From Ancrocorticia sp. (lineage in GTDB: Bacteria > Actinomycetota > Actinomycetes > Actinomycetales > Actinomycetaceae), in NCBI GenBank assembly GCA_022648165.1, contig JALCLX010000002.1, positions 247,706-311,705 on the forward strand: a stretch of DNA of 64,000 nt. Direction: 5' to 3'. A program made the translations under genes and the position numbers. Under the pieces are notes generated by a model. The model ran no database searches. It was not told where the DNA came from and saw nothing but the letters and a program-made list of their open reading frames with translations. Shown here piece after piece: positions 1 to 64,000 of this stretch (within the stretch, counting starts at the first letter, position 1; each line of letters begins with the position of its first letter).

Positions 1-851
1 ACAGTTCCACATGGGATAAACAGAGCCTCACCTGGATACAACGTCACGGGATTCAGGAAAAGCGAGGCGACAACACCTGGGTTGTCAGGGTGTTTCTTTC
101 CCAGGATTACTACTGTGTGATCGGCGCGTGCAGACGGCGATTCTTCGGGGTCTCGCGCCTTGCACGCTTCCACCACTTCACGCACCGCTTCCGCATCGGG
201 GCGAGTGCCCTCTGAAAGCAAAAACCGAAAGGCACCGCGGACGCCGTCGGAATTAAGCCGGCGGACCAGGCTATCGGTTAATGGAGTGTCCAAGCCACCG
301 ATGACCTCCAGGATGCGCCGCACCGTGCGGAAACCAGCTAAAGCCTCGAAGTGGCTCAGCGCGTATGCCAGCTCCGGCTTATGGTTACGATCCTTGTAGT
401 TGCGCTCTGGGCTTGTCCGCGGGATTCCTGCGGCCTCCTCGGCCGCAAAACCCTCTTCTGCCTGCTTCAGCGTGGGATGGACTTGGAGTGAAAGTGGCTC
501 ACGCGGCGCAATCAGTTTCAACAGATAGGGAAGCTCATTTCCCTGGCGCTGTGCCACTAATTCGCCCAGCGCTTCAGCAGGATTGGCCGCGATAAAGTCG
601 CGAAGCGTCTCCTCGGTCTTTTCCGCCTGCCGCACATGCAAAGGCAGTACACCGGCCGATTCCGGATACAGCTCCTGCAAGTCAAACAACATGCCATGCG
701 GATCATTGATGACCCGTGCCGGATCGTCCGGGTGCGCCCCAAACCACACTTCAGCAACTCGCTTGTCCGCCCGGGGTAATCCGAACAAGCCCGGTATGGC
801 TACCCGCGAACCCCACGCATAGTCACGTATTCGCCCTTGTAGGCGCTCCAT
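1..851 (-). CDS. manA: Mannose-6-phosphate isomerase, class I (3' end truncated by window start)
   Basis: Minus-strand reading from ATG at 851: MERLQGRIRDYAWGSRVAIPGLFG...PYLLKLIAPREPLSLQVHPTLKQAEEGFAAEEAAGI...; PMI motif LLKLI..PLSLQVHP; no stop before position 1, so absent from the ORF track. Confidence 0.9.
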   Translation of the reverse strand, partial: MERLQGRIRDYAWGSRVAIPGLFGLPRADKRVAEVWFGAHPDDPARVINDPHGMLFDLQELYPESAGVLPLHVRQAEKTEETLRDFIAANPAEALGELVAQRQGNELPYLLKLIAPREPLSLQVHPTLKQAEEGFAAEEAAGIPRTSPERNYKDRNHKPELAYALSHFEALAGFRTVRRILEVIGGLDTPLTDSLVRRLNSDGVRGAFRFLLSEGTRPDAEAVREVVEACKARDPEESPSARADHTVVILGKKHPDNPGVVASLFLNPVTLYPGEALFIPCGT

Positions 852-876
852 CGCACTCGCTTTCTGCAATCACCTA

Positions 877-1659
877 CTAGGCGAAATCGGCTTCCGATTC
901 ATCCAATACGGGCGTGGAAGGATCCCACAGCTTCTTCTGCGGCAGAGCATCAGTTTCAGAATGCGCACCACAACCATGGTCAAAAGAAACTGCACGGCCA
1001 TCGAATGGTGACCATTCATTGGCGCACACGCCGAACATCGTCGCGGCAGCACCTCCCATGGGCAATAGGTACCCGCAGGTAGAACATGGCGCGTGGGCCG
1101 CGCGAGTCGCAGGATTATCCGGACCACAATCGCCCCGATACCAGCGTTCAAACGCAGCTTCGCGGCCCAGCGGAGAAAGGACTCGCGCGCGCACTTGAGG
1201 AATCGGATCGTCCAACAGCTCCGATTCCTTGCCCGCATCGTCACCGCCCGGCTGCAACATAGGATCATCGGCGCGATACGGAAGCCTGTCCGTGGGTTGC
1301 ACGTCGCTCGGCTCCAAGCGATCCGCCCACGGGATCCACTGCGGCGAGAGCAGTGCATCTTCTCCCGGAAGCAAAGCCATCTCACTAACTGTGGCTCGCT
1401 TAGAACGCGGAATACGGGCCATGGTCACAGCCCAATACCAACCTCGATATCCTGGAAGCAAACATTCGAAGCAATGCGTCAGTACCCGATCGCCCTCCGG
1501 TACCACGCCAGCATGTTCGCCGACATTCTCTGGATGCGTCAGATCCGTCAAGGCTTCGCGTGCCTCATCAACCATCCGCGCAAGAATCTTCTCTTTGCCC
1601 GCATCGCGACGCGGCCTGATGCGAACTCCCCGCTGTGGCGCCTCAGGCATCGAAATCAT
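877..1659 (-). CDS. DUF3027 domain-containing protein
   Basis: 260 aa ORF; actinobacterial DUF3027-like sequence upstream of the cold-shock protein. Confidence 0.75.
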   Translation of the reverse strand: MISMPEAPQRGVRIRPRRDAGKEKILARMVDEAREALTDLTHPENVGEHAGVVPEGDRVLTHCFECLLPGYRGWYWAVTMARIPRSKRATVSEMALLPGEDALLSPQWIPWADRLEPSDVQPTDRLPYRADDPMLQPGGDDAGKESELLDDPIPQVRARVLSPLGREAAFERWYRGDCGPDNPATRAAHAPCSTCGYLLPMGGAAATMFGVCANEWSPFDGRAVSFDHGCGAHSETDALPQKKLWDPSTPVLDESEADFA

Positions 1660-2017
1660 CAGCTAAAGTCCGGAGTGCCGCAGCGATACGATGTCCCCCA
1701 TCAGGGTAATGCCCTCTGCGCAACTGCGTGGATGCCGAATCAAGGATCTTGATCAGGTCCTCGATAATGGGGACCATCGCTTCTGGCTTACGGCGGTTCT
1801 TCTTCGCTAACGATTCGATCTTGGCGATAACCGAGACCGACAATGCCTGCGGGCCGCGGCGAGTATCCGCCACTCCATACTCCACATGCATACCCGGGCG
1901 CACCTTGGTTCCAATCGGAAGTGCAGAGGCAGGAAGATAAACTTCCGCGCCGTCATCGCCCGCGATGAACCCAAAACCCTTCTTTTCGTCAAAGAACTTG
2001 ACTCTACCCGTTGGCAC
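1643..2017 (-). CDS. Cold-shock domain protein with C-terminal extension
   Basis: MPTGRVKFFDEKKGFGFIAGDDGAEVYLPASAL: CSD RNP1/RNP2-type motifs. Confidence 0.9.
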   Translation of the reverse strand: MPTGRVKFFDEKKGFGFIAGDDGAEVYLPASALPIGTKVRPGMHVEYGVADTRRGPQALSVSVIAKIESLAKKNRRKPEAMVPIIEDLIKILDSASTQLRRGHYPDGGHRIAAALRTLADDFDA

Positions 2018-2296
2018 CTAGACACCTCTTCTATTCATGCGATAAGAGGGCATAAAACCCCCATTGCATACTGCTCACTAGTCTACCGGGTTGCATGCGC
2101 TCTTTAGAAAAAAGGCGTGGATTACGCTGAGCGCCGACAATCTGAAGGCAGATTATGTCCGCCAGTCTTGGTAACGTTGCATCAGACTATCGTGAGGCAG
2201 GCAACAGCCTCCATAACCTCCAGTAGCGCGTATACGGAGACTGGTGCTGCAAAGACATCACGTAGCAGATGCAATGAGGTGATATACGTGGTCAAG

Positions 2297-4276
2297 ATGA
2301 TCCGATCGGCGGCAGTAACGGTCCTTGCTGCACTGATTGCCATCTTTATGTGTGCAGGCACGGCCGCGGCGGCCGAACCTGTGCACACTACCGGTCCGGT
2401 AACAGATGAAACGGGCAGCGTCTCTGATGTCAGTGCAATCGAGAGCAGCCTTGAATCTCTTCAAGATGCCACTGGTTACCCGCTGCGCGTCGTTTTTGTG
2501 GACACCTTTGATTCCTACAATTCCGATCAGTGGGCAGAACAATCATTCATCGCCTCTGGCTTGAGCCAATCAGATTCGCTGCTCGCGGTGGCGATCGATT
2601 CTCGCCAGTTCTCCGTTTATGCGGGCGGCAGCGGGTTTACTGTGGATGAGCTTCAAGAAGCCGTCAACTCCACCGCTGTTCTGGACAAGTGGCGTGATGG
2701 CGATTGGTCCGGTGGCATTTCGGAGTTGACGCAACAGCTGGCTGGCGCCGATTCTGCCAATGTACCGAATTCGGACTCACAGGATTCCGGCCGCACCTCC
2801 CAGGAATCCAGCAGCTCCAGCGCCGCCATTTGGTTTTTGTTGCTTATTGTGCTCGCCGGGGGGATCTTCCTTATTGTCCGCAGCAGGCGCAAGAAGGTAG
2901 CCGTTGCAGCCAAGGCCAGCACGGACTTGCGATCGCTCCAAAAGCAAGCGTCAGCAGCGCTCCTCGCTGCCGACGACGGCGTCCGCGCAGCGGCTGGGGA
3001 ACTGGAATTCGCCCGTGCAGAATTTGGTATCGAAGCCACTCGGCAATTCTCCGATGCTCTCACGCGCGCCAAATCCGCAGTGCAGCAAGCGTTTGAGATT
3101 CAGAAAAAGTTGGACGATGACACGCCGGAAACACCCGCACAGCAATCGCAGATGAATGCCCAGATCGTCGCACTGACGGCCCAGGCACAGCAGGCCATTG
3201 CCGAACAGGAGCGCGACTTCCAACAGATGCGCGATCTTTCAAGTCGCGTTATGGAGAACCTTGATGAACAAGAAACTCGCGTATCAGAGATAGCAGCACA
3301 ACTCGATTCTGCGGAACCGCAACTCCAATCTCTCAAGGTGACGTACCCCGCGTCCGCATTAGAGAGCCTCAGCACCTATCCTGCGCAGGCACGGGCACTG
3401 CTCGATGCGGCTACGAAGGCCATCCAGGAAGGGCGTGCCGCTGGCTCCAGCGGCGACAAGTCCAAAGCTGTTCCCTATGCGCGAATCGCAGAGGATGCGC
3501 TGCGGCAGGCACGCGTACTTGCCGACCAATGCGCCAATGCTCGCACCTCGCTTGCCGAGGCGCAAACCAAAGTTGCCCAAGGTATCGCTTCGCTCAGCGC
3601 TGATATCTCGGACGCGAAGCGCTTGGGCCAAGGTGATTCCGTGATCGCAGCGCGTCAGGCCGATGCCGAAAAGGCCGTAACATACGCCAGCGGCTCCGGT
3701 ATCGATCCGTTCCGTGCACTCGATCAACTGACCCAGGCGGAAAATGCACTCGACGCCGTTCTCACCGGCGTGCGCTCAGCAGAACAGAACACCAACAAGG
3801 CACGCGAATTGGCAGATCGTAACCGGAGCAACGCCCAGGCAGTTATCAATGAGGCGGATACGTATATAGACCGCTACACGCATTACGTGCCCCAACGCGC
3901 CCGAACCCAGCTGGCTGCCGCCCAGGCGTCTTTTGCTGCCGGCGATGCGAACAAGGATCCGCGTGAAGCGCTTCCATACTACGAACAGGCAAAAACGCAG
4001 GCTCAGGACGCTCTCAACATCGCACGCAATGCCGTATCTGATGAATCACAGCGCCGATCGGGCGGAATGTCCAGCCCGCAATCTGGCACCAACTGGGGGT
4101 CCATTTTGGGCGGTATGATCATCGGCTCTCTACTATCGGGAGGAGGCCATCACCATGGTGGATTCTCAAGTGGCTCATTCGGTGGCGGCTTCTCCGGTGG
4201 GGGCGGATTCGGCGGCGGCGGATTTGGAGGCGGATTTGGAGGCGGCCGTGGAGGCGGATTCGGCGGATCCTTCTGA
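2297..4276 (+). CDS. TPM-domain membrane protein with coiled-coil region and Gly-rich C-terminal tail
   Basis: Signal peptide, TPM-like N-terminal domain, TM segment (AAIWFLLLIVLAGGIFLIV), tail GGFGGGGFGGGFGGGRGGGFGGSF; internal start at 2297 chosen (track ORF begins at 2117). Confidence 0.8.
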   Translation: MIRSAAVTVLAALIAIFMCAGTAAAAEPVHTTGPVTDETGSVSDVSAIESSLESLQDATGYPLRVVFVDTFDSYNSDQWAEQSFIASGLSQSDSLLAVAIDSRQFSVYAGGSGFTVDELQEAVNSTAVLDKWRDGDWSGGISELTQQLAGADSANVPNSDSQDSGRTSQESSSSSAAIWFLLLIVLAGGIFLIVRSRRKKVAVAAKASTDLRSLQKQASAALLAADDGVRAAAGELEFARAEFGIEATRQFSDALTRAKSAVQQAFEIQKKLDDDTPETPAQQSQMNAQIVALTAQAQQAIAEQERDFQQMRDLSSRVMENLDEQETRVSEIAAQLDSAEPQLQSLKVTYPASALESLSTYPAQARALLDAATKAIQEGRAAGSSGDKSKAVPYARIAEDALRQARVLADQCANARTSLAEAQTKVAQGIASLSADISDAKRLGQGDSVIAARQADAEKAVTYASGSGIDPFRALDQLTQAENALDAVLTGVRSAEQNTNKARELADRNRSNAQAVINEADTYIDRYTHYVPQRARTQLAAAQASFAAGDANKDPREALPYYEQAKTQAQDALNIARNAVSDESQRRSGGMSSPQSGTNWGSILGGMIIGSLLSGGGHHHGGFSSGSFGGGFSGGGGFGGGGFGGGFGGGRGGGFGGSF

Positions 4277-4290
4277 GCCTCGAATATCCC

Positions 4291-4306
4291 TAGACCACGT
4301 GGTCTA
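4291..4306. promoter_or_regulatory. Perfect 16-bp palindrome TAGACCACGTGGTCTA in the TPM-pspA intergenic region
   Basis: Read directly; 50 bp upstream of the pspA start. Confidence 0.5.
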
Positions 4307-4355
4307 CACCACATAGTCTTAGAACAGAACCCAACCAACCAAGGAAAGGCAGAAC

Positions 4356-5111
4356 ATGGCCGAAAAGCAAACAATTCTTGGGCGCATGGCTCAACTCGCC
4401 AAGGCAAACATCAATGCGCTCCTCGACAAAGCTGAAGATCCACAGAAAATGCTGGACCAAATGGTGCGCGATTACACCAATTCCATCGCTGAAGCGCAAG
4501 ACGCTGTGGCCATGACTGTGGGTAATCTTCGGCTCGCGCAGTCGGATTACAACGAAGACGTCAAGACATCCCGCGAATGGGGGCAGAAGGCGCTCGCAGC
4601 TTCGCGGAAGGCAGACAGCTTGCGCGCTTCAGGCAAGGAGGCGGACGCTCAGCGTTTCGATGACCTGGCCAAGATCGCGATTGGCAAGCAGCTGCAGTAT
4701 GAAAAAGAGGCGCGCGATGCCGAACCATTGATCCAGTCACAAGAGGAAGTTGTTGCGAAACTCAAATCTGGCTTGGATCAGATGCGCAATAAGCTTCAAG
4801 AACTCAAGAGCAAGCGCGACCAACTCGTAGCGCGGCAAAAGTCGGCCGAGGCACAGAATCAGGTTCAAGATGCGATCTCGTCAATCAACGTTCTTGACCC
4901 GACAAGCGAACTAGGACGTTACGAAGATCAAGTGCGCCGGCAAGAGGCACTGGCCGTCGGAAAGGCGGAAGTGGCAGCGTCGTCACTCGAAAGCCAGTTC
5001 GCTGAACTCGAAGATCATTCAAACGACGTGGAGATCGAGGCAAGGCTCGCTGCACTTAAGTCTGATAAGGCACCGGCGCAAATCGAAGCGAAAGATTTCA
5101 CCGTTTACTGA
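4356..5111 (+). CDS. pspA: PspA/IM30 family phage-shock protein
   Basis: 251 aa coiled-coil; TILGRMAQLAKANINALLDKAEDPQKMLDQMVRDY is the PspA N-terminal signature. Confidence 0.93.
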   Translation: MAEKQTILGRMAQLAKANINALLDKAEDPQKMLDQMVRDYTNSIAEAQDAVAMTVGNLRLAQSDYNEDVKTSREWGQKALAASRKADSLRASGKEADAQRFDDLAKIAIGKQLQYEKEARDAEPLIQSQEEVVAKLKSGLDQMRNKLQELKSKRDQLVARQKSAEAQNQVQDAISSINVLDPTSELGRYEDQVRRQEALAVGKAEVAASSLESQFAELEDHSNDVEIEARLAALKSDKAPAQIEAKDFTVY

Positions 5112-5162
5112 GAGAGCGCCGCAATATCGCCTAAGATCGCCCACGCGCCGATTCGACGTTGT

Positions 5163-5190
5163 GGGAGGCACTCGTACATGAGTGCCTCCC
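5163..5190 (+). terminator. Stem-loop terminator after pspA
   Basis: GGGAGGCACTC-gtacat-GAGTGCCTCCC, 11-bp perfect stem. Confidence 0.7.
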
Positions 5191-5298
5191 CACAATTCCT
5201 TCCCGGTGTTGCCATTTCTTCTCAGCACCACCATGCCTTCGCAGCTTTTTCTGGTTATTCCTAGGCAACTCCCAGCTTCCATCAGTTCAATAGCTTTT

Positions 5299-6042
5299 AT
5301 GAGCATGCAACCTACTACGCCAGAAGCGACACTCCTCGTCGTCGATGACGAACCGTCGATCCGTGAGCTTCTCTCCGCTTCCCTCCGGTTCGCCGGTTTC
5401 AAAGTACTCGCAGCAGCTGATGGACACGAAGCGCTTGATCACCAAGCCGGTGCTCACATAGACCTCGCCGTTCTGGACATTATGTTGCCAGATATGGACG
5501 GATTCGAAGTGCTTCGCCGCCTCAGGGAACGAGACCCTGAATTGCCCGTCCTGTTTCTCACAGCACGCGACGATGTCAAAGATAAAGTTCAGGGCCTCAC
5601 GGTTGGTGGAGATGACTACATCACCAAACCCTTTTCCCTAGAGGAAGTGGTGGCACGCATCCGCGCAGTGTTGCGCCGTACCAATCCGGTGGAGACCGAA
5701 GAACCAATCCTGCGCTATATGGATCTTGAACTCAATGAGGATTCCTACGAGGTCAAACGCGCAGGTCACGAAGTGGAGCTCTCTCCCACCGAATTCAAAT
5801 TGTTGCGTTACCTCATGATCAACGCGGAACGCGTAGTCTCAAAGATGCAGATCCTGGATCACGTGTGGGATTACAACTGGGAAGGTGAGATATCGATAGT
5901 CGAATCGTATATCTCCTACCTCAGGCGCAAGATCGATTCCCCTGAATCGCTCGGTATTACCGATCCGAAAGAAGCAGCCGCACTCGTGCCACTAATTCAG
6001 ACCAAGCGCGGAATTGGTTACGTTCTGCGAGGCGGTAAGTGA
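5299..6042 (+). CDS. OmpR-family response regulator
   Basis: LLVVDDEPSIRELL...DIMLPDMDGFEVLR...LTARDDVKDKVQGLTVGGDDYITKPF plus winged-helix output domain; internal ATG at 5299 selected. Confidence 0.92.
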   Translation: MSMQPTTPEATLLVVDDEPSIRELLSASLRFAGFKVLAAADGHEALDHQAGAHIDLAVLDIMLPDMDGFEVLRRLRERDPELPVLFLTARDDVKDKVQGLTVGGDDYITKPFSLEEVVARIRAVLRRTNPVETEEPILRYMDLELNEDSYEVKRAGHEVELSPTEFKLLRYLMINAERVVSKMQILDHVWDYNWEGEISIVESYISYLRRKIDSPESLGITDPKEAAALVPLIQTKRGIGYVLRGGK

Positions 6043-7643
6043 CAACAACGCGGCGGCATCACACGGGCGCGCGCCTTCACCGCACGCTCTCGTTTCGCCT
6101 GGTTGTGAGCTTCATAGCCCTCATGGCGATCGTCGTATCGGTTGTCGGGCTCATCACCGTTACGATGTTGCAGCGCTACCTTGTGCAAAACCTTGACGAT
6201 GACTTGCGTTCATCCGGTCATTTGCTCGCGAAACAGTCTGTCGACAGCCTGGTACAGTCGCCCGCCGTCACAGTTCCAAACGCCAATCAGAGTACCAGCG
6301 ACATCAACCTTTCGGACTACTTTATCTATATCAAAGTCACGCGGCTCACTGGCCCGCTGTCGCGTGAACTTCGCACCCAGACGGTCACGAAGGTCAACAC
6401 GAACGTTGTCACGTCGCACGGCACTCCCGCTGACCCTCAGGATCTGCTAGGAACCGTGGGTACAAATCCCACTACCGTTTCTGGCACGGCAACAGAATCG
6501 TGGCGCGCCATTGTGATTCCCGTGGTCGATCAAGATTCTGGAGACAGCCTTGGATCCGTGCTGGTAGCACGCCCTTTAGGCCCGATCTTCACCACCGTCA
6601 CTCAAGTGACGCGCCTGGTCATCCTTGTTAGCCTCGCAGTGATCACCTTCGGCGCCATTGCCGTAGCGATGTTGGTGCGCGGATCGTTGAAGCCGCTACG
6701 CAACATTGAAAACGCTACGCACAAAATCGCGGCCGGCGATCTTTCACGACGAGTGCCGCGCGGGCAAGATGGCACGGAAGTTGCCATGCTAGCAGACTCC
6801 ATCAATGCGATGCTCGCACAAATTGAGCAGGCTTTCGCTGTGCGGATCCACTCCGAACAGAAGATGCGCCAATTCGTCTCCGACGCATCACACGAGCTAC
6901 GCACTCCCCTCGCTACCGTACGCGGATATGCCGAACTGTACCGTTTGGGTGGCGTTCCGGACAGCGAGATGAAGCCAACCATGAATCGGATCGAATCCGA
7001 GGCCAAACGTATGACCAGGCTTGTTGAAGATCTGCTTCAACTTGCGCGCCTTGACGAAGGCCGGCCCCTCGACCTCAAAGCCATCAATCTCACTGCGATC
7101 TGCCGCGACGCAGTCGCCGACTACCACGCACGCAACCTATCCCGTTCCGCCGAACTCATAGGGCTCGATGGTGGCGCGCCCGAGCAACTCACTATTGTTG
7201 CGGACCGCGATAAAGTAACGCAAGTAGTGTCAAATCTATTATCCAATGTTCTCACCCATACGCCGGAAGGCACTGCCTGCGAGGTGGCAATTGGTCAACG
7301 TGTTCCCGATGAAACAATCGTGGAGATTCGCGACCACGGACCTGGTGTCAAACCGGAAGACGCCGCACACTTGTTTGAGCGCTTCTACCGCACAGATTCA
7401 TCACGCACACGTGCCTCCGGCGGTTCCGGCTTAGGAATGGCGATCGTTGCCGCCGTCATGGCATCGCACGGTGGCACGGCCCGCGTCTCAGAAACTCCAG
7501 GTGGCGGGCTTACAGTGACGCTCACGTTCCCTACGAATGGCCCGCGGCCGCTCAATCCGATACAACATCCGGAGGATCAAACGGCGATGAACCATCAGGC
7601 ATCTCCGGGTGTGCAGACGCCTGGTCCAGCATCGCTTCAATAG
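6039..7643 (+). CDS. Sensor histidine kinase (HAMP, HisKA, HATPase)
   Basis: FVSDASHELRTPLATVRGYAELYRLGG H-box; GTGA overlap with the response regulator. Confidence 0.93.
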   Translation: MTTTRRHHTGARLHRTLSFRLVVSFIALMAIVVSVVGLITVTMLQRYLVQNLDDDLRSSGHLLAKQSVDSLVQSPAVTVPNANQSTSDINLSDYFIYIKVTRLTGPLSRELRTQTVTKVNTNVVTSHGTPADPQDLLGTVGTNPTTVSGTATESWRAIVIPVVDQDSGDSLGSVLVARPLGPIFTTVTQVTRLVILVSLAVITFGAIAVAMLVRGSLKPLRNIENATHKIAAGDLSRRVPRGQDGTEVAMLADSINAMLAQIEQAFAVRIHSEQKMRQFVSDASHELRTPLATVRGYAELYRLGGVPDSEMKPTMNRIESEAKRMTRLVEDLLQLARLDEGRPLDLKAINLTAICRDAVADYHARNLSRSAELIGLDGGAPEQLTIVADRDKVTQVVSNLLSNVLTHTPEGTACEVAIGQRVPDETIVEIRDHGPGVKPEDAAHLFERFYRTDSSRTRASGGSGLGMAIVAAVMASHGGTARVSETPGGGLTVTLTFPTNGPRPLNPIQHPEDQTAMNHQASPGVQTPGPASLQ

Positions 7644-8307
7644 CACGCACAACCCGAGCCATAAAACGCTCCGCGTCCTCACCAGCCACCGCATACATCG
7701 GCCTGCCAATGTACAAGAACACGGGACTCCCTACATGCGGGAAAAATGATCCCACGGGCATCGCTTCATGTCCGCCCGCCATTGCCACAGGCACGATTGG
7801 AGCACCCGTATGAATGGAAAGCGCGGCCGCACCAGGCTTGAATGCGCCGAGCTTGCCGTCACGCGAACGCGTACCTTCCGGAAAAACCAGAATGGGGACA
7901 CCCGCTTCCAGCAACCTCCTGGTCATGCCAGCGGCCTTGCTGGCCCTCCGAGCGCGCGCCTTACCCTTGCGCTCCACCGGATACGTATTAAAGAACAATG
8001 ACGTCAAGCTAGAGATGAAACGCTTACGGTAGAAATAATCAGCTGCAGCGCCCGTTGCCAGATGCTCGGTCAACTTATCCGGAAGCAAAGAAAATACCAT
8101 CGGTGCATCCAGATGCGATTGGTGATTCGGTATCACAAGGAATGGGCCTTCCAAACCCTCCACGTTTTCCTCGCCCATCACGGTAGGGCGAACCACGGTA
8201 GAGATCACTGGACGCGTAACCATGCGCCGCATGAAATGCCGCCTGCGAGCTAAGCGCTTGCTCTTATACCGATCCAGAGGCTCAAGGGCCTCGCCGCCCG
8301 AAGCCAT
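7552..8307 (-). CDS. 1-acyl-sn-glycerol-3-phosphate acyltransferase (PlsC family)
   Basis: NHQSHLD and FPEGTRSRDG motifs. Confidence 0.9.
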   Translation of the reverse strand: MASGGEALEPLDRYKSKRLARRRHFMRRMVTRPVISTVVRPTVMGEENVEGLEGPFLVIPNHQSHLDAPMVFSLLPDKLTEHLATGAAADYFYRKRFISSLTSLFFNTYPVERKGKARARRASKAAGMTRRLLEAGVPILVFPEGTRSRDGKLGAFKPGAAALSIHTGAPIVPVAMAGGHEAMPVGSFFPHVGSPVFLYIGRPMYAVAGEDAERFMARVVRAIEAMLDQASAHPEMPDGSSPFDPPDVVSD

Positions 8308-9110
8308 CAGCCGCGCCGGCCCTTATTGATCTTCGCGCTGATTGCCCACACCCATTCCTTCGGCGCATGCGCCGCCACCGCGGAAATAACCTTAAAACGA
8401 ACCGAAGGCACGGAGTAAACCTTACCGGCGTCGACGTCGTCTAAACAATCGCGCACTACGTCTGCTGGTTGCAGCCAAATAAAGTCGGGCACGTTCGACC
8501 GCTCTACTCCTGCACGCTTGTGGAACTCGGTGCGTACCCAGCCAGGCATGAACGTCATCACGTGAACGCCGGCCGGTTTCACTTCGATACCGAGCGAGAC
8601 AGACCACGTGCGGACCATCGCCTTAATACCCGAGTAGAGCCCCATGGGCACCAAAGCAGAGACAGATGCGGTATTAATAATGACCCCGTGGCCGCGTGCT
8701 TTCATCGCAGCTGCTGCTATTGCTCCTAAGCGGACAACAGTGGTGCCCATCAGATTGATTGCGTCCTCCAGCGGCTGCGTATCCGTGGTGGCGAGTTCGT
8801 GGTAAAGGCCCTGCCCGGCGTTATTAACGAACACTTCGATCGGGGAGCTTTGATCGTGCAGCCGTTCAGCCACGGCTGTTACGCCTGCCTCGGTGCCAAG
8901 ATCCGCAGCAAGCGTTTCAACAGTCACTCCAGTGCTACGCAATTCGGATGCAGTCTTTTCCAGCCGCTCTTGCGAACGTGCCACAAGCACAAGAGCGCAA
9001 CCCCGCCGCGCGAGAGCCCGCGCAAAGGCAAGCCCGATTCCAGAAGTTCCGCCTGTAATAAGCGCCGTCCCCCACAATGGTGACGTGACGTTCTTCAGCC
9101 TTTTGCTCAC
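8307..9110 (-). CDS. SDR-family NAD(P)-dependent oxidoreductase
   Basis: TGGTSGIGLAFARALARRG and YSGIKAMV motifs. Confidence 0.88.
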   Translation of the reverse strand: MSKRLKNVTSPLWGTALITGGTSGIGLAFARALARRGCALVLVARSQERLEKTASELRSTGVTVETLAADLGTEAGVTAVAERLHDQSSPIEVFVNNAGQGLYHELATTDTQPLEDAINLMGTTVVRLGAIAAAAMKARGHGVIINTASVSALVPMGLYSGIKAMVRTWSVSLGIEVKPAGVHVMTFMPGWVRTEFHKRAGVERSNVPDFIWLQPADVVRDCLDDVDAGKVYSVPSVRFKVISAVAAHAPKEWVWAISAKINKGRRG

Positions 9111-9260
9111 GTATCTACGTTAGTTCACAAACTGTCGTTTCGTCTCATCCTCCCAGACGCCGAAGCCTGCGAAGAGGAGAAACTAACCTTTTCTGCCCAG
9201 CAGTATTAGAATCACCAGAGTTCGCGTCCAAAGCCTGGCGCCACATCCAAAGGAGGTAAC

Positions 9261-10472
9261 ATGCACGCTGACGTACCACAATGGCTCATCCAAGCCTACG
9301 TGCGTTCCGTTCAAAGCGCTGGTTCCCCTTTGTCAAAAGAGGAGCTCTCCGAGGCGTGCTATCGCCTCATCGACACGTGGTCTAGTTCGGATCGTTCATT
9401 CCACGGCCTCAATCACGTGATCGATCTACTCACCCGGATCGAAACGCTGATTCCCGAGACACACGAACCCGCGTTGGTTCGCCTCGCTGCCTGGTATCAC
9501 GGCATCGCGTTCTCCACATCCGAAGAAGACACCTACCAGCAGCAAAGCGGGGAGAATATCCGCTCATCTGCCACGGCAGCGGAATACCACCTGAAGGATC
9601 TGGGAGTGGATCCAAAGAAGGCCGCGCGCGTGGCCCAGCTGATCCGCGGGCTCAAGCGCCAGGACCTCAAAAACACCAGCGAAACGGCAGCGTTTCACGC
9701 CATCGACGTGGATGAACTGGCACTGCGGGATGCGCATTTGGGAACGCTTGCAGCTGACCCGCAACGCTACAAGAAATATCTTGAGTCAATCGCGAAAGAA
9801 TACGCGCATATACCCTTTGAAGACTTCCTAGAGGCGCGCAAGAAGATTGTGACGAAAATTCTGGCCCGCAGGCAGCTATTCGTCACTCCGCTTGCCCGCG
9901 CGTGGGACGCTCAGGCGCGGCAGAATCTGGAAGCAGAGCTTGAGAGGATTAATCTTCTGTTAGCAAAGCGCGCGCGGGAACAAGCCGCAGCACACACGGG
10001 CGACATGGCCAAGCCCGCGGCAGGCACAGCAGGTCCCGCTGCAATGCACCCCGAAAGCCCAGATCCCACAATTAAAGGTGACAGCGTGCGCCACGCCGAA
10101 CGCATTCTAGAGGAGCGATGCGCTACTGCGCCTGTCCCTGACATCCCCGCCGGAGTTGATGCACTGCTCCAAGCGTCTGCCGCAGCTGACGCCCAAGAGG
10201 AAAAAGAACGCCAAATAGCGGCCACACGGCTCGCACACGTTGCCCCCATCGAACAGTTGACGGCACGCGATGAAGATCTGCGTTCTACGATGGAGACGTG
10301 CCTCGACAAGGCGGATCCTGGAGTGCGGCCCATTGAGCCGGTCACGCTTGAACAGAAAAAGCAGCGCCGGCGCGAAGAAATCGCCGCAGACATGCGCCGC
10401 CGCATCGCCGAACGCCATAAGGCCGCCGAGAACCTGCACGCTTCTAAGAACGAGGACACCGCAGAAGCATAG
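9261..10472 (+). CDS. Predicted HD-superfamily metal-dependent phosphohydrolase with long charged C-terminus
   Basis: RSFHGLNHVIDLL...LAAWYHGIAF resembles COG4339 proteins; SD AAAGGAGG upstream. Confidence 0.7.
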   Translation: MHADVPQWLIQAYVRSVQSAGSPLSKEELSEACYRLIDTWSSSDRSFHGLNHVIDLLTRIETLIPETHEPALVRLAAWYHGIAFSTSEEDTYQQQSGENIRSSATAAEYHLKDLGVDPKKAARVAQLIRGLKRQDLKNTSETAAFHAIDVDELALRDAHLGTLAADPQRYKKYLESIAKEYAHIPFEDFLEARKKIVTKILARRQLFVTPLARAWDAQARQNLEAELERINLLLAKRAREQAAAHTGDMAKPAAGTAGPAAMHPESPDPTIKGDSVRHAERILEERCATAPVPDIPAGVDALLQASAAADAQEEKERQIAATRLAHVAPIEQLTARDEDLRSTMETCLDKADPGVRPIEPVTLEQKKQRRREEIAADMRRRIAERHKAAENLHASKNEDTAEA

Positions 10473-10540
10473 GAGCGAAGACCAGCACAAGTCTGGGCCG
10501 ATCCAGCCTAAAAGCGCCGTAGAAGAGCCTCAAAGAAATG

Positions 10541-10568
10541 TGGGGCCCGCTCTCAAGAGCGGGCCCCA
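10541..10568 (-). terminator. groEL stem-loop terminator
   Basis: TGGGGCCCGCTC-tcaa-GAGCGGGCCCCA, perfect 12-bp stem followed on the minus strand by CATTTCTTTG. Confidence 0.8.
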
Positions 10569-10586
10569 GCGTTACATACGGCGTTA

Positions 10587-12287
<1,701 letters not shown>

Positions 12288-12328
12288 TCACGTCCCGCTC
12301 ACACTAGCGCCTCATCACCCAAGAGATC

Positions 12329-12355
12329 TTGTCACTCTCACACCGAGAGTGCTAA
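12329..12355 (-). promoter_or_regulatory. CIRCE-like element (HrcA operator), proximal copy
   Basis: TTGTCACTC-N9-GAGTGCTAA upstream of groEL. Confidence 0.85.
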
Positions 12356-12363
12356 TTAGAATA

Positions 12364-12390
12364 TTGGCACTCTCGGGCTGCGAGTGCAAG
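12364..12390 (-). promoter_or_regulatory. CIRCE-like element (HrcA operator), distal copy
   Basis: TTGGCACTC-N9-GAGTGCAAG, 35 bp from the proximal copy. Confidence 0.75.
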
Positions 12391-12517
12391 ACGGCTCTAC
12401 CGTAACGCTCAACGAGTTCCCAGAGAGCGAACACGCTGCGCGACGAGTCAAAAGGGATACAGCAACGACCTGCAAGGTTGAGTGGTCTCCACTCAAATTC
12501 TTTGGAAGGGACGTGCG

Positions 12518-13144
12518 TCACAGCTCGCCAGCGAGCACCACGATGATTTGGTCACCGCCTGTGGCGTTGGCGTTTTGTATAAGATTCGCTGAATCAATGC
12601 CCAAAGCCTGGGCGACGGCCTGAGCCGTTGCCTCCGAAGCTGCCGACGGGTAGTACACCTGGGACGCTGCCGGGGTTTGGTACGAATAATTGCCGGCGGT
12701 CACACTGGAGAAGCCCTGATTCTGCAAGATCGATTGCTTCGAGGCTGCGAGTCCCGTGATGCTACTCGCATTGAGGACTTGAATGGGCATCGTGTAGTTT
12801 ACTTGCGCCGTCGTTGGGCTCGGAGTCGGTGTGGGAGACGACGTCGTCGCCGCCGCGCTTGGGGTTGGTGTCGCACTCGGCGTTGGCGAGGCAGTAGCAG
12901 TAGCGCTGGGTGTGGCAGTGGCGCTTGTTGCTGCGCTCGCCGATGCGGATGGCGATGTGCTCGCTTCACCGTGATAGCCGATCGCCTGGACGATGCCCCA
13001 GCCGGCTAACGGGGCAAGTACCACGATGGCGATGAGTGCAATCCACCACTTCGCGCTGGATTTCTGGCGCCGATGCGCGCCAGATACGCGGCGCTGGGCC
13101 GCTAACACATCGAATTCATCTCGGGGATACTGGTACTCTGCCAC
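12518..13144 (-). CDS. LytR C-terminal domain-containing membrane protein
   Basis: TM helix, Pro/Ser/Thr/Ala linker, LytR_C-like IQVLNASSITGLAASKQSILQNQGF. Confidence 0.8.
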   Translation of the reverse strand: MAEYQYPRDEFDVLAAQRRVSGAHRRQKSSAKWWIALIAIVVLAPLAGWGIVQAIGYHGEASTSPSASASAATSATATPSATATASPTPSATPTPSAAATTSSPTPTPSPTTAQVNYTMPIQVLNASSITGLAASKQSILQNQGFSSVTAGNYSYQTPAASQVYYPSAASEATAQAVAQALGIDSANLIQNANATGGDQIIVVLAGEL

Positions 13145-13153
13145 GGCGATAGC

Positions 13154-13429
13154 TTATCGTGTTCTGCCGCGCAAGGAACCGTGGCGCTCCGATTCGCGTA
13201 GTTGTCTCAATCTCAATAATCGCCTCACAAGTTCGGGATATTCGAAAAGTGCTGCAGGTTTTTCGAGGATTCTTCCTAGAACCACGTAATAATGCGTGGG
13301 AGAAATGCCCAGAGAGCGAATAGCCTCGGCCTTCGTACGCCCATGCGGCCTCCACGCGGCTTCGAATTCCAAGATTGTCCGTTCTTCATCGGTAAGGGGT
13401 TCGGTCCCCGCAGGTAGTCGGCTTGTCAA
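13154..13429 (-). CDS. DUF3263 domain-containing protein
   Basis: LTDEERTILEFEAAWRPHGRTKAEAIRSLGISPTHYYVVLGRIL. Confidence 0.85.
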   Translation of the reverse strand: MTSRLPAGTEPLTDEERTILEFEAAWRPHGRTKAEAIRSLGISPTHYYVVLGRILEKPAALFEYPELVRRLLRLRQLRESERHGSLRGRTR

Positions 13430-13515
13430 CGCGACTCCTTTCCGTTGAGCTATCCGCAGTTCGTCAATCGCATCCTGTCCGTCGAGCTATTCGACTCTAG
13501 CAGTAGGCTTAGACC

Positions 13516-14187
13516 ATGCAGCCACTATCGGAGATCATCGCACCAGATTGGGCGCAAGCCCTGGCTCCAGTGGAACCCACCATCCACCAGATGGGCGATT
13601 TCCTGCGCGCAGAAAATGCGGCAGGCCGCGGGTACCTTCCTGCGGGTAAAAACGTTCTGCGGGCTTTCACATATCCGCTGAGCCGGGTCAAGGTGCTCAT
13701 CGTTGGGCAAGACCCGTATCCCAACCCCGGGCATCCTGTGGGACTCAGTTTCTCGGTGGCCCCCACCGTATCGCCGATACCGCGCTCGCTCGTTAACATC
13801 TTCCAAGAGTTACATGACGATCTGGGCGTCGCCACCCCAACCAGTGGCGATCTCACGCCGTGGTGCGATCGGGGCGTCATGCTTTTGAACAGAGTGCTCA
13901 CCGTCACCCCTGGGCACCCAGGATCTCACCGCGGAAAAGGCTGGGAACACGTAACTGACCACGCGATCCGTACGCTCGCTGCACGCCACATTCCCCTGGT
14001 TGCGATACTGTGGGGAAGACCGGCTCAAGAGTTACGGCCATTGCTCGGAGAAACACCCGTTGTCATGTCGCCCCATCCGTCTCCTCTCTCCGCTTCACGT
14101 GGATTCTTTGGCTCGCGGCCCTTTTCGCGGGCAAATGAATTGCTGGTAGCGCAGGGCGCAGATCCCATAGACTGGTCACTCCCCTAA
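13516..14187 (+). CDS. ung: Uracil-DNA glycosylase
   Basis: [22 protein letters not shown] and [23 protein letters not shown] motifs. Confidence 0.97.
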
Positions 14188-14202
14188 TCTGAGGAAGCGC
14201 CT

Positions 14203-17200
14203 ATGCTTCAACTCCGTCACATCCGCAAATCGTACACCACGGCCGATTTCACTCAGGTCGCGTTGAATGACGTGTCAATCGCCTTTCGTGACAACGAATT
14301 CGTGGCGATCCTGGGCCCGTCTGGGTCTGGGAAAACAACACTCCTCAACATTGTGGGTGGACTAGACCATTACGATTCGGGTGATCTCATCATCGATGGC
14401 GTTTCCACGAAGGACTACAAAGATCGGAACTGGGACACCTACCGCAACAATCGAATCGGCTTCGTGTTCCAGAGCTACAATCTGATTCCCCATCAGACCG
14501 TCGTCGCGAACGTAGAGCTGGCCCTCACACTCTCCGGCGTCGGACGAGCGGAGCGCCATGCCCGCGCAGTTGACGCGTTAGAAAAAGTGGGCTTGGCCGA
14601 CCATGTCAACAAACTTCCCAGCCAGCTCTCCGGCGGGCAAATGCAGCGCGTAGCTATAGCGCGCGCATTGATCAATGACCCAGAAATCCTTCTTGCCGAC
14701 GAACCCACTGGCGCACTGGATTCGAAAACAAGCGTCCAAATCATGGACCTGCTTACCCAGATCGCCCGTGACCGGCTTGTGGTGATGGTAACGCACAACC
14801 CGGACTTGGCCGAACAGTACGCCACCCGAATCGTGAATCTCAAAGATGGCATCATCGCTAACGATTCGGATCGTTTCATCCCCGGCGAAGGGGCGGACGC
14901 ACAGCGTGTGAAACCTGTGCGCAAAACAAGCATGTCGTTCTTTACCGCTGTCGCTTTGTCATTCATGAACTTGATGACCAAAAAAGGACGCACGTTCATG
15001 ACATCCTTTGCGGGCAGCATCGGAATCATCGGCATCGCCGCGATTTTGGCATTGGCAAACGGAGTCAACGCCTACATTCGTGGCATTGAAGAAGACACTC
15101 TTTCGGTGTATCCGCTAACAATTCAAAGTCAGGGAATGGACTTCACCTCACTGATGGCGGCATCGGCGGAGATGACGCAGAAGAGTGAAGGCAACACATC
15201 GGACGTCCACGAGGTGCAGATGCTCCACCGATTGTTCCAGTCGGTCGGCTCCAACGATCTGGCGTCTCTGAAAAAGTACGTAGACAAGAACGGCGGCGAC
15301 ATAGACGATTACGCACACGCTATCCAGTACTACTACGACGTCACCCCACAGATCTTCACCGAATACAAGGGAACATATCACCAGGTAAACCCCGATACGT
15401 CGTTCAGCGCACTCGGTTTAGGCGGATCAACGTCCAGTTCGTCGCTCATCTCCGATTCAGTGAACACGAACGTATTTTTGGAGCTCGCAGACGATTCCTC
15501 TCTCTACTCGGACCAGTACGACGTCGTCGCCGGCACCTGGCCGAAAGACGCGGACGACGTGGTACTTGTGCTCACGGCAAACGGAGGAATCAGCGACTTC
15601 GTTTCATATGCAATGGGCCTGCGAGACCCGGCGGAACTGGACACGATGGTGCAAGAAATGCTGAATAACGAATCAATCACAACACCAACCGATTCCAAAG
15701 ATTTCCACTACGAGCAGCTGATGAACGTGACCTTCTCACTCGTGAATGCCACTGATTACTACACGTACGACAAGAATTACGGCGTGTGGACGGACAAGTC
15801 GAGCGATTCGGCCTACGTTGCCAAACTGACCGCTCAGGGCGAAAAACTGCACATCAGCGGCATCGTGCGCCCCAAGAGCAGCGCGAAAGTGACGGCGCTC
15901 CAGCCTGGCTTGTACTACACCTCGGCACTCACCCGTCACCTCGTTGACGAAGCAGCGCAAACTCAAATCGTGAAGGACCAGATCGCTCACCCGAAAGTGG
16001 ACGTGTTCACCGGCAGAACTTTCGCAGATGAGGCAGCCAACCCGGATCGCGACGATTTCGATATCGCGTCGGTTTTGAATGTGGACGAAGACACGCTAAA
16101 ACAGGCTTTCACGATCGACGATTCAAAGCTTCAGGTGGATCCTGATGCCCTTGAGCTTTCAATGCCACAGCTGTCGATCGACACGTCCGCACTCCCCACG
16201 CTTGATCTGAGCTCTATTGCATCCGTGGACACAGATGCGATCGTAAAATCCATTGATCTTGACAAGATAATCGCCGGAATTGACACCTCACATATCGATA
16301 GTGGAGTGGATGCCGACGACGTCGCCACGCTCGCGAAAGATCTGGGCAGCGGGTACGCCGCGTATTGCAACACTGCGGGAGATGCGTGCCGCGATGATCC
16401 TGATGCCGCATTCCAGGAATTCATGAGCACGAGCGAGGGCGTCGCTATACAGCAGCGCTTCACCGATATGGAAACCACCGTCAACAACAGCGCCGAAAAG
16501 GCACGCCAGGACTTGACGGACCAGGTTATCGCTGGAATCTCTGCGCAGCTTAAGCCCGCCATTGCAAAGGCCACAACGTCCATCCAATCGCAGCTCACTG
16601 ACCAGATCAACGCGTATATGAAACAGGTGATGCAGGCCGCCTCTGCGCAGATTGAAGCCCAGCTGATTCCCGCACTTGAGAAGCAGATCTACGCAGAGCT
16701 GAACACTGCTATGGACAGTGCGGCCGCGAACATGGCGAACGCCATTGACATAAACGAGGACACACTCAAATCGGCATTTTCTTTAAACATCAGTGAAGAC
16801 GAATTGACACAGCTGCTCACATCCATGATGACCACACAAACCAGTTCCTACGATGGGAACCTGGCGAAACTCGGCTACGCAGATCAGGCAAATCCTTCAC
16901 AAATTGACATCTATCCCAAGGATTTCGATAGCAAGGAAAAAATCATCGACATCCTGGACTCCTACAATGCGCGCATGAAGGCCGCCGGCGAGGACAGCAA
17001 GGTTATTACGTATACAGACCTGGTTGGCGCGATGATGAGTTCGGTGACCAGCATCGTGAACGTGGTGAGCTACGTTCTGGTGGCATTCGTTGCGATCTCG
17101 CTTGTCGTGTCCAGCATCATGATCGGCGTCATCACCTACATCTCCGTGCTCGAACGCAAGAAGGAAATCGGGATTTTGCGTTCAATTGGCGCCTCAAAGC

Positions 17201-17466
17201 GGGACATCCGCTGGGTGTTTAACGCGGAGACGCTCATCGTTGGCTTCGTTGCCGGCGTCCTGGGAATCGCTGTAACCCTGATCTTAACAATCCCTGCAAA
17301 CATGATTGTCTACAACAAACTAGGAATCTCGAATGTGGCTCAATTGCCGTGGAACGCGGCCTTGATATTAGTGGCTATCAGCATGGCGCTGACGTTCTTG
17401 GCGGGCCTGATACCCGCTTCTGCGGCCTCCCGCAAAGATCCGGTCGAAGCACTCCGCAGCGAGTGA
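14203..17466 (+). CDS. Fused ABC transporter ATPase/permease (MacB/FtsX type) with very large extracytoplasmic insert
   Basis: GPSGSGKTTLLNIVGG, LSGGQMQRVAIARAL; C-terminal FtsX TM bundle ERKKEIGILRSIGASKRDI; 1087 aa. Confidence 0.92.
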   Translation: MLQLRHIRKSYTTADFTQVALNDVSIAFRDNEFVAILGPSGSGKTTLLNIVGGLDHYDSGDLIIDGVSTKDYKDRNWDTYRNNRIGFVFQSYNLIPHQTVVANVELALTLSGVGRAERHARAVDALEKVGLADHVNKLPSQLSGGQMQRVAIARALINDPEILLADEPTGALDSKTSVQIMDLLTQIARDRLVVMVTHNPDLAEQYATRIVNLKDGIIANDSDRFIPGEGADAQRVKPVRKTSMSFFTAVALSFMNLMTKKGRTFMTSFAGSIGIIGIAAILALANGVNAYIRGIEEDTLSVYPLTIQSQGMDFTSLMAASAEMTQKSEGNTSDVHEVQMLHRLFQSVGSNDLASLKKYVDKNGGDIDDYAHAIQYYYDVTPQIFTEYKGTYHQVNPDTSFSALGLGGSTSSSSLISDSVNTNVFLELADDSSLYSDQYDVVAGTWPKDADDVVLVLTANGGISDFVSYAMGLRDPAELDTMVQEMLNNESITTPTDSKDFHYEQLMNVTFSLVNATDYYTYDKNYGVWTDKSSDSAYVAKLTAQGEKLHISGIVRPKSSAKVTALQPGLYYTSALTRHLVDEAAQTQIVKDQIAHPKVDVFTGRTFADEAANPDRDDFDIASVLNVDEDTLKQAFTIDDSKLQVDPDALELSMPQLSIDTSALPTLDLSSIASVDTDAIVKSIDLDKIIAGIDTSHIDSGVDADDVATLAKDLGSGYAAYCNTAGDACRDDPDAAFQEFMSTSEGVAIQQRFTDMETTVNNSAEKARQDLTDQVIAGISAQLKPAIAKATTSIQSQLTDQINAYMKQVMQAASAQIEAQLIPALEKQIYAELNTAMDSAAANMANAIDINEDTLKSAFSLNISEDELTQLLTSMMTTQTSSYDGNLAKLGYADQANPSQIDIYPKDFDSKEKIIDILDSYNARMKAAGEDSKVITYTDLVGAMMSSVTSIVNVVSYVLVAFVAISLVVSSIMIGVITYISVLERKKEIGILRSIGASKRDIRWVFNAETLIVGFVAGVLGIAVTLILTIPANMIVYNKLGISNVAQLPWNAALILVAISMALTFLAGLIPASAASRKDPVEALRSE

Positions 17467-17484
17467 GGCGGCCGCATTTGAGCA

Positions 17485-18153
17485 CTAGACGATGCCGCGG
17501 CTAGTGGCCCACACGGTGAGTTCGCTGCGATTGGATAGCTGCAGCTTGCGCAGCACGGCTGAAACGTGCGTCTCCACAGTCTTGATAGAGATGAACAGAT
17601 CGGACGCCACCTCCCGATACGTGAGCCCGCGCGCGATCAGACGCATGACCTCGCGTTCCCGAGGCGACAGGCGATCGAGTTCCGGATCCGCCGAGGCAGG
17701 TGGTTCCCCTGCGCTGAATGCGTCAAGAACAAAACCGGCAAGGCGTGGGGAGAATACGGCATCGCCACTTGCGACTCGTTCGATAGCAGCGCGCAGATCG
17801 TCCGGCGAAATCGTCTTCGTCACATATCCACGCGCTCCTGCTCGAATCACGGAGACCACATCCGCCGGCGAATCGGACACGCTGAGGGCTAGGTATCGCA
17901 CGCGTCCAAGGAGATCTGCCGTGCGGGCAATCACCTCTGCGCCGCCTCCCCCGGTTCCGCCGGGAAGATGAACGTCAAGCAGGACGACGTCGGGAACAAC
18001 TTCGCGGATCTGTTGTACCGCACTCACAACGTCACCCGCTTGTGCCACAATCGCAAAGTCATCCCCAAGTGTGCCCACGACACCAGCGCGGAACACTGCA
18101 TGGTCGTCGACGACGACGATACGCCGCGTCACGATGTCATCCTTGCTACCCAC
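17485..18153 (-). CDS. NarL/LuxR-family response regulator
   Basis: Receiver domain plus LSPREREVMRLIARGLTYREVASDLFISIKTVETHVSAVLRKL. Confidence 0.93.
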   Translation of the reverse strand: MGSKDDIVTRRIVVVDDHAVFRAGVVGTLGDDFAIVAQAGDVVSAVQQIREVVPDVVLLDVHLPGGTGGGGAEVIARTADLLGRVRYLALSVSDSPADVVSVIRAGARGYVTKTISPDDLRAAIERVASGDAVFSPRLAGFVLDAFSAGEPPASADPELDRLSPREREVMRLIARGLTYREVASDLFISIKTVETHVSAVLRKLQLSNRSELTVWATSRGIV

Positions 18154-19397
18154 ATATGAACCTCAGTTCCGCCGTCGGGAAGGCTCCGGATTTTCACGCT
18201 ACCATCGATGCGTTGCATCCTCCCGATGATCGAGTTGCGAACGCCCAGCCGATCGGACGGTATTGCCTCGATCCGGAACCCTGTACCTCGATCCGATATA
18301 TAGACATCGATCGATCGTTCCGTCACCTCCATGTACACGGAAATGGGAGGTGCCCCATGAATTACCGCGTTCGTCATCGCCTCACGGGCCGCATGCATCA
18401 ACGCATCGGTCCGCCCATTCGGTTGGCAATCCCCCACACACACTACGTCGATAGCAGCGGATTCGCCATCGCGAGTGCGCCGCGTATCCTCAACCTGCGC
18501 AGCTGTATCCCGCAGCTCCTGAGCGAGGGACGTTTGGGGGTTGGGCGTTCCTTGGTACAACCACTCGCGCAGCTCGCGCTCTTGCGACCGAGCAAGCTGC
18601 GCAACCGCCACCGGATCATGCGCGCGAGTGCGGATCATCGCGAGAGTCTGAAGTACGGAATCATGAATGTGCGCGGCCATTTCGGCGCGGTTAGTTTCGC
18701 GCGCCTTTTCCTCACGAGCCACGATCAGTTCGTTCCACAGCCTGAGCCCCCAAGGGGCAACAATGAGCGCAACACCAAGAAGTACCACGGCAGCTGCAGC
18801 GCCTGAACGCACCATGTCGGAAACGGAAAGCCCCTGAAGCACCAACATGAGGGCTCCACCCGTTGCAACGATTACTCCGGCCACGGCCTGAATAATGAGA
18901 CTCGGCATCGCCGGCCGGACCGGGCTGCTTTCCGCTTTGCCTTCCTGCGCTAGTGCGGGCCTTTCTGATCCGGCATAGCGCGAAAGCTGCCACCAAGAAA
19001 GCAGAATCCCTACCGCCATCACAATGGCGGGAACGACAAACGATGCCTGCCATCGCATTTCCGTTGCGCTGCGCACAACTACAATCACCGCTGCCGCAAT
19101 GAGTGCCACCGCCCACGCGCGCAATCCGTATTCCGATGTGGAGATTCGCTGAGTCACTCTATCAGCCGCGCTCACCGCTACTGTTCCATCCAGCGGAGTC
19201 ATAAACGCAAGAAGAACGTAAAGAACAATGCCGAAACCACAAACCAGCGACAGCACCACGAATGCGATACGCACATAGGCCACCCTGAGATGCAGGTATC
19301 CAGCAAGGCCTGCGGCAACACCCGCAACAACACGGCCATGACGCGGGCGGATCATGCGCGTGTGGCCGGCAGCATCGTGCAGATTCGGTTGGCTCAC
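18129..19397 (-). CDS. PspC-domain sensor histidine kinase (HisKA_3-like)
   Basis: N-terminal PspC domain; AEMAAHIHDSVLQTLAMI phospho-acceptor motif. Confidence 0.9.
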   Translation of the reverse strand: MSQPNLHDAAGHTRMIRPRHGRVVAGVAAGLAGYLHLRVAYVRIAFVVLSLVCGFGIVLYVLLAFMTPLDGTVAVSAADRVTQRISTSEYGLRAWAVALIAAAVIVVVRSATEMRWQASFVVPAIVMAVGILLSWWQLSRYAGSERPALAQEGKAESSPVRPAMPSLIIQAVAGVIVATGGALMLVLQGLSVSDMVRSGAAAAVVLLGVALIVAPWGLRLWNELIVAREEKARETNRAEMAAHIHDSVLQTLAMIRTRAHDPVAVAQLARSQERELREWLYQGTPNPQTSLAQELRDTAAQVEDTRRTRDGESAAIDVVCVGDCQPNGRTDALMHAAREAMTNAVIHGAPPISVYMEVTERSIDVYISDRGTGFRIEAIPSDRLGVRNSIIGRMQRIDGSVKIRSLPDGGTEVHMWVARMTS

Positions 19398-19511
19398 GCT
19401 TTCAATTCTGGCGCACCCGCCCCTTCTATCCCAGCCCTACACCGCACAATCAGGGACGAATCAGGGTATTCCCGGATACCGGCGTCGCGTCCATTTCAGC
19501 ACAATGAAGGC

Positions 19512-20708
19512 ATGACCGAGAACATCTTCACACGAATCCGCCAGTACGGGCTCTACCGCGAATCGGATCGCTGGGTGGGAGGCGTATGCGCGGGTCTCGC
19601 GCAACGTTTCAACCACGATAAAGCAGTAATCCGCGCTTTGCTGGCCGCTTCATTTGTGCTGACGGGAGCTGGTATGGTGGCGTATGCGGTTCTCTGGCTG
19701 CTTTTACCTGAGCGCCGCACGGGAGAATCGCTAGTGGAACGCCTCGCGCACGGCGACTTCGACATTCAGGTGTTGGCAGCCTTGGCCGTGCTTTCAATCT
19801 CCTGGGCGCGCGGCGACTTCTTCGCATTCGGATCAAGCTGGTTCACTTCCGCAGTGGCGTCGGTAGCACTCGTGGCCCTCATTGTGGTATTCATAGTGGG
19901 CCTGGTGCAACGTAGCTCAGTTCTGGCCGCCTCTATACCTCAAACCGCTCCACCAGCGTGGAATTCGCAACCGCGCTCCGCTGTGCCTGATGGCTCTCCG
20001 GCCTACAATCCGCCGGGAACCACACCATATGAGCCGCCTCTTCCTCCCTACCGGGCACCGGAACCACGAGTGAAACGCCCGGGGGGGCGCGCACTTGGCA
20101 TCGCCACTGGGATGCTCGCACTCGCCTTCGCTGTTGCAGTGGCCATGTTTGGTTCCCCCCTTATCAGCGGGCGCATCGCACTTGTGATACTTGGAAGCGC
20201 CACATTGAGTTCCGGGATAGTGATAGTGATCAACGCGTTGCGCGGATGGTCTTCAGGATCCCTCGGTTGGTTTGCGGCTCTCACGGCTATCGCTGCACTT
20301 ATCGTTGCACCATTCAGTGGCATAGGGATCATGCGTGGACCCATTGCCGACGAATACACGTGGCAGCCTGCGGCTTCAGACCTCTCAACGAAGTTCAGCG
20401 CCGGCGATCTCACTATTGACCTTTCTCACCTGCCCGATCAGGCGTACAGCAACGGCGTATCCGCAAGTCTCGGCGTCGGAGATCTGACCGTGGTGATTCC
20501 CGACGACGTCAATGTAGTCATCGATTACGAAGTGGGCGTGGGGTCACTCGAATCTACGATTCCCGGCGCAATCCGCAACCTGAATGGTTTCGTGGGTGAC
20601 GGTTCATTCCACCGCATCGCTGATTCGAACAAAGACACCCTCACTCTGGAGTTAGAACTCGGCGTCGGTTCACTCACCCTCGTTGATGCATCCTCACACG
20701 CATTCTGA
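19512..20708 (+). CDS. PspC-domain membrane protein with C-terminal cell-wall-active-antibiotics-response-like beta domain
   Basis: RESDRWVGGVCAGLAQRFNHDKAVIRAL...WLLLPE; C-terminal GVGDLTV/GVGSLE/GVGSLTL repeats; internal start chosen. Confidence 0.85.
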   Translation: MTENIFTRIRQYGLYRESDRWVGGVCAGLAQRFNHDKAVIRALLAASFVLTGAGMVAYAVLWLLLPERRTGESLVERLAHGDFDIQVLAALAVLSISWARGDFFAFGSSWFTSAVASVALVALIVVFIVGLVQRSSVLAASIPQTAPPAWNSQPRSAVPDGSPAYNPPGTTPYEPPLPPYRAPEPRVKRPGGRALGIATGMLALAFAVAVAMFGSPLISGRIALVILGSATLSSGIVIVINALRGWSSGSLGWFAALTAIAALIVAPFSGIGIMRGPIADEYTWQPAASDLSTKFSAGDLTIDLSHLPDQAYSNGVSASLGVGDLTVVIPDDVNVVIDYEVGVGSLESTIPGAIRNLNGFVGDGSFHRIADSNKDTLTLELELGVGSLTLVDASSHAF

Positions 20709-20733
20709 AACTACCTCACTTAGGGAGTAAAAC

Positions 20734-21081
20734 ATGAACCAAACAGAGCCGATCGGGCCGCAGCACGAAAATTCCACAGAACCCGACGTTTCAGCCACGG
20801 AGCGAGTCACGATGCCGCAATCTGCCCCGCTGCCTCCACGGAGTGCCACCTCTCCCCAGGTAGGCCCCGAGGGCGCGCAGTCCGGCGCTGCACAAGAAGT
20901 CTCTCACGCACCGCGCGTCGGCACTGCGCTGTGGGGGCTCGTGCTCACGCTCATGGGGATCACCATCATCGCGATGGGGCTCAAATTTACCGTCAACATA
21001 ACCTGGATAGTGGCCGGGGGCCTCGCACTGATCGGCCTAGTGTTCCTCGCATTCTCTTTGCGATCACCTCACCGGCAATGA
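20734..21081 (+). CDS. Small hypothetical membrane protein
   Basis: 115 aa, two TM segments; follows the pspC gene. Confidence 0.65.
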   Translation: MNQTEPIGPQHENSTEPDVSATERVTMPQSAPLPPRSATSPQVGPEGAQSGAAQEVSHAPRVGTALWGLVLTLMGITIIAMGLKFTVNITWIVAGGLALIGLVFLAFSLRSPHRQ

Positions 21082-21097
21082 TCCAGCGCGTGGCTTC

Positions 21098-21637
21098 TCA
21101 GCTGTGGGACGGTGGCGCGTCCGAAAAGCGCCCCACATCCACGCCCTCCAATTGGAGGAGCGCCACCTTGCGCCCCAATCCTCCGGCGTATCCCGTCAGC
21201 TTCCCGTGCGTACCAACAACGCGGTGGCACGGCACGATAATCGGCAACGGATTTCTCCCTACCGCGCCACCAATCGCCTGAGCGGCCATGCGTTCCTTGC
21301 CGAGCACGTGCGCCACCTCAGCGGCAATACTCCCGTAACTGCGCGTAGTGCCATACGGGATCTGCCGCAGCGCCTGCCACACGCACTGCTGAAATTCCGT
21401 GCCCTCCGGTTGCAGTGGCACATCCTGAATTCGTGGGCGATCCCCCGCAAAGTAGGCACGTAACCACTCAATCGCCGTTCGCGTCACGGCATCTGGCGCA
21501 ACGCAACTCTCCATGGCGCCTGGTCCGGCGGCGCCGTCGAACGCAATGCTCGTGAGAGCATCCCCATTGGACGTCAACACCACGCTTCCTACTGAGGATG
21601 CCACAGCAGTCCGAACGACGGCTCCATTAGGTATCAC
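21098..21637 (-). CDS. ogt: Methylated-DNA--protein-cysteine methyltransferase
   Basis: IIVPCHRVVGTHGKLTGYAGGLGRKVALLQLE active-site motif. Confidence 0.93.
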   Translation of the reverse strand: MIPNGAVVRTAVASSVGSVVLTSNGDALTSIAFDGAAGPGAMESCVAPDAVTRTAIEWLRAYFAGDRPRIQDVPLQPEGTEFQQCVWQALRQIPYGTTRSYGSIAAEVAHVLGKERMAAQAIGGAVGRNPLPIIVPCHRVVGTHGKLTGYAGGLGRKVALLQLEGVDVGRFSDAPPSHS

Positions 21638-21641
21638 AGCC

Positions 21642-22133
21642 CTAATTGTCCTTGTTCTTCGAACCCGTCACCGGCGGCTGCGACGACCAAGGAAATGCGA
21701 TCCACTGATCCGTGTGTTTCCACACGTAATCAGCATCGACCACCGAACTGGACTTCTGGTACAGAACGGCCACCTTGATACTGTCCGTGTACTCTGCGCA
21801 GATGCCCTTGACGAACTGGAGTGTGCGGCCGGAATCTGCCACATCATCCACAATCAACACGCGTTTGTCCTGCAGGCCCTTGAGCTCAGGGACCGGATCC
21901 ACCAATCGCGGATCCAACAGAGTTGTTCCGATACCCGTGTAAAACTCCACGTTCAGCACCAGGAGCGACTTATGATCCAGTGCATACGCAATCGCACCAG
22001 CCGGTATCAGGCCTCCGCGCGCCACACACACTACAATTGCGGGTTCATAACCTGATTCCCACACCGTGCGCGCCAGATCGCGCGCAGCCTCTCCAAATTG
22101 CTCCCATGTCAACACTTCACGCGCGTCACTCAT
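21642..22133 (-). CDS. Phosphoribosyltransferase (hypoxanthine/xanthine-type)
   Basis: PRPP motif VLIVDDVADSGRTLQFV; start MSDAREVLTW at 22133 chosen. Confidence 0.88.
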   Translation of the reverse strand: MSDAREVLTWEQFGEAARDLARTVWESGYEPAIVVCVARGGLIPAGAIAYALDHKSLLVLNVEFYTGIGTTLLDPRLVDPVPELKGLQDKRVLIVDDVADSGRTLQFVKGICAEYTDSIKVAVLYQKSSSVVDADYVWKHTDQWIAFPWSSQPPVTGSKNKDN

Positions 22134-22240
22134 ACGGGAATTCTGGCAGTTCACACACGACACGTCCAATTCATGTTCGCGATCCGGCGTGTACCTGCCC
22201 ACAATACGGATCGTGGCTCCGCCCGCGGTATCGTGAAGTC

Positions 22241-24409
22241 ATGGCACGTACGCTCTTCTCCGACATTCCCTCTTTTGTTCGCGCACCCCGCATCACAGGG
22301 CTCACTGCATCGCGTTCTGGCTTGGTGATCGCCACACGCCGAATGATCAATGACGCGGGGACCGCCTTCATCGACCAACTGTTCGAGGTGACACCCGATC
22401 GCGCACGTCAACTCACGTGGGGAGACAAATCGGCCTCACTGCTCGGTATCGGCGAGCGCGGCGAACTCTATTTCACTCGCGAAGATCCCGGCGAGAAAGA
22501 GAGGGGCAGCGCGATTTGGATGCTGCCGCCCACGGGCGAGGCGCGCGAAATCTTCCGCTACAAGGCTGGAATCGTTGCGCTTCAGGCGACTCGGGCAAAC
22601 CTACTGCTCACGCTTGCTGTTCTGCCGGGCGCCGCAGACGCCGCTGACGGTTCGGCGGCGCCTAGCGCTACAGAGCGCCTCCTGGGTGCCTCACATACGC
22701 TCGCCACCAAGCGTGCGGCTGCGAAAACATCCGCTGTGCTTCACTCTATTTACCCCATCCGTTCGTGGGATCATGATCTTGGCCCCGGCGAAAATCGGCT
22801 GTTCGTATCGCCGCTTCCTTCGCTCTATTGCGATCCAGGATTAGAGCCATACTCTCCGTCCGAAGGGCCCAGCTCTTCGAACGCAGACCCCTTCCACGCA
22901 GCCAAAGAAGCACCCCTTCACTCAGGCGCAGAAGAAGAGGAAGACGACGGCGGTGAGTATACGCTGCCGCCCACCGAACTCTCCCTCACAGAGGTACCGC
23001 TTCCGCCCGCTCCCGAAGGAGTAGACGAGTGGAGCCTCGCATATGCAATCCCACTGCCCATTGGTACCCACGCGTTCGCCGTTATGACGGGCCGAACTAC
23101 GATCGATAGTTTCAACCAAGTGTGGCTCGTCGACCTGACAGGTGCTCAACCGCCACGCTTCGTCGCCGCCGATCCGAAAGCAGATTACGACGTCGCAGGC
23201 GTGAGCTTCGACAGCACGTGGGCGTTACTTGCACGCAATCTTCCCCCGTTGCCGGGACAAACGGTGGACGTCGAATACCAGAGCTTTTCCATCGCAACAG
23301 GTGCCACCACGCGCGTCGCCTCTCACGTGTGGGGCAAACCCGTTATCGCTCCCGACGGCGCCATCTACCTCACTGCCGATCGCCGAGGCCGCGGAGGCGT
23401 ATTCCGGCTCAGTACCAGTGGCGAGCCCGTTCTTTTAACTCCCGACGATGAATACACCTACAACAACCTCGCATGGGCCGGTGATCATCTCGTGGCCCTG
23501 CGTTCCAGCATCGCAGAGCCACCCGCCGTCGTCGTCATCGATCCCGTCACGGGTGAGGTGGCACGCGGGCCGGAACTCACGCCGGAACTTGAGCTCCCCG
23601 GGGAACTCACGGAGATCGGCGCAACCGCCAAAGATGGAACGCCGATACGCGCGTGGCTCGCAGTACCCGACGGCGAAGGGCCACATCCACTCGTCGTGTT
23701 TGCTCACGGTGGCCCATGGGGCGCGTGGAACGATTGGACGTGGCGCTGGAATCCCTGGGTGTTCGTCGCTCACGGTTACGCGGTACTGCTTCCGGATCCG
23801 GGTATCTCTACCGGATATGGGCACCACATGATCTCACGTGGGCACGACGCCATTGGAGATGAACCATTCACCGACATTATGGCGCTGGCCGATGCTGCAG
23901 TGGCCCGCCCCGATATCAACCAAGACCATCAGGCTTTTGCCGGAGGATCCTACGGAGGCTATATGGCGAACTGGGTTGCCGGGCACACGGGCACCCGCTT
24001 CGCTTGTATCGTCACGCATGCTGGCCTGTGGAATGTAGGCGCAATGTCCACTACCACAGACAACGGCAGCTGGTACCGCTGGATGATGGGAAGCAATCCC
24101 GCCATAGGGCACGGACTTTCGCAGGCGGAAATGTGGTCGCCGCATCTGTTCGCAAAGAAAATCGCCGTGCCGATGCTGGTCATCCACGGAGATAAGGACT
24201 ACCGGGTTCCATTTGGGCAGGCTCTTGAATTATGGGCAGACCTGCAGCGGCTCAGCCCGCAACTCGGCCACCAGTTCTTGTACTTCCCCGACGAAGGGCA
24301 TTGGATCCTCAAGCCCGCGAATGCCGAAATCTGGTATGAAACGTTCGTCGCCTTCCTCGATGAACACGTGCGTGGAAAGAAGTTCAAGCGCGCCGACCTT
24401 CTAGGATAA
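22241..24409 (+). CDS. S9-family prolyl oligopeptidase-like serine peptidase
   Basis: AFAGGSYGGYMANW nucleophile motif, HGDKDYRVPFGQ, DEGHWI. Confidence 0.93.
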   Translation: MARTLFSDIPSFVRAPRITGLTASRSGLVIATRRMINDAGTAFIDQLFEVTPDRARQLTWGDKSASLLGIGERGELYFTREDPGEKERGSAIWMLPPTGEAREIFRYKAGIVALQATRANLLLTLAVLPGAADAADGSAAPSATERLLGASHTLATKRAAAKTSAVLHSIYPIRSWDHDLGPGENRLFVSPLPSLYCDPGLEPYSPSEGPSSSNADPFHAAKEAPLHSGAEEEEDDGGEYTLPPTELSLTEVPLPPAPEGVDEWSLAYAIPLPIGTHAFAVMTGRTTIDSFNQVWLVDLTGAQPPRFVAADPKADYDVAGVSFDSTWALLARNLPPLPGQTVDVEYQSFSIATGATTRVASHVWGKPVIAPDGAIYLTADRRGRGGVFRLSTSGEPVLLTPDDEYTYNNLAWAGDHLVALRSSIAEPPAVVVIDPVTGEVARGPELTPELELPGELTEIGATAKDGTPIRAWLAVPDGEGPHPLVVFAHGGPWGAWNDWTWRWNPWVFVAHGYAVLLPDPGISTGYGHHMISRGHDAIGDEPFTDIMALADAAVARPDINQDHQAFAGGSYGGYMANWVAGHTGTRFACIVTHAGLWNVGAMSTTTDNGSWYRWMMGSNPAIGHGLSQAEMWSPHLFAKKIAVPMLVIHGDKDYRVPFGQALELWADLQRLSPQLGHQFLYFPDEGHWILKPANAEIWYETFVAFLDEHVRGKKFKRADLLG

Positions 24410-24526
24410 GGGGGAACGTGCACAGGTCCTCAGCTTCGAACTACAAGCGGGCCGGATGGTTGTATATGCTGCTGCCGCCTGGCAGTATGGCCTGCACCGC
24501 ACGCGCGGATTGATCAGGAGGACATC

Positions 24527-25885
24527 ATGGCATCACAACCACCAGCACGTGATAGTCAGCCCACACCCAATTCCCCGTCCTCGCCCAGTCCAGCAGAGCC
24601 GAACACGGGCGAAGCTCGCAGAACAACAGTACCCGGGGTCGTTCCGTTGGACGATGCGGCGTCGTCGAAACAACGGCACATTACCTACGCTGGCGTACCG
24701 GCGGGTCTTGCCAAATACGGGCTAGGTGCCTGGTATCTGATCGGGATCGGGCTGGTGGTCGCGTTCGTGGTCTTCGCTACTGCCCACATCCAAATGGTCT
24801 TTACTGCCGTGTTTGTGGCACTCGTGATCACGTCCCTGCTTTCCCCGATGGTGGGCTGGCTTTCTCGCAGAATGCCGCGCGCCGCCGCGACCGCAATATC
24901 TCTGGTTGCTACGTTCATCTTCTTCGGCGGGCTGCTGTTCTACATTGGATACTCTGTATCTACCGAATGGAATGACCTCTCTGCCAAGTTCTCCCACGGC
25001 CTCGATCAGATCTTCGACTTTGTGAGCAAAACGCCCTTCGGCGGCAGTTTCGAAAACAAGGAGCTCAACGAAGACCTTCAAGATGTCATGGCCACCGTTA
25101 TGAAGTGGATCCAAGACAATGCCGGGAGCCTTGCCACCCAGGCGATGAGCTCCGCATCCACTATGGCGCTTTTTTTCACAATGTTCGCGCTGGCCATATT
25201 TGTTGCGATCTTCTTTCTCACATCTGGCAAAAAAATGTGGCTGTGGTTCATCAATTTGGTACCCGCAAAGAACCGTATCAACCTCCACCGCAGCGCCATT
25301 GCAGGATGGGCCACATTCTCCGGATACGCGCGTGGCACGATCATCATCTCCGTCACTGACGGGGTGCTGGCCGGAATTCTTCTGATCATTCTTGGTATTC
25401 CCTTAGCTGCGCCACTGGCCGTGCTAGTGATGATCGGCGCAGTTATTCCGCTGGTTGGTGCGCCTGCCGCGATGATCATCGCTATGATCGTGGCACTTGC
25501 AGCCGATGGCCTGGCAAAGGCCGCCTTCGTTGGAATCGGGATTGCACTGATCGGCCAGTTCGAAGGGCACATCCTCCAGCCCCTGGTCATGGGCCGGAAG
25601 GTCTCCCTGCATCCAGTTGTAGTAGCCATTGGCGTCGCTGCGGGTACCTTCCTTGCCGGACTGCTAGGTGCAATCATTGCCATCCCGCTGATTGCAGTGA
25701 TTTGGGAAGTTCACAACGTGCTGCGCCATCCGGATCCACCGTTCACGCTTGAACAACTGGACGCCATCGAACGCGTAGAACTACAGCGCGAACGTGAAGA
25801 GGCGGCGCAGGCGGCTACAGTGCGCGAAAAGGCGAAACGCGCCCGAAAAAAGACTGAAACGCGAGCGAAGAAGAGACTGAACTGA
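24527..25885 (+). CDS. AI-2E family transporter
   Basis: Multi-TM; C-terminal GQFEGHILQPLVMGRKVSLHPVVVAIGVAAG signature. Confidence 0.92.
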   Translation: MASQPPARDSQPTPNSPSSPSPAEPNTGEARRTTVPGVVPLDDAASSKQRHITYAGVPAGLAKYGLGAWYLIGIGLVVAFVVFATAHIQMVFTAVFVALVITSLLSPMVGWLSRRMPRAAATAISLVATFIFFGGLLFYIGYSVSTEWNDLSAKFSHGLDQIFDFVSKTPFGGSFENKELNEDLQDVMATVMKWIQDNAGSLATQAMSSASTMALFFTMFALAIFVAIFFLTSGKKMWLWFINLVPAKNRINLHRSAIAGWATFSGYARGTIIISVTDGVLAGILLIILGIPLAAPLAVLVMIGAVIPLVGAPAAMIIAMIVALAADGLAKAAFVGIGIALIGQFEGHILQPLVMGRKVSLHPVVVAIGVAAGTFLAGLLGAIIAIPLIAVIWEVHNVLRHPDPPFTLEQLDAIERVELQREREEAAQAATVREKAKRARKKTETRAKKRLN

Positions 25886-25900
25886 GCAACATTCCCGATG

Positions 25901-25970
25901 CTTTTTCTAGCTTAAAGTGGGGCCAGGTGGCAGCCCTTCCTATGCTTTTGCATGTTTCAGCTAGAAAAAG
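25901..25970. repeat. Intergenic inverted-repeat element, copy A
   Basis: CTTTTTCTAGCTTAAA ... TTTCAGCTAGAAAAAG (1 mismatch between 16-bp arms). Confidence 0.85.
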
Positions 25971-26012
25971 CCACTGCTTGCGGATCCGCATACCGTAGCC
26001 ACAATCGAATGT

Positions 26013-26372
26013 ATGCCGCACGCTCCGATTCCAAGGAGAGATTCAGTTTCAGATGCGAGGCTGAACCTACCCGGGAAATCTTCTATGGAGGCGCCACTCG
26101 AAATGCAGCTGACTGACGAGCCGACTGAAGAAGAGATCACCGCCGCAATCGAGGCCTTCGATCGCCATGCCGCCTACAGGCTGCTGGACGCGGACGGGCA
26201 CTCAGAGCGCTGCCAATGCCGTTGCGGGAAGAAGTTTCGTTCGGCAAAGGCGCATAAGCGGCACATTGTAAAACTCGCGCTCGAAGCAGCACACCGCGCG
26301 GCACGCGACACCACGGCCGCACACGACACCGCAGAGGGCGGGCCTACATCTCTAGCCGCCCACTCGCACTAG
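26013..26372 (+). CDS. Small hypothetical protein with Cys/His cluster (possible start 26085)
   Basis: CQCRCGKKFRSAKAHKRHIVKLALEAAH. Confidence 0.5.
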   Translation: MPHAPIPRRDSVSDARLNLPGKSSMEAPLEMQLTDEPTEEEITAAIEAFDRHAAYRLLDADGHSERCQCRCGKKFRSAKAHKRHIVKLALEAAHRAARDTTAAHDTAEGGPTSLAAHSH

Positions 26373-26418
26373 CCTCTCCACGCATCAATCGGTGAGGGCA
26401 GAACGATCCCCGCAGATC

Positions 26419-26451
26419 GCTAAAACACTGCTAAAACATTGCTAAAACGAT
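26419..26451. repeat. 11-bp tandem repeat x3 (GCTAAAACAYT)
   Basis: gctaaaacact gctaaaacatt gctaaaacgat. Confidence 0.7.
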
Positions 26452-26486
26452 CGCCCTGCAGGCCGCCACATTGCGCTTTCCCCTAG

Positions 26487-26559
26487 AGCCGACTAAGGGA
26501 CTCGAACCCTTGACCTGCTGTTTACAAGACAGCTGCTCTACCAACTGAGCTAAGTCGGC
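26487..26559 (-). tRNA. tRNA-Thr (anticodon UGU)
   Basis: GCCGACTTAGCTCAGTTGGTAGAGCAGCTGTCTTGTAAACAGCAGGTCAAGGGTTCGAGTCCCTTAGTCGGCT folds as cloverleaf; loop CTTGTAA. Confidence 0.95.
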
Positions 26560-26679
26560 ACATTGGCTATGCGGCCAACCACTCAATCTTGCCAGAGTCC
26601 ACGCCGTGACACCAAACTGGAGGCACTATCGGCTCTCCGCTGTCGCCCCGCATGTAGGTTCCGCACGTCTTGGGAGCTG

Positions 26680-28320
26680 CTAGAACTGCTCCATAAAGAA
26701 CGGGGTGCCTGCCAATGGCATCCAATCCACACCTGCTGGGTAAAGCAAAAACACCACGAATAGCAGCGCGACGACGACGGCGCCCAGCAGAACGGACCAA
26801 AACGCCCGGTATCCCCGAGTTGGCGCCAGAACGGCGAAAATCCGCCGTGCGCCTTCTTTCCCCTTTGCGTTTCCTGATAACCAGGAAACTACTACCGTCA
26901 CTGCGGCACCAGAAAGCACTATCAACCTGGCATCTGCGAGCCGCAACAGTGTTGCAGCCCACATGAGTGCCACGCCAAAAAACAACCCAAAAAGCACGTT
27001 CAGTACAGTATTTATGGCGCCCCACATCGCATTTCCGGGTAAACGGAACGCAACGCCCACGTGTTCTCTTTTATAGCGTCCGCCGTGCGCGATGCGCCGA
27101 TCGCGCAACCCGATGCTTGCCGCCCCTACAGTGGCGGCAAGCCAGAACATTGCGGCGTAAACGAAGCCCACGACAATTGGCCAATGCGCGGCAGCTACAA
27201 TAACCGCGGCTCCGATCAGAGCCACAGCAGCCCTCGCCGACCGAGCGGGCCGCGCCCACGCCGGTAGCTCCTGTGGCGGCTGCGGCATCGCTGGGGGAAA
27301 CACCTGGGATCCGAAACCATAGTCATAGGGCTGCCCAAACCCGCTTGCCGGATACGCCGCCGTAGGCGCGGGCGCCACCTGTGTAGGGACGCTCGTCACC
27401 TCGGTCGGCGCCGCCGCCAACTGTTCTTCGTCCGTATCCGAATCCACACCTGTTTCTGCCTGTGGCTGTGGTGGAGTCACCACTTGCGTGGCTGCTTCCT
27501 GCGCTCCACACATCGACGCTCTTGAAGTGACATCGTTCGGAGCCTGCAGTACTTCCACGAGTTGATCAAATGTGGAGCGATGCGCCACCTCGGGCGTTAG
27601 TGCGCGCTCGAACGCCTCCGCTACGCGTGGTGCCAAACCTGAAAGATCGGGCTTGCCATCAATCACACGCCGCATAATTTGCGGCGCAGATCCTGCTCCA
27701 AACGGGTGCCGCCCGGTAGCCGCATACGCCATAACTGCCGCCAGTGCCCACCAGTCCGCCTGCTCATCTGGGGCGGCTCCTGCCAAGACTTTCGGATCGC
27801 AGTATCCCGGAGTATGAGTGACCGAACCGGGGGTGGTGAGGCGGACGTCGTCGTCGAACTGTGCCACACCGAAATCAATTAACACTGGCCCATGTGGGCT
27901 CATCATCACGTTGGATGGCTTGATGTCGCGATGTACAACGCCCACCGAATGAATTGACTGCACCGCGGTGCGCAGCTGGTGCGCCAGTTCCACCAGTTCG
28001 GTTCCTACATAGACGCCGTTGTCTGCGACGTCCTTTTCCAACGTAGGGCCTTCGATGAGTTCGGTGACGATGAACGCCTCGTCCTCGTCCGTTTCGGCAT
28101 CCAGGACCTCCGCTACGTATGGCCCCTTCACGCGCTGGAGCATCCGCACTTCGCGTTTGAGCCGCTCGCGTCCGCGGGCGTCCATCGTGACAGCCGGGTG
28201 GAGAAGCTTGAGGGCCACCCGCTGCCCATCACCTGATTCAGCCTCATAAACGGTAGACATTCCGCCCATTCCGATCCTTTTGATCAGGCGGTACCCACCG
28301 ATTTCGCTTCGTTCGTGCAC
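26680..28320 (-). CDS. Serine/threonine protein kinase with C-terminal multi-TM region
   Basis: IGMGGMSTVYEA, GVVHRDIKPSNVMM, DFGVAQF. Confidence 0.93.
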   Translation of the reverse strand: MHERSEIGGYRLIKRIGMGGMSTVYEAESGDGQRVALKLLHPAVTMDARGRERLKREVRMLQRVKGPYVAEVLDAETDEDEAFIVTELIEGPTLEKDVADNGVYVGTELVELAHQLRTAVQSIHSVGVVHRDIKPSNVMMSPHGPVLIDFGVAQFDDDVRLTTPGSVTHTPGYCDPKVLAGAAPDEQADWWALAAVMAYAATGRHPFGAGSAPQIMRRVIDGKPDLSGLAPRVAEAFERALTPEVAHRSTFDQLVEVLQAPNDVTSRASMCGAQEAATQVVTPPQPQAETGVDSDTDEEQLAAAPTEVTSVPTQVAPAPTAAYPASGFGQPYDYGFGSQVFPPAMPQPPQELPAWARPARSARAAVALIGAAVIVAAAHWPIVVGFVYAAMFWLAATVGAASIGLRDRRIAHGGRYKREHVGVAFRLPGNAMWGAINTVLNVLFGLFFGVALMWAATLLRLADARLIVLSGAAVTVVVSWLSGNAKGKEGARRIFAVLAPTRGYRAFWSVLLGAVVVALLFVVFLLYPAGVDWMPLAGTPFFMEQF

Positions 28321-28618
28321 ACGACAACGCTACCCGGTTTCCGCTTGCTCCGGGCTGCGGGCGGCACCCGTACTGGCGCCGCCATGCCGGGCGCTGGCCA
28401 TGCCGGGCGCTGGCGGCCTTTGCCAAAAAAGAGAAGCCTACTCTAACGTGACTCACGCCACCGCACTGCACGTTACTGAAAAGAATGACATTCTATGGCT
28501 GGTCATGTCACAATTGAGGAGGTTCATCGACGATGAGCCGTGTCAGAGTTGACACAAACTCGGCACCTTTCACTCGGATCGTCCGGCACGTACCTGCCGG
28601 TGAAGGGACCATATTAAT

Positions 28619-29743
28619 ATGGCTAGCGTAACCTTTGAAAAGGCAACTCGAATCTACCCAGGTTCGGATACCCCCGCAGTAGACCAGCTCTCATTGGAAA
28701 TTAATGATGGCGAGTTTCTTGTACTCGTTGGTCCATCTGGTTGCGGAAAATCAACCTCCCTGCGCATGCTGGCAGGGCTCGAAGACGTCAATTCCGGCCG
28801 CATTTTCATTGGCGATCGCGATGTGACAGACGTTTCCCCTAAGGATCGCGACATTGCGATGGTGTTCCAGAACTACGCCCTATACCCGCACATGACGGTT
28901 GCGGACAACATGGGCTTTGCCCTCAAGATTGCGGGCGAACCGAAGGACGTCATCAAGAAACGCGTTCACGAAGCGGCGAAGATCCTGGACCTGGAGCCGT
29001 ACCTGGATCGCAAACCAAAGGCACTGTCCGGTGGCCAGCGGCAGCGTGTTGCGATGGGACGCGCGATCGTGCGCGAACCTCGCGTGTTCCTCATGGACGA
29101 ACCACTGTCGAATTTGGATGCAAAGCTTCGTGTGCAGACCCGCACCCAGATCGCCGCTTTGCAGCGCAATTTGGGTATCACTACCGTGTATGTGACCCAC
29201 GATCAGACTGAAGCTCTGACTATGGGCGACCGCATCGCGGTTTTGAAAGATGGCGTACTTCAGCAGGTTGGAACGCCAGACGAAATGTACCGCGTGCCTG
29301 GCAACGCCTTCGTAGCAGGCTTCATCGGCTCGCCCGCTATGAATTTAGGCAAATGGCGAGTGGTTGGCGATAGCGCAGTGTATGGCGATGCAAAGATCCG
29401 GATCCCCCGCGAGATCCTAGATAAGCTCACCCCGGAAGATGACAATAACATCATCGTTGGATTCCGCCCCGAAGCAGCCGAATGGACACAGGATCCGAAC
29501 GAGTCTTCAGTTCCAGTGGACGTGACATTCGTGGAACACCTTGGTTCCGACGCCTACGTTTATGGCAAGGTTGCTGGCGCCGCGAACGAAACTGAGAAGT
29601 TTGGTTCCGGCGACGATTCGGACCAGGTGACGGTGCGTATCGAACCTGATCGGGTGCCAAAAGCCGGCGATATCATTCACCTCGCCCCCACGCTTGATCG
29701 CCTTCACCTGTTTGCCGCAGGCAGCGGTCTGCGCCTGAACTGA
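28619..29743 (+). CDS. msiK: Sugar ABC transporter ATP-binding protein (MsiK/UgpC/MsmX type)
   Basis: GPSGCGKSTSLRMLAGLE, LSGGQRQRVAMGRAIVREPRVFLMDEPLSNLDAKLR, C-terminal TOBE domain; standalone ATPase. Confidence 0.88.
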   Translation: MASVTFEKATRIYPGSDTPAVDQLSLEINDGEFLVLVGPSGCGKSTSLRMLAGLEDVNSGRIFIGDRDVTDVSPKDRDIAMVFQNYALYPHMTVADNMGFALKIAGEPKDVIKKRVHEAAKILDLEPYLDRKPKALSGGQRQRVAMGRAIVREPRVFLMDEPLSNLDAKLRVQTRTQIAALQRNLGITTVYVTHDQTEALTMGDRIAVLKDGVLQQVGTPDEMYRVPGNAFVAGFIGSPAMNLGKWRVVGDSAVYGDAKIRIPREILDKLTPEDDNNIIVGFRPEAAEWTQDPNESSVPVDVTFVEHLGSDAYVYGKVAGAANETEKFGSGDDSDQVTVRIEPDRVPKAGDIIHLAPTLDRLHLFAAGSGLRLN

Positions 29744-29758
29744 GAAATAGCTACGATA

Positions 29759-29790
29759 GGGAGGGCCGCGGCTCATGCTGCGGCCCTCCC
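29759..29790 (+). terminator. Stem-loop terminator after msiK
   Basis: GGGAGGGCCGC-N10-GCGGCCCTCCC. Confidence 0.7.
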
Positions 29791-29876
29791 TTCCCGTTGG
29801 GCCGTGCAATCCTTCTGGGTGCGTAGGCCAGAACCGACATCAGGAACGTCCGCATCGACGTTCGCCACGAAGGTAC

Positions 29877-31157
29877 ATGATGAGACAACAGTTACAGATC
29901 CGCGCTGTGCGCGTAGACCCCGCACTCCTTGATCTTCCCTGGCATATACCGCTTGAAGACTGGCCTTCGGACATTGTTGCGGCCTTACCACGCGGCATCT
30001 CGCGGCACGTGGTCCGATTTGTGCGCTTGGGCGGCCGGATCCTAGCAATCAAAGAGATCGGCGAGGAAGTTGCCTTCCACGAATACGAAATCCTTCGCGA
30101 CCTGGTGCGCTTGGATGCGCCATCGGTAGAACCCGTGGCCGTGATCACTGGCCGCGCCAGCGCTTCTGGTGAAGCACTCAATGCGGTGCTCGTGACGGAA
30201 CACCTAGCATATTCGCTACCGTACCGGGCGGTTTTTGGGCAGCACCAACGCCCCGAGACCGTGCGCCGCCTCATCGATGCGCTCACGGTTTTGATGGTTC
30301 GGCTGCACCTGCTTGGTTTCTTCTGGGGAGATGTTTCGCTATCCAACACGCTGTTCCGGCGCGACGCCGGCGCATTCGCCGCGTATCTGGTAGACGCAGA
30401 AACGGGTGAGCTCTATGACCAGATGACGGATGGCAAACGTGAATACGATATCGACGTAGCGCGCACAAACATCATTGGCGAACTTATGGATTTACAGGCA
30501 GGCCGAGTGCTGCCAGATAGCTACGACACTATCGACGTGGGCAACTACTTTGTCCGCCGCTATCATGAGCTGTGGAACGAGCTGACGAAGGAAACATCAT
30601 TCGCAGCTAACGAGCGGTGGAAAGTTGCAGACCGTGTTGAGAAACTCAACGAATTGGGCTTTGACGTAGGCGAACTTTCCATGTCTACTGATCCATCTGG
30701 GTCACGGGTGTCAATCCAACCGAAAGTGGTGGATGCCGGGCACTACTCGCGCCAGATCATGCGCCTCACGGGAATGGACGTGCAGGAAAACCAGGCGCGG
30801 CGCATGCTGAACGACATCAAGCAGTACCAATCTGCGCGTGGTATGCAAAATGACGATCTCTCGTTGGTAGCGCACGACTGGATGACACACGTATTTGAGC
30901 CGACCGTCAATGCGGTTCCTCGCGACCTGCGTGGCAAATTGGAGCCTGCCGAGATCTTCCATCAGTTCCTGGAACACCGCTGGTACATTTCCGAGCAGGC
31001 GCGCCACGATGTGCCACTGGATCAGGCGATTCATTCATACATTGAGAACGTGCTCCGCCAACGCCGCGACGAACGCTCATTCCTTCCCGGTGATACGGAG
31101 GAAATCCCCATGGTCACCGAACAGCTCGATGCTCACGGATATCCAATCGAAGAATGA
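29877..31157 (+). CDS. DUF4032 domain-containing protein (kinase-like fold)
   Basis: RLGGRILAIKEIGEEVAFHEYEILRDL...FFWGDVSLSNTLFRRDAGAFAAYLVDAETGE; internal start at 29877 chosen. Confidence 0.8.
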   Translation: MMRQQLQIRAVRVDPALLDLPWHIPLEDWPSDIVAALPRGISRHVVRFVRLGGRILAIKEIGEEVAFHEYEILRDLVRLDAPSVEPVAVITGRASASGEALNAVLVTEHLAYSLPYRAVFGQHQRPETVRRLIDALTVLMVRLHLLGFFWGDVSLSNTLFRRDAGAFAAYLVDAETGELYDQMTDGKREYDIDVARTNIIGELMDLQAGRVLPDSYDTIDVGNYFVRRYHELWNELTKETSFAANERWKVADRVEKLNELGFDVGELSMSTDPSGSRVSIQPKVVDAGHYSRQIMRLTGMDVQENQARRMLNDIKQYQSARGMQNDDLSLVAHDWMTHVFEPTVNAVPRDLRGKLEPAEIFHQFLEHRWYISEQARHDVPLDQAIHSYIENVLRQRRDERSFLPGDTEEIPMVTEQLDAHGYPIEE

Positions 31158-31159
31158 GA

Positions 31160-31196
31160 GTGGCCCGCTGGTACCTCTCAGATACCAGCGGGCCAC
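31160..31196. terminator. Bidirectional stem-loop between convergent DUF4032 gene and asd
   Basis: GTGGCCCGCTGGTA-N9-TACCAGCGGGCCAC, perfect 14-bp stem. Confidence 0.75.
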
Positions 31197-31215
31197 GAAC
31201 ACCGGCAGCGGCTTG

Positions 31216-33521
<2,306 letters not shown>

Positions 33522-33611
33522 GTTCCGCTCCTTACAGTAGACTCGTTCATGCTATCGGCGCAGATGAGTTAGCTGCGTAGTGTACCGCCTGATGGACATG
33601 TTCGATACGTC

Positions 33612-34229
33612 TCAATTGAGAGGTGTGCTGATCATATGGCGGCCTTCGAAGGCGCGAGCGAGAGTCGCCTCGTCTGCATACTCCAGGTCGCCTCCCATCG
33701 GAAGCCCCGAGGCCAGACGGGAAATAGTAATGCCCAACGGCGTGAGCATGCGCACTAGGTATGCAGCGGTAGCTTCCCCCTCGACATTCGGATCCATGGC
33801 GAGGATCACTTCTGTGACGTTGGTATCTCCGAGGCGCTGCAGTAGTTCACGAATACGGAGATCCTCTGGGCCGACTCCCTGGATCGGATTGATCGAGCCA
33901 CCGAGCACGTGATATTTACCGCGGTATTCTCTAGTGCGTTCGATCGCCACGATATCTTTTGATTCCTCAACTACGCAGATCACGGAATCGAGCCTGCGCG
34001 GATCTGAGCAGATCGCGCATTTCGTAGATTCGGTGATGTTTCCGCACACTTCGCAAAAGTGGACACGCTCTTTCACCTTGACGAGCGCCGCGGCAAGCGC
34101 TTCGACGTCCGCCTTGTCCTGATCCAGGATATAAAACGCGATTCGCTGCGCACCTTTGGGGCCGATGCCTGGGAGGCGCCCTAGTTCATCGATAAGTTCC
34201 TGTACTGCGCCGTCGTACAACCCAGCCAC
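33612..34229 (-). CDS. recR: Recombination mediator RecR
   Basis: [25 protein letters not shown]4 zinc motif; Toprim. Confidence 0.97.
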
Positions 34230-36889
34230 TATTGCGCCCCTCCTTCGCTTCCTTGATTCGGAATCTCTTCAATGATGACACCGGAGAGCGTCTCTAGAAC
34301 TACATCTATCCCCACTACGTGCGATTGTTCCACCGTAGGATCATCTGGGCTGACCTCGTCCTCCTCGGGGATCGAGGCGCTCGCTGCGGGATTCGGAGAG
34401 CTCACTTCCGGACTCGCGGCCGAAGGTGCGTGCGGCTCGGCACTCGGCTGTGTGGACCTGCCGTCCGAAGTATGATGCGCCTTTTTCATCTGTGCCAGGC
34501 TGGGCGGAGTGGGCATGGTTTGGGCGTAGAACGGCTCTGCCTCCAGAATTCCAAAACCCTGCTCTGTATCGCGGTTTTGCCCTCCGCCCGGTTCTTCTTC
34601 AGCATCAGCTCCCGTGCGGTGCGGCGGGTTGGCGGCCGCTTCTTGGCTGAGGCCTGCGTGAGGATCGTCCAAGAGCTGTGCGAGCACACCCGCGGGATCC
34701 TCGGCAGCACCAGCGGCAGCGGGATCCTCGGCAGCACCAGCGGCAGCGGAATCCTCCGGGCTGGCGATCACAGCCGAATCCGCTGGCGCAGCCGGCTCCG
34801 CTCCAATGGCCGCAACTCGTTCGCCCGGTTTGGCGGGCACAACCCACTGCGCTGACATGACGGGCGCAGCCGGCTCCGTTTCAGAAGCCCGCACCGGCGC
34901 CTCATCTGGTGATGGCTCCGGCGCCGCCTCAGGGGCGGCTTCCTCTTTTGGGCGTTCACCACCTCCCACAGTTGCGGTGACACGCGCATCGATGCCAAGC
35001 ACATCGTGCAGTGCAGCTGCGACGCTCTCTGTGTGCCGCGGCTGGTTGAACGTAGCAGCGAGCCCATTTGATTTAAAAAGCAACGTGAGTAGCCCATCAT
35101 GGTATGAGCCGATCTGCGCATTCTCCTTGATAAGTGCCGCTGTGGCCCGGGCGTGTGCAGCCATGACAGCCGCAATGACCTCGTTCCACCGCTGGCGAAT
35201 TATCGCAGTATCCACGCCACCGTAGGCCGCAGTATCCACGCCGCCGCGTGCCGCAGTATCCACGCCGCCGCGTGCCGCTTCCGGATGAGCCGCCGCATCC
35301 GCAGAATCAAGCGGAACAGCACCCTCCGTTTCGCTCTTCGATGTTCCCTCAGCCGCGGGCGCAGCAGCGCCATCAGATACCTGCACGCCAGCATCTGGCA
35401 CATTGATGCCAGATGCTGGCGCACCGCTATCACGTGCTTCATCTGCGCGCCGCTCGGCTTGCTCCGCCGTGGATGCCTCGTGAGTTGTGGATGCCTCAGG
35501 AGTTGTGGACTCACTTGGCATCGTGGGGTTGGTGTGCGCTGATCCTGCCGCATCTTCCTCAGGCGCAGCTGCCCATTGCGGAGAGACAATCTTCCCGGGG
35601 CGCCGGGACGTGCGCTGCACTCCCCGCTCAGCAACCACGTTCTGCGGCGCACGCTCCACGTGAGGAGCTGTCCGGTGAGTATCCTGTGCGGCTCGCGCTT
35701 GGGCGGGTCGGCCGCCCGGCGCCGCCGCGTTGCGCGCTCCGGTTGCCACCGCGGGTGCCGCACCGGACGTATGTGCTGCGTTACCCTGCCCGGTCACCAG
35801 GAGCAGGCGCGCACAGAGCAACTCCAATTGCAGACGTGGCGAGGTAGCCCCTACCATCATCGTCAGTGCCTCGTTGACGAGGTCTGCGCTGCGCGATGCA
35901 CGGCCAGCGCCCATGTGTTCCGCCTGAAGCTGCATGCGTTTGTATTGATCTGCCGGGACAGAATCGAACACATCCGCAGCCGCGTCTCCGGAAATCGCGA
36001 TCACGATGATGTCCCGCAACCGCTGTAACAGATCTTCCACGAATCGCCGCGGATCGTGCCCCGACTGGACCACTCTGTCTACCACAGAAAACAAGGTGGC
36101 GCCGTCGTCGGCAGCGATGGCCTCGGTGGCATCGTCAAGAAGCGACGAATCTGTGTAGCCGAGCAACGCGATGGCGTCCGCATACCGCAGCTCCGATCCG
36201 TCAGTACCTCCGATGAGCTGGTCGAGGACAGAGAGCGAGTCACGTACGGAACCGCCTCCCGCCCGAACCACCAGCGGAAGCACGCCCGCGCCAACTGAAA
36301 TCCCTTCTTGTTCCGCGATTTTCGCAAGATACTGCTCCAGCGTATTCGGCGGGACCAGCCGGAATGGGTAGTGGTGTGTCCGCGACCGAATCGTGCCAAT
36401 CACTTTCTCCGGTTCGGTCGTAGCGAAGATGAACTTGACGTGAGGCGGAGGTTCCTCCACAAGCTTCAAAAGCGCATTGAAGCCCTGGTTTGTCACCATA
36501 TGTGCCTCATCAATAATGAAGATCTTGTACCGGTCACGAGCAGGCGCGAAAGATGCGCGTTCAACCAGTTCACGCGCGTCATCAACGCCCCCATGGCTAG
36601 CCGCGTCCATCTCCACCACATCGAGGGATCCGGAACCGCCAAGTGCCAGTTCGCGGCACGAATCACACGTGCCGCACGGAGTATCCGTTGGGGCTGCAGC
36701 ACAATTCAGGCAGCGCGCAAGGATCCGTGCCGAGGTAGTTTTGCCACAGCCCCGCGGACCTGAAAAGAGGTAAGCATGCGCCGTTCTATCGCCACGCAAG
36801 GCCGCCATCAAGGGCTTCGTCACTTGATCTTGCCCGATGACGTCCTGGAATCTTTGTGGCCGATAACGCCGATACAATGCCATGCTCAC
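34229..36889 (-). CDS. dnaX: DNA polymerase III gamma/tau subunit
   Basis: [22 protein letters not shown]...[20 protein letters not shown]; long low-complexity C-terminus. Confidence 0.97.
34694..34747. repeat. 27-bp tandem repeat x2 within dnaX
   Basis: GGGATCCTCGGCAGCACCAGCGGCAGC twice. Confidence 0.85.
35204..35275. repeat. 24-bp tandem repeat x3 within dnaX
   Basis: CGCAGTATCCACGCC[A/G]CCG[T/C][A/G][G/T][G/G]C x3, encoding GGVDTAAR/Y repeats. Confidence 0.85.
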
Positions 36890-36963
36890 GGGACTAGTCT
36901 ACGTGGCTCCTCAGACAAAAAATCTCCCCAGATTTGCTTTCGCTGTTCTCATGCCCCTCACGC

Positions 36964-37034
36964 ACTTTTTCTTGCTGAAACCGGCATTTCCGCGGCACCG
37001 ATATCACCGCATGCCGGTTTCAGCAAGAAAAGGT
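36964..37034. repeat. Intergenic inverted-repeat element, copy B
   Basis: ACTTTTTCTTGCTGAAACCGGCAT ... ATGCCGGTTTCAGCAAGAAAAGGT, 24-bp arms with 1 mismatch. Confidence 0.9.
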
Positions 37035-37097
37035 CAAGATGCTTTTGGGTCGCGTCAGCGGCGAATAACGCCCCTCCAATAGACGGCATCCGCTCCG

Positions 37098-37682
37098 TTA
37101 CGCACGCGAAGTGCCCTCGGCAGCATCGTTATCTTCTTCAATCACGTCAACGACGATCTCCTCGGCTCCGGCCTGCGCCTCTGCGGCGTCGTCCGCCTCA
37201 TCCGAAACCAGAATCTCGGCACTGGCGGTGCCGGCTGCGTCGTCGGAGTCACTCGATTCTTCTCCGTCCCCCGCCCCGAAATCCTCAAACAAGTCCGCAT
37301 CCTCCATGTCCGCGTCATCACTCGGCGAAACCGCCGAAACGGCGCTTGGAGCCTCCGCGAGCATCGACACCGGCGCCACCACAATTCGCGAACGCGCCAC
37401 CCGTGCAAAGAGCAGGACCAACGCGAGGATCGAGACCGCAATTAATACCGATCCCAAAGTGACCATCGACGTGCCCTTTGTGTAACCACCGTAATAGTCT
37501 TTTGCTTCTGTGATCGTGCCATCTGACGCACCTATCTGCGCCGTGATAGCCATTGATTGTCCCTTGAAATACAACAGGAATCCCACGACGAGCGCAGCTA
37601 CGGAAATCACCCATGCCAAGGTCTGCGCGATGATACGCGATGTTGAATGTTCGGGAGCGGGCGCGGTTTGCGCGTAGTTCAT
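37098..37682 (-). CDS. Hypothetical membrane protein with acidic C-terminal tail
   Basis: 2 TM segments; Asp/Glu/Ala-rich tail. Confidence 0.7.
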   Translation of the reverse strand: MNYAQTAPAPEHSTSRIIAQTLAWVISVAALVVGFLLYFKGQSMAITAQIGASDGTITEAKDYYGGYTKGTSMVTLGSVLIAVSILALVLLFARVARSRIVVAPVSMLAEAPSAVSAVSPSDDADMEDADLFEDFGAGDGEESSDSDDAAGTASAEILVSDEADDAAEAQAGAEEIVVDVIEEDNDAAEGTSRA

Positions 37683-37824
37683 GATGAGGCCCTTCTAAAT
37701 AGCGGCACCGGCCGTCCAGCCGGCAGCTCTGTGCCTGCTTACAATACTCACATTTTCCTGGAACTATTCAGGGAAGTACCCCCGAACTATCGGGGGACAC
37801 ACCCGCGCCTCCCTCCCACCAACA

Positions 37825-37898
37825 TGCTTTTTCTAGCTGAAACGGCCAAAACCCCAGAAACAGATGCCGCCTGTATCTATCTCCAGCTAGAAAAAGCA
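37825..37898. repeat. Intergenic inverted-repeat element, copy C
   Basis: TGCTTTTTCTAGCTG ... CAGCTAGAAAAAGCA, perfect 15-bp termini. Confidence 0.9.
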
Positions 37899-37986
37899 CC
37901 GGGCATGCAGCCTGAAGGGCACCGGGCATGCAGCAGCACCAACAGCCATCGTTATCAAAAATTAACCAATTTTCTCAGCTTTCACC

Positions 37987-38015
37987 TTGCGTTCATGGGA
38001 GCGCTCCCATATAGT
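37987..38015 (+). promoter_or_regulatory. Candidate sigma70-type promoter of cebE (TTGCGT-N17-TATAGT)
   Basis: -35 37987-37992, -10 38010-38015; spacer is almost entirely the O1 operator. Confidence 0.6.
37995..38010. promoter_or_regulatory. LacI-family (CebR/CelR-type) operator O1
   Basis: ATGGGAGCGCTCCCAT perfect palindrome. Confidence 0.88.
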
Positions 38016-38024
38016 GATTACAGG

Positions 38025-38042
38025 CGTGGGAGCGCTCCCACG
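38025..38042. promoter_or_regulatory. LacI-family (CebR/CelR-type) operator O2
   Basis: CGTGGGAGCGCTCCCACG perfect palindrome; centre 31 bp from O1 centre. Confidence 0.88.
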
Positions 38043-38081
38043 ACGACGCGGCATAATGCCACACATCACAAGGAAGTGACC

Positions 38082-39386
38082 ATGAAGAAACACATATTCA
38101 AGAAGTCCTTCGCTATCACCGCATCTCTGACGGCAGGCGCTCTGATCTTTGCTGGATGTTCATCAGGCGGATCTAACGCGACATCGGATGCGTCTGGCAG
38201 CGCGGCTTCCGGAGATTCATCAGAGCAAATCACACTCACGCTCGCTACATTCAACGATTTCGGATACACAGACGAACTACTCCAGGAGTACATGGATGCG
38301 CATCCGAATATCAAGATCGTACATAACAAGGCTGCCACCTCAAACGATGCGCGCTCCAACTACTTCCAGAAGCTGGGCAAGACCGGCCTAGCGGACATCG
38401 AAGCGATCGAGGTTGACTGGCTTCCCGAAGTTATGCAGTACTCGGATCTGCTTGCGCCAGTACCGGACGATTTGAAGAGCCGTTGGCTGGATTGGAAGAC
38501 TGAAGCCGCTACCGATGCCGATGGCAACTTGATCGGTTACGGTACCGACATCGGCCCTGAGGGTATCTGCTACCGCAGCGACTTGTTCGCCGACGCCGGG
38601 CTGCCCACTGACCGCGATGAGGTTGCCAAGCTGTTCGACGGCGACTGGGCGAACTTCTTCAAGGTTGGCGACGAATACACGTCCAAGACAGGCAAGGCCT
38701 TCTACGATTCAGCAGGCGCTATTTCGCAAGGCATGTTAAACCAGGTCCAAGCCGCATTTGAAGATCCCGACACAGGTGAAATCAACGCCACCACCAACAC
38801 TGAAGTAAAAGACATTTGGAATCAGATCACCACGGCATCAAAGACACAGTCGGCCAAATTGGCCCAGTGGTCTGATGACTGGTACGCAGGCATGACAAAT
38901 GGCGACTTCGCAGTGACGCTCTGCCCCGGCTGGTTCCTTGGAGTCATTGAAGGCAATGCGCCAGACGTCAGCACGTGGGATATTGCTGATGTGTTCCCGA
39001 ATGGCGGCGGCAACTGGGGAGGTTCGTACCTCACCATCCCGGCGAACGGCGAACATGTGGCAGAGGCCCAAGCACTCGCTGATTGGCTCACCTCTCCTGA
39101 AACCCAAATCAAGGCATTCGAAAATGCTGGGACCTTCCCAAGCCAAGTAGAGGCACTTGAGAGTGACACCCTTCTTAGCTCCACCAGCGAATACTTCAAC
39201 AATGCCCCAACTGGACAAATCCTCACCGATCGCGCTAATGCGGTCACAGTGACACCGTACAAGGGCAAGTACTATTTCCAGGTTATGGACGCCTTCCAGC
39301 AGGCACTGACGCGTACCGAGGACGGCACGCAGTCGCCTGACGATTCCTGGAGCCAATGGGTATCCGAAGTGAATGCCATCAACTAA
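38082..39386 (+). CDS. cebE: Sugar ABC transporter substrate-binding lipoprotein (cellobiose/oligosaccharide, CebE-like)
   Basis: Lipobox LIFAGCSSGG; extracellular solute-binding family 1; operon context and operators. Confidence 0.75.
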   Translation: MKKHIFKKSFAITASLTAGALIFAGCSSGGSNATSDASGSAASGDSSEQITLTLATFNDFGYTDELLQEYMDAHPNIKIVHNKAATSNDARSNYFQKLGKTGLADIEAIEVDWLPEVMQYSDLLAPVPDDLKSRWLDWKTEAATDADGNLIGYGTDIGPEGICYRSDLFADAGLPTDRDEVAKLFDGDWANFFKVGDEYTSKTGKAFYDSAGAISQGMLNQVQAAFEDPDTGEINATTNTEVKDIWNQITTASKTQSAKLAQWSDDWYAGMTNGDFAVTLCPGWFLGVIEGNAPDVSTWDIADVFPNGGGNWGGSYLTIPANGEHVAEAQALADWLTSPETQIKAFENAGTFPSQVEALESDTLLSSTSEYFNNAPTGQILTDRANAVTVTPYKGKYYFQVMDAFQQALTRTEDGTQSPDDSWSQWVSEVNAIN

Positions 39387-39417
39387 AACTGACGATACAC
39401 GCAACTCCTGATAGTGC

Positions 39418-39455
39418 ACGGGGGCCCATAAAGGCAGCCCTTCATGGGCCCCCGT
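39418..39455 (+). promoter_or_regulatory. Intercistronic hairpin between cebE and cebF
   Basis: ACGGGGGCCCAT-N14-ATGGGCCCCCGT, perfect 12-bp stem. Confidence 0.75.
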
Positions 39456-39516
39456 CACGAAAGGCACCACGCATCCTCATTTGTCCAGTCATTTTCATCA
39501 GAAACAGAGCACAAGC

Positions 39517-40650
39517 ATGGCAACCAGATCTACGAGTGGAGCCGCCAAAAAGACCCACCGTATCGGCTTCGGAAGCACCTGGAGCAGGTGGGACTTCAAA
39601 ATCTCTCCCTACCTGTATATCTCCCCATTCTTCATCGTTTTCATCATCGTTGGATTGTTCCCGATCGTCTACACCGCCATCATTTCTTTCATGGATTGGG
39701 ACATGGTGCGCAATTCGGGTACATTCATCGGCTTAGACCAATACAAGTATGTGCTCGCTCAACCCAAGTTCTGGCTCGCCGTCCGCAATACATTTAGCAT
39801 TTTCTTACTCTCTAGCGTCCCGCAAATCATCGCGGCACTCATCATCGCCGCCTTATTGGATAACAATCTTCGCGCGAAAACATTTTGGCGTATGGGCGTG
39901 CTGGTCCCTTACGTGATGGCGCCCGTGGCCGTTTCATTGATCTTCTCCAACATGTTTGGTGATAAATACGGCCTCATCAACTCAGTTATTTCGGACATCG
40001 GCCTCACCCCAATCGCCTGGCACGTCAGTCCGTTCTTCAGCCACATCGCAATCGCCACAATGGTGAACTTCCGCTGGACGGGCTACAACACACTGATTCT
40101 CTTGGCTGCAATGCAAGCCATCTCCGGCGATCTCTACGAAGCGGCTACGATCGACGGCGCCGGCAAAATCCGTCAATTCTTCTCCATCACGATTCCCAAC
40201 TTGAAGCCCACACTCATCTTTGTGATCATCACGTCCACGATCGGCGGCCTGCAAATCTTTGACGAGCCTCGAATGTACGACCAGACAGGCCAAGGAGGGG
40301 CGAACGCTCAGTGGCTCACGATAACCCTGTATTTGTACAACATTGGATGGGGCGAATGGAATTTCGGCCGCGCAGCGGCAATTGCATGGATCTTGTTCCT
40401 CATGATCCTGTTGATTGGGGTCATCAACCTTCTCATCACCCGCTCAGTGGTGGCAGGCACGGGCGTACGTGACCCGCGCTCGCGCAAAGAGCGCCGCCGT
40501 GCCGCGCGCGAAGCGAAGAACCGTGTCAAGGCAACCCGGGCAGCTGAGCGCAAAGAACGCGCCCTCGCAGCAGCCCATACAGACAGCGGCGGCAGCGAAC
40601 TGGGCAGGGATGCTTTAGTCGGCGCACACGGGGAAGGAGCTTCCAAATGA
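39517..40650 (+). CDS. cebF: Sugar ABC transporter permease (CebF-like)
   Basis: EAATIDGAGKIRQFFSITIPNLKPT EAA loop; 6 TM. Confidence 0.78.
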   Translation: MATRSTSGAAKKTHRIGFGSTWSRWDFKISPYLYISPFFIVFIIVGLFPIVYTAIISFMDWDMVRNSGTFIGLDQYKYVLAQPKFWLAVRNTFSIFLLSSVPQIIAALIIAALLDNNLRAKTFWRMGVLVPYVMAPVAVSLIFSNMFGDKYGLINSVISDIGLTPIAWHVSPFFSHIAIATMVNFRWTGYNTLILLAAMQAISGDLYEAATIDGAGKIRQFFSITIPNLKPTLIFVIITSTIGGLQIFDEPRMYDQTGQGGANAQWLTITLYLYNIGWGEWNFGRAAAIAWILFLMILLIGVINLLITRSVVAGTGVRDPRSRKERRRAAREAKNRVKATRAAERKERALAAAHTDSGGSELGRDALVGAHGEGASK

Positions 40651-41537
40651 ACAGTCACAAGGCGACAGAAAAAACTGATGGTGTGCAGCCACGCCGCAAG
40701 CGGCGTCACCGTGACTGGGATCGCCCCAGCTGGGTGGTCTATGCGATCCTAGCTGCAATTCTGCTCGGCTTCCTCTTCCCATTCTATTGGTCATTCCTCA
40801 TCGGGTCCAAGGACGCCTACGCGATCCGCGACCCCAACATGTCCTGGATTCCCGGCAGCAACTTCCTAAAAAACGCCGCCTCGGTTGTGAATGACCCGGC
40901 TGTCAATTTCTGGCGTGCGTTGTGGAATTCGATCTACTCCTCCGCGATCATCGCAGCATCTGTTGTTATCTTCTCTACGCTGGCCGGATGGGCGTTCGCC
41001 AAGCTGCACTTCCGCGGCAGCAAGCCACTCCTTGCATTCGTGATCGGTACGATGGCTGTTCCTTCGCAGCTGGGCGTGGTTCCGCTCTATATTTTGTTCG
41101 CTAAGATCGGATGGACGGGCAATATCGGTGCCATCATTATCCCCGCCCTCACGAGCGCATTCGGTGTATTCTGGATGACCCAGTACCTCCAACAAACTGT
41201 TCCAGACGAACTGATTGAGGCTTGTAGGGTGGACGGGGCGTCATCCTTCCGAACGTTCCTCACCGTTGGCGTTCCAGCGGCACGACCTGCCGCATCTATG
41301 CTGGCACTTTTCACATTCGTCTCCGCCTGGAACAACTTCTTCTGGCCCTTCATCGTGTTGGACCGCCAGGATCCAACGCTCCCAGTGGCACTCTCCCTGC
41401 TTCAATCGAATTACTTCGTGGACTACTCAGTAGTGCTGGCCGGCGTGCTTCTGTCCACCATTCCCTTGCTGATCTTGTTCATCTTCACAGGTAAGCAACT
41501 GGTCTCCGGAATTATGCAAGGTGCCGTGAAAGGCTAA
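40647..41537 (+). CDS. cebG: Sugar ABC transporter permease (CebG-like)
   Basis: EACRVDGASSFRTFLTVGVPAARPA EAA loop; overlaps cebF by 4 bp. Confidence 0.78.
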   Translation: MNSHKATEKTDGVQPRRKRRHRDWDRPSWVVYAILAAILLGFLFPFYWSFLIGSKDAYAIRDPNMSWIPGSNFLKNAASVVNDPAVNFWRALWNSIYSSAIIAASVVIFSTLAGWAFAKLHFRGSKPLLAFVIGTMAVPSQLGVVPLYILFAKIGWTGNIGAIIIPALTSAFGVFWMTQYLQQTVPDELIEACRVDGASSFRTFLTVGVPAARPAASMLALFTFVSAWNNFFWPFIVLDRQDPTLPVALSLLQSNYFVDYSVVLAGVLLSTIPLLILFIFTGKQLVSGIMQGAVKG

Positions 41538-41540
41538 ACC

Positions 41541-43043
41541 GTGGCAATCAACACTTCTTTGACCGTGGCGCGATCGTCCGCACGCACATTCCCAGAAGGA
41601 TTCGTGTTCGGCGCCGCCACGGCCGCCTACCAGATCGAAGGAGCGGCCACAGAAGGCGGCCGCCAGCCTTCCATCTGGGACACCTTCTCCAGCCTGCCTG
41701 GTGCAGTATTCAACGGGGATACTGGTGCAATTGCGTGTGATCACTACCATCGTTTCCGCGACGACGTCGCCCTCATGGCCGAACTGGGAATTGATTCGTA
41801 CCGTTTCTCCGTATCATGGGCCCGCGTAGTTCCAGACGGTAAAAACCTCAACCGCGCAGGTTTGGATTTCTATTCCGCGCTTGTCGACGAACTGCTCGCC
41901 CATGGCATCACGCCATGGCTCACGCTGTACCACTGGGACCTCCCCCAAGCATTGGGCGATAAGGGAGGCTGGACAAACCGCGACACAAGCTATCGTTTCC
42001 GCGACTACGCGGCAACAGTATTCGATGCGCTCAAAGACCGCGTCCCCACATGGACCACGCTGAACGAACCTTGGTGCGCATCGTTCGTCAGCTATACCGC
42101 CGGCACACACGCACCTGGGCACTATTCGATGGCGGAAGGCTTACTGGCTAGCCACCATTTGCTGCTTGGCCACGGGCTCGCAGTAGAGGCGATGCGCGAA
42201 AGCGCACACGGGCATTCGTTCGGTCTAACTCTCAATCTCAGCGATTTACATCCAGTCGATCCGGTTTCAGAAGCGGATCGGAATGCCGCGCGAAAGATCG
42301 ACGGCCAACTGAACCGCTGGTTCTTCGATCCGGTCTTCAAAGCCAGCTATCCAGCGGATATTCTTGCCGATTTCCGCGCCTGCGATCCCTGCGCTACAGA
42401 CAAATTCGAGGCTGCCGTCCACCACGGGGATCTCACCACGATTGGCGCCCCTATCGAAACTCTGGGTGTCAATTACTACCAGGGCGACGCCGTCGCTGGA
42501 AATCCGGTTCCCCCTCCGGTATCCAGCGCGGCGCCTATAAGCCGCCCGACGGCGTCGCCCTTCCCCGATCTTTCCGGCGTCTACTTCGCTGACCAACATC
42601 TGCCGCACACCGCAATGAATTGGGATGTAGACCCAGAAGGTTTTACCTCAGCGCTGCTGCGCGTTCATAACGATTACACGGCTCCAAGCCGCACCGCGCT
42701 TTTCGTAACCGAAAACGGGGTTGCGTATAACGACGTCGTTACCGGCACGCCCCCCACCGTCCACGATCCCGAACGCAGCGACTATATTGAACTGCACCTC
42801 GGTGCGCTGCTCGACGCGATCGACGCCGGAGCGGACATCCGCGGATACTTCTACTGGTCGTTGATGGACAACTACGAGTGGAACTGGGGATATTCGCAGC
42901 GATTCGGGATCATCTATGTGGATTTCCTGACCCAACAACGTATCATCAAAGACTCCGGCCGGACCTACCAGCGAGTTATCTCAGAACGGACAATCAATGT
43001 CGCACCACATGCTGGGCGCCAGCTCAGAGAAACCGCCATATGA
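41541..43043 (+). CDS. bglC: GH1 family beta-glucosidase
   Basis: FVFGAATAAYQIEGA, TLNEPWC acid/base, LFVTENGVAY nucleophile. Confidence 0.93.
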   Translation: MAINTSLTVARSSARTFPEGFVFGAATAAYQIEGAATEGGRQPSIWDTFSSLPGAVFNGDTGAIACDHYHRFRDDVALMAELGIDSYRFSVSWARVVPDGKNLNRAGLDFYSALVDELLAHGITPWLTLYHWDLPQALGDKGGWTNRDTSYRFRDYAATVFDALKDRVPTWTTLNEPWCASFVSYTAGTHAPGHYSMAEGLLASHHLLLGHGLAVEAMRESAHGHSFGLTLNLSDLHPVDPVSEADRNAARKIDGQLNRWFFDPVFKASYPADILADFRACDPCATDKFEAAVHHGDLTTIGAPIETLGVNYYQGDAVAGNPVPPPVSSAAPISRPTASPFPDLSGVYFADQHLPHTAMNWDVDPEGFTSALLRVHNDYTAPSRTALFVTENGVAYNDVVTGTPPTVHDPERSDYIELHLGALLDAIDAGADIRGYFYWSLMDNYEWNWGYSQRFGIIYVDFLTQQRIIKDSGRTYQRVISERTINVAPHAGRQLRETAI

Positions 43044-43125
43044 TGCCGGGCAGCACCGCCGCCGCCCACAGCCGATAATGGCTATGTACTTGTGTCCGCA
43101 ACGCGCCAGCCAAAGGAGGTAAACC

Positions 43126-44127
43126 GTGGGAACCCACTCCGCCACACTCGAAGAAGTGGCAACCCTTGCCGGCGTCTCACGGTCCACCGTTTCACGCGTG
43201 ATCAACGGTTCGCCCTCGGTGAGCCCTAATGCCAAGGCAGCCGTTGAAGCGGCCATCCTCAAACTTCATTATGTTCCAAACCACGCGGCCAAATCGCTCG
43301 CTTCAAAACGGGCAGGCGCCGTCACAGCTCTGATTCCCGAAGGAATTGGCAGGTTCTTCCGCGATCCGTTCTTCGGAACGATCCTGAGCGGAATCGAATC
43401 ATATCTGGAATCGACAGACACCACGCTCACAATTCTTATCGCATCGAATGCTACGAAACGCAAAACAGCCGCATACGTGGCCGGAGGAAATGCGGACGGC
43501 GTGCTGGTGCTCTCTCACCACACATCGGACGAGTTCGTAGAAATGCTTGAAGACAAAGTGCCAGTAGTCTATGGCGGCCGCCCGCTTCACGGCGCAGCCA
43601 CCAAATACTTCATCGACACTGACAATGTGGGCGGCGCCCGCATGGCTACCGAATACCTGATCTCGCAGGGAAGAAAACACATCGCCACCGTCAGCGGCCC
43701 GCTAGATATGCCATCCGGTGAAGACAGGTTGGAAGGATTCCTTGCTGCGCTCAAAGACGCCGGCTTAGAACCCGGCCCTATCGAAGCGGGCGACTTCACT
43801 GCTGTCGGTGGCGCGGAAGCCATGGCACGAGTTCTTGAACGCGACAGAAATATTGACGGCATATTCATCGCATCCGATCTCATGGCGCGCGCCGCAATTG
43901 ACGTGATGAAACTTGAGGGGATCGCAGTACCTGAACAAATCGCCGTCGTGGGATTCGACGATTCCGTCATGGCTACCGAAGGCCAACCCCAAATCACCAC
44001 TGTCCGGCAAGATTCCTTTGAACAAGGCCGCCTTATGGCACAAATTCTTATGGAACGCCTTGCTGGCAAGAATCCCGATCACGTCATCACGCTCCCCACC
44101 ACCCTCGTAGTTCGCGAATCGGCGTAG
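43126..44127 (+). CDS. cebR: LacI-family transcriptional regulator (CebR-like)
   Basis: TLEEVATLAGVSRSTVSRVINGSPSVSPNAKAAVEAAI HTH. Confidence 0.82.
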   Translation: MGTHSATLEEVATLAGVSRSTVSRVINGSPSVSPNAKAAVEAAILKLHYVPNHAAKSLASKRAGAVTALIPEGIGRFFRDPFFGTILSGIESYLESTDTTLTILIASNATKRKTAAYVAGGNADGVLVLSHHTSDEFVEMLEDKVPVVYGGRPLHGAATKYFIDTDNVGGARMATEYLISQGRKHIATVSGPLDMPSGEDRLEGFLAALKDAGLEPGPIEAGDFTAVGGAEAMARVLERDRNIDGIFIASDLMARAAIDVMKLEGIAVPEQIAVVGFDDSVMATEGQPQITTVRQDSFEQGRLMAQILMERLAGKNPDHVITLPTTLVVRESA

Positions 44128-44167
44128 CGGCTGGGCATTCGGGTGGCAAATACGCAGGCAGCTGCGC

Positions 44168-45172
44168 TTAACCGGCCACGAACTCTACGGAGGCTGCGCC
44201 GTCGTCAACTCTTCTGGCTGCGCCGTCGTCAACTCGTCCATCTACGCCGTGGTTAGCCCTACCGAAACGCTCCTTCATCACCGTGATCGCCTCCGGATTC
44301 GAATCGATCAGAAGGAAGCGGCGGCCAAGTTCTACCGCTGCCGCGCCGGTAGTGCCAGAGCCCGCGAAGAAGTCGAGCACCCAGTCACCAGGGCGCGAAC
44401 TCGCCTCAATGATGCGCCGGAGGATCCCAATTGGCTTTTGAGTAGGATACCCCGTTTTTTCCTTGCCAGTTGGGGAAACGATTGTATGCCACCACACGTC
44501 CGTGGGCAGCTTACCGCGGGCAGCTTTTTCTGGCGTCACGAGGCCAGGGGCCATATAGGGTTCGCGGTCAACGCCTTCGCTGTTGAAGTAGTAGTGCAGC
44601 GGATCTTTAACGTACACCAGAATCGTGTCATGCTTGGCCGGCCACCGCCGCTTGGCGCGAGCGCCATAATCGTAGGCCCAGATAATCTCATTGAGGAAGC
44701 ACTCACGGCCAAAGAGCGCATCCAATGCGACCTTCGCATAATGCGACTCCCGATAATCTAGATGTACGTATAGCGTGCCTGAAGGTGCCAGCAATCGCCA
44801 CGCCTGCTCCAAACGCGGCTCCAAAAAATCCCAATAATCACCAAAAGAATCGTCATAACTGAGCAAGCGGCCTTTCACTTGCTCATAACTCTGCCCTTTG
44901 AAACCCACGCGTGTACCATTTTTTGACCGAGTAATGCGCATCGTCTGGCGGCCCTGCACGCGGCCCGTATTAAACGGCGGATCGATGTAGATCAACTGAA
45001 ATTGGGCATCCGGCAATTTCCGCAAAAGGGGCAGATTATCACCCAAGATCACAGTGTTGGGTGAATCAGGGCTCCACACAGTATCCTTCGATGCCCCAGG
45101 GCCTCGGCTCGCGGAAGTATAGGGTTGAATCACACCTCTTAGGCTATCAAGCCACGTCTTCCCGGATATCAC
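44168..45172 (-). CDS. Site-specific DNA methyltransferase (beta-class, N6-adenine/N4-cytosine type), orphan
   Basis: IYIDPPFNTG then FFAGSGTTGAAAVELGRRFLLIDSN; alternative GTG start at 45133. Confidence 0.9.
   Translation of the reverse strand: MISGKTWLDSLRGVIQPYTSASRGPGASKDTVWSPDSPNTVILGDNLPLLRKLPDAQFQLIYIDPPFNTGRVQGRQTMRITRSKNGTRVGFKGQSYEQVKGRLLSYDDSFGDYWDFLEPRLEQAWRLLAPSGTLYVHLDYRESHYAKVALDALFGRECFLNEIIWAYDYGARAKRRWPAKHDTILVYVKDPLHYYFNSEGVDREPYMAPGLVTPEKAARGKLPTDVWWHTIVSPTGKEKTGYPTQKPIGILRRIIEASSRPGDWVLDFFAGSGTTGAAAVELGRRFLLIDSNPEAITVMKERFGRANHGVDGRVDDGAARRVDDGAASVEFVAG
44192..44239. repeat. 24-bp tandem repeat x2 (plus degenerate third) at 3' end of methyltransferase gene
   Basis: GGCTGCGCCGTCGTCAACTCTTCT / GGCTGCGCCGTCGTCAACTCGTCC. 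Confidence 0.8.
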
Positions 45173-45893
45173 GCTGCGTTCCTCGCTGATCAGCGTTTGC
45201 CTGTGCGATCAGTGCATCAATCGCCTTTGCGCTGTGGTGAGATAACCGAAGGCCTGGTCGCGAAACTTTCACCAATAGCATCAAAACAAAGTCCACAAGC
45301 AGCGCCGTGGCCGTCACCATAATTGCACCCGCAGCTACTTCTCCGTATTTGTAGACGGCCAGACCGTCAAAGATATACCGCCCTAATCCACCCAAATTGA
45401 CATACGCGGCGATCGTAGCTGTTGCTATGACATCCAGAAATGCCGTCCGAAATCCTGAGAGAATGAGCGGGCGGGCATTCGGAAGCTCCACACGAAAGAG
45501 AACCTGCGGCTCAGACATACCCATCGCTCGTGCGCCATCAACGGCAAGAGCATCGACATTGCAAACGCCCGCATAAGTGCCGGCCATCAATGGGGGAATC
45601 CCCAGTATGACGAGAGCCAGCACCGGAGGCAGCAAGCCCAAACCCATCACCAGAACTAAGAAAGTCATGATGCCGAGGCTGGGAAGTGAGCGGACACCGT
45701 TTGCGAGGCCCACTACAAAAGTTTCGCCACGATGTGTGTGCCCGATCATCATTCCAATCGGTACGGCTATTACAGTGGCAATTGCAACGGCTAGTGCCGA
45801 ATAATAAAGATGCTCTACGATTCGGACCGGGATGCCTTCGGGCCCGCTCCAGTTCGTTGGATCAGAAAGAAACGTCACAAGGTCCGCAAACAT
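45147..45893 (-). CDS. OpuC/ProW-type ABC transporter permease
   Basis: Osmoprotectant-type permease: NGVRSLPSLGIMTFLVLVMGLG...GVCNVDALAVDGARAMGMSEPQVLFRVELPNARPLILSGFRTA. Confidence 0.88.
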   Translation of the reverse strand: MFADLVTFLSDPTNWSGPEGIPVRIVEHLYYSALAVAIATVIAVPIGMMIGHTHRGETFVVGLANGVRSLPSLGIMTFLVLVMGLGLLPPVLALVILGIPPLMAGTYAGVCNVDALAVDGARAMGMSEPQVLFRVELPNARPLILSGFRTAFLDVIATATIAAYVNLGGLGRYIFDGLAVYKYGEVAAGAIMVTATALLVDFVLMLLVKVSRPGLRLSHHSAKAIDALIAQANADQRGTQRDIREDVA

Positions 45894-46634
45894 CTATGCC
45901 TCCAAATTCACCAGGTCGGACACGGCGTCCGCTGCGTTCGCGGCAGGTTCTGCTGCCTCGGAAGGCCGCGCACCGGAGCCTTGCGAGGAGCGCCATGGAG
46001 TCAATGCACGCCCCAAGACTGCAATGATGCGATCAGCAATTGCGGCAAGTATGACGGTGAGGATGATCCCGGTCATGATCTCTTCGGGGAAGTTGCGCTG
46101 GTAACCAGAGGTAAACAGTTGCCCCAACCCTCCGATTCCGATCACAGCTCCCACTGAGACCAGCGAAACGTTGGTAACGACGACGACGCGCACACCTGCG
46201 GTAAGCACCGGAATGACCAGCGGTAGATCGATACGAAGTTTGCGCTGGAGCCTCGAAAAGCCGATCGCCGTTCCAGCGTCGAGCACATCGGCGGGCACAT
46301 TGTCGAGCGATTGGAATACGGAGCGCAGCAGAAGGCACGTAGAGTACAACGACAACGCCACTACTACATTGACGGGTGAAAGTATCTGAGTTCCGATGAT
46401 ACCTGGTATCAACAGAAACAACGCGAGTGATGGAATGGTGTAAATCGCACTCACTACCACCGTAACAACGCTTCGCACTTTCGGTGAATCGTACAGCAAT
46501 AAACCCAGCGGAACCGCAATCGCGAGCCCTACTATGGTAGGAACCACCGCAAGCCAAATATGCTGCACCAGAAGCTCTGAGACGCTACTCCAGTTCTGTA
46601 TGGCCCACAGACCAGGAAGCGAAATGCGCATCAT
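45894..46634 (-). CDS. OpuC/ProW-type ABC transporter permease
   Basis: VVSAIYTIPSLALFLLI...IGFSRLQRKLRIDLPLVIPVLTAGVRVVVV. Confidence 0.88.
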   Translation of the reverse strand: MMRISLPGLWAIQNWSSVSELLVQHIWLAVVPTIVGLAIAVPLGLLLYDSPKVRSVVTVVVSAIYTIPSLALFLLIPGIIGTQILSPVNVVVALSLYSTCLLLRSVFQSLDNVPADVLDAGTAIGFSRLQRKLRIDLPLVIPVLTAGVRVVVVTNVSLVSVGAVIGIGGLGQLFTSGYQRNFPEEIMTGIILTVILAAIADRIIAVLGRALTPWRSSQGSGARPSEAAEPAANAADAVSDLVNLEA

Positions 46635-47725
46635 CGGGAACGCTCCGCTTCTACAACATCAATCACGTGCGCAATACTTACCACACCCGTAACTGTTCCT
46701 GAGGCATCTGTCACCACTCCTTGGCCGCATGGTGATGATAGCGCCGAATCGAGCGCCTGCCGCAGCGTTCCATCAGGAGTGAGCTCGGAGCCGACAGGTG
46801 CGAGAACTCTGTGCGCGCGGATGCCAGAACGGAGCGCGATATGGCGTTCTTTATCCAACCAACCAAGAGGCTTACCTTCCGTATCTGTAACGAGCAACCA
46901 GGATTCAGTAGGCGATTGCGTTCGTGCATCCTCAAGCGTGGCAGTTGTTACTGGCTCCACCGCCAAGCGCTCTATCGTGTGGAACGAAAGAGCGCGGTAT
47001 CCGCGATCATGACCAACCAAGTCCGCCACAAAATCGTTTGCCGGATTCGCAAGCACATCCGCTGGTGTTCCATATTGCTGCAGCACACCACCTGTGCCGA
47101 ATACTGCAACTTTGTCACCCAAGAGCACGGCCTCGTCCATATCGTGTGTCACGAAAATAATGGTTTTGTGAAGCTCCGATTGAAGACGGCGCAGTTCCCG
47201 CTGCAGATCACGGCGGACAACCGGATCCACCGCAGAGAAGGGTTCATCCATGAGTAACACTTCAGGATCTGCTGCGAGTGCCCGCGCGACGCCAACGCGT
47301 TGTTGCTGACCCCCTGAGAGACTGGTTGGGTATCTTTTCGCGAGGTCGAGACTGAGCCCAACGCGCTTCATCACGTCAAGCGCCTTCTTGCGCGCTTCTT
47401 TTTTCGATTCACCTCGCAGTAACAGCACAGTTGCGACATTGTCGACAACGGTGCGATGCGGGAGCAACCCTGCGTTCTGAATAACGTATCCAATACCGCG
47501 CCTGAGCTGAACAGGGGATATGGACTTGACATCGGCGCCGTCCACCACGATACGGCCCTCGGTGGGTTCCAACATACGATTCACCATGCGCATGGACGTC
47601 GTTTTGCCGCAGCCGGATGGGCCAACGAACACTGTGAGCGATCCCTTGTCAATCACCAAATTGAGGTGGTCAACCGCGATCGTTCCGTCGGGGAACTGCT
47701 TGGTGACATTATCAAACTCAATCAT
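46631..47725 (-). CDS. OpuCA/ProV-type ABC ATPase with CBS domains
   Basis: GPSGCGKTTSMRMVNRMLEPTEGRI, LSGGQQQRVGVARALA; start MIEFDNVTKQ chosen. Confidence 0.9.
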   Translation of the reverse strand: MIEFDNVTKQFPDGTIAVDHLNLVIDKGSLTVFVGPSGCGKTTSMRMVNRMLEPTEGRIVVDGADVKSISPVQLRRGIGYVIQNAGLLPHRTVVDNVATVLLLRGESKKEARKKALDVMKRVGLSLDLAKRYPTSLSGGQQQRVGVARALAADPEVLLMDEPFSAVDPVVRRDLQRELRRLQSELHKTIIFVTHDMDEAVLLGDKVAVFGTGGVLQQYGTPADVLANPANDFVADLVGHDRGYRALSFHTIERLAVEPVTTATLEDARTQSPTESWLLVTDTEGKPLGWLDKERHIALRSGIRAHRVLAPVGSELTPDGTLRQALDSALSSPCGQGVVTDASGTVTGVVSIAHVIDVVEAERSR

Positions 47726-47834
47726 CGGATGCTCCTTTGTGACGCCCAGTGAGTGGCAATTTCCCACTCGCCTCAGGCCAGCATTGTTGGAGGTGGTGTG
47801 GAGCCCCGATCCGGAGGGCTCCACACCACTCGTC

Positions 47835-48773
47835 TTAGTTATTAATCAGCCCCTTATCTTCGAGCCATTGCTCCGCAGCAGCTTTGGGCTCCATCTTGGC
47901 GTCGCCACTCACTTCAGCGTTGATGGAAAGAAGATCATCGGTGGTGAGCTCCGCGGACACCTTATTGAGAACCTCCAAGGCAGCGCTATCGACGGCGCCT
48001 TCGCGGAATATAGGAACCACGTTTTGTGCTGGGAAATTATTCTTCGGGTCTTCGAGTACGACGAAATTGTTCGCCGGAATATCGGGACTTGTTGTGTAGA
48101 TATTTGCGGCTTTTACCGTGCCATCGACAAGGGCAGCTACCGTGGCCGGCCCGCCGCCGTCTGCGATCGCGACGTAGTTAGAGGGCACCACGCCATAGTT
48201 CGCTTTGAGCCCTGGGAGTCCCACTGCGCGTTCTTTGAATTCTGGCGTTCCGCCGAACGTGAGTTCGTCGTTATGGGCGGCCAAATCGCCAATTTCCTTG
48301 AGATTCCACTCTTTGGCCGTTTGTTCTGTGACCACGATTGAATCCTTGTCCTCGGCCGGTGCCGGCGTGCCCATAGCGAGGCCTTTCGCCTTGAGCGCAG
48401 CTGGCAATGCGGCATCGACATCGTCTGCAGCCGTCGCGGTAGCAGAACTGTCAAGGTAGGAAAGGAGGTTCCCGGTGTAGTCAGGAATTAGGTCGATCGA
48501 TGAGTCTTCAAGCGCTGGGATATAGACCTCGCGGGAACCAATATTGAACTTCTCTTTGACGTCGTAACCCGCATCCCGCAACGCAATAGCGTAGATGTTA
48601 GCGAGGATCTCGGATTCGGTAAAGTTAGCCGATCCCACCGTGATTGTCGACGACGAATCAGAGGAACCGGAAGTCTGGTCGCTACCGGATACACCGGGTG
48701 AGGAGCATGCTGAAAGAGCTACGGATGTGATAGCGATAGTAGCCACCGCAGCGAAGGGTCGAAAGCGTCGCAT
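47835..48773 (-). CDS. OpuCC/OpuAC-type substrate-binding lipoprotein
   Basis: Lipobox SACSSPG; ITVGSANFTESEILANIYAIALRDAGYDV...IPDYTGNLLSYL. Confidence 0.9.
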   Translation of the reverse strand: MRRFRPFAAVATIAITSVALSACSSPGVSGSDQTSGSSDSSSTITVGSANFTESEILANIYAIALRDAGYDVKEKFNIGSREVYIPALEDSSIDLIPDYTGNLLSYLDSSATATAADDVDAALPAALKAKGLAMGTPAPAEDKDSIVVTEQTAKEWNLKEIGDLAAHNDELTFGGTPEFKERAVGLPGLKANYGVVPSNYVAIADGGGPATVAALVDGTVKAANIYTTSPDIPANNFVVLEDPKNNFPAQNVVPIFREGAVDSAALEVLNKVSAELTTDDLLSINAEVSGDAKMEPKAAAEQWLEDKGLINN

Positions 48774-49009
48774 TTTATGTCTCCAAAGACTCGATGATGT
48801 GGGACTTATGTTCTCAACGGGGTGATTCTGTCGTTTCTACCCGTCTTGCGGCTCATGCTAATCACGTGACCTCTGCCCGCTATAACTCCTTCCCGCGCCA
48901 TGAGAATGCTCGCCCCGTGATATGAAGAACGTGTTTTCGGAATGTTTCCAACGCTTAACGACGCCCATGCACACGGGCCGTTGCGCACCCTGGTAGGCGC
49001 CAGATATAA

Positions 49010-49043
49010 CGAGATATGGGGCCCCAAAGAGCCCCATATCTCG
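49010..49043 (-). terminator. Stem-loop between ubiD-end operon and OpuC operon
   Basis: CGAGATATGGGGC-N8-GCCCCATATCTCG, perfect 13-bp stem. Confidence 0.7.
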
Positions 49044-49067
49044 CATCGCCGCTATACATATTCTTTA

Positions 49068-50462
49068 TCACACTGCGCGAAAACGAATTCCTTCCATCAG
49101 CTGCGAAGGCGCCGCCACCACACCGGCGCGGCGCAGTATGCTGGCCGCGTTGACCAGTGCCTCATCGGACGATCGCGCGAACGCCCAGCCCTCGGCCCTG
49201 TCGCCCGCCTTGACAGTAGCATCAACACCCAATTTCCCAACCGTCAGTGTTGCAACCAACGGATCTGAACGGTCGGTACGTGCATGCGGAACCACCAAGT
49301 AATCCCTTTCCGGGCGCGCATGGCACAAGCGAGCCCATTCAACGGATGCCGTGTTCCACGGATCCACTTCAGCATCGACAACAATTACCTGTTTGATCAG
49401 TGAGACATGGGAAAAACACGCCATCATCGCCTGCTGCGGAACCCCAGGGCCAGCATTCTTTATTGATACGATAGCGCTTGTTCGACCGGCTCCAACATCA
49501 GGCACCGCAACGTCCACCACGCCCGGGATAAGTTGTTGCAAAGTCGCCTTGAGGCTAGCTGCGATCGATAGCGCGCCAAGAAGGATATGCTCCTGGTGCA
49601 GGCTAGGCAGTATCACCTGGAAATACGGGTTCTGGCGCCGCCTCATGTGTTTGAATTCTACGACGTAGCCCTCCCCGTAATCGTGGTAGCGTCCATGAAA
49701 TTCGGACACCAGGCCTTCTCTCACCTTTTGTTCAGGGTGAACTACGCCCTCAAGAACCAGCTCCGCATCAGCGGGAACGCGAATACCCGAGTCTGTTTCC
49801 ACGACGTCCACGGGCGCCCCCAGGAGCGCCCCGGCGGAGGCCAATTCGTCGTCGCCGAACTTCATATAGAGGCAGGCCGCCAAACTGATGGCAGGATGTA
49901 CTCCGATCGCGACGGCGATAGGCAATGTGCTTCCCCTGGCAAGGGCGCGCTCCGCCATCTTGCCCAGATGATGGTTGGGGGAAACTCCTAACATCGCGTG
50001 GTTAGCGTCTAGAACCTTGAAGCGCGCGAAGGAAAGATTACGCTGTCCAGTCTCCACATCGCGCACTGCGATGACACCCGCCGTAATATACGGGCCGGTC
50101 TCACGCGGAAAGAAGGTCGGTATCGGCAAGCGCGTCAAATCCGCCGCTTCTCGCACGTCGCAACACGGCCCGCTCGATACCACATTCGGTTCAATCGGGC
50201 TGCCGATCGATGCCGTGAGAACCTCTGAGACGCTTTGCTCGCTAACCCCTAACGCCAATGCTGCCCGCTGCCTGCTGGTCACCACATTTCCTACAACGGG
50301 CATCGCGTGATCGCCCACATGGCGTGCGATCACTGCTGGGCCGGCCTCCAACAGCGCCAGCACTGCGCCCAAATCAGCCTCTGGACACACCTGTTCGTCG
50401 ATGGTGACCAGTTCTCCGCGATCGGCCAACACCCGCAAGTAATCTCGCAGCGACGCGCTCAT
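49068..50462 (-). CDS. UbiD-family decarboxylase
   Basis: UbiD-like GRYHDYGEGYVVEFKHMRRRQNPYFQVILPSLHQEHILLG; ubiX present at 56871. Confidence 0.88.
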   Translation of the reverse strand: MSASLRDYLRVLADRGELVTIDEQVCPEADLGAVLALLEAGPAVIARHVGDHAMPVVGNVVTSRQRAALALGVSEQSVSEVLTASIGSPIEPNVVSSGPCCDVREAADLTRLPIPTFFPRETGPYITAGVIAVRDVETGQRNLSFARFKVLDANHAMLGVSPNHHLGKMAERALARGSTLPIAVAIGVHPAISLAACLYMKFGDDELASAGALLGAPVDVVETDSGIRVPADAELVLEGVVHPEQKVREGLVSEFHGRYHDYGEGYVVEFKHMRRRQNPYFQVILPSLHQEHILLGALSIAASLKATLQQLIPGVVDVAVPDVGAGRTSAIVSIKNAGPGVPQQAMMACFSHVSLIKQVIVVDAEVDPWNTASVEWARLCHARPERDYLVVPHARTDRSDPLVATLTVGKLGVDATVKAGDRAEGWAFARSSDEALVNAASILRRAGVVAAPSQLMEGIRFRAV

Positions 50463-51730
50463 CGTGGGTTTTCCGTGCTGTCAAGCCGCGCGAGCGCTGC
50501 TCCCAGAACGTGTACTCCCTGGGAGATATCGCTGATATCGGTGAACTCCTCCGGCACATGGCTTCGCCCGCCTTGAGAAGGAACGAAGATCATTCCCATG
50601 GGTGCGATAGACGCGATGTGTGCCGCGTCATGTCCCGCTCCGCTTGGGACGGCCTCCCATGAAAGCCCTATAGCATCAGCGGCTTGCGCAATCTGGTCTT
50701 GAACCAGCTTTGTGGCCTGAACAGGAGCCTGATCGGAGAGCCACTCCACCATCGTATGGACGCCTCTCTTATCAGCCTCCTCCGCTATTTCTTGCGCAAT
50801 GCGCATTTTGACTTCGCCCAGCCATGCCGGATCGATGCTACGCAGCTCGGCCCATATCTTCGCATCGTCTGGAACGATATTGAATGCGCCTGGCGACGAT
50901 TCAATGCGGCCGGTAGTAGACACGCCGTGGATTGGTGCACCACAGGCTTCGCGCTCGATTGTCAGAATCGCGCTAGCGGCAGCCAATAACGCATCCTGCC
51001 GTCCGTCCATAGGCGTGGTGCCTGCGTGATCGGGCCTGCCGTGAAATTGCGCCATCAGCCGGTCAATCCCCGCGATGGCGGTGACGACGCCAATTGACGT
51101 GCCACGCCTTTCTAGGAGTGGCCCCTGCTCGATGTGGAGTTCGACATACGAATGGATCGATCCCGGCTTCCACGCCTGGCTGATGGCCTGATTCGGGTTT
51201 AATCCGAAGGCCGTCATCACATCGCCGAGTTTGTTCCCCTCATGGTCGGTGCGATCCAGGTGTTCGGGTTTGAGCACGCCGGCAATGGACCGGGATCCGA
51301 TGCAGGATATGCCATACGGGTTAGCCTCTTCTCCCAGGAAATCGACGACGACGAGGTCGCGCTCGAACTGCAGCCCCGCCTCCCGCAGGGTTCGCGCCAG
51401 TTCAATCGAACCGAGTACACCAACCATTCCATCAAAACGCCCGCCACCGTGAACAGTATCCGTGTGGGATCCCGTCATCAGCACGGGAAGGCTGGGGTTA
51501 CGCCCTGGTAGAACACCAACGATATTGCCCGCCGCATCAATGTGCGTCTCTAATCCGGCCTCATCCATGTGATGGCGCGTCCATTGCCGGGAAGCGCGGT
51601 ACGGATCGGAAAACACCTGCCGGGTCCAGCCTGGTGCAACAGAATCCGTATATTCCGCGAGCGCCTTGAGATCGGCTGCCAGTCTCTCCGCGTTGGGACG
51701 TAGCGATTCCGCGGTAATCTCGGCCATCAT
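50459..51730 (-). CDS. M20-family Zn-dependent hydrolase (N-carbamoyl-amino-acid hydrolase / allantoate amidohydrolase type)
   Basis: LMTGSHTDTVHGGGRFDGMVGVLGSIEL; HIEQGPLLE; ATGA overlap with ubiD-like gene. Confidence 0.88.
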   Translation of the reverse strand: MMAEITAESLRPNAERLAADLKALAEYTDSVAPGWTRQVFSDPYRASRQWTRHHMDEAGLETHIDAAGNIVGVLPGRNPSLPVLMTGSHTDTVHGGGRFDGMVGVLGSIELARTLREAGLQFERDLVVVDFLGEEANPYGISCIGSRSIAGVLKPEHLDRTDHEGNKLGDVMTAFGLNPNQAISQAWKPGSIHSYVELHIEQGPLLERRGTSIGVVTAIAGIDRLMAQFHGRPDHAGTTPMDGRQDALLAAASAILTIEREACGAPIHGVSTTGRIESSPGAFNIVPDDAKIWAELRSIDPAWLGEVKMRIAQEIAEEADKRGVHTMVEWLSDQAPVQATKLVQDQIAQAADAIGLSWEAVPSGAGHDAAHIASIAPMGMIFVPSQGGRSHVPEEFTDISDISQGVHVLGAALARLDSTENPR

Positions 51731-52827
51731 GCCACCGCCGCGACGCGTTCGGGCGTGTAGGGAAGCAGGTCGATTCCCATGATCTGCTCGCATTCCGCTA
51801 TCCCCACGGGATCCACAGCCGAGAAGGATAGTGGAAGCGTAACCGCCGGAACGTAGATGAGAACCACGTCCATTCCTTCGTGCGCATCCTTGACTGCGAG
51901 TGCCTCGCCTGTATCCGTTCGCATGATAGCGATCGTGTCCGGATAGGTTGCTACGCGCCCATCGGGCCCATCGATAGCCATGAATTCATTCAAATAAGGC
52001 ACGGTGTATTGGCCTACTCCGAACGCGCCATGATCCCAGCCTCCCTTGGTGACCAGCGGCTCGGTGAACGTCAGCGGACCACGATCCACCACGGTCGCGC
52101 CAAGCTTTTCAACGACGGCCGCAATCACATCCTCAGCCCGCTCCGACGATCCGTATCCGGCTTCTTCCATGACCTCGCCCAGATCGAGCGCAAGACTAAT
52201 AGAACCGAGTGCCGCATTTTCCTTCACCCATTGCAGCTCTACAGGATTCCGTGCCGCCGCGATGAAACCTCCCGTGCGGACCGAAATGTCGCGCAAAACA
52301 TCGTCGCAGGTGGTAACCGTTCCACGGTTGATGGAAAGGAACTCACCGTGAAGCGCACGATTTCCGCCTGACAATACCTGGGTAGCGATATAATCCGGGC
52401 GCGTCGTCAAGCCCATTGCCCCCATCTTGCCGGTGGGATGGGCCCGAATATCTCCGGCGGCGTCAAGCACAGGGATGCCAAGAGAAGCAGATTGAATCCA
52501 GCCATTGTGCGTTGTGGAATAGCCGTTCTGGGCAGTCATAACAGCAGCTATGGGAACGTCCACGGCATCAATCAAGGCCCGCAGCGCGTTGACATAGTCA
52601 ATGGGTTGGATCTCCCACGTGGGCGACGCTGGCGCACCGATCGCTGTTACCGTGGCAACCCAGCTGTCGCCGGGAAGTTCATCCACAGATGCGAGCGTTG
52701 GGTAGCCGATCGAGGTGGCCAGCGCGCCCATGAGTTCGCCATGATGCTTCCAGCCGCCTCCTCCGCATGCGAAGACTCCTCCGCCCAAGACTCCGTGCCG
52801 TGCATCGTCTGCAGTGAGTGTACGCAT
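51727..52827 (-). CDS. DUF917 / S-methyl-thiohydantoin desulfurase-family protein
   Basis: GGGVFACGGGGWKHHGELM... DUF917 N-terminal pattern; overlaps the M20 gene start. Confidence 0.82.
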   Translation of the reverse strand: MRTLTADDARHGVLGGGVFACGGGGWKHHGELMGALATSIGYPTLASVDELPGDSWVATVTAIGAPASPTWEIQPIDYVNALRALIDAVDVPIAAVMTAQNGYSTTHNGWIQSASLGIPVLDAAGDIRAHPTGKMGAMGLTTRPDYIATQVLSGGNRALHGEFLSINRGTVTTCDDVLRDISVRTGGFIAAARNPVELQWVKENAALGSISLALDLGEVMEEAGYGSSERAEDVIAAVVEKLGATVVDRGPLTFTEPLVTKGGWDHGAFGVGQYTVPYLNEFMAIDGPDGRVATYPDTIAIMRTDTGEALAVKDAHEGMDVVLIYVPAVTLPLSFSAVDPVGIAECEQIMGIDLLPYTPERVAAVA

Positions 52828-52837
52828 AGTGATCCTC

Positions 52838-54568
52838 TCATTCCTCTACGTTGATTTGTTTGAGCGGCGCATTTCCTGTCTCGCCGCCGACGGCGACCGA
52901 GTGCCGCGCCTCTTCGTAACCTGCAGTTGCGTAACGGAGTACGCCAAGTCCGGTGTCCAGATCCAACACTTGGCAGATTCTCTGTTCTGCTTCTGTACTG
53001 CCGTCGGCAACCACTGAAACACCCGCCGACTGCATCCAACCTGAGTAACCGCCACCACCGGAATGAACGGCAACCAAATCAGCCCCAGATGCGCTCAACA
53101 ACATGGAGTCCAAAATGGGCCAATCGGTCACGCCGTCCGATCCGTCCTTCATTGCTTCAGTCCCTATCCTCGGGTGAGTCATCCCCGCAGAATCAAGGTG
53201 ATCGCGGCTGAAGAGGATTGGCGCACTAATGTGGCCGCTAGCTACCAGGCGATTTGTTTCCCGTGCGATCAGCGACCGCTCTCAGTGGCCAAGCCAGCAG
53301 GATCGGGCAGGAAGGCCTTGCGTGGGAATATGGCGGCGTGCCAACTCGATCCATTCCGCCACCTCTGGCCGCTTGGAGAACAATGTGGCAGCAAGCTGAT
53401 CCACCTGTTCCAGATCTCTCTCATCCCCCGAAAGAGCAATCCACCGGAAGGGGCCAATGCCTCGACTGAACAACGGCCGTAAGTATTCCGGCATAAAACC
53501 GGGGATTCGATAGACTCGTTCAGCCTGGTCATGGCCCAAATATTCCAAAGCCTGCACCCGCAGATTGTTTCCGTTTTCAAACACGATCGCGCCAGCTTCT
53601 TGGAAGGCCAGCATCGCTTCGACCTGCACGGCCATACTCGCTTTCGCGCGATCCTCCAACTCTTGAGGATGTGCTTCGCGATACGCAGCCCAATCCTCTA
53701 ACGCGATTCCCGACGGCAAATATCCGTATCGGGCATCGTGGGCCGCCGTCTGGTCTGTGACAATAGTAGGGACGATCCCGCGGCGGCGTATCTCTGGGAA
53801 TACGTCCGCAGCGTTTCCTTTGAGACCCACCGCCACAGTGCGGCCGTCCTGTGCAGCGCTCATCACCGTGGCCAACGCCTCATCCAGATCGTCTGTCATG
53901 CGATCGATTCCACCGGCGGCGTGAAGCTTGTGGAGCTTTGCAGGATCGACCTCTACCGTAAGCGAGGAAAGGCCCAGCATGGCTGCGCTGATGGGCTGCG
54001 ACGATCCCATTCCACCCAATCCTGCCGTCAGCATCCAGCGATGGGCCATCGCCTCATGGTTCGCTCCCCCACAATGCCGCATGCCGATAGTGCGCAGTAG
54101 CTCGTATGTGCCACAAAGGACGCCTTGGCGCCCAATGTATTGCCACGCTGCAGCTGTAAGGCCACCCCAGATTGTGTCACCACTAGCGAGGCGCGCATAG
54201 AAGCGCTCGGGAGTTGCCCACACCCCCACAGTGTTATTCACTGCTGAAATCACCATCGGGGCATTCCTTCCTGTCTGCATTACTCCGATTGCGGCACCCG
54301 TTTGCAACACCAGAGTCTGTTCTTCTTCCAGTTCAAGGAGCGCACGTACTATCGCTTTTGCCTGGTCCCAGTTGCGGGCGGCCTTGCCAAGCGACGCATA
54401 GATCACCAGCGCAACAGGGTCCTCTCCTACCTCCAAGACGTTCTCAAACATCCGAAGCAGCGCTTCCGCCCGCCAATTTTTCGCGCGCAGCTCGCTCCCG
54501 CGGGCTGCGCGGACGCTTGCCGTTGGCCCGGCTAGAATGTCTGAAACCGGTGTGCTCTTCTCAATCAT
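52838..54568 (-). pseudogene. Urocanase-family hydratase interrupted by an in-frame TGA (53282-53284)
   Basis: N-part 53282-54568 ends QGLPARSCWLGH*; same frame continues ERSLIARETNRLVASGHISAPILFSRDHLDSAGMTHPRIGTEAMKDGSDGVTDWPILDSMLLSASGADLVAVHSGGGGYSG; distance between the two ORF ends is 444 nt = 148 codons. Confidence 0.88.
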
Positions 54569-55325
54569 TAGTTCCTGACCACGCTTCCTCCATCACCGCG
54601 ATGGGCATATGTTCCACAAGCTGTGTTGTGAAACTCTTCAATGTAGCGACGATGATTTCTTGACGGGTGAGCGACTGCATCTCGCCGATCAACGAGATAG
54701 CGCACATGCACCTTCCCCCTACAATCACGGGAACGCCAAAACCGGCCATGCCTGGCGTCAGATAGCCCTCCGAAACCACATAGCCTTCTCTACGCGTTCG
54801 TTCCACAGCGCGTACGATTCCCTCTCGGTCCGGCGTCGCTGATGTAAAACGTTTCAAATCGCCGTCCAAAATCTCTCGCAACACCGGTTCTGGCGCGTAG
54901 GCCAACAAGGGCAGTGCGCTTGCACCTGCATACAGAGCGCGTACTTCGCCTGGTTGAAATGAGATCCTGTGTTTTGGATGCGCAGCTACCGAATCCAGGC
55001 ACAGCGCCGCAACATGCACTCGCACGGTGAGAACCGATGTCATCTGAGTCGCCGCACTGAGCTTGCGCAATGCAGGCGCCGCGTAACGTACCAGATGCGT
55101 CGCAGAATTGTCCGGCTCGGCAAGCTTCTGACTTGGCATCACATGCCCATCAACCTCAATAAGGTATCCAGTCGCTTTCAAAGTCTTTAAGTAGCGATAC
55201 ACAGTGGACAAGGGAAGGCTCAGTCCGTCAGCAACCTCTTGCGGCCGCATACGTGCATTGTGCTGCACAATCTCCAGTATCTCGAGCCCGCGGATCAGTG
55301 ATCCTAAGCCTTCGCCTCGCACCAT
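54561..55325 (-). CDS. IclR-family transcriptional regulator
   Basis: RGLEILEIVQHNARMRPQEVADGLSLPLSTVYRYLKTLKATGYLIE HTH; IclR effector domain. Confidence 0.92.
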   Translation of the reverse strand: MVRGEGLGSLIRGLEILEIVQHNARMRPQEVADGLSLPLSTVYRYLKTLKATGYLIEVDGHVMPSQKLAEPDNSATHLVRYAAPALRKLSAATQMTSVLTVRVHVAALCLDSVAAHPKHRISFQPGEVRALYAGASALPLLAYAPEPVLREILDGDLKRFTSATPDREGIVRAVERTRREGYVVSEGYLTPGMAGFGVPVIVGGRCMCAISLIGEMQSLTRQEIIVATLKSFTTQLVEHMPIAVMEEAWSGTND

Positions 55326-55335
55326 CGTGTACCCC

Positions 55336-56715
55336 TTACTTGACTTCGTCGCGCGTGAGAATCTCTCCTCGTCCCAGCGTCACATTGAGTCCATCGGCGG
55401 CCGAATAAATCAGCGTGCCGCGCGAAAAGACATGTGTCACAGCTCCGCCCGGTCTCAGCCCGTCGTACGGGCTCCATCCGGCGTTCGAATGCTGTGCAGA
55501 CCCGTCAATCGCCTGATCGCCGGGTTGGAAGACCATGATGTCCGCATCTTTACCCACGCCCAGCGAGCCCTTGCGGCTGCTTAGTCCGAAGCGCCGCGCG
55601 GGCGTGATAGTGATTGCGTCAAGTGCAGCGTTGAACAGGGACAATGAGGGATCTCGCTGTAACGCCTGGCCAAGAACCAACGTCGGCAGAGTTTCAACGC
55701 CTGGAACTCCTGAGGCATTCTCCAGAATGTACTTCTTCGTCTTCATCTCAAGCGGCCACGGGGCATGATCGGATGAGACGATATCGATCTGGCCGGCTCT
55801 GAGTTCATTCCACAAGCCTTCTACGGCGTCCTTTGGGCGCAAGGGAGGATTGATCTTCAGCCTGGCACGCTGCTTCATCATGTCGTCCTCGCTGAATGTC
55901 AGATAATGTGGGCACGTTTCCAGCGAGGCGTTCGTTCCCTGCCCCTTGTACCATGAAACCAGCTCCGCTCCACGCGGCAGCGAAAGATGGCACAGATGAA
56001 GCCGAACCCCGGTATATGCTGCTTCTTCTAGTGCCACTACCACGCCAAGCGTCTCGGATACTGGTGGGCGAGTGCGCAGATGAACACGCGGATCTGTATC
56101 GTGAGGATCTTGCTGGTCGCTGAGGCCGTGGACTATCTCGTTGTTCTCAGCGTGAATACACAACGTCCCGCCAGCGTCTTTGACAGCGTTCATGACGTTG
56201 AGTAGTTCCAGATCGTTGATGCGCGGGAAACGATGCGGATCTGTCAAATACAACGAAACCTTGTATCCCACAGCGCCGGCTGCTGACATCGCTTCGGCCT
56301 CGCGCCACCCGCCATCTGGCGCAAGCGTTCCAAGAATCGCCACATCTACGGCAGCCTCGTTGGCGACCATATCCTGTTTTGCGTGAAGGCGGTCCAGTGT
56401 ATTGATGGGATCAGGAACGTCGAACGGCATTTCCACAACCGTTGTAACGCCGCCGGCAGCAGCGGACCGCGTTGCCGCTGCCACGCCCTCACCGCCATAC
56501 GAAAGGCTGTGAACATGAGAGTCGATCGCGCCCGGGAGAACGAAGGCGTCGCCAACATCAAGCCGAGACACCCCCGGCGTCTTGCTCGGATCAACACCAG
56601 GGAAGACCGCCGAAATGCTCTCACCAGTCACCCACACTTCGCCGCGAATCCATGAATCCTCAACCCGAACGCGGCCGGCGATGACCTGATCGGGGAGTTT
56701 CTGTTGCTCGTTCAT
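55336..56715 (-). CDS. Hydantoinase / allantoinase / dihydroorotase-like cyclic amidohydrolase
   Basis: VLPGAIDSHVHSLSYGG, GYKVSLY, SSDHAPWP; start MNEQQKLPDQ chosen. Confidence 0.88.
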   Translation of the reverse strand: MNEQQKLPDQVIAGRVRVEDSWIRGEVWVTGESISAVFPGVDPSKTPGVSRLDVGDAFVLPGAIDSHVHSLSYGGEGVAAATRSAAAGGVTTVVEMPFDVPDPINTLDRLHAKQDMVANEAAVDVAILGTLAPDGGWREAEAMSAAGAVGYKVSLYLTDPHRFPRINDLELLNVMNAVKDAGGTLCIHAENNEIVHGLSDQQDPHDTDPRVHLRTRPPVSETLGVVVALEEAAYTGVRLHLCHLSLPRGAELVSWYKGQGTNASLETCPHYLTFSEDDMMKQRARLKINPPLRPKDAVEGLWNELRAGQIDIVSSDHAPWPLEMKTKKYILENASGVPGVETLPTLVLGQALQRDPSLSLFNAALDAITITPARRFGLSSRKGSLGVGKDADIMVFQPGDQAIDGSAQHSNAGWSPYDGLRPGGAVTHVFSRGTLIYSAADGLNVTLGRGEILTRDEVK

Positions 56716-56792
56716 GCGGCGAATATAGGCCGCATCCTCACAACACAGACAAGCCATCCTCACACCATGGGAATTTGCCAGACCAATTTGAC

Positions 56793-56819
56793 GCGCAGAA
56801 CACCGCCATGTTTCTGCGC
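56793..56819. promoter_or_regulatory. Candidate operator in divergent promoter region
   Basis: GCGCAGAA-N11-TTCTGCGC inverted repeat between amidohydrolase and ubiX starts. Confidence 0.4.
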
Positions 56820-56870
56820 TGTTACAGCACGTGCGCTGCACTTGTCGGATTCCATTGAAGGTGCAACCAT

Positions 56871-57515
56871 GTGGGAATGGCCAGAGTAATTGTTGCAATC
56901 AGCGGCGCGTCAGGTGCGGCGGTGGCAGTCGACGTACTACACCTCCTCAAAGAGCGCGCCGTAGAAGTTCATCTCATAGTGAGCCACTGGGGCGCCATCA
57001 CCCTGGAACACGAAACAGGGATGCGCACGCGAGACCTACAACCTTTGGTGCACACGATCCACAGCAACAAGAATATGGCATCTGCGTTGGCCAGCGGTTC
57101 GTATCCTGTTGATGCCATGGCGATCGTTCCGTGCAGTGCACGGACACTGGGGGCGATAGCACAAGGCACAGACCCTTCGCTACTAGGCCGAGCAGCCGAC
57201 GTCTGCCTCAAAGAACGCCGAAAATTGGTGTGCGCGCTGCGAGAGACGCCCCTTTCCGCGATACACCTGGCGAATGCTCTCGCCGTCACTAACGCGGGTG
57301 GAATCGTGGCGCCGCTGGTCCCCACTTTCTACGCGAATCCTCACAGCGTAAGCGACATCGTGCACGACATGGCGTCCCGCATCGTCGAATCACTTGGTTT
57401 TCGCGTAGAAAGCTCCCCTCATTGGGGTGAAAACACCGGGCTTGAGATCCACCGTTCAGATGCACCGGCACTTTCAGAATCTAGTTCGGACAACATACAC
57501 GCTCTCAACAACTGA
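56871..57515 (+). CDS. ubiX: UbiX-family flavin prenyltransferase
   Basis: RVIVAISGASGAAVAVDVLHLL; VPCSARTLGAIAQG; RRKLVCALRETPLSAIHLAN. Confidence 0.92.
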   Translation: MGMARVIVAISGASGAAVAVDVLHLLKERAVEVHLIVSHWGAITLEHETGMRTRDLQPLVHTIHSNKNMASALASGSYPVDAMAIVPCSARTLGAIAQGTDPSLLGRAADVCLKERRKLVCALRETPLSAIHLANALAVTNAGGIVAPLVPTFYANPHSVSDIVHDMASRIVESLGFRVESSPHWGENTGLEIHRSDAPALSESSSDNIHALNN

Positions 57516-57629
57516 GAAACCTCCAAGTAACACGGACGGCGCAAGATTCTTGCGTGGTGGGAACGAGATAGCGCCCGTGCTAGCGCCGGGGCTATCGTCC
57601 TCATGACTTGAGAACGAGAGGAGCACAGC

Positions 57630-58843
57630 GTGCCCAGCGAATCGGCGCAATTGCTCAATGGGATCATAGTACTCGACTTCACCCGAATGCTGGCCGGCCC
57701 CTACTGCACGGCACTACTGAGTGACCTGGGCGCCACTATCATCAAGGTGGAACCTCCTCACGGTGATGACCAGCGCCACATAGGGGCACTCGAAGGCGAT
57801 TACAGTTTTAGCTTCGAAGTGCTCAACCGGAACAAACGATCCATCACGATCAACCTTAAAAACCCCGAAGGAGTGAAACTGGCGCAGACACTCGCTGCGC
57901 ACGCCGATGTCGTCGTCGAAAATTACCGTCCCGGAGTGTCCAATCGGCTGGGAATCGGGTACGAAACGCTCCGCCGTCTCAATCCGCGAATTGTCGTAGC
58001 CTCCATTTCCGGATTCGGTCAAGACGGACCGATGGCGCAGGCCCCCAGTTATGACGTGATCGCCCAGGCACTCTCTGGCCTCATGAGCATCACGGGTACG
58101 CCCGAAGGAGAATCGAGCTTGGTGGGTGAGTCGATTGCCGACGTCGCCGCCGGGATATTTGCTGCTTTCGCCATCGGGATGGCTCTCTACAGCAGGGAGA
58201 AGACCGGGTATGGCCAGCATATTGACGTGGCTCTGTTTGACAGCCTGTTCAGTATGCTGCCCACCGCACTGGCACAGTGGCAACTCACGGGAAAAGCTCC
58301 GAACGCATCGGCAATTCCCACGCATTCTCCGCTCCCTTTGGCGCCTTTCGAGCGCGCGATGGGCTGTTCACGATAGCCGTTGCGAATAACAAACTCTTTG
58401 CTGCGCTGGCACAGGCACTTGGAATGCCCGAGTTACCGGAAATGCCGGAATTCGCAAACGATGCGCTGCGCCACCAACACCAAGCCAAACTGACGCAGAT
58501 CGTCGAAAACTGGGCCGCAACACGCAGCGCGGCCGAAGTCGCACAAGAACTGAGCACCGCCGGCGTGCCAGCGTCCACAGTGTGGAACGTGGACCAGGCC
58601 GCGCGCAGCTCCCAGGTCCGCGCGCGCGAACTTCTTGCACGCGTGCCCCACCCCGGATTGGGATCGGTTTTCCTTCCGCAACAACCGGTGCACTTCAGCG
58701 ATGCGCCGCGACACGTCGCCCGGCCGGCGCCTGAGCTCGGCAGCGATACTGAAGCGGTCCTGGCAGGCATGCTTCACCTGAGTCCGGATGAGATCACGCG
58801 TCTGTTCGAAGAGGGAGCCATCATCGCAAAGGAGAACACATGA
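57630..58843 (+). pseudogene. CaiB/BaiF (class III) CoA-transferase with 1-nt frameshift near 58301
   Basis: N-part 57630-58376 (MLAGPYCTALLSDLGATIIKVEPPHGDD...), C-part continues in the frame of ORF 58277-58843; adding one G (CCGAA to CCGGAA) restores GKAPERIGNSHAFSAPFGAFRARDG. Confidence 0.87.
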
Positions 58844-59655
58844 ACGTTCCCGTGTATATCGTAACCGGGTCTTCACGTGGAATCGGCGCGGCCACCGCAA
58901 AGCGCCTCGCAGCTCGCGGTGCGCGCGTGCTGATCAACTACTCAACCGATCGCGCCGCAGCCGAATCCACCGCATCCGCCTGCGAGAGACTGGGAGGCGA
59001 GACGCGAATTGTCCAAGGCGACATCGGTGACGATGCAGCATGCCGCGCGTTGGCGCGAGTGGCACTAGAATCCTGGGGCCGCATCGATGGGCTCGTCAAC
59101 AATGCGGCAACGACTTCGCGTGTCAACTTCTTCGATCTTGATGGCCTCACACTTGAAGAATTTGTGCGCGTTCTTTCCACGAATGTGGTAGGAACCTTTT
59201 CGATGACTAGGGCTGCCCTTCCAGCGTTGCGCGAATCCTCAGGAAGCGTAGTGAACGTCTCATCCGATGTCGCATTCACGGGCGCAGGAAGCTCGCTGCC
59301 CTACAACGCTTCCAAAGGGGCCATCAACGCAATGACGAAGGCACTCGCGCGCGCCGGAGCTCCGAATGTGCGGGTCAACGCCGTATGCCCGGGCGTCGTC
59401 GCCACCAACTGGATGGCGCATGCCCTGGGCGAAAACTCCTTTGAGCAGTTCAGAGAAGAGACGATATCCCGCACACCGTTGCAAAAGATCGCAACGCCAG
59501 ACGACATCGCAGCGGCTATCGTGTGGCTGCTCGATGCACCGATGGTTACAGGCGAACTAGTGCCAATCGACGGCGGAGTGCGGTTGCTGCCTATACCCAC
59601 CACGACGCCGCCACCCGCCAACGGCCCGGGGACGCCGTCGGAAGAGACGAAATGA
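58840..59655 (+). CDS. SDR-family oxidoreductase (FabG-like)
   Basis: VTGSSRGIGAATAKRLA; YNASKGAINAMTKALA. Confidence 0.92.
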   Translation: MNVPVYIVTGSSRGIGAATAKRLAARGARVLINYSTDRAAAESTASACERLGGETRIVQGDIGDDAACRALARVALESWGRIDGLVNNAATTSRVNFFDLDGLTLEEFVRVLSTNVVGTFSMTRAALPALRESSGSVVNVSSDVAFTGAGSSLPYNASKGAINAMTKALARAGAPNVRVNAVCPGVVATNWMAHALGENSFEQFREETISRTPLQKIATPDDIAAAIVWLLDAPMVTGELVPIDGGVRLLPIPTTTPPPANGPGTPSEETK

Positions 59656-59703
59656 CAAGCAGTGTGGTAACCCGCGCCGCAACCCAACCGGTGGAGGTGG
59701 ACG

Positions 59704-60543
59704 ATGAGACTCACACCCGAAGCGCTGCTTCAATACGCTATCCCTGACGTCAACGCGACCATTAATCCTAACGCAGCAGCGCTATACGCTCTCTCCGTCG
59801 GATACGGATCCGACGCTGTGATACCAGAAGAGCTGCCATACGTCGCGCTCGCCGCCACACCGCAGAAGGTAGCACCGACGATGGCGAACACTATCGCTCA
59901 CCCAGGGCACTGGCTCGCACGCGCCGGCGCACAGTGGGAAGGGGTAGTTCACGCAGAGCAACGCCTGACGGTATACCACGCGATCCCATTGGGCGCCAAG
60001 TTAATCTCTCACACACGTGTTCTTTCCGTGACGGATCGCGGAGCATCCGGGCTTTTCGTGAGCTTCCAAAGCGATATTAGTACGACCGATGGTGCACTGA
60101 TTGCCACGCGGATCCAGACTGATGCGTGCAGATTCGACGGAGGGATCGGATCAGCAGGAATGCCTCCACCCACGCTGACTCTTCCGCCCGATCGGCCTGC
60201 AGACACCGAATTACACGTTGAGCTCCCCGCTAACGCGGCATTGCTCTATCAACTCAATGGTGACGACAATGCGCTCCACACCATACCGGCAGCCGCGCAA
60301 CGGGTCGGATACGATACGCCCATCTTGCACGGCTTATGCACAATCGGCTGGGTGGCACATGCGATAGAACGCCACACACAGCAAGAATTACGCGGATTCG
60401 AAGGCCGTTTCACGTCCACGATCCATCCCGGAGCGACCGCACGCATCCAGCTGTGGGCTACGCCCACGGCTGTTGCCTTCCGCGTGTACGGTCCAGACAC
60501 ATCACGGCCAGTCATTGACCGTGGAAAGGTTCTGCTCTCATGA
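59704..60543 (+). CDS. MaoC/hot-dog-fold acyl-thioester dehydratase-like protein
   Basis: Two-domain hydratase-like sequence with DTPILHGLCTIGWVAHAI. Confidence 0.7.
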   Translation: MRLTPEALLQYAIPDVNATINPNAAALYALSVGYGSDAVIPEELPYVALAATPQKVAPTMANTIAHPGHWLARAGAQWEGVVHAEQRLTVYHAIPLGAKLISHTRVLSVTDRGASGLFVSFQSDISTTDGALIATRIQTDACRFDGGIGSAGMPPPTLTLPPDRPADTELHVELPANAALLYQLNGDDNALHTIPAAAQRVGYDTPILHGLCTIGWVAHAIERHTQQELRGFEGRFTSTIHPGATARIQLWATPTAVAFRVYGPDTSRPVIDRGKVLLS

Positions 60544-62099
60544 CTACATCCACGAATGCCGGGCAAGGCGCCACGCGCCGCGCAGCTTCTCCACGCGCGA
60601 CGCGCGCGAACGCCGCCGTCGAACTTGGCATTGCACCACTTACCAGTGCGGACATATCCGCCATCGCTCACGGCGCCCGCGTGACCATCGCGCCGCATGC
60701 CGCAGAACGCATCCGCCAGGCGCGCGCCCTAGTCCAAAAAGCGTTGCATGGACGTGCAGCAATATACGGGCTCAACACGGGCTTAGGGGCGAACGTTGAT
60801 ACTCCGCTCACGTCAGAGCAACTTGTGTCATTCCAGGTGAGCGTCACACGAAGCCACCGCGCTGCTGTAGGCCCTAATTTGGACACCCTGCACGTCCGCG
60901 CGATCATGGCGACCAGACTGGCAGAAATCGCACACGGCGGCGCCGGGGTGTCTCCTGCGGTGGCTCAGGCAATCGCAAACGCGCTCAACGCTGGCTTTCA
61001 TCCCGTTGTGCCCGCGCTCGGATCAGTGGGAGCCGCCGATCTTTCCCCTCTAGCTCAGATCGCAAACGCGCTGATCGGAGAAGGAGAAGCCGAGTTCCAC
61101 GGAACGGTGATGCCGGCAGCGCAAGCACTTAAGGCCGCAGGCCTTGTGCCGATGCCTATTGCAGAAAAGGACGGCCACTCGTTCGTTGTAGCAAACAGCT
61201 ACTCGGTTGGTAGCGCGTGCCTCAGCTTGCGCCAGCTCCGCGCCGCCTTCGAATGGTCCCTCAAAGCGGTAGCCCTAAATTACGAGGCCTTCCTGTGCAA
61301 CTTGCGCATACTAGATCAAGACGCACTCGCCGCACGGCCAGCCTTTGGGCAAGTAGAAGTGGGCGCTGAGCTCAGGAAGCTGATGGAGGGCAGCAGACTG
61401 TGGGACTACTCCCGCGCGCGCCGGCTGCAAGATCCGCTCAGCTATCGGTGTGTGCCCCAGATCTGGGGTGCACTCCATCACGCCATCAATGAAGCAGATC
61501 TCATCACGGATATCGAGCTTTCCCACCCCACAGAGAATCCCGTCATTACAGAAGGCGGCCGCATCATTCCCACTGCGAACTTCGATCTCACAGCCTTCGC
61601 CCAATCGTGGGAACGACTTGACCTGGCACTCTCCAATTGTGCAAGCGCCACCACGTATCGCATCTCCAAAATCATGTCTCACGGCCTCACCGACCTGCCA
61701 CGATTCCTTACACTCCATGCGGGAAACGCCGGATTTGGGCAGATTCAGCGGAGCGCGTCTGCACTCGATGCAGAAATCCGGCACCTCGCACTTCCCGTGT
61801 CGTTCGATCCCATCGCCGTTTCCGATGCCATCGAAGATGAGGCATCGATGGCGCCCCGCGTGATCGCAAAAACAGATGAGATAGTGGAACGGTGGTGGAT
61901 ACTCATCGCGATTGAGCTGATAAGTTCTGCACAAGCCGTTGATCTGCGTGGAGCCAAGGCAGCACTTGGCACAGGTGCACGTGAGGCGTATGAATTCGTG
62001 CGTACATACTCCGTTTTTCTCGATGAAGATCGCGCGCTCGGCCCCGAAGTGACGTCCATCGCCCAGGCGATGCGAAGCAGAGCGGTACCATCGGTGTAG
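60540..62099 (+). CDS. HAL/PAL-superfamily lyase lacking MIO Ala-Ser-Gly triad (ergothionase-like candidate)
   Basis: YGLNTGLGANV, TRSHRAAVGP, LQDPLSYRCVPQIWGA, IEDEASM retained; MIO region reads GSVGAADLSPLA instead of GSVGASGDLAPLA. Confidence 0.85.
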   Translation: MTTSTNAGQGATRRAASPRATRANAAVELGIAPLTSADISAIAHGARVTIAPHAAERIRQARALVQKALHGRAAIYGLNTGLGANVDTPLTSEQLVSFQVSVTRSHRAAVGPNLDTLHVRAIMATRLAEIAHGGAGVSPAVAQAIANALNAGFHPVVPALGSVGAADLSPLAQIANALIGEGEAEFHGTVMPAAQALKAAGLVPMPIAEKDGHSFVVANSYSVGSACLSLRQLRAAFEWSLKAVALNYEAFLCNLRILDQDALAARPAFGQVEVGAELRKLMEGSRLWDYSRARRLQDPLSYRCVPQIWGALHHAINEADLITDIELSHPTENPVITEGGRIIPTANFDLTAFAQSWERLDLALSNCASATTYRISKIMSHGLTDLPRFLTLHAGNAGFGQIQRSASALDAEIRHLALPVSFDPIAVSDAIEDEASMAPRVIAKTDEIVERWWILIAIELISSAQAVDLRGAKAALGTGAREAYEFVRTYSVFLDEDRALGPEVTSIAQAMRSRAVPSV

Positions 62100-62119
62100 T
62101 GACCCACGGTGGAACACCG

Positions 62120-62166
62120 GCGGTGGGGCACCCACGACGGCTTAAAAACCGCGGTGGGGCACCCAC
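62120..62166. repeat. Direct repeat GCGGTGGGGCACCCAC x2
   Basis: 62120-62135 and 62151-62166; each contains GTGGG-gca-CCCAC dyad. Confidence 0.75.
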
Positions 62167-62213
62167 AATGAAACACCTACGGTGCACATACCGGATACCG
62201 ATACAGGAGATAC

Positions 62214-63713
62214 ATGCGCGCGAACCCGCCTGCCGAACCGCCACGCAAGGCCCGTCCGAACCGTGCTAGTGATTCTGGAGCGGACGCACGCGCACGTGGA
62301 AAGGAACGCGAAAGGGAAGCTGGTATTCGGGGTGAGGTGCCGGGCACTCCCAGTAACGAACCAGGCACCCCCAGTAACGAACCAATTCCCCGCGCAGGCA
62401 GTTCCCAGCGGCACACTGCAGCGCAGGGCTGGCGGCATTTTTTGGCGCGCGTGCGCTACCTCTTTCATTCCGAACGTTGGAGAGTGGCACGTAACGGTAT
62501 CCTGGCGGGCGTGGCCGCCGGGGCCCTCACCATCGCGTACCGTTGGACCATTGCTACTGGGACCCGCTTTGCTGAAAACTGGTACCAAATAATCCGCGCA
62601 AATCCGCTTCATGTGGTGGGCTTCGTTGCGGCGGCCTGCGTGCTCGCGGTGCTCGTGTGGCTGTTATTGCGGTGGGAGCCAACGGCGTCCGGTTCCGGCA
62701 TTCCGCAAGCCAAAGGTTTCCTGTTGGGAACCGTACCCCTGCGACCTTTGCGCACCATCATCGTGCGCTTCCTGGGTGGCGGGGCTGGCGGTTTCTTTGG
62801 ACTGTCGCTCGGACGCGAGGGGCCCTCAATTCACATCGGAGCCTCTGCCGCCCATCTGTTATCGCGGCCGCTGCACGCGAATGAAAAAGAACAGAAACTA
62901 CTGGTCACAAGCGGCGCATCCGCAGGTCTCTCCGCGGCTTTCAATGCACCAGTTTCTGGGATCGTATTTGGACTAGAGGGCCTCCATAAAAGTTTTTCAC
63001 CTTTGGTTGTTGTTTCTGCGGCCACCGGCGCGTTGGCCGCCGACGCCTTCTCTATGGCCACATTTGGTTCCACGCCGATTCTGCAATTTGGCAACGTCAC
63101 ACCCATGCGCTTCGCCGACCTGTGGATTCTCATTCCGCTGGGGCTGATCACGGGAGTGTTAGGCGCTCTGGTGAACCAGTTGCTTTTAGCTTCACAATCG
63201 ATCGCAAAACTACCCGGGCCAACCCCACTGCTCATCGCGTTCGCGGCGGCGCTACCCGTAGGGCTCTTCACGCCGCGCGCGTTAGGTGGCGGTGAGGAAC
63301 TCATTAAATGGGCGGAGTATACGGCAACGGGCATCGGCGCGGTCGCCGTGCTCCTTGCCGTCAAAACACTCTTCACCGCAATCGCCTTCGGATCCGGCAT
63401 CCCAGGTGGCATCTTCATGCCGATACTCGCAATCGGCACACTCACGGGTGCAGGATATGCCCTCGCCGTACAACAGGCAGGATTCCCGGAAGGATACCAG
63501 GCCGCACTCGCCGTGTGCGGAATGGCGGGCTTGCTGGCATCTACGGTGCGCACGCCGCTAACGTCGATCCTACTCACAGCCGAAATGACAGGGAGCCTGA
63601 CGCATCTACTGCCTGTGGCGACCGTCGTGATTCTTTCCGTCTTTGTGGCTGACGCATTGCACGTGCCGCCGATTTACGACGCTCTGCTCAAGCGAATGGC
63701 GCCAGCAAGCTAA
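62214..63713 (+). CDS. ClC-family chloride channel/transporter
   Basis: GSGIPQAKG, GREGPSIHIGA, GSGIPGGIFMPILAIG. Confidence 0.93.
   Translation: MRANPPAEPPRKARPNRASDSGADARARGKEREREAGIRGEVPGTPSNEPGTPSNEPIPRAGSSQRHTAAQGWRHFLARVRYLFHSERWRVARNGILAGVAAGALTIAYRWTIATGTRFAENWYQIIRANPLHVVGFVAAACVLAVLVWLLLRWEPTASGSGIPQAKGFLLGTVPLRPLRTIIVRFLGGGAGGFFGLSLGREGPSIHIGASAAHLLSRPLHANEKEQKLLVTSGASAGLSAAFNAPVSGIVFGLEGLHKSFSPLVVVSAATGALAADAFSMATFGSTPILQFGNVTPMRFADLWILIPLGLITGVLGALVNQLLLASQSIAKLPGPTPLLIAFAAALPVGLFTPRALGGGEELIKWAEYTATGIGAVAVLLAVKTLFTAIAFGSGIPGGIFMPILAIGTLTGAGYALAVQQAGFPEGYQAALAVCGMAGLLASTVRTPLTSILLTAEMTGSLTHLLPVATVVILSVFVADALHVPPIYDALLKRMAPAS
62343..62384. repeat. 21-bp tandem repeat x2 in ClC N-terminal coding region
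   Basis: GGCACTCCCAGTAACGAACCA / GGCACCCCCAGTAACGAACCA encoding GTPSNEP x2. Confidence 0.85.
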
Positions 63714-63854
63714 GCTGCCATAGCACCCACAGGACAACCCGGCACTCAGAGGGCAGCCGCGGAGACGGCCCGCACCCACAAGGAAGACCGCGCACCAAGA
63801 GTGCGGGCCTGCACCCACAGATCAAGCACGGCCATACATCCGTGCAGCGACCCC

Positions 63855-63949
63855 GCGCGGTGTTTTCTGTCCTGCGCGGTGTTTTCTGTCCTGCGTGGTG
63901 CTTCCTTCTCCGCGTGGTGCTTCCTGTCCTGCGTGGTGCTTTTTCTTGT
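63855..63949. repeat. 19-bp tandem repeat x5
   Basis: GCGCGGTGTTTTCTGTCCT x2, then GCGTGGTGCTTCCTTCTCC, GCGTGGTGCTTCCTGTCCT, GCGTGGTGCTTTTTCTTGT. Confidence 0.85.
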
Positions 63950-64000
63950 TGAGGTGGCTCTAGGTGGCAATGCCTCCTGGGATTTTGCCGGTTTCAGCTA
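63939..64000. repeat. Intergenic inverted-repeat element, copy D (truncated by window end)
   Basis: CTTTTTCTTGTTGA ... TTTCAGCTA|, matching left arm and first 9 nt of right arm of copy A. Confidence 0.75.

Follow-up and report, generated by a model that had tools for sequence, protein, structure and literature searches.

A UbiD-family decarboxylase gene in an ergothioneine-type gene island of Ancrocorticia sp. belongs to a clade whose members, across dozens of unrelated bacteria, are neighbours of the same genes for ergothioneine breakdown, and which therefore probably marks an undescribed side entrance to the pathway. The window, by which is meant the whole stretch of 64,000 nucleotides analysed here (contig JALCLX010000002.1), encodes the UbiD protein of the HmfF/AnInD branch at 49068..50462 on the minus strand (464 amino acids) and a UbiX flavin prenyltransferase at 56871..57515 on the plus strand. 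The explanation that we tentatively favour is that UbiD serves as a prenyl-FMN (prFMN)-dependent decarboxylase of an imidazole-type (heteroaromatic) acid, providing a second entry to the ergothioneine/hydantoin trunk.

The UbiD gene is intact and the coordinates of its open reading frame agree exactly with those first predicted. Both proteins exceed the cut-offs of their profiles (TIGR00148, 269 bits against 244.85, for UbiD; TIGR00421, 199 bits against 108.9, for UbiX), and UbiD matches the three Pfam UbiD domains PF20695, PF01977 and PF20696. A search of the 2.18 Mb genome gave no second UbiD and no second UbiX scoring above cut-off; a UbiD of the ubiquinone/menaquinone type was ruled out because the genome's only UbiD is placed in the Ert operon. 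The ATG of UbiD overlaps the TGA of ErtE (ACGATGAGC), which argues for one operon comprising ErtD, an IclR regulator, a urocanase-type hydratase, DUF917, ErtE and UbiD. As the original prediction had it, and as the positions of the open reading frames confirm, UbiD closes this minus arm, with the gene of a betaine-type ABC binding protein starting 294 bp beyond, and UbiX opens the plus arm, across a gap of about 155 bp if ErtD starts, as is most likely, near 56715. Shared regulation of the two arms across the divergent promoter, also predicted, is plausible from this layout and from the IclR-type regulator in the minus arm, but we can only infer it, since a promoter scan of 48600-57700 returned no sigma-70-like promoter. 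The assignment of the UbiD/UbiX pair to the ergothioneine-type island is supported.

The nearest relative of the window UbiD by both sequence and fold is HmfF, a furan-2,5-dicarboxylate decarboxylase (6h6v) of the same UbiD branch that is about 33% identical over nearly the whole length and is the best PDB match of an AlphaFold2 model with a pLDDT of 90.3. The next-best distinct enzyme in sequence and fold is the indole-3-carboxylate decarboxylase AnInD (7p9q; PMC8988006), which also acts on a heteroaromatic acid but is 28% identical; the identity of Fdc1 is about 22%. HmfF and Fdc have been placed in different UbiD branches, although the branch does not fix the substrate (PMC7976604; PMC8988006), and the related HudA does not accept imidazole-2-carboxylate (PMC7976604). 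The Glu-Arg-Glu network of HmfF (catalytic residues R147, E249 and E254 in the window) and the His of its 'EH' motif (H292, aligned with HmfF H296) are kept in 72 of 72 members of the window clade. The clade differs from HmfF in having Ile, likewise in 72 of 72, at the position of R304 (I300, a clade-specific residue where control UbiDs have R or T), and in sitting with Ert genes, not with furan catabolism. We take H296 and R304 of HmfF to have a role in substrate handling. From these sequence features the window UbiD may be a working prFMN-dependent decarboxylase that draws its cofactor from the island's own UbiX, a prediction held as tentatively as the favoured explanation of which it is a part. 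The original prediction was that the acrylate which a HAL-type lyase forms, such as (thio)urocanate or a related compound, is directly decarboxylated by UbiD to a vinyl-imidazole-type product. Acrylates are the classical substrates of UbiD enzymes of the Fdc type, which speaks for such a reaction, but the window UbiD does not fall within the Fdc branch, HmfF and AnInD being closer by sequence and fold, and these nearest relatives decarboxylate ring carboxylates.

For every step of the known Ert clusters (trimethylamine lyase, thiourocanate hydratase, thiohydantoin desulfurase, ErtD and ErtE) the window has a homologue, to which it adds UbiD/UbiX and a CoA-transferase/SDR/MaoC set. On the minus strand, only the ErtE-type N-carbamoyl-glutamate amidohydrolase of the M20 family (50459..51793, with a true start probably nearer 51730) passes its equivalog cut-off (NF058540, 547 bits against 520). 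The DUF917 protein that resembles thiohydantoin desulfurase (51727..52827; NF058529, 339 bits, cut-off 440), the urocanase that resembles thiourocanate hydratase (52838..54568; NF058530, 708 bits in a read-through frame containing one stop, cut-off 930) and the ErtD-type hydantoin-5-propionate amidohydrolase (55336..56715; NF058538, 389 bits, cut-off 600) fall below theirs, yet the Ert families are their best matches, and the island is probably a divergent ergothioneine-like betaine island. The ErtD frame is open from 56898 and its profile match starts about 69 residues in. The IclR-family regulator (54561..55325; PF01614 and PF09339 over cut-off) lies between ErtD and the hydratase. An idea that a carbamoyltransferase of the DUF1116/DUF2877 kind is encoded here proved wrong, the open reading frames in question being two parts of the one urocanase frame. 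Beyond UbiD, also on the minus strand, an OpuC-type betaine ABC importer with two permeases, an ATPase and a binding protein (45147..48773; PF04069, 183 bits) is possibly part of the system; its binding protein is about equally like choline/betaine-type proteins and EgtUC (approximately 73-90 bits).

The plus arm consists, in order, of UbiX, a class III CoA-transferase (57630..58843), an SDR oxidoreductase (58840..59655; PF13561) that would be hydroxyacyl-CoA-dehydrogenase-like and whose operon is kept in loci L051, L052 and L144, a MaoC/hotdog hydratase (59704..60543; PF01575) and a HAL-superfamily lyase (60540..62099; PF00221, 417 bits); the window stops at the contig end, which bounds the view past this arm. 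The lyase is without the MIO tripeptide, as predicted, and has the motif GSVGAADL where MIO enzymes have GSVGASGDL. Its best PDB match is the ergothionase of Treponema denticola (6s7j), which also has no MIO (PMC13405746) but differs in its GEGDI motif, the window-type lyase having GAADL. Judged by sequence, the window lyase probably releases trimethylamine from an amino-acid betaine, and hypaphorine and other aromatic betaines have been considered as its substrates. It forms a group of its own with the lyases of L051, L052, L100, L108, L116 and L144, and its combination with the CoA-transferase/SDR/MaoC set recurs in Paracoccus aminophilus (L051) and Rhizobium (L052 and L144), where UbiD is not beside it. 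On the Rhizobium plasmids (L052 9839-17468 and L144 6890-14485) the set and a lyase 54-55% identical to that of the window are accompanied by a hutC-like regulator and betaine ABC genes, a putative sulfate exporter adjoins, and no Ert genes are nearby; a CoA-dependent route for a sulfur-containing betaine is possible there.

Two genes of the island are interrupted: an in-frame TGA at 53282-53284 breaks the hydratase, and a frameshift near 58290-58310 splits the CoA-transferase into frames 57630-58376 and 58277-58843, which match PF02515 consecutively and are 61% and 49% identical to a CoA-transferase of Paracoccus aminophilus. Selenocysteine or other recoding at the TGA was dropped as unlikely because five homologues have G, M or T at this position; the stop probably reflects decay or a sequencing error. 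The stop and the frameshift together may indicate that the island is decaying in this strain, which lends something to the rather improbable view that UbiD and UbiX are here passengers of a decaying, horizontally acquired island, with no present role whatever they do elsewhere; that the island lyase is missing from all three congeners searched, and that the island sits at a contig end, would fit as well. However, either lesion could be a sequencing or assembly error, the genes of UbiD, UbiX, ErtD, DUF917, ErtE, SDR, MaoC and the lyase are all open, and every catalytic residue of UbiD is kept. UbiD/UbiX in related strains without the rest of the island, the occurrence against which the original prediction had been set, was not encountered in the three congeners: two have no UbiD, and the third has only a 30% identical UbiD with no Ert genes near. 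HAL and urocanase genes of other members of the family were rejected as representing the same island (31-34% and 43-46% identical, respectively, with no UbiD alongside).

The association of UbiD with Ert genes extends well beyond the window. A scan of approximately 85,000 genomes with the single UbiD sequence returned no matches, and the query had to be an alignment that joined the window UbiD to homologues from plasmids (38-48% identical), with which 78 loci were returned from 85,462 genomes. At least one of ErtD and ErtE lies within 10 kb of the clade UbiD in 60 of 74 loci, and both do in 55 of 74, compared with none of 14 other actinobacterial UbiDs (28-37% identity) taken as controls (Fisher p 6e-9 and 1e-7, respectively, values that overstate the case because the loci are related to one another). 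Independent of these p values is the spread over phyla: the hosts are mostly Alphaproteobacteria, but also include Pandoraea, Nakamurella, Chloroflexota, Synergistales, Spirochaetaceae, Trueperaceae, Paenibacillus and Thalassobacillus, and ErtD or ErtE is present in 40 of 49 genus-level groups, several of the remainder being short contigs. The clade UbiD adjoins ErtE in 11 loci and thiourocanate hydratase in nine, and in L087 the hydratase, desulfurase, ErtD and ErtE all pass the NCBIfam equivalog cut-offs. A HAL-superfamily lyase is near the clade UbiD in 25 of the 74 loci; what stays constant around UbiD is ErtD and ErtE rather than the lyase. The predicted co-conservation thus holds for the ergothioneine/hydantoin genes and often for HAL-superfamily lyases, but not for the MIO-less lyase as such, any form of which is missing from ten genomes that have UbiD and the full trunk.

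Three arrangements of these genes were distinguished. In the first, UbiD is accompanied by the hydratase, DUF917, ErtD and ErtE, with no lyase within 10 kb (L055, L073, L077, L081, L082, L084, L086, L087, L103, L107, L114 and L130), and L084 and L087 have a five-gene operon, ErtD-ErtE-DUF917-hydratase-UbiD. In the second, UbiD is found with ErtD/ErtE and a HAL-superfamily lyase of the MIO type, the window type or a divergent MIO-less type, and the hydratase and DUF917 are not nearby (for example L080, L088, L105, L106, L116 and L118). In the third, in Devosia, Martelella and Agrobacterium vitis, UbiD-UbiX is joined by ErtD and ErtE, a protein of the ICL/PEP-mutase family and an ABC importer of the peptide type. 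The ICL/PEP-mutase-family gene (L053 18728-19660, with homologues 85-100% identical in Devosia, Martelella and Rhizobium) has a fixed position between UbiX, the peptide-type ABC genes and ErtD/ErtE. The trunk differs between genomes, as in 20 genomes of the second and third arrangements and L100, L108 and L111 a thiohydantoin desulfurase over cut-off is present in five and missing from 15, and four show no urocanase, some of these genomes being MAGs. Next to Ert clusters, a CoA-transferase and one or two acyl-CoA-dehydrogenase-like genes were seen in L082, L103, L107, L130 and L135, possibly serving (thio)imidazole-propionate.

The HAL-superfamily lyases near UbiD are diverse. A very divergent MIO-less branch with the motif GQGGAG-EI and variants recurs alongside the clade UbiD (L056 10043-11491, L089 11355-12842, L096 5653-7173, L112 11932-13389, L119 9878-11341 and L127 6989-8518), and HAL-type open reading frames of L098 (6824-9973) and L105 (6068-8680) have a long N-terminal stretch, of about 380 residues in L105, with no Pfam match. 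In Komagataeibacter (L100 5635-7377) an ergothionase-like lyase with the GEGD motif is near a UbiD-UbiX-lyase series whose lyase is of the window type, and a TonB-dependent receptor adjoins. The lyase is directly beside UbiD in L080, L088, L089, L098, L105, L106, L108, L115, L118 and L119.

Nine Ert clusters (L135-L143), taken from plasmid records only and retrieved with the hydratase of L087 or the DUF917 protein of the window as query, have no clade UbiD nearby, and seven of these records, searched whole, have no UbiD above 35% identity. The canonical Ert route therefore does not need UbiD, which bears out the premise that the known ergothioneine/hydantoin routes require no decarboxylase. 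Six of the nine clusters have a lyase within the stretch, in all six cases without MIO, and ten genomes of the first UbiD-bearing arrangement, searched with PF00221, a model that picks up MIO-less lyases at scores of at least 271 bits, have only MIO-motif lyases (nine genomes) or no lyase (one). Full Ert clusters thus tend to have either UbiD or the MIO-less lyase; the window, which has both, is an exception. The two may conceivably be alternative doors to one pathway; jointly with this, and just as doubtfully, the clade UbiD over several phyla would be the entry enzyme for undescribed imidazole acids with an extra carboxylate, replacing ergothioneine. The importers fit an acid taken up from outside in clusters without lyase, some of which have TRAP (L055, L079, L095, L103 and L107) or TctABC (L111) systems, and a lyase product where, as in the window, L113 and L118, a betaine importer accompanies a MIO-less lyase.

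The identity of ErtD bears on which carboxylate UbiD might remove. In proteobacterial loci, with or without UbiD, most ErtDs share 60-80% identity with the L087 protein, and ErtDs from UbiD-bearing and UbiD-free clusters interleave in the tree; outlying ErtDs (Pandoraea, Burkholderia, Chloroflexota, Paenibacillus and others) are 31-44% identical. Since the same orthologue occurs with and without UbiD, the side chain seems to retain its carboxylate. Provided that hydantoin-5-propionate is the substrate of ErtD in every case, the carboxylate of the acrylate or propionate is still present when ErtD acts, and UbiD should then remove another carboxylate or act beside the trunk. On this argument an imidazole-type ring carboxylate is preferred, with modest confidence, over the acrylate of a lyase, the decarboxylation of which we consider unlikely. 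The acrylate reaction would suit the loci in which UbiD and a lyase are adjacent without CoA-transferase/MaoC (L080, L088, L089, L105, L106, L108, L118, L119 and L100), above all L080, where ErtE, UbiD, HAL and ErtD are consecutive, but it leaves UbiD with no MIO-less lyase in the ten full-trunk genomes and its vinyl product with no evident further use.

In the favoured explanation, with a ring carboxylate as the target, UbiX would supply prFMN to UbiD, UbiD would strip CO2 from the imidazole-type acid, and the decarboxylated compound would enter the trunk upstream of ErtD, passing through the hydratase, the DUF917 desulfurase, ErtD and ErtE to glutamate. UbiD would thus open another way in, or a side branch, next to the betaine lyase and outside the known ergothioneine route. 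One candidate substrate in the window is an imidazole(-2-thione)-4-carboxylate, to which the CoA-transferase, MaoC hydratase and SDR enzyme would chain-shorten the lyase product; this version would be special to the window because most clusters are without the CoA-transferase/SDR/MaoC set, and elsewhere the acid may be taken up from outside. Against this explanation, UbiD and a lyase are adjacent in several loci and the window has both; the variable trunk, the scores of the window ErtD, DUF917 and hydratase below their cut-offs, the sampling of UbiD-free loci from plasmid records only and the loose tie between UbiD branch and substrate also weigh against it. We know of no natural imidazole acid with a fitting extra ring carboxylate.

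ErtD and ErtE as constant partners of UbiD could also be accounted for if the trio worked as in the anaerobic xanthinase pathway, which is cited in PMC12507026 and is reported (Tong et al. 2023) to use hydrolases together with a prFMN decarboxylase. The likeness would lie in the kinds of enzyme (cyclic-amide hydrolase, carbamoyl hydrolase and UbiD): the amidohydrolase would open a fused pyrimidinedione, the carbamoyl hydrolase would take the ureido group, and UbiD would decarboxylate a heteroaryl carboxylate. A xanthine-dehydrogenase-type large subunit does adjoin the trio in L093; however, ErtD and ErtE of L053 and L087 pass the equivalog cut-offs for ergothioneine enzymes, and the window differs from the xanthinase pathway in having Ert-type hydrolases, a lyase and hydratase- and desulfurase-type genes, with no evident candidate for an aminoimidazole deaminase or imidazolonase, all of which makes this explanation very improbable.

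The breakdown of ergothioneine, the UbiD and UbiX families and ergothionase have been described before; the co-conserved accessory decarboxylase appears to be new. No link of UbiD to hydantoinase, ergothioneine or urocanate was found in the open literature searched. The island looks capable of breaking down ergothioneine, an antioxidant of mushrooms. A cluster of urocanase, DUF917, ErtD and ErtE should not always be taken to degrade ergothioneine, given the ten UbiD-bearing genomes without a MIO-less lyase. If the favoured explanation is true, the ergothioneine/hydantoin trunk would be a hub that can be entered in more than one way, the UbiD family would gain a new class of substrate, and an overlooked branch of prFMN decarboxylases would point to an unnamed nutrient used by bacteria of soil, plants and hosts.
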